From NCBI GenBank assembly GCA_900708905.1, contig CAADRB010000040.1, positions 1 to 64,000 on the forward strand: DNA of 64,000 nt, given 5' to 3'. Every line of letters begins with the position of its first letter. Position 1 is the stretch's first letter. The notes under the pieces were generated by a model that saw nothing but the letters and a program-made list of their open reading frames with translations, was not told the DNA's origin and made no database searches. The position numbers and the translations under genes are program-made. This document shows positions 1 through 64,000 of this stretch, in pieces. Origin of the DNA: Hymenolepis diminuta (lineage: Eukaryota; Platyhelminthes; Cestoda; Cyclophyllidea; Hymenolepididae).

Positions 1-3000
1 AAGGGGAGTCTGAAGAATTTGTACATCACGGGTTCGGTTGCGGGGTTATTCTGAATGTGTACAGTCACATTAATATAAGTATGGATACGTAACAGCTATT
101 CTACTTCTCCTGGTTGGCTGGAGTGTCAAAGTCTACGAAGATGAAGTATACTGTGATTAATTTTATTTTAAACTAATAGAAAAAATTTCCTCTTCTCATG
201 TTTAGGAACAGTCAGGATAAAAGAATGTAAGAACTACTGTGATAAAACGTCAGTAATTGATTAATTTTATATTAATTATTCTAAGTAAGTCTGATTTAAT
301 GCTGACAAACTATCGCAATATTGTCATTCCAATGTTTGTATTTTGCCAGAATTATACAGTTAACATCATACTGTTCTAAGTTAACAGACTAGAAGTCCCA
401 GTAATAACCTCTGTAATGTGGCAATTTAACACAGAAGCCAAGAACCAACAGCAGAACACAAGGCACGTTGTGGTAAACACGTGTACTAAAGGAACTCAAT
501 CTCAATCGGTATCGAATTAAACAAATAGGCATAATTACAAAATGTCTTTCATCAGTGAGAGAATTAAGAAGGAAATTGTAATTTTATTTATAGAAGTATT
601 GAAAGTGGAGAAAATAATTTTCATTTATTCTAGCATACACAAATTGAAATTCGTATTTACCTGATCTCTCTCTTAACATATTATAAGACCATGAAAAGCC
701 AATGCGGTTTAATAATGCCTTTATTTTTGGAGAATCATCGCGTTTTGAAAAGAAATCTTATGTTTTATGATGAAAGCAGCTTAAGAGACATCAAAATATT
801 TTAAAGTTACCCAATTAAATTTCTTCTCTCTTAATAATAATTTACTGGTAGTGTAAAGCAATATTGTCCGTGAATAGAAGAATGATGTAATTTTATGTCA
901 GTAGAATTGTAGCTGAAATGTACAATTTTGGGGTATAAGCGTGTAATGTGTTACACAAATAATTAACATGATTTTGGTAGTTGTACACGTTTGTGCTTCT
1001 CTAGAGTGACTGAGTTTAGACAGTAATTTTGGAAACCACTAATACCCCTTCATGTCTGTCAAACTCTTCAGGCGACTCAAGCCGCCACCCTCCTTTATAG
1101 CTTCTTACTAATCTTTACAACCCCTTTTTAAAAACTTCAACAGTTTTTGTCAACCCTATCTATAAATATTTGTGAGCAATCTTACCCCTATCCCTCACCT
1201 CACTTCTTATCTCAAACTTCTGCCGCCCAACTTCTAGCTACCTTCTTTCCATCTGCAGTTTTTCCTATCAGCTTCTTTCTCCAGTAACTCTCCTACCTTC
1301 TGCTCTTGTAGTCCTCTTGCTTTGTCTCTGCTTACCACTCCTCATCAAACTTATATACTTAACAAGCCTTTCCATCCATCCAACTCTTCATTTGGTGACA
1401 ATAGTTTTATCGTTGAAACGGATTTTTAAAATTCTGTGTTCTTTCAACTTCGAAAAAATTATCATTAAAGTGTTTGTAAAAGAGAATAAGCCGCAATACA
1501 TTTGAATTCCAGTCGATTAGAAAGTAACAGAGTTGGCGAAGAAATCATATATTTAAAATAAAATACTAAAAGAAACATTTAAATACTGAAACAATATAGA
1601 TGAATTTGTAGGATGACTCTCAATATATTTCCAGAATTACTCTTTATTCGCATTCTCTATGGCAACGCCTCGGTTTTTCGTCCATGCAGCCGCAGTGGTG
1701 TCTTTTATGCCCCTATGACGCAAAACCTCTATCTGTCTTGTCTAAACGCGACCACCGATTCTCCTTTTCTATAGCAGCCTCGTTTCACTTACAAGTACGT
1801 CTGCACTCATGTTCTCACGTGGCCTTACCCAAGTGACTCATATAAAACTGTCTTTGTTTTTCCACTCGAAACATAACGTGTGTCAGTTACCGACTTCTAC
1901 GTTTCCCTCTCACCTCCTCTGTTCTTCAGCCCTCTCCACCCTCCTTCTGTAATATCAATCCTTGTTGTGGCTTCTTCTTTCATACATTTCGGTCTATTCA
2001 ACTCATGGTGTTCAGCTCCACAGTTGTTGTTAGCTCTTACTCAAACAACTACGAAGTGGTGACCGTCGCTGCTGTTAGTGATTACCTTAACTCCCAACAA
2101 ATTGTTTGATATTTTAATTGAGTATTTAAGTGTAGTATAAGTAACACTTGTAGGTTAAGGGACTGAATGACAATGAAACGAGTGTTACTATTAACACAGC
2201 TTCGTAAATATTACCTATGAGCTCATCAAGGGGTAATATTTTAACATTACATTAATATTAACATTTTAACATATTGACAAGTTGGAATATCATTTGAATA
2301 ATCTTCATTTTACAAAATCTAACCTTATACTTGAGTACATCTCACCTAATAATTTCGAAAGACGATAATCGATTACCTGAATTTATATCACTTTATTTAT
2401 CGATCTATCAAAGCGTAAATCATTAAATAATTTTAAACAGAATCACTTAACAACTAATCGCAAAGATGTCTATATAAAGGTTCTATTTAATGAGGTAAAT
2501 ATCTTATGTTGTCGTAAGAGAGCGACAGAAATATCTTCCATGTTAGTAGTTACATACCTCTGGAAGGACTTTCGAAAGTTCTTTTGCTGGTAAATTGGCA
2601 AAGCATCAGCAGATCAAGAGATGGATTAAACTAATGCGTTTTTTATGAGAAAAGTTAAATCTGAAGCAATTTACTTCCACATGACCTCGAATTTATTATG
2701 GTTAATTAGATTCCCTCAATATTTTCTTTATTTCACCTCTCATTACTGAAAGTATTTTGAAATTCCTTTATGTTACTCATAACTAAAATTTTTTCCAATT
2801 TCTACATCATTACCATTCACTGGTTTAGCCCTCTGTATCTTATAAATCAGAATTTCCTTTCCTGTTTTTTGGATAACATTCATTTAGGGTATTTTGGTTA
2901 AAGAATAGGCAATAGATTTGATATATTTTAATATTTTGGTTGATCTCATACGTGTTATCGTCTGATTGCTCAGACTCCAAATTGAAGAAAAAGAAGTATT

Positions 3001-6000
3001 ACGCAGACACATGAGACATCATAAGACGTCGGCTTATTGTAAGACTGAATATAAGTCCATCATATTCTAAGAGTTCTAGATCATTCTGATCTCAATGATA
3101 TTTTTTTGGTTTCATAAATAATTGATATTTATTCAAACAATTTACTTTTTATCAGGTGGACATTTTTTGGAGAATAATCATGCGAATGTATTTAACCTGA
3201 AGTGATACAGATCTGAGTCAATCAAGGGTCTAAACAAAATAAGTTACTCCATATTCTTATGATACCGCATTTCATAAAATACGGAGTAGATGAAGACCGA
3301 TGAGACAGATTAATGGAAAATTCACTGAAAATAGAAAGGTTTCTGTAATCTACAAGTCCGATATCCTAGTTTTCCAAGATAGAAACGGAAGGGAACGCAC
3401 GCACAAGTCAGTTAGACACTGAACCGTTTTAATTATGACCTTGAAGAATATAAACGGGCTAAAACCATGAATATGAGGAAATATAACACATTTAAAAAAT
3501 CGAAATATTATCTTACAAAGTGGAAATATTTAATAAAATATGTTTTCACATTATATAATACTTCCGCCTTGAAAGAGACTAATGTGAAGATGCATAATAA
3601 TTTAATTCCCATTTTTTGATCTATAAATTCATTCAACTCCTAATAGTCTGTGGTAAATTTAAAATACATATAACTATGAAATTAGTAGAAGTAACTATCT
3701 GGAAATATCATGATTAAATTACTACTTTAAAATTTATGGGTGTCCAGTTTGAGTGAATTCTAGTTACCTCTATTGAGTTTGAGAGGTCATTGACTATCAT
3801 CATCTAATTTCTCTTGGTTATTAGAAGATACAAATAAATCCAAAATAGCTGACCTACTACGGAATTAAATCATCCTATCAACAAGTTCTGAATTTCGTAG
3901 GCATAACCCTATCCATGAACCTGTAATCAAGTCATTAACCTTGGACATTCGGAAATTTGACAGTGAATCATAAATCTTATGAAACTACGGACAGCTCAGT
4001 GCTTACAAAAATTCGTGACGCCTTGTCTTTACTACCCACTTCTTCTTGTTTTTATTGGGATCCTTTCCGACTGCCCATACTCATATGCTTTTCCACTGCT
4101 AAAATTTGCAAAAGTTTATTGCATTGTCATGGACAAAGCAATTCTTTAGTCACAAACATATTTTCAGTCATTCCGTACAAACAGTTTTCTCTCACCTTCT
4201 AAACTTTAATTCAGAATTGAAATTTCCATTTTATTCCAAATGGCGATTCAATATATAATTTACTCTACGTTCAACTCCTGTTCTTCTGATTTGAGTCTTC
4301 TGTTGTTTACTTTCAGCCTTTAGGCAGACCATTAATTTTGTAAAGGTAAATCTTCAAGTCTAAATTTATTAGTCTTCTAACGGTGGCTCTGCTTATTGAA
4401 TATAGTGCTACTTGTTAAATAAAAGGAGACTTCAATTAAAACTATAAAATTAAGCTATAAAATAAATGAGTTTTCTGATAGATCAGGTTTATTATTATTC
4501 CCCATCGTACATACGTGATTCACTAATTGGTCCAGGAGTCCGAACCATTTACTGTCTGTGGCATAATTTGTCGGTCTCTATCTGATCCAAGTCTTTGAAG
4601 TCTTTCTCTTTCCAAACTCTTGCTGTCGCTCTTGTCAATATCATTTAATGTAGATTCTGCTCTTACTTCACTTTTAATAAATTCAATGCTAAACATGATG
4701 CAGTTGGATGTTGTAAATAGATCATCCACTATGAACTTCAATCTCGACATTATTCTAATTTCTTCTAATGGATTTCTTTGTGGAACAACTCAAATGATCG
4801 CACTCTGTAAGGGTAGGTTTCATCATTTAATGCCGTAGCTACGATTAATTTTCCCAACCGTGTAGTACGTTTAAGTCCTACCTCTCATTCATATTTTCCT
4901 TCAGACGATATTAATTTGTGGTCACTTTCTTCTAATTTTTCGATGTTGTGCATAGTAACTTCTTTCTGCAGCTCTAATCTTGGCTTCCTCGAACAAGAGA
5001 GGCAGTTACACATTGTTAATTGTAGACAATGACCCACTTCAATGAATAATTTTGATGGTGTGTGAGGTGATGTCAAAAAATTAACATTTGCTGCATTCTT
5101 TTGATCACGTCAATATATTCAACATGGGAGAAAATGCTCATACGCAGATCCTTAAATCCAAACTTTATTTTTGGGAAATATTTAAATTAAGAGCTTTTCC
5201 ATAAGCATAACCTATATTTTTTCAATTCCGTTTCAATGGGCAATCCGTATTAGTAAATAAGCTTCAGTTGAAGGAAACAGACACATTGAAGGGACTACAA
5301 ATAGAAATGCCAACCACACTTGCGCCAGTAAAGCATTGGTTAACGTGCTCGTCTACAAAGTTCAGTTTCGATATCATCAGGACATACTGGAATGGCCATT
5401 CACGTTGGTTAAGTTTGGCTTGGGTAATTCTAAAATTCGGAATCGGAATTTGAATCCATCGACCAACAAGTCCTGAACAAAGTGGACAGAGACTTCTTCA
5501 TGAACCAGAGAATCAATTCATATTATTTAAATATTAGAACATTACAGTGTAAACTATACTTCTTGTGAGAATACGGTCAAATTAGTACCACTTTATTTCA
5601 AGTAAGGTAAAACTTTTATTTCCCTTTGATCCACTTCCCCACCTTCCACACATTATTGGATTTGTTTGCTTTTCCTTTCATTCAGATGCCTTCTCATAAA
5701 TAAGAATTGTAATTTTTTGTTTTGCCATGGCAATAACAATTTATTCCATTTAATTCTGGTTCCCTAGTTTAATCGATCCCTTTCAATCTTGCAGTGTATT
5801 TCTCGACTTCACTTAGAAATACACCTAGTGAAGAAAATTATTTGACCGATTAACTTTGCTGTCCCATTATTCTTTCTCTGGATTTGTAAATCATAAAGCT
5901 TAAAAACAAGTCAGATAATTTGTAAATCATGAAAGTGTTCATCAATTCAAAAGTGTATCTATTTTGGGCACGTCATAGTTCTATGGCAGGAATTAAAACC

Positions 6001-6326
6001 ATGAAACGAGAAGTGAGAAAGTTAAGTGGAAAACGAGGAATAAGAGGACAGGGGGAAGGGCTATAAGCACCGTTTCATTAAGAGTCAATGGGAGACGTTT
6101 TATAATTCACACAAGTCAATAAATGAAATTGGCGCATATGGTGAGAGTTAGGAAAGTGACTAGATGGAACTTTTGTGGGGATTCTAGGTGGATTGATATA
6201 CAATTTGACTGGAAATCTTTCACCTATCGTCTGATATGCATACCTGACTGAAGAATTCTTTCTTGATCAAAACTCTGTCTTGAAATTTCCTCTTGGGTTT
6301 TGATTAATATCCCACTTCAAATGGTT
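1..6326. other. 3' flank of spectraplakin, no supported gene
   Basis: AT-rich sequence with only short ORFs lacking recognisable domains. It contains one copy of a dispersed repeat (373-538), two pyrimidine-rich blocks (about 1040-1345 and 1650-2060), and ORF-like stretches on the minus strand at 4513-4782 and 4885-5076. The spectraplakin 3' UTR presumably lies in the right part, but its end is not defined. Confidence 0.6.
373..538 (-). repeat. Dispersed repeat, copy A
   Basis: The reverse complement of about 448-538 matches 15964-16054 closely: shared strings include AATTCGATACCGATTGAG and GTGCCTTGTGTTCTGCTG. The match continues more weakly, with TTACTGGGACTTCTAGTC resembling the core at 16111-16136. 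Probably an old interspersed element. Confidence 0.8.
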
Positions 6327-6332
6327 TTTATT
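6327..6332 (-). promoter_or_regulatory. AATAAA overlapping the stop codon
   Basis: AATAAA on the minus strand overlaps the TAA stop. Used as a polyadenylation signal it would give an extremely short 3' UTR. Other AATAAA copies on this strand lie at 5740-5745, 5615-5620 and 5592-5597 and are equally possible. Weak evidence. Confidence 0.2.
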
Positions 6333-6722
6333 GGTTTTCTCTATCTTTATCTTCAGTGGGATATGTTTGAGTGTTACTTCTGATTGATTCCACTGTTTCT
6401 TCTGAATGAATACTCGGCAATGCTTTCAATTCGTCACCTTCTAAAATCGAGGAGAGAGGACCGGAATTGGATTGGGGCTGATTATTGACATTTGCTCCTG
6501 GATTTGGATCGGAGGTAGCTGGAGGACCCTGTCTCTCACTTGGGAATTCAGAAATGCTACTGTTGAGTGAAGTTGGAGGAGAAGCATCTTCGGTCCGTAA
6601 TTCAGTAGGATGGGAGTCTTGGTGATCTACAAGAATGGGTGGTTTCGCTAACGGGAGCGAATGGCAGGATGAGGATGGCGAACTAAGGCGAGAGGAATTC
6701 GATTTTCTTTGGATATTTGATG
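6328..6722 (-). CDS. Spectraplakin terminal exon with stop codon
   Basis: Acceptor TTCAAG; reads [20 protein letters not shown] and ends [16 protein letters not shown] then TAA (6328-6330). Ser/Pro-rich, no domain. The stop is in phase with all upstream exons, so it closes the main isoform. Confidence 0.88.
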
Positions 6723-9700
6723 CTTGAAAAGCAAAAGAACAATCAATTAGAATATAATCTTAAAATTCGATTATTACACCAAATTGCTAAATTACCTCTC
6801 GCTGGAAGACTACTTCTAACTGGAGTGTTTCGGCTATCTTTCCGCGTAATTTGACTTCTGGATAGCGTGCTTGATGTACTTAAATGCCTCGGATAAGATA
6901 GTTTCGAAAGTGATTTCGGAATGCTGGATGGACGTCCACTACAACCTGGATCTGTACAAGAAACTGAACCGGAACTTCCATCACGGAAACGAGGATGGAA
7001 TTTCAACATCATATGGGTCTGATCCTCGGGGTAACCTGCGTCTCTTCTTTCTGATTCATTCGCTGCCCAAAAGGAGGCTAAAATTGAAATTAAAGCTGAG
7101 GGTTATAAAATTTTTTAAGGCTTTTAATAATTTACAAAAAAATGACAACATGTAAATGGGAGCGGGTGCACGCTAAATAGAATGACACTGAAATGAATAC
7201 TGAAGAAAATCATGCGACTACAAGCTAGAGTTTGCAGCATGCAGCGGCTTCTCACCATCCATAATTCTTTGTATATACAGATGAGGTAGAATGAAGGGTT
7301 CTAGTAGCGCTACTTTTGAGAGCTTCGTTTACTAGACGAAACACTGTGCCTTGTTGACGTACTGGAGGAATCAGAATTCTGCTTCCTTGGACGGCCAATC
7401 ATCATGGCTTGAAGGGTTCGCCCACCACCCCGAACTGAAGACCGCCTAACTCCATCTGCCGTATAATTCGTGCGTGAATTAGCCTGAGGCATGACTATGT
7501 AGAATTCACCGCTCCTTGACGTTTCACTTAGCTCTCGATCATCTCCATGACATCTGTGACTTCGCCGTGGGCCGCTCAAACTCGGTGTCAGTTGAGGAAG
7601 GGATGCCGCTAGATTCTTCGGTATTAACTTCAATTCTCGAGGTGCATTTACATCATCTGTAGGACTGGTAGATGCCACTGCCGCCATATTTGTCAGGTCT
7701 GACATGGCGTCACTGTGAGCTGATTGAAGAAAGCCCAAACGTAAAAGACAGATTATACGGTGATTAAAACAGAAAGTCACATTCCTAAAAGTAATCGGGC
7801 ACAATCGCTTGAGGTATTAAAACAACGATATTAATGGTTAAAGTTAACCTGTTTAAAGTGGAACAAACAGAAGTTACTGGGAGTAATCACTTCAATACAT
7901 GGTAAAGGAAACGAAATTGCAAAGGTTAAGCGAAAGCTTATAATTCTAGAATATTCCAACTTACACAGTTTCCCTTTTTCAACCTCCAAATCAGTATAGA
8001 AGTAGACTATATCAAGTATAATTAGTTAGTGCTGGCGGCTGTTCAGCCAGAAATTCATTAAGAATTTTAAAATGTGCTTTCTTAAGATATCACTAAATGT
8101 CAATAAGGAGGACTATAAACAAAGAAATTAGTAGTAAACATACCTCTACAGGGATCATTTTTGACTAAGAACTCTGTTAATGGTGTCCATCCACCTCCAA
8201 CACGGACCATAACATTACTTCTTAGGATTCGAACCAGTCGGAGTTTCTGAGAATCACCAAACTGAAGGAAAATTTATGCCTGTATTCATGTGTTCAAAGT
8301 TCAGAACGAATAAATTACAACGATATGGACCTACCCTATACATGTTTCCGTTTATTTTACTGATACGATAAGTGTTATGGCAGGTGCATAAACTGGCCTG
8401 ATGCTTCGCTTCATGTTCAATGGCGTTACCTTCGAGTTTCGATAGATCCAGGTACTGAGGTTTGGGGATCGTTGATGAACGCAAAGCTGCGTTAAATTTC
8501 TTTAAATCAATCCATCCATCGCCGTTCGCATCCACGATACCAGCAACGATCTCCAATTCCAATCTCGATGTAGGGAATCCTAAACAGAAAGTGGCATTAC
8601 ATCAGTAGCAGAAAATGGAATACTATATGTCAGTGAGCAAATGAAATCTTACTGGACTCCAAGATTGCATTCGTAAATTCGTCTCGAGTTAGACGACCGT
8701 CTCGGTCTGTATCATATCGATAGAACATGTCAATGAGCCGTGCTTTCTTTACATGTAGCCAATTCAAATATCTATGTCGCCAGGCATCAAAATCAAATGT
8801 CTTCAGTTTTTCCACTTCATTGGCGTGAGCTAATCGATCTTCAAGCGCAGCTCTTCGAGCTCTAATTATCGTCATCACTCTGTCCCATTTCTCACACATC
8901 TCTTTGACCCGTTCGCTAGCATAGACCAGAGATTGTTCTGTTGAACCAGAGTCCGGAGTCCTGCCTTTCAGAGACGTTGGTCGTTTCTTCACAACTTCAA
9001 CCTTTCTAGCATGCTTGAGCACTTCATCACGTTGTCCTTTACGTTCTTCAAGCTCCGCCGATACCTGACCAACTTCTGTTAACATTCGTTCAACTTGAGT
9101 TGTATCGATCTCAAGGCCAATTGATCCGGTGTCGAAACGACTTGACGACCCAGAAGAGAGCTCAGAGATTACTTCGATTGAAACAGGTCCGGTGGAGATT
9201 GTTGGTTGGGAAGACATGCGCTCTGACCTAAGAATGACTTCTGTCGTATTTAACCAACTTATTAATGCGTCGAGAGTTAGTCGACGCTCACGCTGTTCTT
9301 TTGATAGTTGAGCTAATTTTGCCTCATGTTTTTGCGACCAGTCCAGCATCTACATAATCAAAGAGATATTCGTACGACAACAAATGGAACAGAAGAGGGC
9401 TAAATATGGTAAATTACCTCTTCCCAGCGTGTATTGACAGCATTCATCCACTGACGTATTCTAGCAGCGGCTTCTGAGTGGTTCTTACAGTCTGCGAGAA
9501 TTCGATTTCCTCTTGTAAGACAGTCACATACGCGAGTTTCTTGAGCTGCCATTCCAGAGGTCACAGCCGAGGCTGCTGAGTTTGCAGAATCCTCTTCCGA
9601 GCACGGTTCGTTTGAATCCATGACTCGTGGATCATCGCCTTCAGGGAGTGCAGCAATTTTGCGTAAAGCGTATTCAGCTCCAGCACAGTAATCAAAAACA

Positions 9701-12700
9701 TCTTGACATGACTTCTGGAACTCCTCTGCCTATATTAAAGAGATCAGATGCACTTAAATGCTCATTTTCCTCAATGAAAATATTTTGGCAACTTACGTTC
9801 TTACGAGCCACTTTCAAGTTTACACTTCTGACTTTGGCTTTCATTTGAACTTTCATCCATTGGGCATTCAGTCCAGCTAATTGCTCCTGCATTACAAGAG
9901 AATCCGTCAACTCTGCAACGTCGCCGCCGCTTTCAGGTCTACACTTAGCCAAGAGTTCAGCTGCTGTAGTTTGAAGTTTCGTCACAGAAGCTTCTCGCTC
10001 TTGTAATTGAGCTAATAGATTTTGGTGTGCTTCTTCCAGTTGCTAGAACGAATATCACTAGTTTATTAGCACCAAGCTGGGGTAAAAGGGCAGTTGAAGT
10101 AGTAAAATTACCTTTATAGTTTCGACATCTCCGCCGCAACCCTTCTTCTCACTCTCATCTAGCATGCTATCCAACTTATTAATCCATTCAAGCAACGAAA
10201 CGAAAGCATCTTTGTATTGACCGGAGCGCAATAAAGCCTCCTCTAGTACCTTTTGTCTAAAAATGTACATTAGAAAAGTTTTAAATGCTTTAAATTATTT
10301 TCAATAGATATATTCAGTTGCAAAGAGGCTCACTTTTCAAGGGACTTCGTACAGACCGCGTTCCATAGGAACTTGAGTTCACTGAGCATTCGGTTAAGTT
10401 CTATCTGATCATCTCGTGGTGCTTTTTCCATAATTTTTATGAGCTGTCTTCTGACTGCATCATAATTGGTACTATGAACACCTAGATCTCTTTGGAACTC
10501 GCGATGACGGGCAAGCTCATGTAAAAGAACATCTGGTTGTGTGCTCACTGAACACCAAGTACTCTCTTGAAGTCGAGTATTCAATTCCTCATTCAACCAG
10601 TCTGTTAGTTGCTTCCACGCTGTCGACAATTTCCGTGATTCCTGTAAACGTGATTAGAAATTATTGCCAAGAAATAGACATTAACAAATGGGTCCGATTT
10701 AACCCACCTTATAAGCAGCTGCGAATTGTCTGCTTCTGTCAGCACTTTTTTGTGATAGTTTCTCCCATCTCGTATGAGCACTGGAGAGAAGGTTCTTTAC
10801 CAATAACACATCCTGTTCCAAGGCATGTGAGCCAATGAAAACCATCGACCTGTCAAGAGAAGTCAAGGCTTTTTCCCTTTTAGAAGCAATCTCTCTTCTC
10901 ATCGCAGTTTGTGTTGGTAGCTGAAGCTGAAGAGTTGAAGGCACATACGAGATACCAGGAGCTTGGGACATGCGCCGTTCAGCCTGTGTGAGCCATTGAA
11001 TAAAATCACCGAGATCTTTGTGGAAGTTGGTGACTCGCGTGAATCCTGATTGAACCTGCATCAGCCTCTCTTGAGACTGGGCGAGAAGTTGATGCTGTTG
11101 TTGATTCAGACCTTCAAGATGACCTACTAGTCGATCTCTAGTTGCACCTGCTGATGCTAGCATTCCGGCCGACGATGAGCGAAGGTTTCCAATCTAAAAT
11201 GTGAAAGTACAGGGTCATAGTTCACCCGCAGTTGTAGCTCTACAAAGTCTGTCAAACCGCTACAAACCTGTCCGCCTAGATTTTCAATGGCAGTATGAAG
11301 TTGTTGACACCGGTTAAGACTCTGTTTAGCACTGTCAGGTAGTCCACCGATAAGTCGAGCTCTGGGAGCAGAAATCTTTCCTTCCAGTCGGCGATATTCA
11401 CGGCGAAGTTCATCCAACTGACTGTAGAAGTTTTGAGCCTGTAGGGAGAGAGATGTCAGACATAAGATTCATAAATATGTCATATACTAAACCAGATAAA
11501 AAATAAAAGGATACCTCTCTAAGAGCCTCTTCAAGTTTCTCCTGCTTTTCCATGAGGGACTGTTTAAGCTTCTCCCAGACTTGATTCAGTCGTGTCAATT
11601 TTGGAGAGAACTTATCTTTATTCTTTGCTTTAGCCTCTTGGTTTATCCGAACTACATCTGGTTGTCGCCTGGCAGCATTCGCCTGGATCATCTTGGACCG
11701 AGCTAACTCGAAATCTAACGACTTCTTATCTCCTCTGGAAATTGTAATGGCATCAACAGAAGCTTGCACTGTTTGAATCCATTGAATAAGAGCATCTAGA
11801 GCCGAGTCAAAATCTCCAAGAGACATCAACTCAGTCTGCAGATCGTGACGTCGACGGTTCAATGCCTCATTTAAATCACTCCATCGAGAAGTTGCGGAAG
11901 TGAGCATATCTTGAACTTCGGCTCCTTTTCCTTCTAACCTATCTCCGTCAACGCCTTCAGATAATAGCCCTATAAGTAAAATACTTCAAAATCATGCATA
12001 TATTTGACATGCATTCTAATATTCAGAGCGTATTTTACGCCAAACGAACCTTCGGGAACACAAGCGGCGGACATCAACTGACCAGCGGTCCAATTCAAAT
12101 TTTCTATTTGCTCGTGTTTCGGCATAACCGATCCACTCCAAGCTTCAAGTTGATCTATTTGCTGTAAGATGTCGTCCGTATGATTTGCTACTGCTTCAAA
12201 CTCCTTTTCGGCCTTTTCAAGAACATTAACGAAACTCTTTAGGTCATGCTAAAACGTAAAAGAACAATTTAGCCACCGTGTTTATTAAGGAAATAAGTAC
12301 AAGCTATTCTTACTTGAAGTTTTTGAGCTATGCAGAGATGGTCCTTAGCTGAAACCTTCTGTTGTTCACAAGTGTTCATGAGATTATTCGCAATTCCATT
12401 AACCTCTCGAATTGAGCTGTTGATCTCATTTTTGAGAATACCCTTTTCACTCTCACTTCTTGCTTTCTCTTCAATCAACAGTTCAACAATTTTGTCACCA
12501 ACGCCTCGCAAATCATCCAGTCGTTTATTAGAATTTTTAATTTCTTCGCTGATTTTCTGAAGGCCTTCAATTTGCATTTCGTAGGTCGATGGTTCCAGAG
12601 GATATTTTGCAGAGGAGCCAGTTACCAGCGAATCCATCGAACGCCTTAAAGCCATCAGATCAGATTGGAAGTTGGATAGAGGTAGCCAGAATTCCTCGGA

Positions 12701-15700
12701 TGCTATTCGATATGCATCAACTAGGTTTGTTACGCGTTGAGAAACCTTGGTATGCATCTGAAGCCACTCCCTCTGAAGCAACTGTGCCTTGAAAAGCACT
12801 TAAATCAAAACAGGACAAATTTTAAGTGAGTAAATTGAGAATATGTAAACATTCAGAAGACTTTCATGCACAATGAACAAGATAACAATAAGAGCGCCAG
12901 ACCATGCTTAAGATAAGAACTTACTCATGCCCTTGAACACTGCAAAAATATAGAGTAGTATTTTCAAATTTATGATAAATTTCTACCTCCCATTCTTATG
13001 ATTAGAAAATTATATTGAAAATGATTTATTACCACTTGAATCAATTGGTGATTGTTCATCTTCCTCGAAAGACAACGGTCCCCTTGTAACTTTACTTGTT
13101 CTTTCGGTAGATTGAGCAGCTAAACGTTCCTCAATAACACTTGTAAGTTCCTTGAGGACTGGTAAACGTCGTTCCAGAGTGTCTAGAATTGCTCTTCCTT
13201 CAGCAATTTGACCACTGAGGTACTCAGAACGCATACTCACAGGTTGCTGAATACGAGTTGATGGCGGAATTGAGGAATGATCGAAATCGGACGGCATTTG
13301 AGGTGCTGAATCATGACTTGGTGGATCCAATCGCACGCCAATAGTAGCAGCTAGATCACGGGTTTCATCTAAAGCTTCGTTCAAGATATTCAACCGATCA
13401 TTTATCTGGAGAGTTAAAACAGTATTTTGGAGTTAGTATATGACTCGCATATAATAGTGTTAGTCATCTGATAATTCTTACATCAATGGAATTTGTAACC
13501 GCATCTTCAAGATCAATTGACCTATTCCTAACTCGTTTGGCGAGTCTTCGGAACCTTTCGGCAACTCTTTGAACTTTCGCATCAAGATCAGCCGCCTCAG
13601 AAGGTGCTATCAAAGCTGAGAGAGCGGCGACGGTACTGGAAGCTTGATCCAATGTCACTTTATATCCGTCCAACTCCCTTTCCAAGGTCTAGATCGAAAG
13701 AAATATTACGTATGAGGCAACATATTAGGAGTAAGAGGCACATCAAAACAAGCGAACAAATAAACCACACCGTGGTTATCACCGGTTTGCTGAATCTAAC
13801 ATTTGTTAGATTTTTAAAAAGTTAAAACACACTTGTGTAGCAAACACCTTGTCAAAACCAACCTCTTTCCAGGCCTTTAAGGCAAATAAATTTTTTTAAT
13901 TGTAAGCAATCTAAATATCGAAACTAATAAATGTACTCTGACTTAATCTATTTAAATACTGGCTGTTTTACCATGGATACCAACAATCTACAAGATTTAT
14001 TATACTATTAATTCAGGTTTACTTATAAAAATACTAGTAGCCTTGTATAAATACCTTAGCAGCAATATGCAACTTTCTGAGTCGTTCAGATTCCTCTTCA
14101 ACGGCTAATGGGGTCATTGGAATTTGATCAAGAACACTTTCTGCAGCACTCATCCAGCCTTCTAAGTTTGTCAGATCGTCTAATAGTGACTTGGAAAGGG
14201 CAAGAGCCTGCTGTGAACGAGCGTCCACGGAGTCTAATAGACCATCAACATCTTTGTTCTGTTGAATGACCCGTTTAACCATTCCTTCCAAAGTTGAAGC
14301 AAGATCATTTTCTGTATCACGATAAAGTGATTTCTCCAAAAGTCGTTTGGCTTCCTTGAGATGTTCTTCAATTTCTGGCTGTCGTTTAGAGTATTCCTCT
14401 CTGAATGCGTTCAATCCACCGATTAATCGACCAAGTTGGTCTGCCTGTGCAGGTAGCACTGCTAAGTTATAAATCGAGCTTTCTGGAATAACTTCTTCAG
14501 ATGGATTGAGAACTTCCTTCGTGGGTTTATTTTGACCTTTGGAATCGAGTCGTTGCATGGCTTGATCCAACCATTTCTCATCTTCTCGAAGTTTTATACA
14601 AGCGTTTTCAACCTGCATATTCAACACATGTCCTTGTCGTGATGCCTCCGTAGTCTAAAAATAAACAAAATAAACACAATGAGTATAACTGTATTCAAAT
14701 TGAAGACCTTTTAATTATATTTTCGGACAAAGATGGCCGAATGTCAAGGCTTCAAAAACTTACTTCACTAAGCAGATCATCAAAGCGCGAGATATTATCG
14801 GCGGCAAGATTTCCGACACTTAGTCCGTGTCTCTGAGAGGGTAGATCCAAGAAGAGGAAATCTGGAACTTTCTTTTTAATCTTTTCCAAAGCCTTTCTCA
14901 ACTTTTCAGCACGTGGCTTCACGTCCTTTATTAACTCGTTAACAATATCCATTGTGCTTTCTCCATCACGAAGTCTTGACTCCATTTTTGGAAGGTCATC
15001 AGAAAGAAAAGCATTAGATTCAAGAATGGCATAAATTTCATCATTAGCAGATTCCAAACCCCGCAATGCATTGTTTACTTTCTCAAAGAATTCCGTGAAT
15101 GAAGATCCGACGTGCTCCATTTTGTCTTTGATAATAGAAGTTTCCGCAGCTAGAACAAAAACAAAAAGGGTTTAAAAAATGAAACATGGTGTAAGATGAA
15201 CTTCGTAAACCAAAAACTTACTCGAACACATTCCAAGAAGCTCTGTTCCTCGTGTCTGTAGCTGAATGACATTGTCCGTTTGTTGAGTACACTCCTCGGA
15301 CAGTTTCTAATAAAATAAATCAATATTCACAGTTGGCAGATAGTCATTAAAAAACTCAGATCTGTATTCTTACCTTCAGCTCTGCTATTCTATTTGCATA
15401 AGTAACAGCTGGATCTTTATCAACAGCGAGGTTGTTAAGCCGAGGTTCTGCATTTGCCAACCATCCAAGATAGCCTTCATACAGAATGTTAAACTCCTTT
15501 AATCGATTTAAGGCGTCTGATATATTACCGATGCGTGAGCCAATAGCAGCTGATATACTATAATAGTCTGCGATCAATTTATCTGATCCTTCCATATTTT
15601 CTTCACTTAGACGCTTGAAACCGTTCTGATGCGTTTGGAGGAGATTTCGAAGACCAGTGAGCTTGTCAAGTAAAGCTTCCATATTAGCAGCATTCGCGGT

Positions 15701-18700
15701 TGGTGTTGGTACTCCCAGAGATTCAAGTTCATCGTGAACCTGGAAAGGTACCAAGAAACTTTACCTCAAATACTCGTCGTAATAAAAATATTTCATGATC
15801 TTAGATATATAAAAAGAATTATACATTAAATTCGTGGCCCTGGATATAATAGTATTAAGTAGTATAAATAGGTGAAGAAGCTAACTGTTAGAAGAAATAA
15901 CAACATTTCTTTCATAAACAAATATCTCTTTTTTAGTTCCCCCACTGATAAAAAAACATTTAATAATTATGTCTATTTGCTTAATTCGATACCGATTGAG
16001 ATTGAGTTTCTTTAGTGTACGCATTTACCATAAGGTGCCTTGTGTTCTGCTGTGGATTATTAGCTTCGGTAAGTTGCTACATTACCGAGTTTTTTAAATT
16101 GTTGGCTCTGCGAGATTACTACTAGAACTCCTAGTTGGTTACGTTATAGCAAAGTGGCGAAGCAGTTATGGACTCAATCGAAACTCCCAAAATTGCGGCC
16201 GTTATCTGATGCATCATGGAACAAATGAATCTATCGAAACCTGATAAAGATTCAGAAGACTACATTAAGAATGTTGGTTTGGTTTGCTCTGTGAGATTAC
16301 TACCAGAACTTCTGGTTTGTTACACTATAACGCTAACAAAAATCGATAATCAGTTGATCAGTAAATAATGGTGAAACATCTCATCATATTAGTAATGGTC
16401 AATTATCAGTAAAATAACATCTCTAGTTAGTCTCTATTGAGTTAGAACCCCTTGCATACTCTGATGATTCGCGGCAATTTTCTAATGAACTAGGCGAGGT
16501 TTCCCGCATATTCCCGGGCAGATGATTATATTCCTGAGAGCCCGTTGTGGTAAACAATGACTCATTTGTATTCCCCGCCTTGTTCTTCTTCACAAATTAA
16601 AACATCAATGAGTTCTTACGAATTGAACTAGGTTTTCCAATCGACGAGCGTCATTGAATCGTACGTTAAAGAGAATACTTTCTCCCCCTATATGTTCTTT
16701 CGCATGATCCACCATTGTAAAAAGATCTTCAACTTCAGCCGCAGTTGCAGAGAGGTCTTGTTCGAGAGCACGTTTTCCAAGGCCTGGTCGACTCTGTTCA
16801 CAGAGTGCTGTAGCCGCCTTTTGGACGGCTTGCAACTGATTCTTAAGAGGTACCAAATATTGCTCCCTGTAGTTGTCGAGTTCTTCTGGAGTTGGCGGAG
16901 CTCTAGATAAGAGAAAAGGAAAACTTTTAATTTTCCATCAGTTTGCATATTTCCTACAGGTGCTTATCCAATTGCCTCAGTTGCCTAACGCCAGTTACAA
17001 ACTTCTCCTCTCCCAACTATGACGTATTCCTATACCTGTACACTCTTTCCTATACTGACTTCGAAATAGACAACTCTCATAATATAAGTATTCACTTCAT
17101 GACAAAACATTTTTGTTTTTTTGAGATAAAGACGCATAAGTTAAAGGGTAATGATTTAGTAAGTTTCCCCATTCTACTTTGGTGATATATAAGTTTTATT
17201 TTTCTCTTAATAAAATCATTGATAATATTTGTGATGGAAAAGTGCTTCTGCGGTTCATCCAGGGAGATAGGAAGTATAACTTACTCTTTTCCTATCCGTC
17301 TATACTTGAGGGTTCCTCATTCTTCCCTTCATTTTTGAATCGATGTATACCTCACAAGGATATGCTCTAGTGAGCTTAGAAACTGTTCCATAAGTCATAT
17401 AGGTACACTTAAATAGTATAAATTTCAAGCAATAAATTAAAATTACATCGTTGATAAATTATCCACAGCTAGATTCCGAAAGATGTTACGGAATGCAGAG
17501 CCGGAAACACAAATTAATGCACTCATGACAAATGGTAGGGCAGCATGACTCAACAGGGACACAATTTGTTCCTAATAGAATTCAGTAAATCCGGCTCAGA
17601 ACAAGTGGACACAAAAGACAATATTTACTGGTAACTGCAGAGGAAATGCAGACCAATATAAACAATTGTCCAATCATTATTAGCTTCGTAGATTTCGACG
17701 AGAATAACACTTAGCCAAATAAATCAGCGCCCCTTAGTATAAAAATATTCCATTTTCTTATTTTAATTTTCAATGTTTATAAAGAATTCAAATATTATAC
17801 GATTGTAAACAGCTAGAATCTCATATAAAACAGAAGAAATCTATTGAAATATTATATTTAACCCGTATACAAAAAATTTTCCTGGCCCTTCTTGAAAAAC
17901 CAATTAACCCATTATTAGTAACCACGGCACATGATCACTGCGCGTGGTTGGGATAATTTAATTGTCCATAGATCATGCGCAACTGCATAAGATGGTTTGC
18001 GATTTGAGTAAAGTTGCTTGTATTCGAAAGTAATAGAGAATGAATAGAAAGGAAACCGAGCACATGATTTGTGTTATTTTTAATGTCAATCGTATTGGGT
18101 ATGAATTCATTCACTTTAGTAATATTCCAATTTCGAAGATTGTGTCCCAGTAAGATATCATAGAAATACAGATCCGTAAGACGCACATACTAATTAAATG
18201 CAAAATCAGGCTGGGAATATTGAGGTCAAACAAACATCCCACCAGAAGTTCTGAAGCATCTGTTAAACTCAGAATACATTAAATACTTTTGTTTTGATAT
18301 TACGGAGAAGTGTTCCAATTGACTTTTACTTACAAAAGGTAGTTCAATCTGCTCATGTTGGACTTAGTAACCATTCAATAGCAGCTCTTAGACTATGTCA
18401 ATCATCTCACTCATTTGTAATAGTAATTGAATAGTACATTTATAGGACAGTTTATCGTTTGGAACAGAAATAGACACAATTAAACAAATGCAGATGCTAA
18501 ATTCCTTATTTCCCTCAACTCTAATCCTTTACTTATTTCATTTTTATGAAATTTTACTCTTAAGTAGACTTACCTGCATTATTTTAATCGTCTTTCGATG
18601 CTTAAACATTAGTCAAGACGATGAGTCAATGATTCTTCGCATTCTTAATATTTCTGACTCCGATCTCTCATACAATAATGTAAATCGAGGACCTTGGGCA

Positions 18701-21700
18701 GACTTGCTCACTTCATGAATAGAACAGAAAAATAGGTAAGCTAAGCTATGAGCCTCTACTTAGCAGTTTTAAAACGTAAGGAGTGATATCAAAAGGACTG
18801 TTATGACTCCAGAGGCTAGTATTCATAAATACAAAGCACTTCCACATTGACACACATATTGGTGGGCTCGAGAGGGAGCCAATAACCATGTAAACATCAC
18901 AGTTTTAAATAATAGTTTTACTTAACTTCCATGCAATTTAATTAAATGGAATAATCTGATTACTAAACTACCAGTTTCAACAAACTGACATAACAGAAGT
19001 CAGATGATGTGATGTCTTACTTTCTTCCATTCCCTACCCAATTTGGACAGAATAAATGAACATATCTTCAAATCGTACGAAAAGGCATAGGTTAGTTTGC
19101 AATTCGTAGAAGTCAGTGAAATAGAAATAAAGGAAATAAAAATGAAATCAAATAAGGCAGTAAACAAACACCAAACTTCAAAGTTATCTACCACATAGGC
19201 AATAACTGTAGAGACTGCCACTCCAGTTTAGGTAACAAGATATTACTTATTTTCTGATCCGTATGGCGTTCGTTTCTGTCAACCTGTTACAATAGGCTGG
19301 GATATGATATGATAATGAATAAAAATTCAGCGACGGTTCCATAGCCCTTCATATAAAAAAGTTGAGAGTAGGGTTCTCCTTCAATAAACACGGACTTTCA
19401 TGACTATGGCCGTTTAAAATGCAAAATAAGGTCTTTCTTGTTTGAAATAATAACAAGTTTATAATTTGTATAAGATAAGTCCTATTTCTACTGGTAGACA
19501 AATTTAGACAAAGGTCACTTAACAGTGCAAGAAAGTGAGTAAAATCAGCATTAAGGAAACAAAATCTACCTGCGGGGACGAAGAGGTGATGATGAGTGAG
19601 CCTCAGAAATGCTTCTTGACAGAATCTCCTGCTGTTCAGAAAGATACTTCGCCAAGTTTGTCTTTTGTCGCAGTTCTTCAGAGGCGACTTCCGTGGCCTC
19701 ACGAACACGTATGGATCGCCGCTTCAGATCTTTCATGAGATTGTCTAGCAGAGGAAGTGGTGGTAGGTCTTTCTTGTCAGCTTTCAGAGACTTTAAAGCA
19801 TCTTCACATTCCTTCAGCTGTGATAAGGAATTAAAGTGGTCGAGTAAGAGGACTCATAAAACTGCAAAAAATTGTTTTTAAACACTTACCTTATCAATGA
19901 TGACATTGCTATCATTGAGTTTTCTTTCTTGTGAATCTGGATCAAGCGATGTGCCGCCAGATCTTGCAATTTCAAGTTGGGCCTCAAGTTCATCTAATCG
20001 ACGTTTAATCAGATCACCACGAGTAAGGAGATTGGAGGTTGCTTCTTGATCGTCTTTGCCTCCTTCATTGGCACGTCTGACTGAGGATTCGAGACGTTTA
20101 GCACGTTGTCGTAGTTCTGATTCCTGCTGTTTAAGAGATTGAATAGACTGATCTGGATTCTCATCTCCAAATTTTGACAGTGCATCTTTAAGTTCTTGAA
20201 TCTTGGATCCGACAGGCGGGAACTTGTGACTGATAACATCCTGAAGTAGAGATTTCAGACAACTATTTGAACCAAGATCTCTTTGGAATTGGGATTCAAG
20301 GTCATCAAGTACGAGTTGTTGAGCTTGAAGATCCGTTTCAATAGGTTCAGTTTTAGCTCTAATTTCTTGCAATATTTTCTGGTAAGAGTAAAGGAAATGA
20401 ATCAGAACTCGTCCCTTAAATAAGACTAATTATGAATATAATATTTACCAGTTTATCAGCATGTCTGCGTTCTATATCACCCAACTGTGTCTGAAATTTG
20501 TTAATTTCATGGACGACATCAGGATTCATCATATCTTCTGCTTCTGCACTAAGTGAGTCAAGCTGTTTTCTTCGAGATTTCACCAGAGCTAAGAAAGTCT
20601 CAGCTCGTTGAACTGCTTTAGTAAGACCAGAATTTGTTGCAGGATAGACACCACTCTCAAAGATTGGAGAGTCTGACGTTGCCGACTCCAAATCCAACCA
20701 TGCCTGAAATGATAAAAAGAATGCAGATAGGGGCAGCAGGCGAAAATTATTTTTCATCATGAAGAGCCAAACTCACCTGCAGCGCAGCTACTCGTTCCTT
20801 CACACTGTCAAATTTAGTTGCCGATGCGTCGTATTCTGCAGAAGATATTTTGGTTGATTTCGGTGCGGAAATATCAGAAAGTGCTTCTGATGGAAGTTTT
20901 TCACCTTCAGAAGTTGATGGCTAAAAGACAGGCCTGTTAGAGATAAATCAAAGACACTGAAAAAGGAGATCTGAATGCAGACAAACCTCTTTATTTCCCT
21001 TCAGAGTGTCAACCTTTGATTCGATCATATCCACATTAGCTGATTTCAGAATTTCTTTGGATTCTTCAATAGATGTTTCTTGAGCCTCTCTAATGGTAAA
21101 TACGAGAAGAATATTTTTAGACGTTCCGAAAAATATCTGGAGAAAGAACTGAAAGAGCTGGACTTACCCCGTAATTTCATGCTCTTTTGAGGCTTCCCTC
21201 TCTGTCTTATCAGCCAGGGCATCTTGAAGAGTCTCTAAACGAGATTCAATAACCCCCATCAGACCGTGAAAATGTGATCGAGCACCGTTGACACGAGATG
21301 ACAGATCTGAAGCGTCAGCACTTGCAGGTAGAGAATTCAGGAATTGACCCGCTGCCTCCTCGAATGCGTGTATTGACGGCTCAATTCGAATCAATCCGAA
21401 TTGAAGTGACAGTAGCTGTAATAATGAATGCATCAGAACAAAGTGCCAGGTTTTATAAATTAACTTCAAATGTCCTACCTTCTGAAGCTGTTCTTTGGAT
21501 GGGGGAACTGTAGACAGATTCTCAAAGGTTCGAGAATGCTGAGTGAGTTGATTATCAAGATCATTATAACATTGCTCAAGCGCCAGCGCCTGTGAGTAGG
21601 TGTCAGCAAATTCGGATGATCGTTCTTTGCCTTTCGTATCAAGAGCTCTCCACTTCTTTTCAAGATCCGTCAAGTGATCTCGAATGCGATTTGATCCCTT

Positions 21701-24700
21701 TCCAGTTCCTTTCTGAATCAACAGTTCCGTTCCTAATTGTTCAAGATCATGCATTCGAGGTGTCATGGCTTCTAGATTTTCTTTAAATCTGAAACGAACA
21801 TCAATATTATATTTGTACTCATTAACAGTAATGGAATAGAATTATGAAGTGTTTGAATTACCTATCAACCTTTGTTTTCAATACAAGAATCTCTTGTGAA
21901 TCGGCAGATTCAAGATGAATCTGAGAAATCTGACCTAGTCGATGTGTCATCCATACATTAGCCTCTGCATAAGCTCGATTAAATGTCTCTAAGCGCTCCA
22001 AAGTATTTGAAGCAGAAGACCGTATTCCAGCAACATGTTTCTTCAGTTTGTCATGGCGATTTTTCAATCCCTCGGCTTCTGTAAAGTAGGAATTATAATT
22101 GAATGTCCATCTCGAAAAGGTTAAGTAAGAACAAATAACTAGACTTACCTAGTATGAGCTTGTCGTCTGAAGGCTTCAAGAGAGCAACTACACCTGCTAC
22201 TTCAATTCCCAGTGAATTACACTCAGATTCAATTTTATCAAGTTCTCTTAACTGCTCATGAAGTGATGTTTCATCTATGGTGAATCTTTCAGCAAAGATA
22301 CCAGCATTCAGCCGAGTTTCAAGACTTTGAATCCAGTCAATTAGCCTAGCCCGAGAGGCTTCGAATTGTTCTTGACGTGAGAAGCGTTCATCACATTCCT
22401 GTTGAGCTTGGAGAACTGATTTTTCCAGAACAGCGAGGTTGCCAAGGGCTTCTGATAATTTTTCTTTTGCTGCTTTGATATCACCTTCCCTGCCGAGTTC
22501 ATTTGCTTTGCTCTCTAGTTTACTTATAGCATCTTCTAACTTTGCAATTTCTACTTCCTTGGTGTTTTTCGTTGCCTACAAGAGATATAGGTGAGCGGGG
22601 TTTGAAGAAGAAAATATGAGTGTAAGTAGTACATTTTGAATGATAATATACCTTCATCTCATCTAGCACTTTGTTACATTCCTCTTTACTTAATCGTCCA
22701 GACTCAAGGGCATGAAAATCGGCTTGTGATGATTCCAAAACCACTTTTACATCCGTCAATGCTTTATCTAGAAGTGAAGAATCCCGATCGAGCTTACTAA
22801 GCAATTCCTGACTGGAGGATAGTTTTCGTTTTATATCAGCACATCTAAAAGTATAAATGAATCAAATAGCAGCCATGTGTATCAATATTGAATAATGAGA
22901 ACACTGAACAAATAAACTAATCTCACTTTTCTACAAGTTGTTGGGTCTTGTCAACTTTACGCTTCGCCATTTCGATAGCTTCTGAAGATGCTACAGATTC
23001 TTCTAGTTGCTGAAGTTCTTTCTTAGCATCACGCAATGAGAACTCGAGCCCAAGTTCTCTAGCTGATAGTTCAGCCTGCATTTTATTGACCGCATGAAGA
23101 GCATCCGAAAGTGTAGACTGTTTTTCTACCTTTCCATTCGTAGCTGAGCCTTCTAACCATGCTAAAGTATCTTCAACAGCCTTCTCGGATGAAAAAAGCG
23201 TACTGAGCAGTGATTTCAGCTCTCCTTCAATTGAATGTAGGTCTTTTGTTAGCGAAGAGAGGCGTGATTTTTCTGAGTCCAGAGGTTTGCGGACACTTGC
23301 AATGATGGCTGAGGCAGATATTGATGCAGCGGGAAGTATTTTTTCTGTTAGATTAATCGTCTGTTCATCCAAATTCTGGAATAGTATTCATAAATATTAT
23401 TCACAGTTCATTAGCCATAATGTGATGTTTTTTCTGAGACACTTACCTCAAGAGCCTTCATAATTCTTGAAAGATCGGGATCCAATGCAAAAAGCAAGGC
23501 AGCCTGATCTCTCACAAATGCAGGATTCGTGATCAAGTCGGTATTTAGTGGAACACGAGCGCTTGTATCTGAACGTGGATTGACATCAACACCCGCCGCA
23601 AGAAGCTTCCGAACAGATTGCCAGAAGTTCTTTTCAGCTACATCTAGCGCCTCATGACAAGTTGCTAATCCTGCAGAGAAGTCGTTGAAACCAGACGCTG
23701 CTTCAGAATAGATTGTTGACTGTTCTCTTGTCAATGCTGCTAAACTGTTGAACTTATTCTGAACCCAGGTAACGGCGGTATTCACGGAAGATATGACATT
23801 TTCAGCTGATTCTTTTAGATTAGATATATCAGCTCCTACATTAGTTGCGTATTCCGTCTAGAGGAGAAAAAGATATAGGTAATTACGGAATTGAAAATAA
23901 ATGTAGACAAATATATTGGTAAGAAGATCACCTTAGCTGAACTGTAGTTTTCTAATGAGGTAAGGAACTTTTGTGAGCATAACGACACACTTGCAAAATC
24001 CCCTTGTTTGGCTAGAAGTTCTCGCTCTACAAGGCCTATTTGCGCTTGCACAGTTGACAGATTTTCAGGCTGTGGATCAGTGATATTCAGAGTGTCATTT
24101 AACTGTTGTTGAGTCGTTGTTAACCAGACTTTGGAGTCTTGCAACTGGAACGTCAGCTGTTCGAGATTTTCTAGACAAGTGGTCAATAGACGTATCCTAG
24201 AGGCCGTTTCTTGTGTTAGCTGAAAATTAAAGGCGTGTTTGTAAAATAGTTTTAAAAGGAATAGAATATTTATAAAAAAGGCATTCTTATACTTTTCCGA
24301 ATTTCGATCGAATCTCATGCGCTTTGTTCTCCAACACATTTCCCAAATCTGAAGGAAGTAAATTGATACCTTCTGAAGTCATTTGTTCTGCTTTAGCACA
24401 AAGAGCCAAACAGGACTGTTTATGGGACAAAAGGTCATTGTTGATTTCCTTAAAAGTAAGAGAAAACATTTACTAAATGCCAGTCATTAGAGGGTAAATG
24501 AGGTTGGTAATACATACGTAGTAATGGTCCAGTAGTTTCTGATTTTCATTATCGTTGAGGGATATGAAACTATCATTCAAAAGTCCCTCTTGCATTGCAG
24601 AAATCCAAGCCACTTCTGCTTCAAGGTCTTTAAGCATTCCGCTACATAGTGTTGTATTATTTACCTAACGATCGAAAATAATGGTATTGTTTAAAAAACA

Positions 24701-27700
24701 GACATTAAAACAACTTGGTGGCAAGCAGGTATGGACAGAGGCATGCTTGGATGATTCATTCAAGACACAAAATCACTAATAAGCGCTCTCAAATGAAAAC
24801 TATGGATTAGTAAGCATGCTGAAGGAACCTATTAGCAATAGAAGCAATGAAGCTGCGTTTTAGCGGTGACAAAAATAGAAAAAATCTATGATCCATTTTT
24901 TAGGATAGGGAGGGCAAAGCAAAAGTTTGAAGTACGGAAACAAATTACAAGTAGCAAAGGTAAATTAAATTAGAAAATTGAAAGAAAACAAAGCTCTGAG
25001 AGGAAGGGAAGAGATAAATACCTCTGATCGAAGTGGAGTGATTGTAGGAGCTAGAACAAGACTAAGCGGTCGAGATAGACGTCTGAGCATGGGAGAAGCC
25101 TCCTCTATAATAGGGGAGAGATCACCTGGCCTAGGCCGTTCTAACACTGATTGAGAGTACCGAATAGGTGAGGTTACGCTGGGCTGATCTTCAGAGGAAT
25201 CTAGCTGACTACACGATGATAAACGCTCTGTATCTTCAGGAGAGGATTCGTGCTGTGAGTCCTCTGGATTGGGTAAGGGAGAACGCGAAGCAGAGGCTGA
25301 AGAACTTCTAATAAAACCACGAGGATATGCCTCCTCTGATGAATAGATATCACCACCCTGCGCATAATTCTGACCTGATAACATTTCAGGTGATCTGCAT
25401 TTAATTGGGTCAGGGATACTGAAGCTTCTGAAGATTGAAGGTCGAGGGGGTGAGATCGATTCACTTAAACTGGACTTGTTTAGCAATTCGCCTGTGCCTA
25501 ATCCTCCTTCGGCACCTTTTCCAGAAATCAAATCTTCCGAAACTTTCGAAAACGTCGACAAATGAAGTCCAAGATCTTCTAATTCTTTTTTAGAAACCTT
25601 GGTTGCAAACGATATCGGGGCATTTTCATATTCAATACCGTCTTCGATAATTGATTTATTGTCTTTATCAACAGCTAACGGATTTAAATCCATATCTTTA
25701 GACACATCTCTGACAGTTTTACCGAGCTTTCTATAATCACTTTCAGAAACTTCCTCCTTATCTCGTTTTATTGTTCTGACCCTTGCATCTAATTCGGATT
25801 TGCTCGCAAGTTCATCACTGCAGATTTGATCAGCTAATCTGAATCTTTCACCAGTTCTAGGTAAATCATTGTTTAAAGATTTCTCTTTTGTGACATCTAA
25901 TCCCTCCTTGGCAACCAAACTTGTATTATCCACAGCGCCAGCTTCAAACTCGGTTTCTGATTTTCGAACGATTTTTGATGATGGTAGTACACTAGTTGAA
26001 GATATGTCTCCGAGTCCGTCACCATATATTTTATCAACAGCTCTAAATAGTTCTGGCGTTCTCAAATAGTTATCCTTTTGAAGTGAACTTGAAACACTAT
26101 CATCTGCTACTTTGACATCAGCCTGAGATTGAATATCATAACTAATTTCTGATCTCTCAGCCGGAAGTTGTCTTCCATCAATTCTCTTTCCACTTGCAAG
26201 TTCTTCACTGCAAATACGACCAACTAGTTCAACCTTTTCATCTACCTTTTCAGTTATTTCTTTTTCGTTGGCAACACTTTGACTCAAGTTGCCTTCAGGG
26301 GAAAAGCCACTTATTTCTGGTATTTTGATCATGCCACAAGACTGACTTTCTCCAACAGCAGACTTATTAGCAAACTCCTCGCTGCTAATGTGACCAGACA
26401 GTCTGAAGCTTTCGCATGCATTAGCAGAGATTTTTACATCAACGGAAACTTTGCTATCAGCCTCATCTTGAACTTTAAAATCTCCTTTTGGTCTTTCAAC
26501 TCCCTGCTTTATATTGCATTTCTTCACATCGGAGAGTTCGTTGCCAATATGATCAGAGAGTTTGAGCGTTTCAGCTGCATCTGCAAAGCTTGTTGTGTCA
26601 TAAGTAACTACTGTTCCAGAGTCGACCTGACGATCGCATTCTTTTTCTGGTACTTCGACCATACCGCTTGATTTAATTTCACCAAATTCGGGCCTATTTG
26701 CAAATTCATCGCTGTAGATTTGACCAGATAGTGCAAGATTTTCACCTGCCTCAGCAGAATTTTTAGCATCTTTCGTAACTTTGCTTTCAGACTGATCATT
26801 TTCCTCCTTTCTATTTGTGAGGCACACTTCAGGCAATAGTTTTTCAGAATAATCATAAATTCTGTCCGCTGAATCGGTAATCTTCCTTGAGACTGCATTA
26901 AACTTGTTACTGAATTCATCATAGTATATTCGACCGGTCATATCACGGAGAATATTAACAGACTTTTCGATCTCAGTCGGTAATTCAACGCCATCATCAA
27001 CCTGTTGATGGTACATATTCGGAGCATTATTATTGTTCGATGGCTCCACACCAATTCCCTCACCAGCTTCGAATTCTTCTGAGTTCTCTGACAATTCGCA
27101 AGTTTTTCTAACACCAGACTCTTCAGGGAAGATTGACGACGAATGAAGAGCTGACTGGCCTGGAAAATTTTCCTCAGTGGATTTAACAAACTCTACATCC
27201 AGGGGAGATTCTGAAAATTCATGTCCACCTTTTTCGATATTTCCTTGTTCATATTCAGGTTCGTTATCACCTTTAAAACCCGCTTTCGAATAATTAGCAA
27301 ATTCTTCTCTGCAGATCTTACCTGCTAGTACGAAGTTCTCGTTTACCCCATCTTCTGGTTTATTTTGTTTGCCCTTATCTGAACCACTTTCGTCCCTTCC
27401 GTTAGCCCCTGTTCCTTCAAAAGATGATTGATAAACTGGTTTTATATTTTTTCCGATTTCTTTCTCAATCTCCTCTTTTTCAATAACATTAAGGGTTTCA
27501 GACAATAGCTTTTCAGAACTTTTATTCAATAGTGCTATATCACCATAACCAGGAGATTTAGTTGAATCTGCTTTGAATATATTCGGGAGTTCTTCGCTAC
27601 AGGACAGACCAGTAACTCTCTGATATAAATCGCTCGGACTTTCAATAAATTGTTCCTGACCTGAGAGAAATCTCTTCTTTGCTGAGAGTTGTGATCCCAC

Positions 27701-30700
27701 TGGACTTTCTGCTGCGTGATCCTTATCAGCTACTCTACGAGCTTCATCAACATTTTCTGAGAATTCCGCTTTAGGTTCTCCTTCAACATTTTCATAACCG
27801 CTAGCAGGTGGTGCAATGCCATTTTTGTCATTAAGTCCATCATTATTGGAACCAACAGCCCTATTACTCGGTGCTTTCTTGCTTAATCCTAGAAGATTAG
27901 AATCAGTGATATTCAAAGAATCCATTTGATCTAAAGTAGACTCCATATCTCTTGGCTGTGTCAACGATTTGTTCGCGAATTCATCTCTACAAGGTTCACT
28001 AACTTTGCCTTTAAGAATATCACCAATATTTGCTACTCCGTCTATGATTTTATTGCTGTCCTTCTCATTCACTGTAGATGGAATATTATCCAAACCACTC
28101 AATGAGCCTTTTTCTTTGAGAACGCTGAAAGGTAAGTTGCTTTCATCGAGAGGATCGAATTTTGAAAGTATGTGTAATTTATCATATTCATCATATATGT
28201 CTTGTGGTACAACTACTTCACTCTCGACTTGGTGTTGTGAAGATTTACCGGCAAGTCTTTTCAATTTCTTAGCTGCCTCACTTAAAGATCTTGGAGTCTC
28301 ACCAAAAACTACTTCGAATCTTGCCTCATCAATTGCGCAATTCTCCTTTGTTGAAATGCTAGCAAAATCGACAGGTTCAGAAGCTGTCTCAAATTTGAAT
28401 CCGAGTTCTTCGGTATAAGGCAGACCAGATACACCTCTGAGCATGTCTCTAGGCTCTCCAAAAACTGTGAATTTATCATCTTCCTGCTCTCCTAAGACCG
28501 TAAACTCACTCCCAGATCTTTCTGCTCCAACAAATTCTCCCTTAATTTCTCCAACGTCAGTCTTTGTCAGGTCGCCTTTATCTTTCTCTTCACCAGTTTC
28601 AGGTCGTAAAATATCGGAGTTACTCACTAGGTTTTCACTAGTATGTTCAATAATCACTTCATCTAATGGGTCGTTGTACATTTTGTCATAATCAGATTTT
28701 GTGACGTTCAGGAGATCCATCTCATCTACGAATTCACTTTCGTTAATGTCTCTGCAAGGATCCGTTGGCTGTGAGAATTCATTATTTGCATACCCTTCTT
28801 TACAACGTTTACCAGAATCGTGAGATTCAGAGGAGGCAGATGCGAACTTGTTTGCAAACTCTTCTGTACAAGACACACCGGTTAAGTCCCAGAGACCAGG
28901 ACTTAATGATTCCGCAGTCATAATTTCATCATCGGATTTTCTTGGGAATTCGTCTACGATATTAGATCCTTCAATTCCATTTCTATCAGCCTTCCCGTTA
29001 TGGTTGTATTTAACCTTTTCTTTGTTTTCTTCATTCTCTGCGTCTCTCGTAGGTTCAGAGGCGTTTTCACTTGATTGATCTTTACTTAATTCAGGAGAAA
29101 TAGACTCAACGACATGCAGAGTGTCCATTTGATCTCTAAGATCTTTCCGAGACCTCTTTCGATTGTTATCTTTAGAACTCTCTACCTTTCGCATAGATTT
29201 TTCTCCTGCTACCTTTTTTTTGCTAAGTTTATCAGCCATACATGTAGAAATATCGACATTACCTGATTTGGCGGAAGAGCTTACATCGTTATCAACATCT
29301 CCTTCGTCATTAGGTATCACTGATTTCTTTTCGGCCCCAAATGATTTTTCTTCATTATTTTTTCCACCCTGTGACTTTTGAATTTCTTCTGGAGATCCGA
29401 TTTCAGAGACTACGTTCACTTTACCATATCCATCATTAAGCTCTTTTGAATTTGAGGCTTCTTTACTGTAAGTTATCATATGCAGTGTGGTTTCTTTGTT
29501 TACGGGCTGAACTTGAAAAGACCTGTTGGGAGGTTTTATCAAATTTTCTTCAGCACCAGCTTTGGATGAAAGCCCAGATCTATTTTTCATGCTTAATCCA
29601 TCTGTGACTGGAAGATATTTGCCCTCATGCTCTTCAGAATCAGAGTGGTCGAGAGTGTCGTTTATGATGCCTGAATAAGTAGTAAATACATTAGAATCAT
29701 CAAGATTTCTAGGTTTTCTATCCGTTTCTTCGATTTCGCCACTGCGAAGAAAATCTTTTGATGCACTGACAACCTCAGATTCATGCACTAGATTTCGTGC
29801 GTGCATATTAGCCACGTCAGGAGCGGCTGATCCCAATACTGTCGTGCTTGATACAATATCTGCACATGTTTGGTCAGATAGACCCTCCCCAATTTCGACG
29901 GCAGATTCAAATGGCCTCACATTTTCTTCCCTGTTCCGGTATTCTGAGGGACGCTTAAGGGTATCCTCAGTACCTCTAGCATCGTGAGATTCACCACTAG
30001 GGCTTTTCAGCTTATATTCGTCAGTGGCCTTTATTTCATGCGATTTATCAGTCAAGACATTGTAGAAATGGCCTCTCTTTTCAGATGTATCCTCGTCTAG
30101 ATTATGATCGTATTTGCTGTAATGCAACCCTTGTTCCAACTTATCCACGCGTGCAAGATCTCCACTTCTGGAACAACCTGAAAGTTCTCCTGAACCATGG
30201 AACAGATTAGATTCTTCTCCCGGTAAGCCTTGAGATAGATCATTGGCCTCTTCTTTTCTTTTATTGTCTTCGAATCTTGAATCATCTGCAGTGGTTTGAT
30301 CCGCAGTTTGTTCATGGAGAACGAAATTTGTTATTCCACCGCTTACTTCCCCCACTTTATCAGACCCTTCGAAAGAGGATAGTTCGGCAATATATCCAGG
30401 TTGTTGATGAGAAGATTGAGCTTCTGATAACAAGCCATTACCAACCTTATTAGTTATCCTCGAGGTTGAGTTTGCAGATAAACCTTCGTTTTCTACCTGT
30501 TGAGTAGATCTTCTTACCAAATCATCAACAAATTCTATTTCATTATCTTCAGTAGCTGTTTGATCTCTTATTACAGGTGTATCCTCTATCGAAATAAAGC
30601 CATATCTACCGGTTTGCAACTCATGTTCCAGATAAACCACATGCGCAGGATCTTCCCTACTGGAATGACCAGGAAGTATTCCTTGATCATAAATCAGGTC

Positions 30701-33700
30701 AGATTCATCTGCCAAGAGAAATTGAGACAGATTAGCATCCACTCCCTTTCCTTTACCATCACCGAAACCTGGCACTTCCGCAGTAGACTTGGTCGCAGAT
30801 TCTTGAGGGAAAATGCAACCAGACATCTTATACAGATCTTCTTCCTTTTGATTATGCCTTTCGAGTGCTGATAATTCAGCATCTTTAACTGCAGCGTGCT
30901 CATTTTGTTCGGAACTAGGTTTCAGAGCCAAGTCACTCAGCTTATCAGGCTTTTCAGATGTTCTTGGCATTAAAATGATAGAGGAGTCTTCATCACCTGT
31001 TTGCTGAGTGAATCTTCTCGATTTATTGTCAATATCTGATCCGTTTTCCATTTCTGAGAGATTTTCAAGCTCATCTTCTTCGGTGGTTTTCCCCTTTATT
31101 TCCAATGCATCTTCAATTAGATTTTCACCATATTTGCCACTCCTTAAATCTTGTCCCAGTTTAACCCTGTGAGCAAATTCCTCGGTACAAGCATGGCCAG
31201 CAATATCAGGTATTCTTCTTCCAGATACCACATTAGATTCATCTCCTGGTAGACCATGTGGCAGAGTTTTACCGACACCTTCAAATTCTGACACTTTCTT
31301 GGTAAATTCGTTCGAAATATCTTCGAAAGCAATTTGATCTGCCATTCTAGATGGTTCTTTATCCTTTAGATCACCAGGTATAGATTTAGCATGTTCGTCA
31401 CGTTGTTGATCTTTCCCAGGAGAATCAGTTAACACGTTACTGGGTTTGACAAACTCTTCAAGATTTCTGGGCTTTGGAGCAGCAGAGGAAGCTGTATTAT
31501 CTGGAGAAGGAGCAAATACCATCACCGATTCTTCGGCAGTAGCTGGCCTCAGTGTATTTATTCGACTTAAATTCTCTATTGCAGGTCTTTCTGGACTAAT
31601 TTCCGAATCTTCTGCGACGTGTACATTGGATTTTTCTGCTGTTTCATCGTCGTCATGCTCATTATTTTGCAAATCTTGGCCTTTCATTCCAGTAAAAGAA
31701 TCATTATCTGGTTCTCTGATGTCAGCACATTTGGCGATTTCCTCTCCTGTTATTTTACCACTTTCAAGTATAGCAACTGAACTTGGAGACTTCGAACCAA
31801 ATTCGCTTTTACTTGCGAGCTCATTCAGAAAATCAAGATCGTCGATTTCTCCTGTGATATCACTTGTATCACCTTTATTTTTACAGAATCCTTCGTGCTC
31901 ATTTAGGTCATGACCGGATGTTCCGGACTTCAATATTGATGCATCATCTTCAGATCCACCCAAATCGTATTTGACGTCACCCATATCTGCTTTATTTGAT
32001 CTGCTTGTGAGTGCATCAACACAAGATATTCCAGCGATTTCATCAGTAATTGGCTTATTAGAGTCCGATACATTGTGTGACTTGAGCACCGGGAAATCGA
32101 CTTCGTCCAACCTTTCTTCCTCTGCGGGAAAATTCATTGCAACGAACTCGCCGCTTACAAGCTCATCTTGACAAGTTCGACCACCAACTTCATAATTATC
32201 AACATGTTCCTGTCCTCTATAGTCTTCTGTATCTCTCTCTTTACCGATGATGCTTGAATCCGCCACTTGAGTAACTTGTGATCTTAATGCATCAGTACTG
32301 CTTCCAGCACCACTACTACCATCACGATCTGCGCATGAAATTCCAGCTATTTTGTTTGAGGAAGATCCAGCTTCCTTCGATTTCGATGACCATGCAGGTT
32401 CTTTATTAGGGATTGTATCATCAGAGTCTTTCTGGAAAGGCATAACGCCAACGCCGGAGAATTTCACTTCACTGGCTTTCTCAAACTCTTGGGAACAAGT
32501 GTGACCAAGTCGTCCACTCAAATCCTCACCAGAATTGACCGGCTTCTTATCAAAATCGGAGCTTTCACTTTCAAAGTCTTCATGACTAGCTATTCTGTGA
32601 TTTCCCGCATAAGCTCCATCTGGACTAGACTTTATCGAAACTCTCGGGACATCAAAATTTCTATCAAATTCATCGGTACAAGTTGTTCTCACGTCTGCAT
32701 CTTCAAGCGTTTCTCCCCTTGCTTTATCCTCACCTTCCTCAAAATCAGAGTTGTTTACGTACAGCGTTTCTTCACTGCTTGAATATTCCAATTTCGGCAA
32801 ACCTGCTCTATCACTAACAGTTTTACCTCGCCTATCAGCATCACTTGATACAAATAAATCTTCCATACAATCAATAGCAGAAAAGTATTCAGTATCAGAG
32901 GAGGGTTCAATTGATGTTTCTCTACTTGCACTAATATCCTCCCTTGCTGAGAAGTAGGGATCATTATCTATTCGTGGTAGCAATCGGATGGCTGGAAGAC
33001 TTGGCGACTTTGGTACTGACAGCTTTATGAGAGATTTTGAAAGATAGGGGTTAATTTCATTTAAGTCTCTATCGGTTTCGTTTAAGCTTTCAGTTGCTTG
33101 TTGAATAAGAGAGATGGAAATTTCCTGCCTTTTTTTTCCAAAATCACTGTCATCAGATGCACGCTGAATAAGTAAATTTGAAGTTTCGTCATTTCCGTGT
33201 TTATTTTTTTTTGGGTCGCCAACAATTGGTGCTTCATTAGAAACAATCTTAGTAGATAATTCTGGTTCAGAAATTCCTGATTTCTTTGTAGTCCCCTCTA
33301 GTGGTCTAGTATCTGAGGCGATGGGACAGGATTGTCTATCTGTTTCTGGAACGAAAGCTTCAGTATACTCAGGTAGTTCTGCAGTTCTAAAGTCATCAAT
33401 TACAACAGATTTCGACATTTTTGATGAAACTTCTCCATGTTCTTGTTGACTTTTTCCTGAATCATCAACAATAGATGCTTCATCTATAACACTTTCAGCA
33501 AATGTTTCTAATTCACAAATATCCGATTTCCCTTTAGCCTCTTCTAATGATATAGCACCAATAACTGCAGAGTAAGGTTTATTATCAGTATCTGGAACAA
33601 AGGTTTCAGTATCCTTAGGTTGTTCCGAAATTTTCAAATCATCAATTTCACCAGATTTTGCCGTAATCGTTAAAGCTTCTCCATGTTCATGTTTATTTCT

Positions 33701-36700
33701 TCTTAAAACATCAACAAAAGATGTTTCATCTGGGAAAATTTTAGCTGACTTTTCTAATTCAGAAACATCCGATTTCTCTGCATTTCTCTCTAATGATATG
33801 GCAGCAAAATATCTATCTTTCTCAGAAACAAAAGTTTCAGTATAATCAGATTGACATATAACCATAGAATTATACATATCTACCAATTTCGATGCTGCCA
33901 TGTCATCAAGAGCGTTTGAATCATTGTTAGAAGACTCAGACGATTTAGATTCACAATATGAGGTGTTAATAAGAAATATTTCTTGACTTGCGACATCAAG
34001 CTTATCGGAACTTTCACTGCAAGAAACAACCAAGTCAAAGTTCACCCTTTCAAGCTCTGATTTGCAACTTTCTTGTCTCTCAACACCTACCTTATCAAAA
34101 CCTTCGCTAAGTTTAGCAGTCGAGTCATGGCTAGTTCCCTCAGCTTCCGATTTGCAACTTTCTGCTTTGGATTCATCCTCTTCTAATGTCGTTTGATGCG
34201 ATGACTCATCTTCTCCATGCACGAAACTGCTTGATTCCTGATGCTTTGCTGCCGATTCAGGGGTTTTTGGAATGCCCTCAATAAATTCGGGCTGCTCCGC
34301 AATCTTTGAATCCTTCAATCCAGCAGATTCCAATGCCACTATATCATCAGTTGTGATTGCTCCATCGTCAGGAAGTTCTGCCGATCTCGATTCAGTTTGC
34401 GAGTCATCAAGCAGAAACTTTTCTTGTCTCTCAACACCTACCTTATCAAAACCTTCGCTAAGTTTAGCAGTCGAGTCATGGCTAGTTCCCTCAGCTTCCG
34501 ATTTGCAACTTTCTGCTTTGGATTCATCCTCTGCCAGTTTTTGTAGACGCGATGGCTCCATTCTTTCCCGCAATAGATTTCCTGATTTTTGATTCTTTTT
34601 ATTTGAATTAACACTATTCTCTCTTGACAACCCAGATACAAATTTCGATATTGCCAATTTTTCATCTGATTCATCGGCAGTTTCCTGTTTTTGTTCATGC
34701 ATGGACATTTTAGCAATATTCGATTCATGCTTGCTTAATACGCCTTCTGAAGGAAATACTTCGCTAGCAATATCGTCTTGAGATTTTGGCTTCAAAGTTT
34801 CCGAGATTTTAGATTCATTCTTCTCTGTCCCAATTTCTTCATCGGAATGAGAACAAACTTCTAATAACTCGCTTGATAAATCGATTGAAATGTGTTTACC
34901 GGCTACAGATTCTCCCGTAGGTCCCATTTCATAAGATGTCAAACTTAAGGCTTCATTCTTATCTTCAGACCGAATTTCCTCTGAAATATATGAGTCTTTG
35001 GTGGGTTTACGATGTATCGTAGTCTCAGGTTTGTCACTTATCAGGGCTTCTTGATGTGATGGAGATTCATTTAAATGGTCATTTTCCTCAGGATGTGGAA
35101 TGAATTCATTGTTTTTCAAGTCGGATTTCGTTTGTTCAATTAGGACGATATCAGCAAATTCTACTAATTCAGCGCATTTATCAACTTTAAAACATTCTGA
35201 GCGATCTGAGATCTTTGTCGTTCCATTTCCCTTGCTTGAGGTTACATGGTCCTCATTTGATTCGTCAGTCAAGACAGACATTTGGCGTGCCTTTTCTGAT
35301 TCTGCAATGTCAGACTTCTCTTCATTATTTTGCATAGTTGCAGGCAATTCTACCTTAACTCCATCAAGGCTTTCAGTAATAATTGAATCGGGAAGAACTG
35401 GTACAGCATCATTCGTGCTAGACTTTAAAATTACTTGACGTAACGGATCTAATGACTCAGGGTCATAATCATATTGCTTTAAAACATCATGCTTTTCTCC
35501 GATTATTCCATTGTCAGGAATTCCGGAATCTACTCTTACCCTCTCCGACGAACCAAGCTCCTCACCTATGGTGGCAAATTTGGGTGGATGAAGTGATTTT
35601 TCGACGCTGTCGTTGTCGGCACATACTCTTGGAAAAGTCTGTTCGGATGATCGGAATTCATCGGGAATATCTACTGACCTTAAGCCTTCGTTAAGTACAT
35701 GTAGACCCTTCTTAATATCAGAGTAGTGTTGGTTCTCTAACAATTTTTCCGGCGGCCCAGTTGATATGGAAGCCCTGTCGTAATCATCTTGAGGAGCTGT
35801 TGGAAAGTCCACACATTTTGATGAATCAGGCTTCAAATCATATTCACTTTTTTCAGAAGTATTAGCATCAGATGCTGGGATTCCTTTTTCGAAACTTTCT
35901 GTATCTAAAGATGGTATAGATGAGGATATTTGAGCTACTGTTGGTTTAACCCTGATATCCAAATCGGTTGGATAAAGGAGTGCAATTTGATCATAATTTT
36001 CAAGACCGTTTGTTGCATATTCGTCCTTGGGTAATGAAACAATGTCTGCTCCAGATTTATTGGCAGTCAAAGCTAGTGAGTCATTATTCAATGATTCCAG
36101 AGACTTATCTTTATCGCTAGGATGGTCATAACAACTTTCAAATCCCCATGGCTCAGATATCAATATCATCTGCGATGATTTAGCATTTGCATTAATGTCT
36201 GCAGTTGGAACAGACTCCAGTGATTCTTGCTTGAGTGATTCATCATGAGAAATTACATTTAGAGAAACGGAGTTACATTCATCTGAAACTGTTTGTAACA
36301 GGTTTTTATCTGAGCTTCGTTTATCCGACACTACATCAGCCTCTGAAATTGACACTTTATAAGATAGAACTGATTTTCTAGCATTTGATTCTGTGATATC
36401 TGGTGAGCGAATTGAAGAATCAGGAAAGTAAGCTGGGTTCATTTCATTCTTGCCTGCACCTTGAGAATCGTCTAAGGAAGTTGTTGACTTAGGTGATCCA
36501 AAGTCTTGATGAACAGCACTCGAGTCACCAGCTACGCCAGAATGGATTGAATCATTCCCATCTTCTTTCTCTTTCTCGGATGATTTTCTTTCTGATATAC
36601 CAAATTTAGCTAGCTCTCTAGAAGAAATGAATCTGCTTTTTCCTTGAATACCTTCTATAGGATATTCATTCATGGGAGATTCAATATCTAATCGTGGGTC

Positions 36701-39700
36701 AATAATACTAACTATCCCATGGTCAAGCTCAGAGGATTCTCCTTTGTGCACCTTGAAAGTTTCATCCATATCGGATTGTAGATCTGTCACTTCATGTGAT
36801 TGAGATTCCAGATATCTCTTGTCTGTTACATCAGATCTTTCTTCTGAGGATTGAGGATTTTTACTTGAAAGCTCATTGTTTAGCATAAGAGATTCATGGT
36901 CTTTATGTGGCTTAGAATAGATACCAATTTCATGGGCATCACTTAACGATTTCGCATTCAACGCTTCTTGAACGTTTTCTAAATCAGTATCTCCAGTATC
37001 TGATTGAGTTTCAAAGTTTCTGACTCTGAAGATGCCTGTTTCGTTGATATCGGAATCTATCGAATTTTCGGATTTCATCTTACAAAACGATATTTCTTCA
37101 ACATTTGGTTTTTTCAAGCTTTTGTCTATTTCTTGAGGATATTCTACTTGGTATGTGATTAAATCGTCCTCTTGGGGTGTGATTTGTTCTTTATTAAGAA
37201 CGGGCTTACCTGGATGTTCAGATGGGTCTAAAGCAGAAATTTCAGCTCCCTCTTTGGATTCTAACCCGTCCTTAGCCTGCATTGTCTCTGAAGGATATGC
37301 AATCATCTGAGACTCGTGACTGACTCTTTCATCTAAGATAATTGAACCAGACATCATCTCATCAGCAGAGATATCAGCAGGAGATCTCGTTTCTTGACCT
37401 TGCTTTAAACAAGATTGAACTTCATTCTTTTCTGCTAGGCATCTAGGAATTTTCGCATCTTCTGTGTCTGATGATTTATAATGACCCAAGAAATCTCGAT
37501 CCCTTTCTGATTTATCAATAGGCCCTCTCGTCAGAGATTGTGAACTTCGCATATCGGATGAGTATTCTTTCCCAGTTTCTTGATAAGCACCTCCTTTTGT
37601 CTGAGAATTACCCTCACTTTCTTCTGAATACCCAGTCATTGAAACCTTCAATTCGTCGGTCGAATAGGGTTTTATTTTGGCATCCGCCAACTGTATAAGA
37701 TTACTATAGTCTCTAGGCTCACCATGGACTTCTGGAGGAGAAAATTCAGAGACCTGTCCCGACTTTGTCTCCAAAATTTCATATTTTGGAGATGAATAAT
37801 CCATTGGTTTACCTTCCCGATCTGATGTTCCAGTGTCATATTCCTCCTGGTAAGATAACTCATTTGAATCTGATCTCTCTCGAGCACCAATTTCTTCAGG
37901 ACTAGCTCCGTACGGAATGTCTTCGCCTTCTTTTGAAGACGATATGTTAGAATGGTAAGGACTCTCCGCCAACTGAGTTATGATTTTATCTACATTTTCA
38001 TCATCATGAATTCCAGTCTTCTCCATCGAGAAAGATTCCAGGAGTTTGGACTCATCGTCTAAGCATGGATTTAAGTAGGCTACAATAGCGTGCACATCGT
38101 CTTTTCTTTTGGATGAGTTCCTTGGTTTGTCAGTTTGATTTTCGATTTCTCTCTTATTTTCATCTCGTTTCAGTTTATCACTTTTCAGAGGTTCTTTTAC
38201 TTTCGGCTTACAAATTTCATCCTCATTCTGCTTTGGTGGCATTGAAGCCCCTGAAAACCCTATAGGGTAGGGCTTCATTTCATCATTTGTGTCAAGAACG
38301 TCTTGACCTGCAAATCGGGGACTAGAGAAAGATATTTGAATAGACGATGGAAGACGATCATCGGCTTCACCAGGAAAATTCAACGCTGAATTACTGTCAT
38401 CAGGTAGCATGGATTTCTTAGGAGTTTCCCTCGATAGAGATTTAAGTCCTTTTAAAGCAATTTTATCAGATTCGATTTCATATCCATGAACAACCTCATC
38501 CACAGGAATAATAGATTTTTCAGATTCGAGGTCTGCATGCAAGTCAGATGGTGAAACATTTAGTTGATCGTCTTCAGATTGAATATTCTCATCAGAAATT
38601 ATCTTAGCTTGTTCAGAAATCGCTTTATCCTGAAGCCTATCAGAAAATGCAATCACGCCATGCTTTCCCGTTAAGAATTCCGGAATTAATTGCGCTTCAT
38701 TCTGTCTAGAATCTAATATACTTTTCTTATCGTCAACACTTCCTGTAAGGATGTGTGATCCAGAATCTTCTATAGGGAAAGTTGATGCTAATTTCGATTC
38801 CTCAATTGATCGTTCGAATACATCATCATCTATAGATTCTGTTGTTTCATCTGCTTGGAACTCCCCTGGAACATAGTTTCTTTGGTTGGATTCCAAGTCA
38901 CTTCTTTGTTCTGAGGAAGAAATCATTTCATAGTCTTCAATATAGGGTTCCTTATCTAGTGTTACTCCAAGCTCTACCATTTCTTCAGTGGTATCATCTG
39001 AGTTAGCACTCTCTTCATGTCCAGGAAATCTGCATTCAGGTTCAATATGTTTAGTTTCAACTGGATTTGTGAGTGATATTATCGATGTTTTCGAATTTGT
39101 AAACAATTGAGGTTTAGCTTCACTAGTTTTGCCGCTTTCACCTCTTGTCTTTGAAAGATTCTTCTCTGCTTCAAACAATTCAGGCGATTGTGGAACCTTT
39201 TCAAGATGAGTGAATTCATAATCAAGATCTCCGAAATCAGTAGTGTCCATGCCATATAGTGAGGCGTCGTCAGATCCTAGAGACTGAATTACATTCAATT
39301 CTTCATCGGTCGGACCGAAAATAGGAGCAGAATCGGCAGCTTCTGCACTACTGATTGGCCAGACCTTCTCGATAGGTGACGTTGCAGAATGTTCACGTGG
39401 AGATACCACTATGTAATCATCAATCTTTGGAGAATGTTTCGGGGTAAGTATGTCCTTGTCCAAATCTGGGCGTGGTATAGCTACTCTTGTTCTTTCAATA
39501 TTAACCGCCTGTATTTCTGGTAGCTGTACAGGGGTGTGTTCTGGTCTTTCATTAAGTGAATAATAAATCTCAGTATCAGTTGCCGAATCATTAGTATCTC
39601 TAAGAACTGTAATATCTGAAAAGCTAGTCGGAATTGAAGACTCAGGTTCAGAACTCATCTGGTTACCTTGTAATGCAAATGACTCTTTAATCAATGAGCC

Positions 39701-42700
39701 TGATTGAATGCCACTTCCAGACGATAAGTAAGGACCATTTTCTCTAGGTTTTGGTATTGATTTTTCTCGTTCATTTTCTAATTGGCCGATTTGCTTACAA
39801 TCTTTCCCGGATTCGCCTTTTGATGGCAAAACTCTACCAGCTAAATCACCTCTAAGAACAGTTTCCGGTGTATAGCCATCACCTATTGACTCAACAACCA
39901 TAGTTCGATTAATTTCAAACGGGAACTAAAGATTCGCATAGCGTTATATAATTGAGTATAAATTGTTAATAAACATAAGATCACAAAGCAAGCATAATAT
40001 ATAAACGAAGAAAGGAGATAGAAAGAGAGTAAGCGAGCACATACGTATAACACAAACAAAATACCATGACGATGGTGGGTTATTCAAGTAAGGTAAAAAA
40101 GGCAAAAAGAACGATCATTAGTTTAAAGACATTACTATCTATTTATAAAAATGAATTCTATGATATATTCAATAAGGACTTACCGAATCTCCTTGTGATT
40201 CCGGTATATCGTTTTCAGCAGTAAGATCACCACTTTGAGTTCCCTGTTTATCGAGCGAAAGTCTGCGTTTCTCCATGTCTAATTTTCCGGATTCGGTAGT
40301 CCTAGATTTTGCTTGGTTTGGATCCTCCAAAGTGCCGCCTCCACTTTGTTGAGAAGATTTTGAACCACGTTCATCGAAAGGATGTGATTCAGGGGTTACT
40401 GAATCAAAGAAAGTATTGGGACTTCGAAATTGTGGTTGCTGTTCTTCTGAGACATCCACTGTTATTGGTCCCAGTGATTCTCCCGTTTCTTTTTTCAGTC
40501 TTGTTTTAAGACTATTTTCATCGACTACCATAGATTCGTGTTGCACATCTGAAGTTCCACCAATAGATTTTAGTTTTTCCTCGATGGCATTATAAGCCAT
40601 TACTCCAGCAATCAATGGCGCCCCCAATGTTGCTGCTAAATTACTACCAGCACCAGCTAATATTGTTTTAATACCAGAACCCTTTGCGCCGACGGGCGAC
40701 GTTTGTTCTGCAGAAGTGGTCAATTGATCTACATCGCCCCTCATTGATATATCGACATCAATATCAGGGACTAAATATCTTCCTTGTACTGCCGAAGATT
40801 CAACGCCTTTGTCACCTTCACCATGCCCAAGCGTATAAGGAGCTCCTTTCTCGGAATTCAAACCACTCAAACCTTCTTCGTTTGCAATCAAGGACCTCGG
40901 ACTCATTTCATTTTGATCTTGAAGTGCCAACTGGTAGGATCCTTTAATTTCTTCCATCGAGAGAGTTTCTCCAGATTTTGTCAGTTCAGCAGCGGATTTA
41001 TTTTTATTACCCTGATCAACTACTGATTTATCAGCAAAAACGCCTTCGAAATCCACATTTGGATACGCAGCTGAATCTCTTCTAGGTGATGTTACAACAT
41101 CTTTAATCGGTTTTTCGTCGATTATTTCTTTTAAAGGCGTTCTCTCCCTAGGATACTCTTCGGGAGTCTGTTTCTTTCTTTCCAATTCTTGATCCGAAGG
41201 GACTGATTTCGACAATGATCGTTCGCTGTCAGCAGAAGTAATAGAACTATTTTTACCATCCATGCTAACTGAACCGGTAGGGCATGCGTTTGATTCATGG
41301 GCATCGAAAAGTTGTTTGTCAGCACTAGACCACTGTGCTTCTTCAGCCGAACCTCTCCTAGCGGCTGTAATAATATCTTCAATTGGTCTTTGATTGGGTA
41401 CTTCCTTTGACAGTACTTCCTCAGGTGGAGATTCACCAGAGTTATCTCTATCTTCTTCGAACTTACGATCCAAAGGGGAATATTTTGACAAAAATTTACT
41501 CTTTTCTGACTTTTCTGTATTATTCTGTGGAAGATTGGAGTCCATGACAACTGGCTCTTTTCCGTAACAGCTGGTCTGCGTCAAATCTGTATCGAGGTGT
41601 TTAATCCTACTATCGTTCGCCTTCTCAAAATCCGACATTGGGGCGTACACCAATTGTTGATTATGTCCAAATTTACTCCTTTCATCATAATCCTTTACTG
41701 GTAATGTATCCCTTTCGATACTAACTTCCGACTTATTCCCAACAGATGATTGGGAAAATCGAACACGTCTTTCATTGACATCAGGAAGTTCCGACTTATC
41801 AACATCTATTTGCTCTTCATTTTCAGCTTTATATGGCGGTTGAGATATCCAGTCATCAACAAGGGGGATTTGAGGTGGTTTGGAAGGTTTTCCAACGGTC
41901 TCCATCGTTATAGATCTTGCTGTATCATCGGCATTCACTCGTTCTGAAGAAAAACTATGCCTTTCTCTGACACCATCCTCACCGAAACCTGATGATTGAA
42001 TGTTTTCATGCAAATGTCCTCTGGCAGATCCAGTAGGTTTGGGTCTTGCAACATCATCAACATCCATCCTACCTGAAGGGCGATCAATTTCGTATGAAGA
42101 CTTATTTTGAATGTTATCCGCGCTATGATTTGATTGTTGAATGTACTCACCCGAACTTGCCTGTTTATGTAGACTTGATGACTTGCCACTTTGAATTTTA
42201 TCCTTAATCGACTGATAAGCCATATTTCCGCCTAAAGCTGCTGCCCCCAGTGCAACAGCAAGACCTGTCCCGACTTTTGATGCAGCATCGAGCAAATCAG
42301 ATTTCAGTTTGCCTGAATCGCGATCTTTTTCATGAGATCTACTTGATAAATCCTTTCCCAATTCAACAGGAAACTCTGCTTCTGATAACCCCTTCTCTTC
42401 TTTTACTTCACGTTTATTTGGAGTTATTCCTGCACTATCACGCTCTCCAGGAAGTTCTGATATTCCGGACGACGTTGCTAAGCTAGAATCTCCCACAGGG
42501 GAATGAAGATTGGGTCGGTTCACGTCATCCAGTAGTGACAAATGCACCAAATAAGGTACATTTATAGGGTCTCCGTTATATAGGATTGAATTCAGAGTTG
42601 ATATTTTATTAGTAGCTGGATCTCTGATCATCGTTTTCTCGCCATCAATTAGACCAGCCTCGATCGCTTCTTTTATCAGTAGACGGTGTCCAGTGAAAGG

Positions 42701-45700
42701 ATCGTTTACGAAACCAATTTGAGGATCCAACCAACCAAGTTGGACGGCTGTTTTTAAGTCTACTGGTAAACTGACTGTGGCAAATTGCTTAGAGTCAACA
42801 GAAGATGGAACCGTTATATGAAGAACTGAGCGGTTTCGATTATCTTCGTCGACAAGATCCTCTTGTAGTTCAACACACATGGATCGATCAAACAGCAGTT
42901 CGGTGATAACATTTTCTGGATTAGTCGGTAGCAAAATATCCACTGGAATATACTCCTGTGTGGTTCTGAAGTGTATCAATGTTCTGTGTCGACACAGGGG
43001 TCCATCAGTGAATGCATTTAGAATGGATACATATGCTTGTGTTTGTGGATTGAGGACAGTTCTGCTCCGTGGTTTAATGAGATGCAGAGTTTGAGCTGAA
43101 GCGTATGGTATTCTGCGTCCGATACTCAATTGTCTGCGTCCAAACGATTCCACTTCTTCTGAAGACAGTAGTGTTGCCATCGGCCATTCAATCCACGTCT
43201 CCATAGAAATTGTTCCATCATTTAGGTAACTCAGCAGGCTATGATAATGACCAGTGCGTTCATCTTTAATCAGGGAACTTTCACCATCTACTATCTCCAA
43301 TTCAATGGCCTCTTGAAGAGTTATTTTCTGATTAGTAGTGGTCAATACCATTCCTGTAGATGGATCAAACCTTCCAAATTGAGCAATTCTAGCCAGGCTT
43401 AACCTCTCACCTTGAAGTTTTTCTCCACAAATCTTCTCTTCAATTTTCTTTTTCTTTGGTTTGAGAATGATTTTCGTGGCGCTGAGTTTCTTGTCTCCTT
43501 TGCTGGATTTAGGGGCGATCACAGACTGAAGACGAGAATAATCATCAGGTGATAGACTCTCACTAACTTCCCCATCTGCTGGGCTCGCATTCCTGATCAT
43601 TAAAGTCTTCAGTAATTCATTTCTCCAACTCGCTTCTGATATATGGCTGTCACGATTTGCAATCGTATTCGCCGCGTCCAAAATAGTCGCTAGAGTATAA
43701 TGTTGGTTTCCAGATACACCTGAATCTGTTCCATTACCGATACGAACAACGATTGAGTTAGGATCTAAGAACCTCTGTTCCACAGCTTCAAAGAGATTCA
43801 CTTGAGAGATGGCTCCAGTCGAACTTCTCAGTCGACCAGTTCGAGGATCTACCCAACCACGTCTTAGTGCAGTAGCCAGACTCAATGTTTGAGGAGAGTC
43901 AAGTTGACGACGAGATGTTTCGAGTGTAGGGAGATTTTGTGGAACAAGACGTCGAACTAGGGGTAGTTTTATTGCTGAAATCGCAGTACCATCGGTCATT
44001 GAAACTGGTGTAAGATTGCCCATTAAGTGTAGATCTAGAGGCAACCTTTTCTTTGGTCGTTGTGCAGAAATCTAAAAAAGTAAAGATAGTTTCCTTAGAT
44101 TGCTTTCATTAATATCCGATTTTTGGCATTTAAATGGAATTGGTAGATAAACTCGGTTTAGGTGAAATTCAGTTATAACTGATGGCATAAGGTGTTATTC
44201 ACTTTATTGTGCTCCTTCTTGTATTTTTATGTACTTCCTATTAGGTGGTTTATTTTAATTTTAGAAAGGTAGGAGCATGTTACGAAATACACAAAATTAA
44301 ACTATTATTATCTAAGTGAGACAACATATTGCGACCGTTTACAGTAGTTCAGTGGCGGCATTAATGTTTTCAGGAGGACAATAGGTAACTACAGTCGAAA
44401 AGACTTTTCTGCCCTGTGGGGATTCTCAATATCAGCACATCATCGTTCTGATCCAAATAAACAATTTGAGATCATTTGTCTTCTCAACCATTGGAAGAAA
44501 AAATAGACTGATCGACGCTTATTGATTAAATAATATCGGCCATTAAGAACAGAACATCGTAAACGAAAGCATTTGCTACAATTCGGAGAACGAATCACGA
44601 ATTTTGAATTTTGGAACATGAACTGCCCATTCAGTGAATATTATATAACTCGGGTCCAAACCTCAAATGAAGTGAGACTCTTTGATATCTTGATGTCGCT
44701 CCCCGTATACCTTTGATCCCCTCTCATTTATCATCTATTAGACTTACCGTTATTCGATATTAGTTGCTTCCCACAATTGAAAATTGGGAAATTTTTTGTA
44801 TTACTAACAATAATCATTAATCAAAGTGATTTGTCTTTATTTTAAACTACATAAAACACATGAGTAAGCTAAAAGCTTCCCTGAAAGTTCTGATTGATCA
44901 ATTGACGATGTATAGCTAATGTTTGATTATACTGTTTAAGTGTGACACAATTTCTATATGTTCAGGGATGAGGTCAAGCAAAATTATCTTGTGAAATCTT
45001 CTTTTATCCTCCCATTTACAGTTTAACCAAAAATGCACGATTGAAGTGATTTATATTCTAATTTGCTTGTCCATCTAATCACTCATCTGATAACGCTTAT
45101 TGATTTGCACCCTTCTCTTTAGTCTGTTGGTCAAACATCAACGGACCATTCACTTCTAACTACGTTTCACCCCCATATTCCATCCGAGTTTCTCGACACT
45201 GTAAGAAAACTTCGGATAAAGACCTGCTTGTATCACTTTCATTGATATAAATGAATTACGGGGGGTTAAATTAATTTACTTATTGATTCAACTATACCTA
45301 TTGAGTGGCATCGAGCGATGTCATGCCACTAGAGCGTCATACAAATTTCTCTCAACAAACTCATTATAGAATTTCAATTCTAACACTACATTTAAGGATC
45401 TCCCCAAGTTCCAATCTTGTCTCAATTTATCATATTCTCAAATTGTCAATTATGAAGCAATTTTCTTCAAATCCAAGAAATAATTACTCATAAGGTTTTA
45501 ATTCAGTAACTTATACCGGTTTAATAAGAGCAAATGCTTCATAGTTCCCAAAGAACAATAGTTTTCCTAATTAAGGCGGAAATACGAAGAGAAATTTTGC
45601 TACCTCACCTTAACCTTAGATACTTCATCTTCATCCTTCTGGTTTATTATATCTTCCTGTTCTTTAAAAGTGACATTCAACGGACACACCGCAAAGTCAA

Positions 45701-48700
45701 CTTCCACAGTTCGATAATGAATGGAATCGAATGGTTTAGAAACCAGATCTTCACAGGGAGGTCTCAAGTGATGAACCACGCGGATTAGACCCTGTTGATG
45801 CGCATCTTCAAGTGTGATCGTTTCTCCAATTCCGGTATGATGATACAACCCACGAACAGGATCAAGAAGTTTCGAGGCGATAGCATCTTCAACAGGAACA
45901 ATTACCTTCGCATTAACATCATATACTCCTTCTATAAGGTAGACGTCATGCCTCTTATGGAATATCTCCAACCAATACGTCTTTTCACCAGTTCGCTTTA
46001 CAAGAGATTTCGTGATGATAAGTCCAACAATCACGCTCTTTCCCAGTGCCTCTCCAACGGTTATCATAGCTCCAGAATCCGAATCGTAGACAAGGTTATT
46101 ATGAACGTCAACTAAACCCTCTCGAATCATAGCTCGTGTAATAGCTGTCTCAATTCGCAGTGATTGATTTGGAGAAGTAAAGTAGAATCCTGATACGACG
46201 CAATACCGCATTAATTTCCGTTTCATTGGCCTGCGTTTAGCCTGAATTTCTTCGAAGTTGAGGGAAGGTGAAGCCTTCCTACGTTTACGGCGACTAGATC
46301 CAGATATGGTGAAGAAATCACCAAGATCTCTCGTAGTACAACATGCTGGTGAAAGAAGAGTTCGCATGTTTTCAATTGTGCGATGAGTCGCTGCCGTGCC
46401 ATAAATGCTGTGATGCTCCTCTCCATCAATCTGTAATGATTTTAAGTTAATTAACACAAGCCCTTATAAGGATACTAACAACTGTGAAATGAGGTGTCTC
46501 ACCATGTTGACAATCATTGCTAAATTGTCATCAATCCTACTCTTAAGGGCACTGAATTGTGTATTTAGATTTGCTACTGATGCTTCCAGGGAAACAAGAT
46601 CGATAATTCCAATTCCTGGCGGGCCCACAAATCTCGTATTGGCAGTTTCCATGGTGGCAAATGGAAGGCCACTGGCAACGCGTTTGTATGTGTCACCTCG
46701 ACTTGCTGACTCCTGTAAGGAAAAGCAGTATTTAAAGAATAAATAAAGTTAACAATATCTGATTTAAATTTAGGTACTATAGAAAGCATTAAATTATTTC
46801 ACCGCCATAATACCACATACTACTTATTTAGACAATCAGGTTAAAAGAAAATTCTTAATTAATATTCGTATCAAAATGTGAACAGGATAGGCAGTTGCAA
46901 AGTATTCAATACTTCATATATTGGAAGAAAAGCGAAATTTGAAGATTTCGCTTTGAAAATTAAAGAACTGTAGTACGTCTTAGTCCCTAAGATCTACCTG
47001 GCTTGTAGAATATAAAACCGTTTAAACAGATTGGAGCATAGCTTTGAATGAGATTGGGTGTGAATTTGCATCAGATATCATTCTTCATGAATGAAGATAT
47101 TCTATTCTATTGTATTCTATTAATTGTGCATCCCATAAACTAGTTCTAGTCCATTTGAAGCAGACAAAATTTTTAAAAAATGGGCTTGGTTACTGTTACT
47201 TGGTAAAACTTTGATGCTTGAGAAGTTCAATTGGAGAACAGTTTCAAAGAAAATTTGGGGACAATTGCAATGGAATTTGAATAGTTTTATGGTTTCATGG
47301 TCACATATATCCAGGTAATTTGTTTGATGCCAGAAAACAGCTAACATTTGAAATTGCGCGTTTAAAGAATAAGTGATTGTATCGCTCCCATCTTCATTTC
47401 AAACTATGTTGTATATTTCTTTTCTTTAGAGATATAATAACCATTAAGCTGGCCTTCTATTGATCTTCTTTCGATGTAATCAGTATATTCTTTGATAACA
47501 TCATTCTCTGAGCCCAGTCTTCAGATTTAGGTCCCTCGTTTACCATTTGCCTATCATTCTTTCCTATTCGCAATTCAAATTATTTATTTAGTCCATGTAA
47601 TCGAAAAAATCACTAGTTAGTGCTAATACTGAAACTGCGATTTAGAAGAGATGTATAAATTGATACCGCAGACATAAGCAGGTTAAATAAGATTTCGTTC
47701 ATAAAATTCAGCTTTAACACTAGATTTAAAGCTAAGATTAGAATTTATTTAATTTACCTCTCTAAGACTAAAATAATCCTGAATGGCATTTAAAAACATG
47801 GTTAATTGATGTTTTTCGCCACTTACCGGTTACTAACCATATTAATATTTAAAAACGAGATTGGTACCATAAAACACTCTTTTAAAGCTTGAAATTATTA
47901 GAAATACCAGATAAATCGGCTTATTAGGAAAAGGCAAGTAATGCTTTGGTCCATTTTTAGCGTATCTATCAGACTGGAACATACTTCAAGTAGATTCGTT
48001 AAATTCTCGACAGTTTGGTTAAGTTCCTTTAATTTCTCTTCACCATGGACAGCCTCAGTTGAAGATCTTTCAAGATTCCTTGCCTCAGCACTTGTAGAGA
48101 TATTTCTATGTGGATAGCTTTGGATGCTCTTCTCTGCGGATTCTACGACATCTGACGTCTCTCGAAGCCAAACTGTCAGACCACGACGCAGAGTTATCGC
48201 GCTCTTGTATAGTTGATAGGTCTCGGCCAGCTGCTTGTTCCTGAAATTGTATTCAAATGGGTTAACTCTTTAACTCTTTTCTTTTGTTACTGATTGAGTT
48301 TACAATTTTCAAGAGACGATGAAATTTAGACTTTTATTTAACAGGGAGAAAGTTAAGAAAATATGAAATTTAAATTCGTATTTGTTAATTAACTTGTGGC
48401 GGAACTTACGACGAAAGTGTCAACCTATTAATTTATGAAAGTAAAAGTATTTTATTAAATACATTTAAAATGGTAAATCCCAAATTACCTCAAATCATTT
48501 TGAGCTTATTTAATCAGCCACACCAAGAGAAAGTATCCTTCAACCAGCACAGTCATATTTTCAACGTGAACTTGTCTGAGTTAATTAATGCATTATCATA
48601 CTGTTCAAATTAGTTCTCGAAACCAGACGCATGGTTTCCACAACCGAAAGTGTATAACTTTTATTCTCTCATATTTTTCCAGTTATTTTTTATTCCATAT

Positions 48701-51700
48701 TCTTGTATGTGAACAATTTCTTTTTCTCAGTTATTTATTTTATTAAATACCAACATGATTTGGGCGAAATACAACTTCGTTTTACGTCGATTTCCGAAGA
48801 AAGGTGTGGTTTCTTGAATTAACACTTGAAGATAAACTCATGTTCCATCAATCCAGAACACAGCCCAATAAATATACTAGATTTTCATATCAATTTCAAA
48901 TCAGCTGGCGGCGTAACTGTAAAAATACAGGCCAGGAAAAAGATGATATGGATCGCTGTACTTGATAAAAATGGCCAAGCGTGGAGTAAATGAATCTAGG
49001 AACCTATTCCATCCAAGATGAGCTCTGGAAAACTCTTCCCTTCGGAAAGCTTGTGACTCATCGGCAATAATAACATAAACCAACAAACAGTTTTCGAAAT
49101 TTGCCTTCATATGAATATATTTGACTTGTACAACTGATTTTATTAGACTCGATACCATGCTGCTAGTGCGAATCATTTGTCTGGGCAACACGTCATTGTT
49201 CAGTTTCGAAAATGTTACGTGCGTCTACAACGTGTTACTGTCGGTATCAGGAATGATGCCAAATATTAGCAATAAAGGTAATATACTATCAAATGAATGT
49301 GTCTGAGTATAAAGTGGAAGGAATTTAGTAATAATTTTAAACAATCATTTTACAAAAATAATCCGACCTTTTTAGGCTGTTTAAAGTAACCGCAACTACT
49401 GCGTCAGTGGAATAAAGCATTAGTAAGAATTGAAATATCTAAGCTGATTATTATACGATTTCTAAATGATTCATGATCAACCATGGAATTAAATCAACTG
49501 GCCAACAAGCTCTCAATATTGCAGTATGAACTCACTCAGTTCCGTAGGGAGCTTAAAAACCATTGGATATTACAAAGTGAACCATACTAACTATCAGATA
49601 TTGTGCAACTCAACACTTCCAGAATTCAAATCAAGTATGACTCGACATTCCGACTTCATTAACTACTCCTATCTGACTCCACCTTTTTATCTTTTTACTG
49701 AACTATTTCGCACATTTGGGTGTAATCTCATGACTGAAACTTGTAGGAGTTTTTTAGATAATAATTTAAAAATAATAACGCAAGTCATCTGATAAGAATC
49801 TTATATTTTTAACAAGGCCAACTTACATCAGATCAATTTGATTGACAAGATTTTCCAGTCTCCTGTTAACTGCAGAAATGGACTTTTCTAGAAGGGAGGT
49901 ATTTGGTGGAAGTAGACGATGTTTATTTACACTGCTTCCTGTAGTAATTCCTTGTGTTGACAGGGCCGAAAGTTGATGAGGAAGTTGTTCCAAAAGTCGT
50001 CGCAGTTCACTCAGCGAAAGGGTGACGTTCTAACAGAGAAGTGAAGGGAAAGCGTTATTTTATGGATGAATTCTTTCTGCATAGTATGTGATGGAATTAA
50101 ATTTAGCTACGATTGGTTGTTTTTGTTCATTTTTTTTCAGTTTTGTTGATACAGTTCACAGTCGTTTTCGAAAGTCATGTTTAACCAGTATTTATAGGAT
50201 GTTCATTTATTTTCATAAACAAGGAAGATATTTCGGTTATCTATATGAATTTTCAATTGACTGTGTGATATGATTTTTGTCCAACGAATAAAGTTTGTAT
50301 GTTTGTCGGACAAGCAAACATATCGGCTGCATTTGCATTAATGAAATGTAATCAAGAGTCTTAAAATGGCGAGAGGAGGGGACACTAGAAAAAATAACCT
50401 AGTACTTTACATTACATTTACATTATAAATTTTAAATCCTTTTATTTTAATCGGCATATATGCGGAGACTTATGTTCTCCATACACCTAACTCCAATGTA
50501 CTGAAGTCACATCTCCTCTAACCATGCACTTTTTACACGCTTATCATCATGCTAATCTATTATGCTTACAGTAAGACATGGAAGGAGGTCGAGTGAAAGG
50601 TTTCTCTATCTCGTAGTAGCGACCTATTCCCTAATAATAAGGATGGTTGGATGAGAAGTTAATTGATTGTGATATGTAATTTCGAATTTCGAGACAAACC
50701 AAAGGGAAATTGGATTTGAAATCCAGACTGGTCTACAATAGAGAGGTTGAAATTTCTTAAAGAAACTGTAAGATTTTTTTCTTAGAAAAGTATTTTTAGA
50801 AATATGTTTTATAATTACTGGTTATCATTGCAGGGATATTGGAGAGAAGACTTTGAATTGGTTTTCATCAGGAGAACCATCGGATAAAATCATCCAAATA
50901 TTGTTACATTCAATTAAAAAATACTGTGCATGAAAGGACCCTTTGATGCCCCGACGTTGNNNNNNNNNNNNNNNNNNNNNNNNNNNNNNNNNNNNNNNNN
51001 ATTTGTTAGACTTTCTGTTCACTGAATTCAGCTGCTTCCCACAATTAAAATGGTAAGAAATTAATGCATTGCTCTAAGTTAAAATAATAACTTTCTATAA
51101 TAGAAGGAATGAATTTGCCTTAAATTTACGTCTATTACATTTCTGAAGGATTTTCCTCTGTAAGGTCTTTCAATGAGTTTTCTATACTTAATGTGCCAAA
51201 TCTATTATTGTGACTCCAATTAAGGCGAATGATCTATCTGGAAGTTTGCACTCCCATTGAGTTTTAACTCCATGTGAAGCCCCAGCCTAGACCACGGGTT
51301 GTGACCTCAACAGGTCGCCTCCCTGCAGGACCGGTACCCTTAATCTACTTTGTCCTTACTCCACTTTTAGCTTAAAATAAACCTACTTTCTAGCACCTTA
51401 ACCTACCTACCTCTACATTTTACCTCTCATAGTTACTTAGCCTTTCCAATGAATTTTGCTCATCAATGTCTTCTCTCCGGCTTATCATGAGACAGAGATT
51501 TCAAAAAGCTAAAGATAGTTTAGACAGACTTTACTCTAGAGGCCTCAAGATACCAAATGCAAATAGATATTTGGCAACCTATATTGTTCTTCAAATTAGG
51601 CTGAAATTCCTTAATCTTTTCCTAATCTATTTATTCCAAATATAGCTACAATGCAATTTTGGAACGATGGTTGAGCCGGAATGTTCACTATCTAAGACGC

Positions 51701-54700
51701 GATTTTAGAGTGGAAATGCCTGTCTAAAGTTCATAATGAGTTTGGTGGTTATGAAAACTTTAATGTTTCAATCAAAAGCATGTGTCCTTGAGAACACATT
51801 TAACGATAGGAATGTTTGTTTCCTCCTCTAAATGCTGTAATTAACTGACACAAGCCACTGCATTTGTGTTCAGGTAAATCAGAGGGAGGTGGGGGAGTGA
51901 GAAAACACTTTTATAGCAAATGGACAGAAGAGAATCTAGTCTTCACTAATTCGGCAACCCAACCCCTTCATTATTACTGATCAATATTTTGCTTGTAAGG
52001 CTATGTGCAGTCTTTGTTAATTTCATGAAAAGTTATTTTAGATATTACATTAGTTTTATACTAATTTTCTTTATACAAGCTTTAGGAACGAATTAAAGCA
52101 TCTCGAAATCTAAAGATAATAACAAATCAAGATATTTGTGATTACAAGGAGGATTTTGTTTATTGGACAGTAGATCTAAGTGTTTATTACAACTGAGAAG
52201 TAATATCAATAGATTTTACTAATACTAATTGGATAATTCAAGGCATTCATACATTAAATGGAGTACGACCCTTTATGTCCTGACTTCACTATATATCGCT
52301 ATTCAAGTCCTCCTAAACTAAGCTCTTATTATACTTTTTCTCCGTTCCCATGCTTAGATAATTTTCCATAAATTGCCGTACCATGGACAACGTAAATACT
52401 AACACTGCTCATAAGAATTAGAATCGTTATTAATTTGGATACTGTAGGCAGCTACTTACCCTGAGTTGATCATGTACTACCTCAACAATGCTAGTCTCCA
52501 TTTCAGAGACATCACTGCGAAGAGAAGCCCTAGATCCAGAAAGTTGATTTTGTCTAGGGGAATGGATCCTAGCAGCAATATCCACCACTCTTTGTTCAGC
52601 ACTGGCCAATTCACGTTGAAGGCTGTCGAGACGCGTGAGAATGACATCAACTTCAGCCAATCGACGAGCAGTTGCTTTGCCTGCGGTGGAAAGTTCATCC
52701 GCTGCTGCTAGCAGTGCAGAGCTTCCAGAGTTTTCATTGGTGGATTTATCTGGATCTGATGTCGCTCGTTCCAAATGCTCTTTGACTTGATTGACGGATC
52801 TTGACCACTCCTGAAATGGGAGAAATGCCATTTATGCACCACCAGGAAAAATAAAACGGAAAGAAAATGGAAACTTATGGGATATTAATGAAATTCATCA
52901 CCAAGTTTCAGGAACATATTTCGATTGGTAAACAGTTTCACTCCAAAATCTAACTTATTGGAAATTTCAATTCCTATTCTTGTCAGTATATTCTCTACAT
53001 TCTTTTACTGACACCCACCATTTTACTTGGGTGGGTACTTGGGAACATCCCTTATAAATGCTGCAGAATACAAATTACATGACGATTTTACAACTGCATT
53101 ATTTCTCGTGGCTTTATTGTGTAAATAACCAATGTTAAGAAATAATATTAAATATGACACTATATACTATATACTATTTCAGATAGAGAAAAAATCGAGT
53201 GAAACCGAATGCTCTTCCAAGTATACTCTAGAGCATTTGCGTAGGAGTTACAAAAACTAAAAGTAATCATCCAAAATTATGAAGAATAAATTTTACGATG
53301 GCTATTCCGATCGAATTTAAGAGCACAAAACTTAGCAGAAATGAAGCAGTCTATAAGATAAATTTGTAAAGCTGAAAACTCGCTTTATGTTCTTTGAGTA
53401 CGGCTTCCAAAGCCGATGTCTGATTAGGTATAACCAGATCATTTCGTCTTCGTAGGTCCTCAGCCAGCGCATTGAGCACAGTTTCAATTCTTTTAAGATC
53501 TGTTGGAGATGAAATTATTTCGTCGGATTTTAATGCGACACTATTGCCATTCTGAAGTTGTTGGAAGCATTGATTACTCTCCTGTTGGAATGTTTCAATT
53601 TCATCCACTGGTTTGTTTGCCAAGCGCATTCCAACCAAGTGACGCTGAGTATCTTCATGTAATTGCTGAAATGGAAGAAAAGAGATTATGAATATACCGT
53701 CTCAATGAATAGATAACTGATCCATTTTAGGATTATCTGAAAATCGTGATATAAACCAGAAAATTATGGTGACCCACTGAGTTTTCAACGCTGGATTCAG
53801 GATATCGAAGTTCAATAATCTATAATTAAAGCAAACTAAATCCAAAAGCCTTATTTGAATTAATGTCAGTCTCTTTTGGATTTGGTATTACATTTTTGAC
53901 ACAAAATATCATCTGGATCCCGACGTCAGCATCAATTACACCTAAATTCCTCCTCTCCTACGGTGTTCCAAAGCCTAGCTAAACTGTATTCAAACAAACA
54001 AACGTATATATAATGTAAACTAAAAATTAGTTCAATTTATTTCCCTAAGTGTCACTCAAGTTATCATTTGCTAATTGTGTTACAACAGTATTTTGCCAGT
54101 AAACAACAAAAATATGTACAAAATATAACTTTTGTAAGTAAAATCTAAATATTCGCAATATATTATACCAGCATAAGGCGCTGCTTTTCACCACTGGAAA
54201 GACTGGGGAGAGTTTTAGGTAGAGATCGCATTGTAGCTCTTAGTAAACGCCCATGAAGAGACAGTTCGGCATCAGCCCACACCACTTGGAGATCTTGGAA
54301 ATGGGTGACAATATCCTGAGCTTGCGTTTTGGCCTCCTGACAAGGATGGACTGACAAGAAACAGACGGCTGGAGCTTCCAATTCCTCACCATTTGAGCGT
54401 CTTAACTGTAAAATAAGATGACCATGTAGTAAAGACCATTTATGCCTACAATAATTCCTTAGGTCAGTATCCCACCTTGAGTGTGAATGGATTCGAGTTT
54501 GTTAATATAGTCATCCTTTCAGCCTTTTCAAAGTTTGCCGATGGCCATGGGACAACTTCAACATCACCATCCTCCGGAGCTAGTTCCATGTAATGGGGTT
54601 CGCTATTTGGAGCAAAGAAGCAGATGGAAGACAGTGGTTCATTGGGATTATTTGGAGGAACCAGGTCAACAATTTCATCAGCCATTCCAATCAGCTTATC

Positions 54701-56138
54701 CACTATGAAACTTTGCCCACGAATGGCTTCGCCCATATGCTAAAGGATTATGCCATTTTGTAAGTTTACAGAAATCACGAAAGAGTTTTATTAAATCTGG
54801 ATTCAGAAAACTTACTGCAATATTCTGCATGAGTTCTCTTGCAGTATCTACGGAAATTTCCTCGGATTTCGATGCTTGATTAAATTCATTAATCTGTTTC
54901 ATTTTGGCAGTTATGAAAGATTCCACTTCTTTTGCCTCAGCGAAGAATTGTTGGAAGCGGACAGTTCGATTCAATCGGGTTTCAAGACAATGTGTGAGTT
55001 GAAGAAGCCAAGCCCAGTGGCTGTCCAGGGAAGTTAAGTATGTCTAGGAACGAAATAAAACTACAATCATTCACTGCTCTTACGCTGTGTCTATATCTTC
55101 TCGATTAAAAATTGCTTTCAGTAAAAACCTGAATATCTTTCACCAAATCAAGGGGAAACGTTTAGGGCTTAAATCTATTTCCATACACTGGAGCGACCAA
55201 AACGGTTATTTTTTAGAAAATTCAAGCCTCTAAATCCATCAGAAAAGTATTGATAATAGTTGACATGGGTAGAGGGGAGGTCTCATGGAGTTACTCTTGT
55301 TAGAAACGCACATTCTGCCGCCCCCGTTGTTGATCAGAATTAACTAGTGAGATTGGCCGCCCACGTAGCTGGCTTTGCACGGATTTTATGACCACTGACA
55401 CATTGTTAGAATATAGCTTTTCTCGCTTGCTTAATATGCGCATATTCCTTCCACATGTATTATGATTCTCAGCAACCTCGTCTCCTTGGTCAAATTATAT
55501 TGGGAATTTTAAACACGAATCGGAAAGAACCAGATAGAAAAAAAAGGTAATCTTAGGTGGATGAAACCATTGACAGGAATAAAAAAACAGAAGAGCAACT
55601 GAATATTCTTAATGTTACACCAATATTTCATCGAACGACACTTATTGACTGAGATTCTATATTAGAGAAAATAATGGGAAAAAATGAAAGGTCCGAAAAT
55701 AAAATTCATTTTTATATGATTTGAAAGATTTCTTCCAAGGAAGAACGGCGCGACATTAATTAAAAAATGCTCATTCATCCTAAAGAAGAACGAAAAATAA
55801 TAGACGAAATATATACATCAATCAGTTTAGAAAAACAAACCGGCATTTGAAGTTGGATTCTCTTTTATTTAATCAGTTAGAAACTCCTCCATTTCTTTTA
55901 ACTTTTGCCTTCTGATTGGACTTCGAAACATGACAGATTTACAATAAGAGTGAATATTTTAAGAGGATGCTTCGATCCCGGCTGCTATTGTAAGCGTAGA
56001 TAACAATTATTGCATATCTGATAAGACGCAACAAAGCACCAAAGCTCATCCGCAGAAAAGCATTTCAATTACAATCAAAGGTTATGATAGCATGAGAGGA
56101 ACTGATAGCACTTAACGAATATCATAACCAATAGGCTT

Positions 56139-56169
<31 letters not shown>

Positions 56170-59100
56170 CGTGGAGATAGCTCCGCGAATCTCAATCATT
56201 CATTGGCAATCATTCCAATTCTCAGTCGATTCAAATAATTTCATTCGTTTAAAACAAAGAGCGAAGCTTTCGGACTGATCCATCATTATTCATCAATTCT
56301 CGACGGCCTTTTCTATATTCTTGGATCACTAGAACCATGGCAAAGCAATAATAGATGATATAAGGGTTCTTATGAGTGGTTTAATTTCAATTTAACATTT
56401 TTGTATACGTCGAAAATTTAAAATCGAACCATTAAATTAATCACTATGATAAAAATTAACCTGAATAAGATCGAAGGACGGATGTCCTTCAAGGTGCAAG
56501 GAAGACCCAAGCATGCTGATCTCATTGAACTGTTGTTCCTGAGATTGGATTTCTCTGAGCAAACCCTGAAAGGACAAAAAAGCAAGATAGTGGGAGGCCA
56601 TATTATTTGGAAATGCATTAAGACAATAAACCGAACACAACAAATAGTAGCATTAGGTTTCAACAACATCGAAAAATGAGCACATTTCCATTTGGTCAAC
56701 ACCGATTTGAAAAGTAAATTTTTTACTACATTGACAATGAACATATTGTGAAAATCATATCAACTTATTCACGTTAAAATGTAAGAAAATAACACTTTGG
56801 TCCGTATCAAGTAGACTTACTTGAACGAGATTGAAATTGGACTAGAAAGAGATTAAAATCAGAAGGAAATAAAATTTAAAGATGTAAATATAATAGATGG
56901 CGGCATTTTCAAATTAGTTCAAACGTTTTATTGAACCGTAGTGGGTGAATGATATTTGTAAAACCTTCATACGAGAGAGAGAGATTTCTAACCTGTGAAA
57001 TCTACACAAGTAGCAAGTTTGCTCAAATATGTCAGTTTGTTTTAAATAAAGGTAATCGGGTCTAGTTGAAGGCTACTAATCCCGAAACGATGATGGCATA
57101 CAGACAATATTCAATCCTTTTTCATGCTGTAGAAATTGAGGTTTCATCATTAGATTTTAAATGATAATAGTATTCAATTTGAAATCCATTTTGCCTCAGA
57201 CAATGTTCTATTTACCAATGAATGATAATGTTTGAATTAGTGGATGACCAGATTAACTAGATAATCACCAAAAATATTTATATGCAAACATCAATTTAAT
57301 GAAAATCGTGACTGAATGAGGACCAAGGAGTCCAATGATAGCTAAATGATACTTAGCACATGATTATTTGTCCGAAATTATTTTAGGATTTCCATTATAT
57401 AATTTCACCTCTCTTCATTTTATTAACGTTTAACTTCAACATCAGCACTATCTGTCGATTTTAACACAAAAATCATCCTTTTTCTTGAGTTTATCATCAT
57501 AGTAAAAAATGAAGTGTTGAATTTCTTTGGGTTAGATGGCAAAGAGAAGGATTCTTACCCGGAAGAACTCATAAATTTCTGCTGACTGAAGAACTTGAGG
57601 AGAGGACCAAGTTCGTGTAACTTCAATAGTCTCTTTTCCACGAAGCCACTGCAGTGCGTTACTGGCACGTTCAACAAAGCCACTGAGTGATCGACCAAAA
57701 CCAAGGCGTCTTGTAGACTTTTTCTAGACGCACAGTATTTAATTCTTGATTAGCTATATACAAAATATTTAAACGACAAGGAGAAAAAGGCAATAATTAC
57801 CAATAATTCAGCGTGCTGACTTTCAACTTGATCCATAAGGATGTTGAAGAACTTGACTTCGTCTTCGGTGACTTGAGATTTCAAGGTACGACACTGCTCC
57901 ACCTCTGAATGAAAGGCCTCAATCTCTTTGTGGATTAACTCGAAACGATTTGTGGCATCAGCAATAGCTGAAAAGAAGAAAAAATATAATTTAAAGTTTA
58001 TCGATTTGAAGGTTTGTCAAATTTATATCTGTCGACGGATGATAATTACGGAATACATCTGATTTTTTTGTAATTTGACGATATTATTAAATCAAAATGA
58101 CCATATAAACGAATCCTCTTATATAACGAAACCATATACGACTGTTACACAGTAAAACGATATTTTATTTAAATGAACACCTTTCCCAATAATCATTTCT
58201 TAGTTATAAATTGATTCAAGTATTCTGTAAAAATTTACAATTTTAAGAATAATGAAGAATGTAGGATAATGTGTGCCACCATGCGAGTTGTTAGTGAAGA
58301 ATTGGAAGCAGGTTAAGCTAGTAACCTCGCCAGCCCAGTAAGGAAGCACGACAGCACGTAAACCAGTGGTAGAAGATTGACCATTAGCTAGAGTATGAGA
58401 TGTACTCATTTTGATAAGATGGTCGCTTTCTAAAACTCTTGTAGCTTTTAATGTTTTAAGTCCATCTTTATATCTTTCATATTCCATAAAATTTTATGTC
58501 CTTTAATTCTATATTGCCTTGTCCATGAGATGGCCTTTAATAAACACTTATTTGTGTAACGCATCTTAGGTAAAAATTGCACGGTTGGTCTTTAAACTAA
58601 TTTAATCTTTAAAGCTTCTACTGCTACTTCTTTCGCCGATAAACAACTTGTAACAAGACTGGACAAGCGATAGTGTTTACAAAAACTGATGAAATATAAC
58701 ACCTTATATCGAAAATTTCAGTAGCTGATTATAAAACGCACCAAGAACGTTCAAATTTTGATCTAAAAGTGATATTTTAAAATTTCTGAAGTTATTACAA
58801 ACAATTTCTTCGAAAGTTTAAACATGGAAAATACAAAAATGTATTTTGTGGATTAAAGATTCCAGAGGAAAAGCCAAGAGTAGATTGCAAAATAACCGCA
58901 TTTATTCAATAAGAAAGTGCATTCCTTAGAGAAAATTTTTCATCTGCAATTGAATTAGCAGTTGCTTTAACAGCTCTTTAGTTGATATGAAATCAAAATT
59001 TCCCGTTTTTATCCGAGAAATGGATTGAGCAAACAAAAAAATGATATGATACTTCAATTTATTTGCTAATAACCGCTTAACCGAATTTCCATAATGTACT

Positions 59101-62100
59101 AGATAGATATCAAGAAAAAATCCATAAACGGACCATTACGTCTATGGCAGACTTTTACACAAATATCAGCCGCATAAAACGAACAAGATAGTTTGTGGGG
59201 TTCACAATGCTAACAAGGCTGATTGAATCACGTGCACTAGAACTTCTGGAAAGTGCGGTATGTAACCGGTCGCGTAGAAAACAAACCCGAATGTAGGTAC
59301 AGAGACCTCCTCAACTAATCAGCACTCAAGATCCTTGTATTTGATGACTAAGCTTCGGATAACGACACACACATAAAGTTGAGCAGTAAACCCTCTCCAC
59401 CCAACATCTTTCTTGTTCTTATCGCTTTGAGCAAATTGATAACATAGGACTCTGCTAGGGGCTATTTGGACTGTTTAAGAAGATTACATAGGTGTAGTTA
59501 GAAAAGCATTATTTATCAAATAAATTCATGCCTTGAATATATTTTATTAACTAATATGATAAACAATTCAAAATTGTCATTAATATAGTCTTAACGCTTG
59601 TCCTCTGGATATTAGTATCCTAATTTTCATACCTTTACATTAATACATTGATTGTAAAACGACTATTTGACGAAAAATCCTTTGCTTATTGGCACATCTT
59701 TTTACATTCATTAGGTTTCTGGAATGATTAAATGACATCTAAGCATGTAATATATTCATCTGCGAAATTGAGTCTATTTCTGGTCGTATAACAACGAAAC
59801 CTTATATGAAATCCACGAAAAAATATTTGAAAATCTCTGGTAAAATGGACAATCCCGAAAATAACATTGTTGAAAGGGACAACCTGGCTGCTTTCGCTAT
59901 TGTCTTAAAATAATTATTGAAGATTTAAAATGGTTTCTTGCTGATTTAAATTCTGTATTCCTAACGAAACTAATCCATAGATAAAAGTCGATAATATGAT
60001 TAATATTGCCACCTGACGGTGACCTCTTTAATCGAAAAGTATCCTTTCCGTGTCCACTTCTGTCCAAATTGTACCGGACTCTAATAACCTCAATCCAAGT
60101 CGACTGCTATTATAATATTTGTGGTTACCGAACTCCAAAACGCAGCCCCTTTCTTTATTATAACTAATACTATAACCACTGTACTACTATACTGTAACTA
60201 CTCTTCCTTCTTCTAATTATGACAGTTTAACGACTGACAAATAAGGATGGGGTTTAAATGTTCCAAGCTTCACCGTTAGCATCGTAGACATCCCAGTTGA
60301 CATTAAGGAGGATTAATCATTTACAGTGACATACTGAACTAACATAATGGTTAGAGCTTGATAAAATGGCAATCCGGATGTGTGCAGGAAAATAGATGTG
60401 GAAAGCGACGACACTGCCACTACAAAGTGAATAAGAGTTTAGCTTATCGAAAGTAGAGATTTATATGAATATCTATAATCAAACGGTTCTAGAGACCATT
60501 GACTTGACTTTACTCTTCACAGAAATAATACACATTAAAATTACGACTAATTAAAGTCTCCAGTTTACCACCACTTAATCAAAGTGGTTATGAATTGATA
60601 TGATACTGTAAGAAATAAATGGGATACCTATCTTGTTCTAACTTCAAAGCAATACTTTTGTTATTATTGTTGAGAGATTTTTTAAGTGGTGTGAGTAATC
60701 CTGAACAATTTTGAGCTAACCAATAATAAAAATGTGAAACTCTTCACCTCAATTTCTGACTGAGTTAAAGTCAGTAAGAACTTATATGCTAACCTTTACC
60801 CTTATTTTATAGGTTTAAACTAACATTTTGAACTCCCGTCAAGAGGAATAAACTTTCTGTTGTCGTTCACTGATTACAAAGCTATTTTATAAAATTAGAC
60901 AGGAGTCTTACACTTTCTATTGTCTCCAAAGGGTGCATTTTCGACAGTAATTTTCTTTTCTGAAATCCAGTCAAGAGCAGCTTGCAAAGCGCCAAAATTT
61001 TTACTTCTCTGCACCAACCACTTTAAGTTGTAGCTGTGACCGTCAGGTTTTGCTATCAGACTCTGGCCATTGGTTCGCGAAACTTGAATTCTATCAAGTG
61101 ATTGGCTCATCGATGTGGCCTTGAGGAAATTTCTGCATCGGCGTTGCAACCCAAGAAGGCGTTGGTGCAACGTACATACTCTGAATAGGAAAAATTAAAA
61201 TGCGATGAGTTTATATATCGTGATAGAAAATTGAATTTAATAATTAATTTTAAGATAATAAAAATACAAATAAAAAGATTAAATTGAATAATAATGATCC
61301 ATTCTTTTTAAGGAAACTGCAGCTTCAGGAGGAGTCATACATTTACGACAAAGTTAACATTTTTCTAATTTTTTGGCCTAAAAGAGTTCCAGTCAATGCT
61401 TGAATTTTCAGGGAAATACCAAAAATCACAGAAAATAGCTGTGAAAATTTGTAGCATGGTCCTAGAGAAGCAACAGATTCAAACTTTTACTAATAGTAAC
61501 AAATCTTTCAATCATTCTCATTTGTTTAATTGATTAAAAACATCCATTTGGAAGGATAAGCCATTCATATGAAATGATTGCCTTCTCCTATACTTTTAAG
61601 ACGGTTGAAAAGTAATTCCCTATAAAGATCGCCAGATCTCAAGAATGTCCTTAGTAATCGGCATACCATGAATTTTGAAAACCGAACAGGCTCTGATCGA
61701 TGGTGAAACCATCAAGCACCGTTATGCATAACTCAAGAATACATATTCAGTAATGAATTATTGAATGGTTAAAAAACTAAATGCGGACCCTTAAAAGATT
61801 AATTTTAATTCTAATATTTTTGATTAATAATTAAACTATGGCATTTAAAATAAAGAATTACTTCTCAATCACCTTGCATTTAAATTTTGCAATAACATTC
61901 AGAAAATGAAAAACTTAGAAGGCAAACAAACAGACCAAGAGACTAATCAAGCAATTTGATGAAGATTTTCGGTAGTCAGTAGATATCAATTTGAAAACCT
62001 CATGATGATGCCAAGTAATTTATTAATGATGAACTATATTGATTAATACTGAGGCGAAGAGGCCAAGATTCCATCTCAGCAAAAAACCACCGACAATTTC

Positions 62101-62454
62101 AGAAAACATATTTTATTAGTTGTTGCCATGTTATTTTCAGTAACATGATAAATAAGTATAATTTTCCTTAAGATGAAGCATAAAAGTACAGGCAAAACTG
62201 TTCCAGATATGATGAAGTATACTATATTTGGCATGTGAAGATTTACCAAATACACAATAAGAAATATAAAGGCTTTCAGTTGTAACTTACTTTCTGTAAA
62301 CCTGTTCTGTTCTGAAATATCGACCATTGCGGAGAATTTGAACCTGACCGAAAAGATTATTTACATTAGTTTCAACCAATTCCATTTGTGCCATCCATCG
62401 TTTCACTTCTTCTTCCATGTCGACTGAATGCACCGTTGCGAAATCGGATTCCAT
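6328..62454 (-). CDS. MACF1: Spectraplakin (MACF1/dystonin/Shot family), 54 exons, N-terminus outside window
   Basis: Giant cytolinker that joins F-actin, microtubules and junctions in the cortex. The symbol is family-level: flatworms may have a single ancestor-like copy of MACF1/DST. Domains in order: plakin domain (residues 1 to about 970 of the windowed product), plakin repeats (about 1000-1420), a long acidic disordered region (to about 7505), an estimated 30 spectrin repeats (about 7506-10800), two EF-hands, GAS2, and a Ser/Arg tail with SSIP. Decisive matches are [16 protein letters not shown] and VMVRVGGGW in GAS2, FPTSRLE between the EF-hands, and ENAPFGD and IHKEI in the plakin domain. 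All 54 exons have GT-AG borders (one probable GC-AG) and matching phases, 33,846 nt in all. The first exon seen starts at an acceptor, so the CH-domain exons lie to the right. Family and frame are certain; exact borders of a few exons and isoform structure are inferred. Confidence 0.95.
6796..7077 (-). CDS. Spectraplakin exon: tail with SxIP motif
   Basis: Acceptor TTTTAG, donor GTAATT. Reads [20 protein letters not shown]; later [24 protein letters not shown] flanked by basic residues matches the EB1-binding consensus. One base in and one out match both neighbours. Confidence 0.85.
6917..6928 (-). other. SxIP (SSIP) EB-binding motif
   Basis: Codons TCC AGC ATT CCG within [12 protein letters not shown]. 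SxIP next to basic and Ser residues targets spectraplakins such as MACF1 and Shot to growing microtubule ends through EB1 (family knowledge). Binding here is inferred. Confidence 0.7.
7333..7719 (-). CDS. Spectraplakin exon: C-terminal Ser/Arg-rich tail
   Basis: Acceptor ATCAG after a pyrimidine-rich tract, donor GTAAAC. Reads [20 protein letters not shown] and later [20 protein letters not shown]. If the donor is not used the frame runs seven more codons to a TAG at 7310-7312. The chosen donor keeps phase with the next exon. Basic Gly/Ser/Arg tails in MACF1 bind the microtubule lattice. Confidence 0.85.
7720..8143 (-). other. Intron, 424 nt
   Basis: Between the GAS2 exon and the tail exon. 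No other coding signal seen. Confidence 0.8.
8144..8261 (-). CDS. Spectraplakin exon: core of GAS2 domain
   Basis: Acceptor CTTCAG, donor GTATGT. Reads [20 protein letters not shown], then [19 protein letters not shown]. This is nearly the vertebrate MACF1/GAS2 consensus and is the strongest single family marker. The GAS2 domain binds and stabilises microtubules. Confidence 0.98.
8144..8425 (-). other. GAS2 (GAR) domain, split by one intron
   Basis: Two exons (8335-8425 part and 8144-8261) encode about 70 residues from the DLSKLEG region to KNDPCR. The paired Cys in CTC and the VMVRVGGGW core are conserved. The intron falls between NMYR and FGDSQ. Confidence 0.95.
8335..8579 (-). CDS. Spectraplakin exon: EF-hand 2 and first part of GAS2
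   Basis: Acceptor GTTTAG, donor GTAGGT. Reads [20 protein letters not shown], then the rest of EF-hand 2, then DLSKLEG and GAS2 start [20 protein letters not shown]. Family pattern FPTSRLEM..V is plain. Joins in phase 0 to FGDSQK. Confidence 0.96.
8497..8532 (-). other. EF-hand 2 loop with Lys at position 12
   Basis: Loop [12 protein letters not shown] keeps Asp1, Asn3, Asp5, Gly6 and Ile8, but position 12, normally the bidentate Glu, is Lys (AAA). Calcium binding by this hand is therefore doubtful. Confidence 0.9.
8653..9349 (-). CDS. Spectraplakin exon: last spectrin repeat and EF-hand 1
   Basis: Acceptor ATGTAG, donor GTAAGA. Begins [20 protein letters not shown]; Trp in [12 protein letters not shown]; then [20 protein letters not shown] and [19 protein letters not shown], leading to EF-hand loop [12 protein letters not shown]. 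The LNW...KKARLIDMF stretch is the family's conserved rod end. Confidence 0.95.
8678..8713 (-). other. EF-hand 1 calcium-binding loop
   Basis: Loop [12 protein letters not shown] has Asp at 1, 3, 5, Gly at 6, a hydrophobic residue at 8 and Glu at 12, all canonical. Confidence 0.93.
9418..9729 (-). CDS. Spectraplakin exon: penultimate spectrin repeats
   Basis: Acceptor ATATAG, donor GTAATT, 312 nt, phase 0. Begins [20 protein letters not shown]; ends [12 protein letters not shown]. An Ala/Ser linker [10 protein letters not shown] lies in the middle. Confidence 0.92.
9797..10042 (-). CDS. Spectraplakin exon: spectrin repeat
   Basis: Acceptor TTCTAG, donor GTAAGT, 246 nt, phase 0. Begins [20 protein letters not shown]; ends [12 protein letters not shown]. 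Confidence 0.92.
10112..10256 (-). CDS. Spectraplakin exon: spectrin repeat
   Basis: Acceptor TTTTAG, donor GTAATT. Begins [20 protein letters not shown]; Trp in [17 protein letters not shown]; ends GDVETIK. FxxxLxEWI with GGDVETIK is very like the last repeats of MACF1. Confidence 0.93.
10334..10641 (-). CDS. Spectraplakin exon: spectrin repeat
   Basis: Acceptor TTACAG, donor GTGAGC, two bases carried over. Begins [20 protein letters not shown], a spectrin helix A; ends NAVCTKSLE. Confidence 0.92.
10708..11193 (-). CDS. Spectraplakin exon: about 1.5 spectrin repeats
   Basis: Acceptor TTTTAG, donor GTGGGT, 486 nt, phase 0. Begins [20 protein letters not shown]; Trp in [33 protein letters not shown] marks a repeat junction. 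Confidence 0.92.
11268..11438 (-). CDS. Spectraplakin exon: spectrin repeat
   Basis: Acceptor CTACAG, donor GTTTGT, 171 nt, phase 0. Begins [20 protein letters not shown]; ends [10 protein letters not shown]. Confidence 0.88.
11515..11969 (-). CDS. Spectraplakin exon: spectrin repeat
   Basis: Acceptor TTATAG, donor GTATCC. Begins [39 protein letters not shown] is a classical helix C to A join; Trp in [15 protein letters not shown]; ends LEEALRE. Confidence 0.92.
12050..12248 (-). CDS. Spectraplakin exon: spectrin repeat
   Basis: Acceptor TTTTAG, donor GTTCGT; one base (G) carried over. Begins [20 protein letters not shown]; Trp helix [12 protein letters not shown]; ends SAACVPE. The donor is weak but the frame and helix continue. 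Confidence 0.85.
12314..12798 (-). CDS. Spectraplakin exon: spectrin repeats
   Basis: Acceptor TTTAAG, donor GTAAGA. Begins [20 protein letters not shown]; includes [11 protein letters not shown]; ends CIAQKLQ. An acceptor 11 nt downstream (TTTCAAG then GCACAG) would break the frame from either possible upstream exon, so the start at 12798 is chosen. Confidence 0.88.
12925..12939 (-). CDS. 15-nt microexon in spectraplakin
   Basis: TGTTCAAGGGCATGA between acceptor TTTGCAG and donor GTAAGTTC. Takes one base (G) from the exon at 13033 and leaves one (A), giving VFKGM. Its length is a multiple of 3, so it can be included or skipped. Both splice sites are strong, but transcripts are needed for proof. 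Confidence 0.6.
   Translation of the reverse strand, partial: CSRA
13033..13405 (-). CDS. Spectraplakin exon: spectrin repeat with Ser/Pro loop
   Basis: Acceptor CTCCAG, donor GTAATA; leaves one base (G). Begins [20 protein letters not shown]; a Pro/Ser loop [13 protein letters not shown]; ends DEQSPIDSS. Confidence 0.88.
13482..13688 (-). CDS. Spectraplakin exon: spectrin repeat
   Basis: Acceptor ATCTAG, donor GTAAGA, 207 nt, phase 0. Begins [20 protein letters not shown]; ends [30 protein letters not shown] is a typical helix C. Confidence 0.9.
13689..14054 (-). other. Intron, 366 nt
   Basis: AT-rich, no coding signal seen. Confidence 0.75.
14055..14654 (-). CDS. Spectraplakin exon: about two spectrin repeats
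   Basis: Acceptor TTTTAG, donor GTATTT, 600 nt, phase 0. Begins [20 protein letters not shown]; Trp helices in [14 protein letters not shown] and [15 protein letters not shown]; ends [10 protein letters not shown]. Confidence 0.92.
14764..15149 (-). CDS. Spectraplakin exon: spectrin repeat
   Basis: Acceptor TTCTAG, donor GTAAGT. Begins [20 protein letters not shown]; includes [18 protein letters not shown]; ends SRFDDLLSE. Confidence 0.9.
15222..15306 (-). CDS. Spectraplakin exon: short spectrin-repeat exon
   Basis: Acceptor TATTAG, donor GTAAGT, 85 nt. Reads [20 protein letters not shown] and ends LLGMCS. Phase 0 in, one base (A) out, which completes ACT in the next exon. Confidence 0.86.
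15374..15739 (-). CDS. Spectraplakin exon: spectrin repeat
   Basis: Acceptor TTCCAG, donor GTAAGA, 366 nt, phase 0. Begins [20 protein letters not shown]; conserved Trp in [15 protein letters not shown]; ends ANRIAELK. Confidence 0.92.
15964..16150 (+). repeat. Dispersed repeat, copy B
   Basis: Intron copy of the element at 373-538, in opposite orientation. Its end (16105-16150) recurs again at 16286-16332 as a direct repeat of about 46 bp. Confidence 0.8.
16286..16332 (+). repeat. Direct repeat of 16105-16150
   Basis: GCTCTGTGAGATTACTACCA followed by GAACTTCTGG, against GCTCTGCGAGATTACTACTA followed by GAACTCCTAG. The copies are offset by 181 bp, suggesting tandem or nested copies of the dispersed element. 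Confidence 0.75.
16620..16902 (-). CDS. Spectraplakin exon: spectrin repeat
   Basis: Acceptor ATCTAG, donor GTAAGA. Begins [20 protein letters not shown]; ends [10 protein letters not shown]. The phase matches the exon at 19570 across the long intron. Confidence 0.88.
16903..19569 (-). other. Intron, 2,667 nt
   Basis: Phases of the flanking exons match directly (AG + A), so no exon is required. Short ORFs here show no recognisable sequence. Confidence 0.75.
19570..19817 (-). CDS. Spectraplakin exon: spectrin repeat end and linker
   Basis: Acceptor TCACAG, donor GTAGAT; two bases (AG) carried over a 2.7-kb intron to form AGA. Begins [20 protein letters not shown]; ends SSSPLRPR. Its own frame has no long ATG-initiated stretch, so it was found by splice sites. 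Confidence 0.86.
19890..20378 (-). CDS. Spectraplakin exon: spectrin repeats
   Basis: Acceptor TACCAG, donor GTAAGT, 489 nt, phase 0. Begins [20 protein letters not shown]; ends [19 protein letters not shown] and [16 protein letters not shown] are typical helix C/A sequence. Confidence 0.9.
20449..20703 (-). CDS. Spectraplakin exon: spectrin repeat
   Basis: Acceptor TTTCAG, donor GTAAAT, 255 nt, phase 0. Begins [20 protein letters not shown]; helix [20 protein letters not shown]; ends IERRHADKL. Confidence 0.9.
20777..20920 (-). CDS. Spectraplakin exon: linker into spectrin repeat
   Basis: Acceptor TTTTAG, donor GTGAGT, 144 nt, phase 0 on both sides. Begins [20 protein letters not shown], a Ser/Pro linker, and ends in helix [12 protein letters not shown] skippable cassette. 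Confidence 0.83.
20987..21089 (-). CDS. Spectraplakin exon: short inter-repeat linker
   Basis: Acceptor CATTAG, donor GTTTGT, 103 nt. Reads [20 protein letters not shown], then [12 protein letters not shown]. Charged linker without a full repeat. Its phases (2 in, 0 out) fit both sides. Confidence 0.82.
21168..21415 (-). CDS. Spectraplakin exon: spectrin repeat
   Basis: Acceptor TTACAG, donor GTAAGT, two bases (GG) carried over. Begins [20 protein letters not shown]; ends [11 protein letters not shown]. The 63-nt intron before it is itself in frame and stop-free. Confidence 0.88.
21479..21788 (-). CDS. Spectraplakin exon: spectrin repeat
   Basis: Acceptor TTTCAG, donor GTAGGA. Begins [20 protein letters not shown]; includes [19 protein letters not shown], a typical helix C to A transition; ends PSKEQLQK. 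Confidence 0.9.
21862..22078 (-). CDS. Spectraplakin exon: spectrin repeat
   Basis: Acceptor TTACAG, donor GTAATT. Begins [20 protein letters not shown]; then [13 protein letters not shown]; ends VLKTKVD. Two bases at each end match its neighbours. Confidence 0.88.
22149..22575 (-). CDS. Spectraplakin exon: spectrin repeat, no internal start codon
   Basis: Acceptor TTGTAG, donor GTAAGT; phase 0 in, one base out. Begins [20 protein letters not shown]; conserved Trp helix [15 protein letters not shown]; ends [10 protein letters not shown]. Found from splice sites and continuity with both neighbours. Confidence 0.88.
22652..22844 (-). CDS. Spectraplakin exon: spectrin repeat
   Basis: Acceptor TTTTAG, donor GTATAT. 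Begins [20 protein letters not shown]; ends CNKVLDEMK. Helix with [17 protein letters not shown]. Confidence 0.88.
22927..23375 (-). CDS. Spectraplakin exon: spectrin repeat
   Basis: Acceptor TTCCAG, donor GTGAGA, two bases carried over. Begins [20 protein letters not shown]; conserved Trp in [13 protein letters not shown]; ends DKTQQLVEK. Confidence 0.9.
23447..23857 (-). CDS. Spectraplakin exon: spectrin repeat
   Basis: Acceptor GTCTAG, donor GTAAGT, 411 nt, phase 0. Begins [20 protein letters not shown]; later [12 protein letters not shown] and [12 protein letters not shown]. One full repeat plus linker. Confidence 0.9.
23932..24219 (-). CDS. Spectraplakin exon: spectrin repeat
   Basis: Acceptor TTTCAG, donor GTGATC, 288 nt, phase 0. 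Begins [20 protein letters not shown]; helix with [13 protein letters not shown]. Ends [10 protein letters not shown]. Confidence 0.88.
24293..24448 (-). CDS. Spectraplakin exon: spectrin repeat
   Basis: Acceptor TTTAAG, donor GTATAA, 156 nt, phase 0. Begins [20 protein letters not shown]; ends [12 protein letters not shown]. Reads as helix B into C of one repeat. Confidence 0.85.
24518..24664 (-). CDS. Spectraplakin exon: spectrin-repeat rod begins
   Basis: Acceptor GTTAG, donor GTATGT, 147 nt, phase 0 on both sides. Begins [20 protein letters not shown]; ends [11 protein letters not shown]. The helix [18 protein letters not shown] is a spectrin helix A with its conserved Trp. Confidence 0.86.
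24665..25021 (-). other. Intron, 357 nt, after the giant exon
   Basis: Separates the giant exon from the spectrin rod. No coding signal seen. Confidence 0.8.
25022..39925 (-). CDS. Spectraplakin giant exon, 4,968 residues, acidic Ser/Glu-rich
   Basis: A single open exon of 14,904 nt, phase 0 on both sides. Acceptor TTTAG precedes [17 protein letters not shown]; donor GTATTT follows [18 protein letters not shown]. Composition is rich in Ser, Glu, Asp and Lys with few aromatics, so mostly disordered. The first half has tandem duplications (33170-34580). The second half carries a recurring motif of the form G-x-(I/V)-(C/Y/S)-x-(D/E)-E-(F/L)-A-(N/S). Shot and VAB-10 also place plakin-repeat or giant exons here, but I see no regular plakin repeats in this one. 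Function unknown; isoform-specific use is likely from its phase. Confidence 0.95.
25790..32700 (-). repeat. Recurring G-x-I-C-x-(D/E)-E-F-A-N motif array
   Basis: At least a dozen clear copies and about ten weaker ones lie in the second half of the giant exon: [128 protein letters not shown]. Spacing is about 60-150 residues. The family of this motif is unknown to me. Confidence 0.75.
33170..33850 (-). repeat. Three tandem units of about 80 residues in giant exon
   Basis: Units begin at FVSEKDRYF (33832), FVPDTDNK (33601) and FVPETDRQ (33355), spaced 77 and 82 codons. Each contains a (I/R)(S/P)LE..(K)SD(V/I)(S/C)ELE-like phrase, then DE(T/A)S(F/I)VD, then EHGE, then IDD...(A/S)E(L/Q)P. Confidence 0.85.
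34069..34181 (-). repeat. 113-bp exact repeat, downstream copy
   Basis: Identical over 113 bases to 34420-34532, in the same orientation, 351 bp (117 codons) apart. Encodes [20 protein letters not shown] and the following 18 residues inside the giant exon. Confidence 0.95.
34420..34532 (-). repeat. 113-bp exact repeat, upstream copy
   Basis: Partner of 34069-34181. Base-for-base identity, including third positions, indicates a recent duplication or gene conversion, or a collapse or duplication error in assembly. Confidence 0.95.
40184..44071 (-). CDS. Spectraplakin exon: three plakin repeats and acidic tail, 1,296 residues
   Basis: Acceptor TTTTAG, donor GTAAGT, 3,888 nt, phase 0 on both sides. 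Begins [16 protein letters not shown]. Plakin repeats read [30 protein letters not shown] plus [14 protein letters not shown], and [13 protein letters not shown] plus [14 protein letters not shown]. After about residue 520 the sequence becomes charged and disordered and contains two Gly/Ala-rich hydrophobic segments. Plakin repeats bind intermediate filaments or partner proteins in plectin and desmoplakin; the partner here is unknown. Confidence 0.95.
40556..40682 (-). repeat. Gly/Ala hydrophobic motif, copy 2
   Basis: [20 protein letters not shown] then [18 protein letters not shown]. Same order as copy 1: Gly/Ala run, G-x-MAY, then I-x-x-K-(I/L)-(Q/K)-S. Confidence 0.7.
42187..42296 (-). 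repeat. Gly/Ala hydrophobic motif, copy 1
   Basis: [20 protein letters not shown] then [16 protein letters not shown] hydrophobic Gly/Ala run followed by MAY and an amphipathic Lys-rich helix, embedded in disordered acidic sequence. Matches copy 2 about 540 residues downstream. Confidence 0.7.
42568..42780 (-). repeat. Plakin repeat unit
   Basis: [20 protein letters not shown], then [14 protein letters not shown], then [20 protein letters not shown]. The most canonical plakin repeat in the window. Confidence 0.88.
43205..43408 (-). repeat. Plakin repeat unit
   Basis: [15 protein letters not shown], then [14 protein letters not shown], then [19 protein letters not shown]. Complete repeat with the trailing strand pattern. 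Confidence 0.85.
43735..43895 (-). repeat. Plakin repeat unit
   Basis: [15 protein letters not shown] followed by [14 protein letters not shown]: the canonical WxDPxTGRL then EAxxxxxLDP of plakin repeats. Confidence 0.85.
44072..45608 (-). other. Intron, 1,537 nt
   Basis: Contains one copy (about 44665-44800) of a repeat also found around the assembly gap near 51000. No exon recognised. Confidence 0.75.
44665..44800 (+). repeat. Repeat related to sequence around the N gap
   Basis: TTAGACTTACCGTTATTCGA and GTTGCTTCCCACAATTGAAA resemble TTAGACTTTCTGTTCACTGA and GCTGCTTCCCACAATTAAAA at 51006-51051, in the same orientation. The left part (CTCTTTGATATCTTGATGTC) resembles CCCTTTGATGCCCCGACGTT just before the gap. 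Confidence 0.6.
45609..46430 (-). CDS. Spectraplakin exon: first plakin (plectin-type) repeats
   Basis: Acceptor TTACAG, donor GTGAGG, 822 nt, phase 0 on both sides. Begins [20 protein letters not shown]; a basic patch SSRRKRRK follows. Plakin-repeat signatures are [13 protein letters not shown] with ITVGEAL, then [12 protein letters not shown] with [13 protein letters not shown] nearby donor GTAGCA, 6 nt downstream, would change the end by two residues. The phase makes it a skippable cassette. Confidence 0.9.
45750..46160 (-). repeat. Plakin (plectin-type) repeats in 822-nt exon
   Basis: Two recognisable units of the protein repeat: a helix-ending [10 protein letters not shown] followed by ITVGEAL, and SKLLDPVRG followed by [12 protein letters not shown]. 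Each fits the xGLxDP..G....EA pattern of plakin repeats. Confidence 0.8.
46503..46712 (-). CDS. Spectraplakin exon: linker after plakin domain
   Basis: Acceptor TTACAG, donor GTGAGA, 210 nt, phase 0 on both sides. Begins [20 protein letters not shown], then [13 protein letters not shown], then a helix [19 protein letters not shown]. The PPGIG linker sits just before the plakin-repeat exon. Confidence 0.83.
46713..47984 (-). other. Intron, 1,272 nt
   Basis: Contains a short TATTC-type simple repeat at about 47098-47124. A 75-codon minus-strand ORF at 47120-47347 has no recognisable domain. Confidence 0.7.
47985..48240 (-). CDS. Spectraplakin exon: plakin-domain spectrin-like repeat
   Basis: Acceptor TTTCAG, donor GTATGT. 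Reads [20 protein letters not shown], then [18 protein letters not shown], and ends NLTNLLE. Takes two bases from the exon at 49827. The W at helix A and the even spacing fit a spectrin repeat. Confidence 0.85.
48241..49826 (-). other. Intron, 1,586 nt
   Basis: Flanking phases match directly. A 96-codon minus-strand ORF (48901-49191) shows no domain I know and may be chance or a decayed element. Confidence 0.7.
49827..50029 (-). CDS. Spectraplakin exon: plakin-domain spectrin-like repeat
   Basis: Acceptor GTTAG, donor GTAAGT, leaves two bases (AT) that make ATG with the next exon. Begins [20 protein letters not shown] and ends [12 protein letters not shown]. No start codon of its own; recognised from splice sites and heptads. 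Confidence 0.85.
50030..52459 (-). other. Intron, 2,430 nt, with assembly gap
   Basis: Includes the N run and a GC-richer patch at about 51265-51345 that may be a dispersed element. Flanking exon phases match, so the gap probably does not hide a needed exon. Confidence 0.75.
50960..51000. other. Assembly gap, 41 N
   Basis: Run of N. Sequence on both sides resembles the continuous stretch at about 44665-44800, so the gap sits inside a repeat copy. Confidence 0.98.
52460..52810 (-). CDS. Spectraplakin exon: plakin-domain spectrin-like repeat
   Basis: Acceptor TTTCAG, donor GTAAGT, phase 0, 117 residues. Begins [20 protein letters not shown]; later [20 protein letters not shown]. Helical heptads throughout, with a Ser-rich loop [17 protein letters not shown]. 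Confidence 0.88.
52811..53383 (-). other. Intron, 573 nt, probable GC-AG
   Basis: Begins GCGAGT and ends TTTCAG on the minus strand if the model is right. No coding signal inside. Confidence 0.6.
53384..53665 (-). CDS. Spectraplakin exon: plakin-domain spectrin-like repeat, probable GC donor
   Basis: Acceptor TTTCAG; begins [20 protein letters not shown] and ends [10 protein letters not shown]. No phase-0 GT donor gives a good helix, but AAA followed by GCGAGT (53378-53383) does, joining LKEHK to EWSRSVN as one continuous helix. A GTACTC donor leaving the exon at 53402 is the alternative. The left border is the least certain in the model. Confidence 0.78.
53666..54168 (-). other. Intron, 503 nt
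   Basis: No coding signal seen. Confidence 0.75.
54169..54405 (-). CDS. Spectraplakin exon: end of SH3, next spectrin-like repeat
   Basis: Acceptor TTACAG, donor GTATAA, phase 0. Begins [20 protein letters not shown]. The segment EAPAVCFL matches the family's conserved SH3 end (MVPSVCF-type), followed by helical sequence with [17 protein letters not shown]. Confidence 0.85.
54476..54739 (-). CDS. Spectraplakin exon: helix and first part of diverged SH3
   Basis: Acceptor CTTTAG, donor GTGGGA, phase 0. Begins [20 protein letters not shown], then [16 protein letters not shown] and a long acidic linker before [13 protein letters not shown]. The position and hydrophobic pattern fit the SH3 of the plakin domain, with an expanded loop. 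Confidence 0.82.
54816..55043 (-). CDS. Spectraplakin exon: plakin domain
   Basis: Acceptor GTCTAG, donor GTAAGT, phase 0. Begins [20 protein letters not shown] and continues [13 protein letters not shown]. The W-x-W-L-L-Q-L and FF..AKE patterns are characteristic of the helix pair ahead of the plakin SH3. Confidence 0.92.
55044..56460 (-). other. Intron, 1,417 nt, with AT microsatellite
   Basis: Phase 0 on both sides. A GC-richer patch at about 55305-55385 may be a dispersed element; nothing else recognised. Confidence 0.75.
56141..56169. repeat. (AT)n microsatellite, about 29 bp
   Basis: Uninterrupted alternating AT run. Confidence 0.95.
56461..56565 (-). CDS. Spectraplakin exon: plakin domain, 35 residues
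   Basis: Acceptor TTTCAG, donor GTTAAT, 105 nt, phase 0. Encodes [20 protein letters not shown] and ends [11 protein letters not shown]. This fills the expected loop between the EYEFFR helix and the next Trp helix; HP followed by a hydrophobic helix is typical of plakin domains. Confidence 0.85.
56566..57558 (-). other. Intron, 993 nt
   Basis: Phase 0 on both sides; no coding signal seen. Confidence 0.75.
57559..57723 (-). CDS. Spectraplakin exon: plakin domain
   Basis: Acceptor GTCTAG, donor GTAAGA, 165 nt in phase 0. Encodes [20 protein letters not shown], then [17 protein letters not shown]. It aligns by eye with the plakin segment in which one Trp-containing helix is followed by a Trp-Ser. 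Confidence 0.88.
57801..57967 (-). CDS. Spectraplakin exon: plakin domain
   Basis: Acceptor TTTCAG, donor GTAATT. Encodes [20 protein letters not shown], then [11 protein letters not shown] and [16 protein letters not shown] is the conserved continuation of ENAPFGD in the plakin domain. Phase 1 in, phase 0 out. Confidence 0.9.
57968..60911 (-). other. Intron, 2,944 nt
   Basis: Flanking phases match (T + CT). Contains an ORF-like stretch at 58200-58487 that could be an alternative first exon. The rest is unassigned. Confidence 0.7.
58364..58487 (-). CDS. Candidate alternative first exon, uncertain
   Basis: ATG-initiated [20 protein letters not shown] continues to a GTTTAC donor that leaves one base, which is the phase the exon at 57967 needs. 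The joined product would lack the CH domains and the first part of the plakin domain. The frame itself stays open to 58200. Composition looks coding, but I do not recognise the sequence. It could also be chance. Confidence 0.25.
60912..61180 (-). CDS. Spectraplakin exon: plakin domain
   Basis: Acceptor ATTCAG, donor GTAAGA. Begins [20 protein letters not shown] and ends [14 protein letters not shown]. The phrase ENAPFGD is a hallmark of the family's plakin domain (family knowledge). Takes two bases from the previous exon and leaves one, which matches both neighbours. Confidence 0.9.
61181..62290 (-). other. Intron, 1,110 nt
   Basis: Phases match (AA + A). No other coding signal seen. Confidence 0.75.
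62291..62454 (-). CDS. Spectraplakin exon: start of plakin domain
   Basis: Acceptor TTTTAG precedes [20 protein letters not shown]; donor GTAAGT follows VYRK with two bases carried over. The EEEVKRW and [20 protein letters not shown] pattern is the first spectrin-like helix bundle of a plakin domain. The exon begins with ATG directly after the acceptor, in phase 0, so it could in principle start an isoform without CH domains, but I treat it as internal. Confidence 0.85.
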
Positions 62455-64000
62455 CTAAAAATAAAAAGTGTTGTTCCATTATGTGTACGCTTCTTATTTC
62501 GATTTAAATGAAAAAAACTAGAGTATTATTAGAATTTACCATTAAATTCTAGATAAAAATGGCCATTAAACCTTTAAGAAAGAAGTGACTCATTTTATTG
62601 TGTACATTTGCACCTAAAAATACCTACTAATCTCATAAACTTGCCACTTATTAAAGTAGTTCCAACTTTCAAATAACATCCCTATATTAGTTGGAGAATG
62701 TTCCTTTTTAAGGCAATGTAATAAAGTATAAAACTGTTTATATCCCCATCAAAAATTTCGAGTTCGATGCCCATCGGTGCTCACCTAGTGAACGAGAGGG
62801 CCAACTACCCCGCTCAACCCCGGCTAACAAAGGGAGGGGTAGAATTCGAGTTTCTCACCAGAAAGACTTCATGATATTTAGAATTAGACGACTTTTCCGT
62901 TAGCTTTCTAATCAAAACATCTTATTGCATGATTCATTCGTGTCCGTAAAAATTTTTTGTGTTTTAAGAGGATTGAAATTAAGGCAGATTTTGAAATTAA
63001 TAAATTTAGCTAATCTTAGATCGTCGAACGAATTTACATATACTCGTGTTTTCTTGATTAAAAAGGGTAGAGTTCAATTTGCATTGTTAATGTGAATTGG
63101 AGGAGACTTTAATCAACAAGAAACTTCATAAGACGAATAGTTTCACAAGAATATTGTAAGGACTGCTATAATATTAGTAAATATTGATCAATCTAATTCA
63201 TCAGGGCTACCGTGAAAGTACAGAACATGATTAGAACAGTCTCATTAGTATCACTTTAAATTAAAAGACTGAACAGATTCAATAAAAAAATGATATTCTA
63301 ATATAAATCTTCTTCCTTTTTTCAAAGGAAAATATTTTAATGATAACTCTTTTAGTCCCCTAAACCTATTCAATACTTTAATTGACCACCTTTCATCACT
63401 TTTTACATGCATGCAAACAATTCCTTTGTTGATTTTGACAAATTCAAAATTCTAAACGGTCAGAAACTGTATGAAAGTTAGCTAATAAATCTCTGGCGTG
63501 TACACTCTCAACATAACGAAAATAAGTTGATATTTGGATGGGAAAAAGTAGCGCTAGATCTTGTCAAACTTGGTTCAATGTACTTCGAAAAAGTTGGCCA
63601 GTTGAAAAAAAGGGCTTCACTGGTAAAAAGATAGTCAGAGGCAAATCAGTTTATTTGCCTCCAAACAGTACAGATAAGTCTGGGAAGAAGTCTGTGTCAG
63701 TCAATATCTCTTTATAAGGGGAAATAGTGAATTCCAATTTTAGGGTTACCCATAAATTAGAAAATTCCGGATAATATTTAATATTATTCTATGAAACTGT
63801 CTATCAATTGTCAACTGAACAAAGATTAATAACTATAAAAGAATTTCTTTAAACGGAGGTGGATCTTTTCTATATCAGCTAGTTATATCAAGAAATAACA
63901 ATGATGTAAGCTTAAGGGCACTAACATTAAATCTTTCAAAATATGAACCCCTAGAATAACAACTTTGACTGCTTCCAACATTCTAAAACTTAATCAGTGA
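62455..64000 (-). other. Upstream intron leading to off-window exons
   Basis: No further plakin or CH-domain exon recognised. A GC-rich patch at about 62755-62865 stands out from AT-rich surroundings and may be a dispersed element. Confidence 0.6.

Follow-up and report, generated by a model that had tools for sequence, protein, structure and literature searches.

The window, the whole stretch of 64,000 nucleotides of Hymenolepis diminuta DNA that was analysed, harbors a spectraplakin gene on its minus strand, with plakin repeats, spectrin repeats, an EF-hand and a GAS2 domain all in one gene. The plakin repeats are detected by Pfam in P0002, the translation of the open frame that precedes the giant exon; the deposited protein P0003 contains PF00435, PF13499 and PF02187, the spectrin repeat, EF-hand and GAS2 families. 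The Echinococcus multilocularis protein P0005, which has the calponin-homology family PF00307, maps collinearly across the window over its residues 499-7028 in a tblastn search, in which its first 498 residues had no match within the window. The exon with the plakin repeats closes in phase 0 at TCG/GTAAGT (a slash marks the splice point) and is separated by an intron of 258 bases from the giant exon, which is bounded by the acceptor TTTAG/TTC and the donor GAG/GTATTT, as read from the sequence rather than from RNA. The giant exon is in phase 0 at both ends, so it would be frame-neutral if skipped, and such skipping may occur. The E/V junction at its 3' side is the same in P0003. Judged from composition only, the exon is largely disordered, with 222 of 244 composition windows falling in the disordered region of the charge-hydropathy plot, as the initial annotation had proposed for the surroundings of the motif. 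The features of the locus are listed in Table 1.

Table 1. Positions of the giant exon, the core copies and neighboring features in the window; residues are numbered in the frame of the giant exon.
Feature	Position	Strand	Exon-frame residue	Detail
Preceding exon/open frame	40184-44071	minus		plakin repeats; Pfam Plectin, E 2.8e-11; tblastn with Echinococcus P0005; 44071 is an ORF limit only
Giant exon	25022-39925	minus		4968 codons; spectraplakin gene
Open frame of giant exon	24965-39925	minus		4986 residues
Core-copy array	25793-32698	minus	2410-4711
C-terminal cluster	25793-26944	minus		last seven copies (one fused, 4455; one weak, 4628) and six intervening units of 53-70 residues
Copy 1	32144-32191	minus	2579	16 residues
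Copy 2	31994-32041	minus	2629	16 residues
Copy 3	31160-31207	minus	2907	16 residues
Copy 4	28841-28888	minus	3680	16 residues
Copy 5	28388-28435	minus	3831	16 residues
Copy 6	27962-28009	minus	3973	16 residues
Copy 7	27572-27619	minus	4103	16 residues
Copy 8	27284-27331	minus	4199	16 residues
Copy 9	26897-26944	minus	4328	16 residues
Copy 10	26687-26734	minus	4398	16 residues
Copy 11	26357-26404	minus	4508	16 residues
Copy 12	26183-26230	minus	4566	16 residues
Copy 13	25793-25840	minus	4696	16 residues
Best weak copy	32468-32515	minus	2471	16 residues; 11.6 bits
Other eight weak copies		minus	2410, 2525, 2693, 2860, 3083, 3650, 3702, 4628	by matrix score
Fused copy	26519-26560	minus	4455	14 residues; under matrix threshold

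The core consists of 16 residues, roughly [LVI]-[STA]-G-x-x-[CY]-x-[DE]-E-[FL]-A-[NS]-[KR], and is present in the giant exon in 13 strong and nine weaker copies. A short motif had been proposed to occur there about 20 times between 25790 and 32700; this holds, and the range agrees with an array that opens with a weak copy at 32698 and closes with a strong copy at 25793. The scoring matrix was made from the 13 strong copies and therefore contains them. With this matrix, residues 2401-4760 hold 22 windows of at least 4 bits (1.26 in shuffles) and 13 of at least 12 bits (0.017 in shuffles), and residues 1-2400 hold none of at least 4 bits (1.06 in shuffles). When each of the 13 copies was left out of the matrix and rescored, scores ranged from 8.9 to 33.5 bits with a mean of 23.2. 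Run without knowledge of the motif, a de novo search recovered it with a left-one-out total of 311.7 vs 63-93 in 12 shuffles that preserve local composition, and a matrix-free count found one 13-residue core with nine neighbours at a BLOSUM62 score of at least 28, compared with a maximum of four for any window in 20 shuffles. The shuffled controls, which the initial annotation had asked for, fall far below the array. The motif is recurrent as described, but its spacing is looser than the proposed 60-150 residues, the strong copies lying 50-773 residues apart (median 129.5). A Pfam search with all 13 copies gave no match of any kind, and a PDB search with the core gave no significant match; a 14-residue stretch with GRSCQE in the DNA fragmentation factor 40 chain (PDB 1ibx_A) aligns to the core at a non-significant E of 0.69. 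Among the matches listed for literature on spectraplakins or plakins, tapeworms and Hymenolepis, titles and abstract openings contain nothing on the core motif. The database results are consistent with the earlier description of the motif as undescribed.

The repeated sequence extends beyond the core in the C-terminal cluster. The six units of this cluster are alike along their whole length (15 pairs, mean score 27.7 vs 20.7 +/- 1.1, 0 of 400 shuffles), and the 25 residues upstream of each of the seven cores match in register (-3.1 vs -15.5 +/- 2.1, 0 of 400). Because the whole unit is repeated here, the conserved islands of the initial annotation read as the remains of a decaying tandem repeat. 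The earlier description is half right: in the C-terminal cluster it is the entire unit, rather than an island, that recurs. Outside the cluster the core alone appears visible: likeness of units beyond the core is not clear there, either within the N-terminal cluster (N-N, P 0.61) or between N-terminal and C-terminal units (N-C, P 0.04), and the flanks of 20 copies show no clear similarity before (P 0.09) or after (P 0.15) the core. With weak copies included, nine of 21 adjacent gaps measure 48-72 residues vs 3.6 expected (P 0.005, for a range picked post hoc); no period emerges when the strong copies are taken by themselves (P 0.14). The entire array may derive from one unit. The fused copy resembles two copies of P0004, the protein of a close relative, joined by an in-register deletion of 42 residues, as judged by eye from two sequences, with deletion the probable direction of change.

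Comparison of codons between copies places the similarity at the protein level. Codons are shared in 206 of 411 same-residue pairs between copies vs 184.5 expected from codon usage; codon choice is near random, hence the likeness resides in the protein. The 13 aligned copies of P0004 have a motif score of 21.0 vs 15.8 +/- 1.55 in simulations that apply the rates of the spacers (1 of 2000, P 0.0005), a second run gave 2 of 1500, and the addition of eight of the window's nine weak copies gave 0 of 2000 (20 of 21 alignable). The reciprocal test, in which retention of the P0004 copies in the window was scored, yielded 0 of 2000 as well (20 of 21 used, 13 alignable); it is biased, as the matrix that picked out the P0004 copies came from the window, and is given no weight. 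Copy 4 differs at four of its 16 residues in P0004, which lowers its left-out score from 33.5 to 16.8. Larger differences from P0004, of 762 and 551 residues, lie around residues 2748 and 3286 of the exon frame.

The initial annotation had named absence of the motif from orthologues as a refutation. The outcome is mixed: the motif is present in the close relative, Echinococcus P0005 has one copy at 22.4 bits (in a single deposited gene model that possibly skips exon sequence), and among the best windows of 148 fetched proteins besides P0001, P0003 and P0004, none but that of P0005 exceeds 15 bits. The Echinococcus copy sits shortly before an exon tail of similar look. Among the twelve best of the 148, the five insect proteins P0139, P0143, P0138, P0131 and P0137 score 9.2-14.9 bits at similar-looking stretches (VLAGK...), taken as probably one chance site, and Mesocestoides P0007 scores 12.1 bits at residue 56, ahead of its spectrin part. 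The matches listed, in one search the best 120 of 711, contained no further full-length tapeworm spectraplakin, and the comparison is bounded by these proteins, with H. microstoma and H. nana outside it.

Several explanations of the array can be weighed against these observations. One possibility, to which we assign a lesser but real likelihood, is neutral decay, in which slippage or unequal exchange multiplied a unit in a disordered exon free of constraint, leaving the core, devoid of docking function, as the part that has not yet drifted. Raw identity to P0004 barely differs between cores and spacers (86.8% vs 83.1%, P 0.13), changes are no more conservative in cores than in spacers (9 of 24 vs 113 of 366, P 0.50), and the read-through of the adjoining intron differs at six of 61 residues by our own count vs ∼17% in the exon, similar rates (binomial P 0.17). 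Close relatives also differ in copy number, with 21 copies of at least 13 bits in P0004 vs 13 in the window, and one 42-residue difference from P0004 spans a copy to the next copy in register. Such decay does not readily account for residues kept while codons between copies are near random, which requires constraint on the protein, for the retention of motif score, or for the survival of the core, and of no other part of the unit, outside the C-terminal cluster.

Two readings relate the core to known domains. It is improbable that the core is a degenerate half EF-hand, comprising the second half of the loop and the start of the exit helix (G-x-I-x-x-x-E-[FL]), perhaps from the C-terminal EF-hands of the same protein. 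The register broadly agrees (G6 in 11 of 13 copies, I8 in six, E12 in 12, and F or L at 13 in all 13), the profile score of 10.19 was attained in two of 300 column permutations while the reversed motif scored 5.98, and the core matrix gives 10.7 bits to the EF-hand of P0006, the orthologue from Hydatigera. However, the HH probability is 2.5%, in a comparison picked after the motif was seen, and the 13 copies lack a Pfam match. The calcium ligands of an EF-hand loop sit at positions 1, 3 and 5; in contrast, the core has few ligand-type residues, with D, N or S at positions 1, 3, 5 and 9 in four, three, three and one of 13 copies, and Cys or Tyr at position 9 in 12 of 13. A collapsed plakin repeat that binds intermediate filaments, as the initial annotation suggested, is very unlikely. 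Like the plakin (plectin) repeat PF00681, the core belongs to a module that recurs in this gene between its plakin part and its spectrin repeats, and its place in the gene is directly behind true plakin repeats. Plakin repeats fold into modules of ∼38 residues, a hairpin and two helices, whereas the core spans 13-16 residues of disordered sequence; structure models of the core show just helix or disorder, with low confidence. Profile comparison gave 4.6, whereas 100 column permutations have a median of 5.2 and a plakin positive control scored 46.8; the plakin profile has no match in the giant-exon protein P0001 or in P0004 at E up to 100, and a Pfam scan of P0001 gave no match. Plakin identity was rejected for this absence of profile similarity to PF00681.

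The best explanation, which we hold with moderate confidence, is that a docking peptide was amplified in this lineage and is displayed multivalently by an exon that is disordered and frame-neutral. A unit of ∼55-70 residues would have been multiplied head to tail within the giant spectraplakin exon in the Hymenolepis lineage; the copies would then have drifted until most of the unit became unrecognisable except in the C-terminal cluster, while the protein sequence of a core of 13-16 residues was maintained. This core most likely serves as a short peptide for docking, turning helical or lengthening a helix upon binding. The earlier idea of a docking site displayed many times survives as the best functional guess, given the disorder and the score retention, but raw identity leaves it unclear. 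Multivalent arrays of short linear motifs in disordered scaffolds are a known general class; the present array shares their short conserved core, disordered spacers and variable copy number, and is unlike them in that the core is embedded in a longer decaying tandem unit. A 40-residue model derived from the 13 copies forms a single helix (mean pLDDT 69.6), and in a 351-residue model with four strong copies (mean pLDDT 39) helices cover the last copy, not all four; helix formation on docking may be proposed. The incomplete helix coverage in the longer model, the divergence of copy 4, core changes no more conservative than those of spacers, and the lack of a period among strong copies and of clear unit likeness outside the C-terminal cluster count against the docking array.

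Such a peptide, situated between the actin-binding and microtubule-binding ends, would allow one molecule to assemble numerous copies of a single partner. Provided that the core does serve in docking, the spectraplakin of this tapeworm would recruit one partner at ∼20 points per molecule, and the series from one copy in Echinococcus to many in Hymenolepis would show the growth of an array by tandem duplication followed by wear. Tentatively, an ancestral site, still single in Echinococcus, may have expanded to ∼20 to produce a lineage-specific cytoskeletal hub with a new helical docking peptide, whose valency varies between close relatives. Plakin repeats are not to be assumed in the repeat exons of flatworm spectraplakins, and the defined core peptide makes its partner directly searchable by pull-down.

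The core motif was recovered de novo when residues 2401-4760 of the giant exon's open frame were searched, with the motif not supplied, for the optimal set of sixteen 16-residue windows. The left-one-out total of 311.7, compared with 63-93 in 12 composition-keeping shuffles, establishes the motif as real. The core matrix was built on 13 of the 16 windows, excluding three low scorers (2693, 2860, and 3348); its informative columns are G, C or Y, D or E, E, F or L, A, N or S, and K or R. A matrix scan of the first half of the exon detected no core window at 4 bits or more, with 1.06 expected. The 13 cores make up 9% of residues 2401-4760 and contain nine of the 27 cysteines there.

Hymenolepis diminuta is a cyclophyllidean tapeworm whose published assembly is given as 177 Mb in PMC6890685. 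The spectraplakin gene lies on the minus strand, and residues 499 to 7028 of P0005, the Echinococcus multilocularis spectraplakin, map in order along the window. P0003, a protein deposited as H. diminuta, is 100% identical to the window-encoded protein over the searched region. It starts at a methionine within the giant exon, adjoining the site of 762 extra residues in P0004, a close relative's protein; the P0003 gene model is probably truncated. Phase 0 at both ends of the giant exon would allow it to be skipped with the reading frame intact. Serine and glutamate constitute one quarter of the exon, and on a charge-hydropathy plot 222 of its 244 windows fall on the disordered side.

Coordinates of the giant exon and associated features
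Feature	Positions	Strand	Detail
Giant open frame	24965-39925	minus	
Giant exon	25022-39925	minus	4968 codons; acceptor TTTAG/TTC, donor GAG/GTATTT, read from sequence
Exon preceding giant exon		minus	3' end TCG/GTAAGT
P0003 start	31687	minus	residue 2747
551-residue P0004 excess	about 30070	minus	residue 3286
Cysteines in 13 cores	25793-32191	minus	
Identical 36-residue stretches	34421-34528 and 34070-34177	minus	starts 117 residues apart
Translated intron tail	24838-25021	minus	

The initial annotation had suggested a collapsed plakin repeat or a new linear motif; profile comparison rules out the plakin repeat. Plakin repeats (Pfam) are present in the open frame preceding the giant one, and a paper on spectraplakin origins (PMC9145010), which reports them in flatworm spectraplakins, fits that exon and not the core motif. 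The core has no Pfam match and no significant PDB match. It is in register with the latter half of an EF-hand loop, with a profile score equalled or exceeded by two of 300 permuted profiles, but has few ligand-type residues.

The array is a tandem repeat in decay. When weak copies are counted, gaps of 50-70 residues are concentrated at both array ends, and 9 of 21 gaps measure 48-72 residues (P 0.005, range picked post hoc); strong copies alone give P 0.14. In the C-terminal cluster, the last seven copies, the inter-core stretches of the six units are alike (15 pairs, 27.7 vs 20.7 +/- 1.1; 0 of 400 shuffles). The seven cores of this cluster are each preceded by 25 residues that also match in register (-3.1 vs -15.5 +/- 2.1). 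N-terminal cluster stretches display no likeness to one another (P 0.61) and hardly any to the C-terminal ones (P 0.04), and flanks across 20 copies give P 0.09 and 0.15. Since unit likeness is confined to the C-terminal end, the origin of the whole array from one unit is an extrapolation from it. Same-residue codons agree between copies in 206 of 411 pairs, little above the 184.5 predicted by codon usage; the copies therefore look old at the DNA level, with the core preserved in protein. The motif-free half of the exon contains an identical 36-residue stretch twice, which may be a recent local duplication, as P0004 lacks an exact copy.

P0004 aligns with the window over 4842 residues at 82% identity. 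At a threshold of 13 bits, P0004 harbors 21 core copies and the window 13. Stretches of 762, 551, 74, and 42 residues, plus smaller ones, are present only in P0004, and stretches of 77 and 30 only in the window. The 551-residue difference may be a deletion in the window's lineage or an assembly collapse. By eye, the 42-residue difference spans core to core in register and leaves a 14-residue fused element in the window, the outcome expected if copies recombined with one another.

One explanation of the array is neutral decay, a tandem repeat drifting in an unconstrained exon, its core having no docking function. Cores are only slightly more identical to P0004 than spacers (86.8% vs 83.1%, P 0.13), and their substitutions are not more conservative than those of spacers (P 0.50). 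In the translated intron tail, a comparison by eye with one frame change allowed counts ∼6 differences from P0004 among 61 residues, no more than in the giant exon, so the spacers change at a near-neutral pace. Weighted by column importance, P0004 cores score 21.0 vs 15.8 +/- 1.55 predicted at spacer rates (P 0.0005; 0.0013 in another run). Our reading is that the exon changes fast and that purifying selection of weak to moderate strength acts on its core motif. Docking sites for a putative partner, displayed multivalently, are the favored account, with about an even chance; neutral decay is considered less probable. A core beginning with G and continuing as S/T-D/E-E-F/L-A-N-K has a plausible helix start. 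A 40-residue model based on 13 copies is helical (mean pLDDT 69.6), although models of short helical peptides are weak evidence; a 351-residue stretch folded alone has pLDDT below 50 in 293 residues.

Among 148 other fetched proteins, only Echinococcus P0005 exceeds 15 bits. Its one core copy reaching 13 bits, GIAGRPCMEELPFKCD, lies shortly upstream of an exon tail resembling that of the window; a lone gene model is thin evidence that the copy is single. Mesocestoides yields a 12.1-bit candidate. In the first 500 residues of the deposited Schistosoma turkestanicum protein, plakin-like sequence gives way to other sequence and a giant exon is absent, and a matrix scan detected no core window in it at 13 bits or more. 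The simplest history would place the core site before the Echinococcus-Hymenolepis split, with later multiplication in Hymenolepis, where multivalent display of the core may serve to dock the putative partner.
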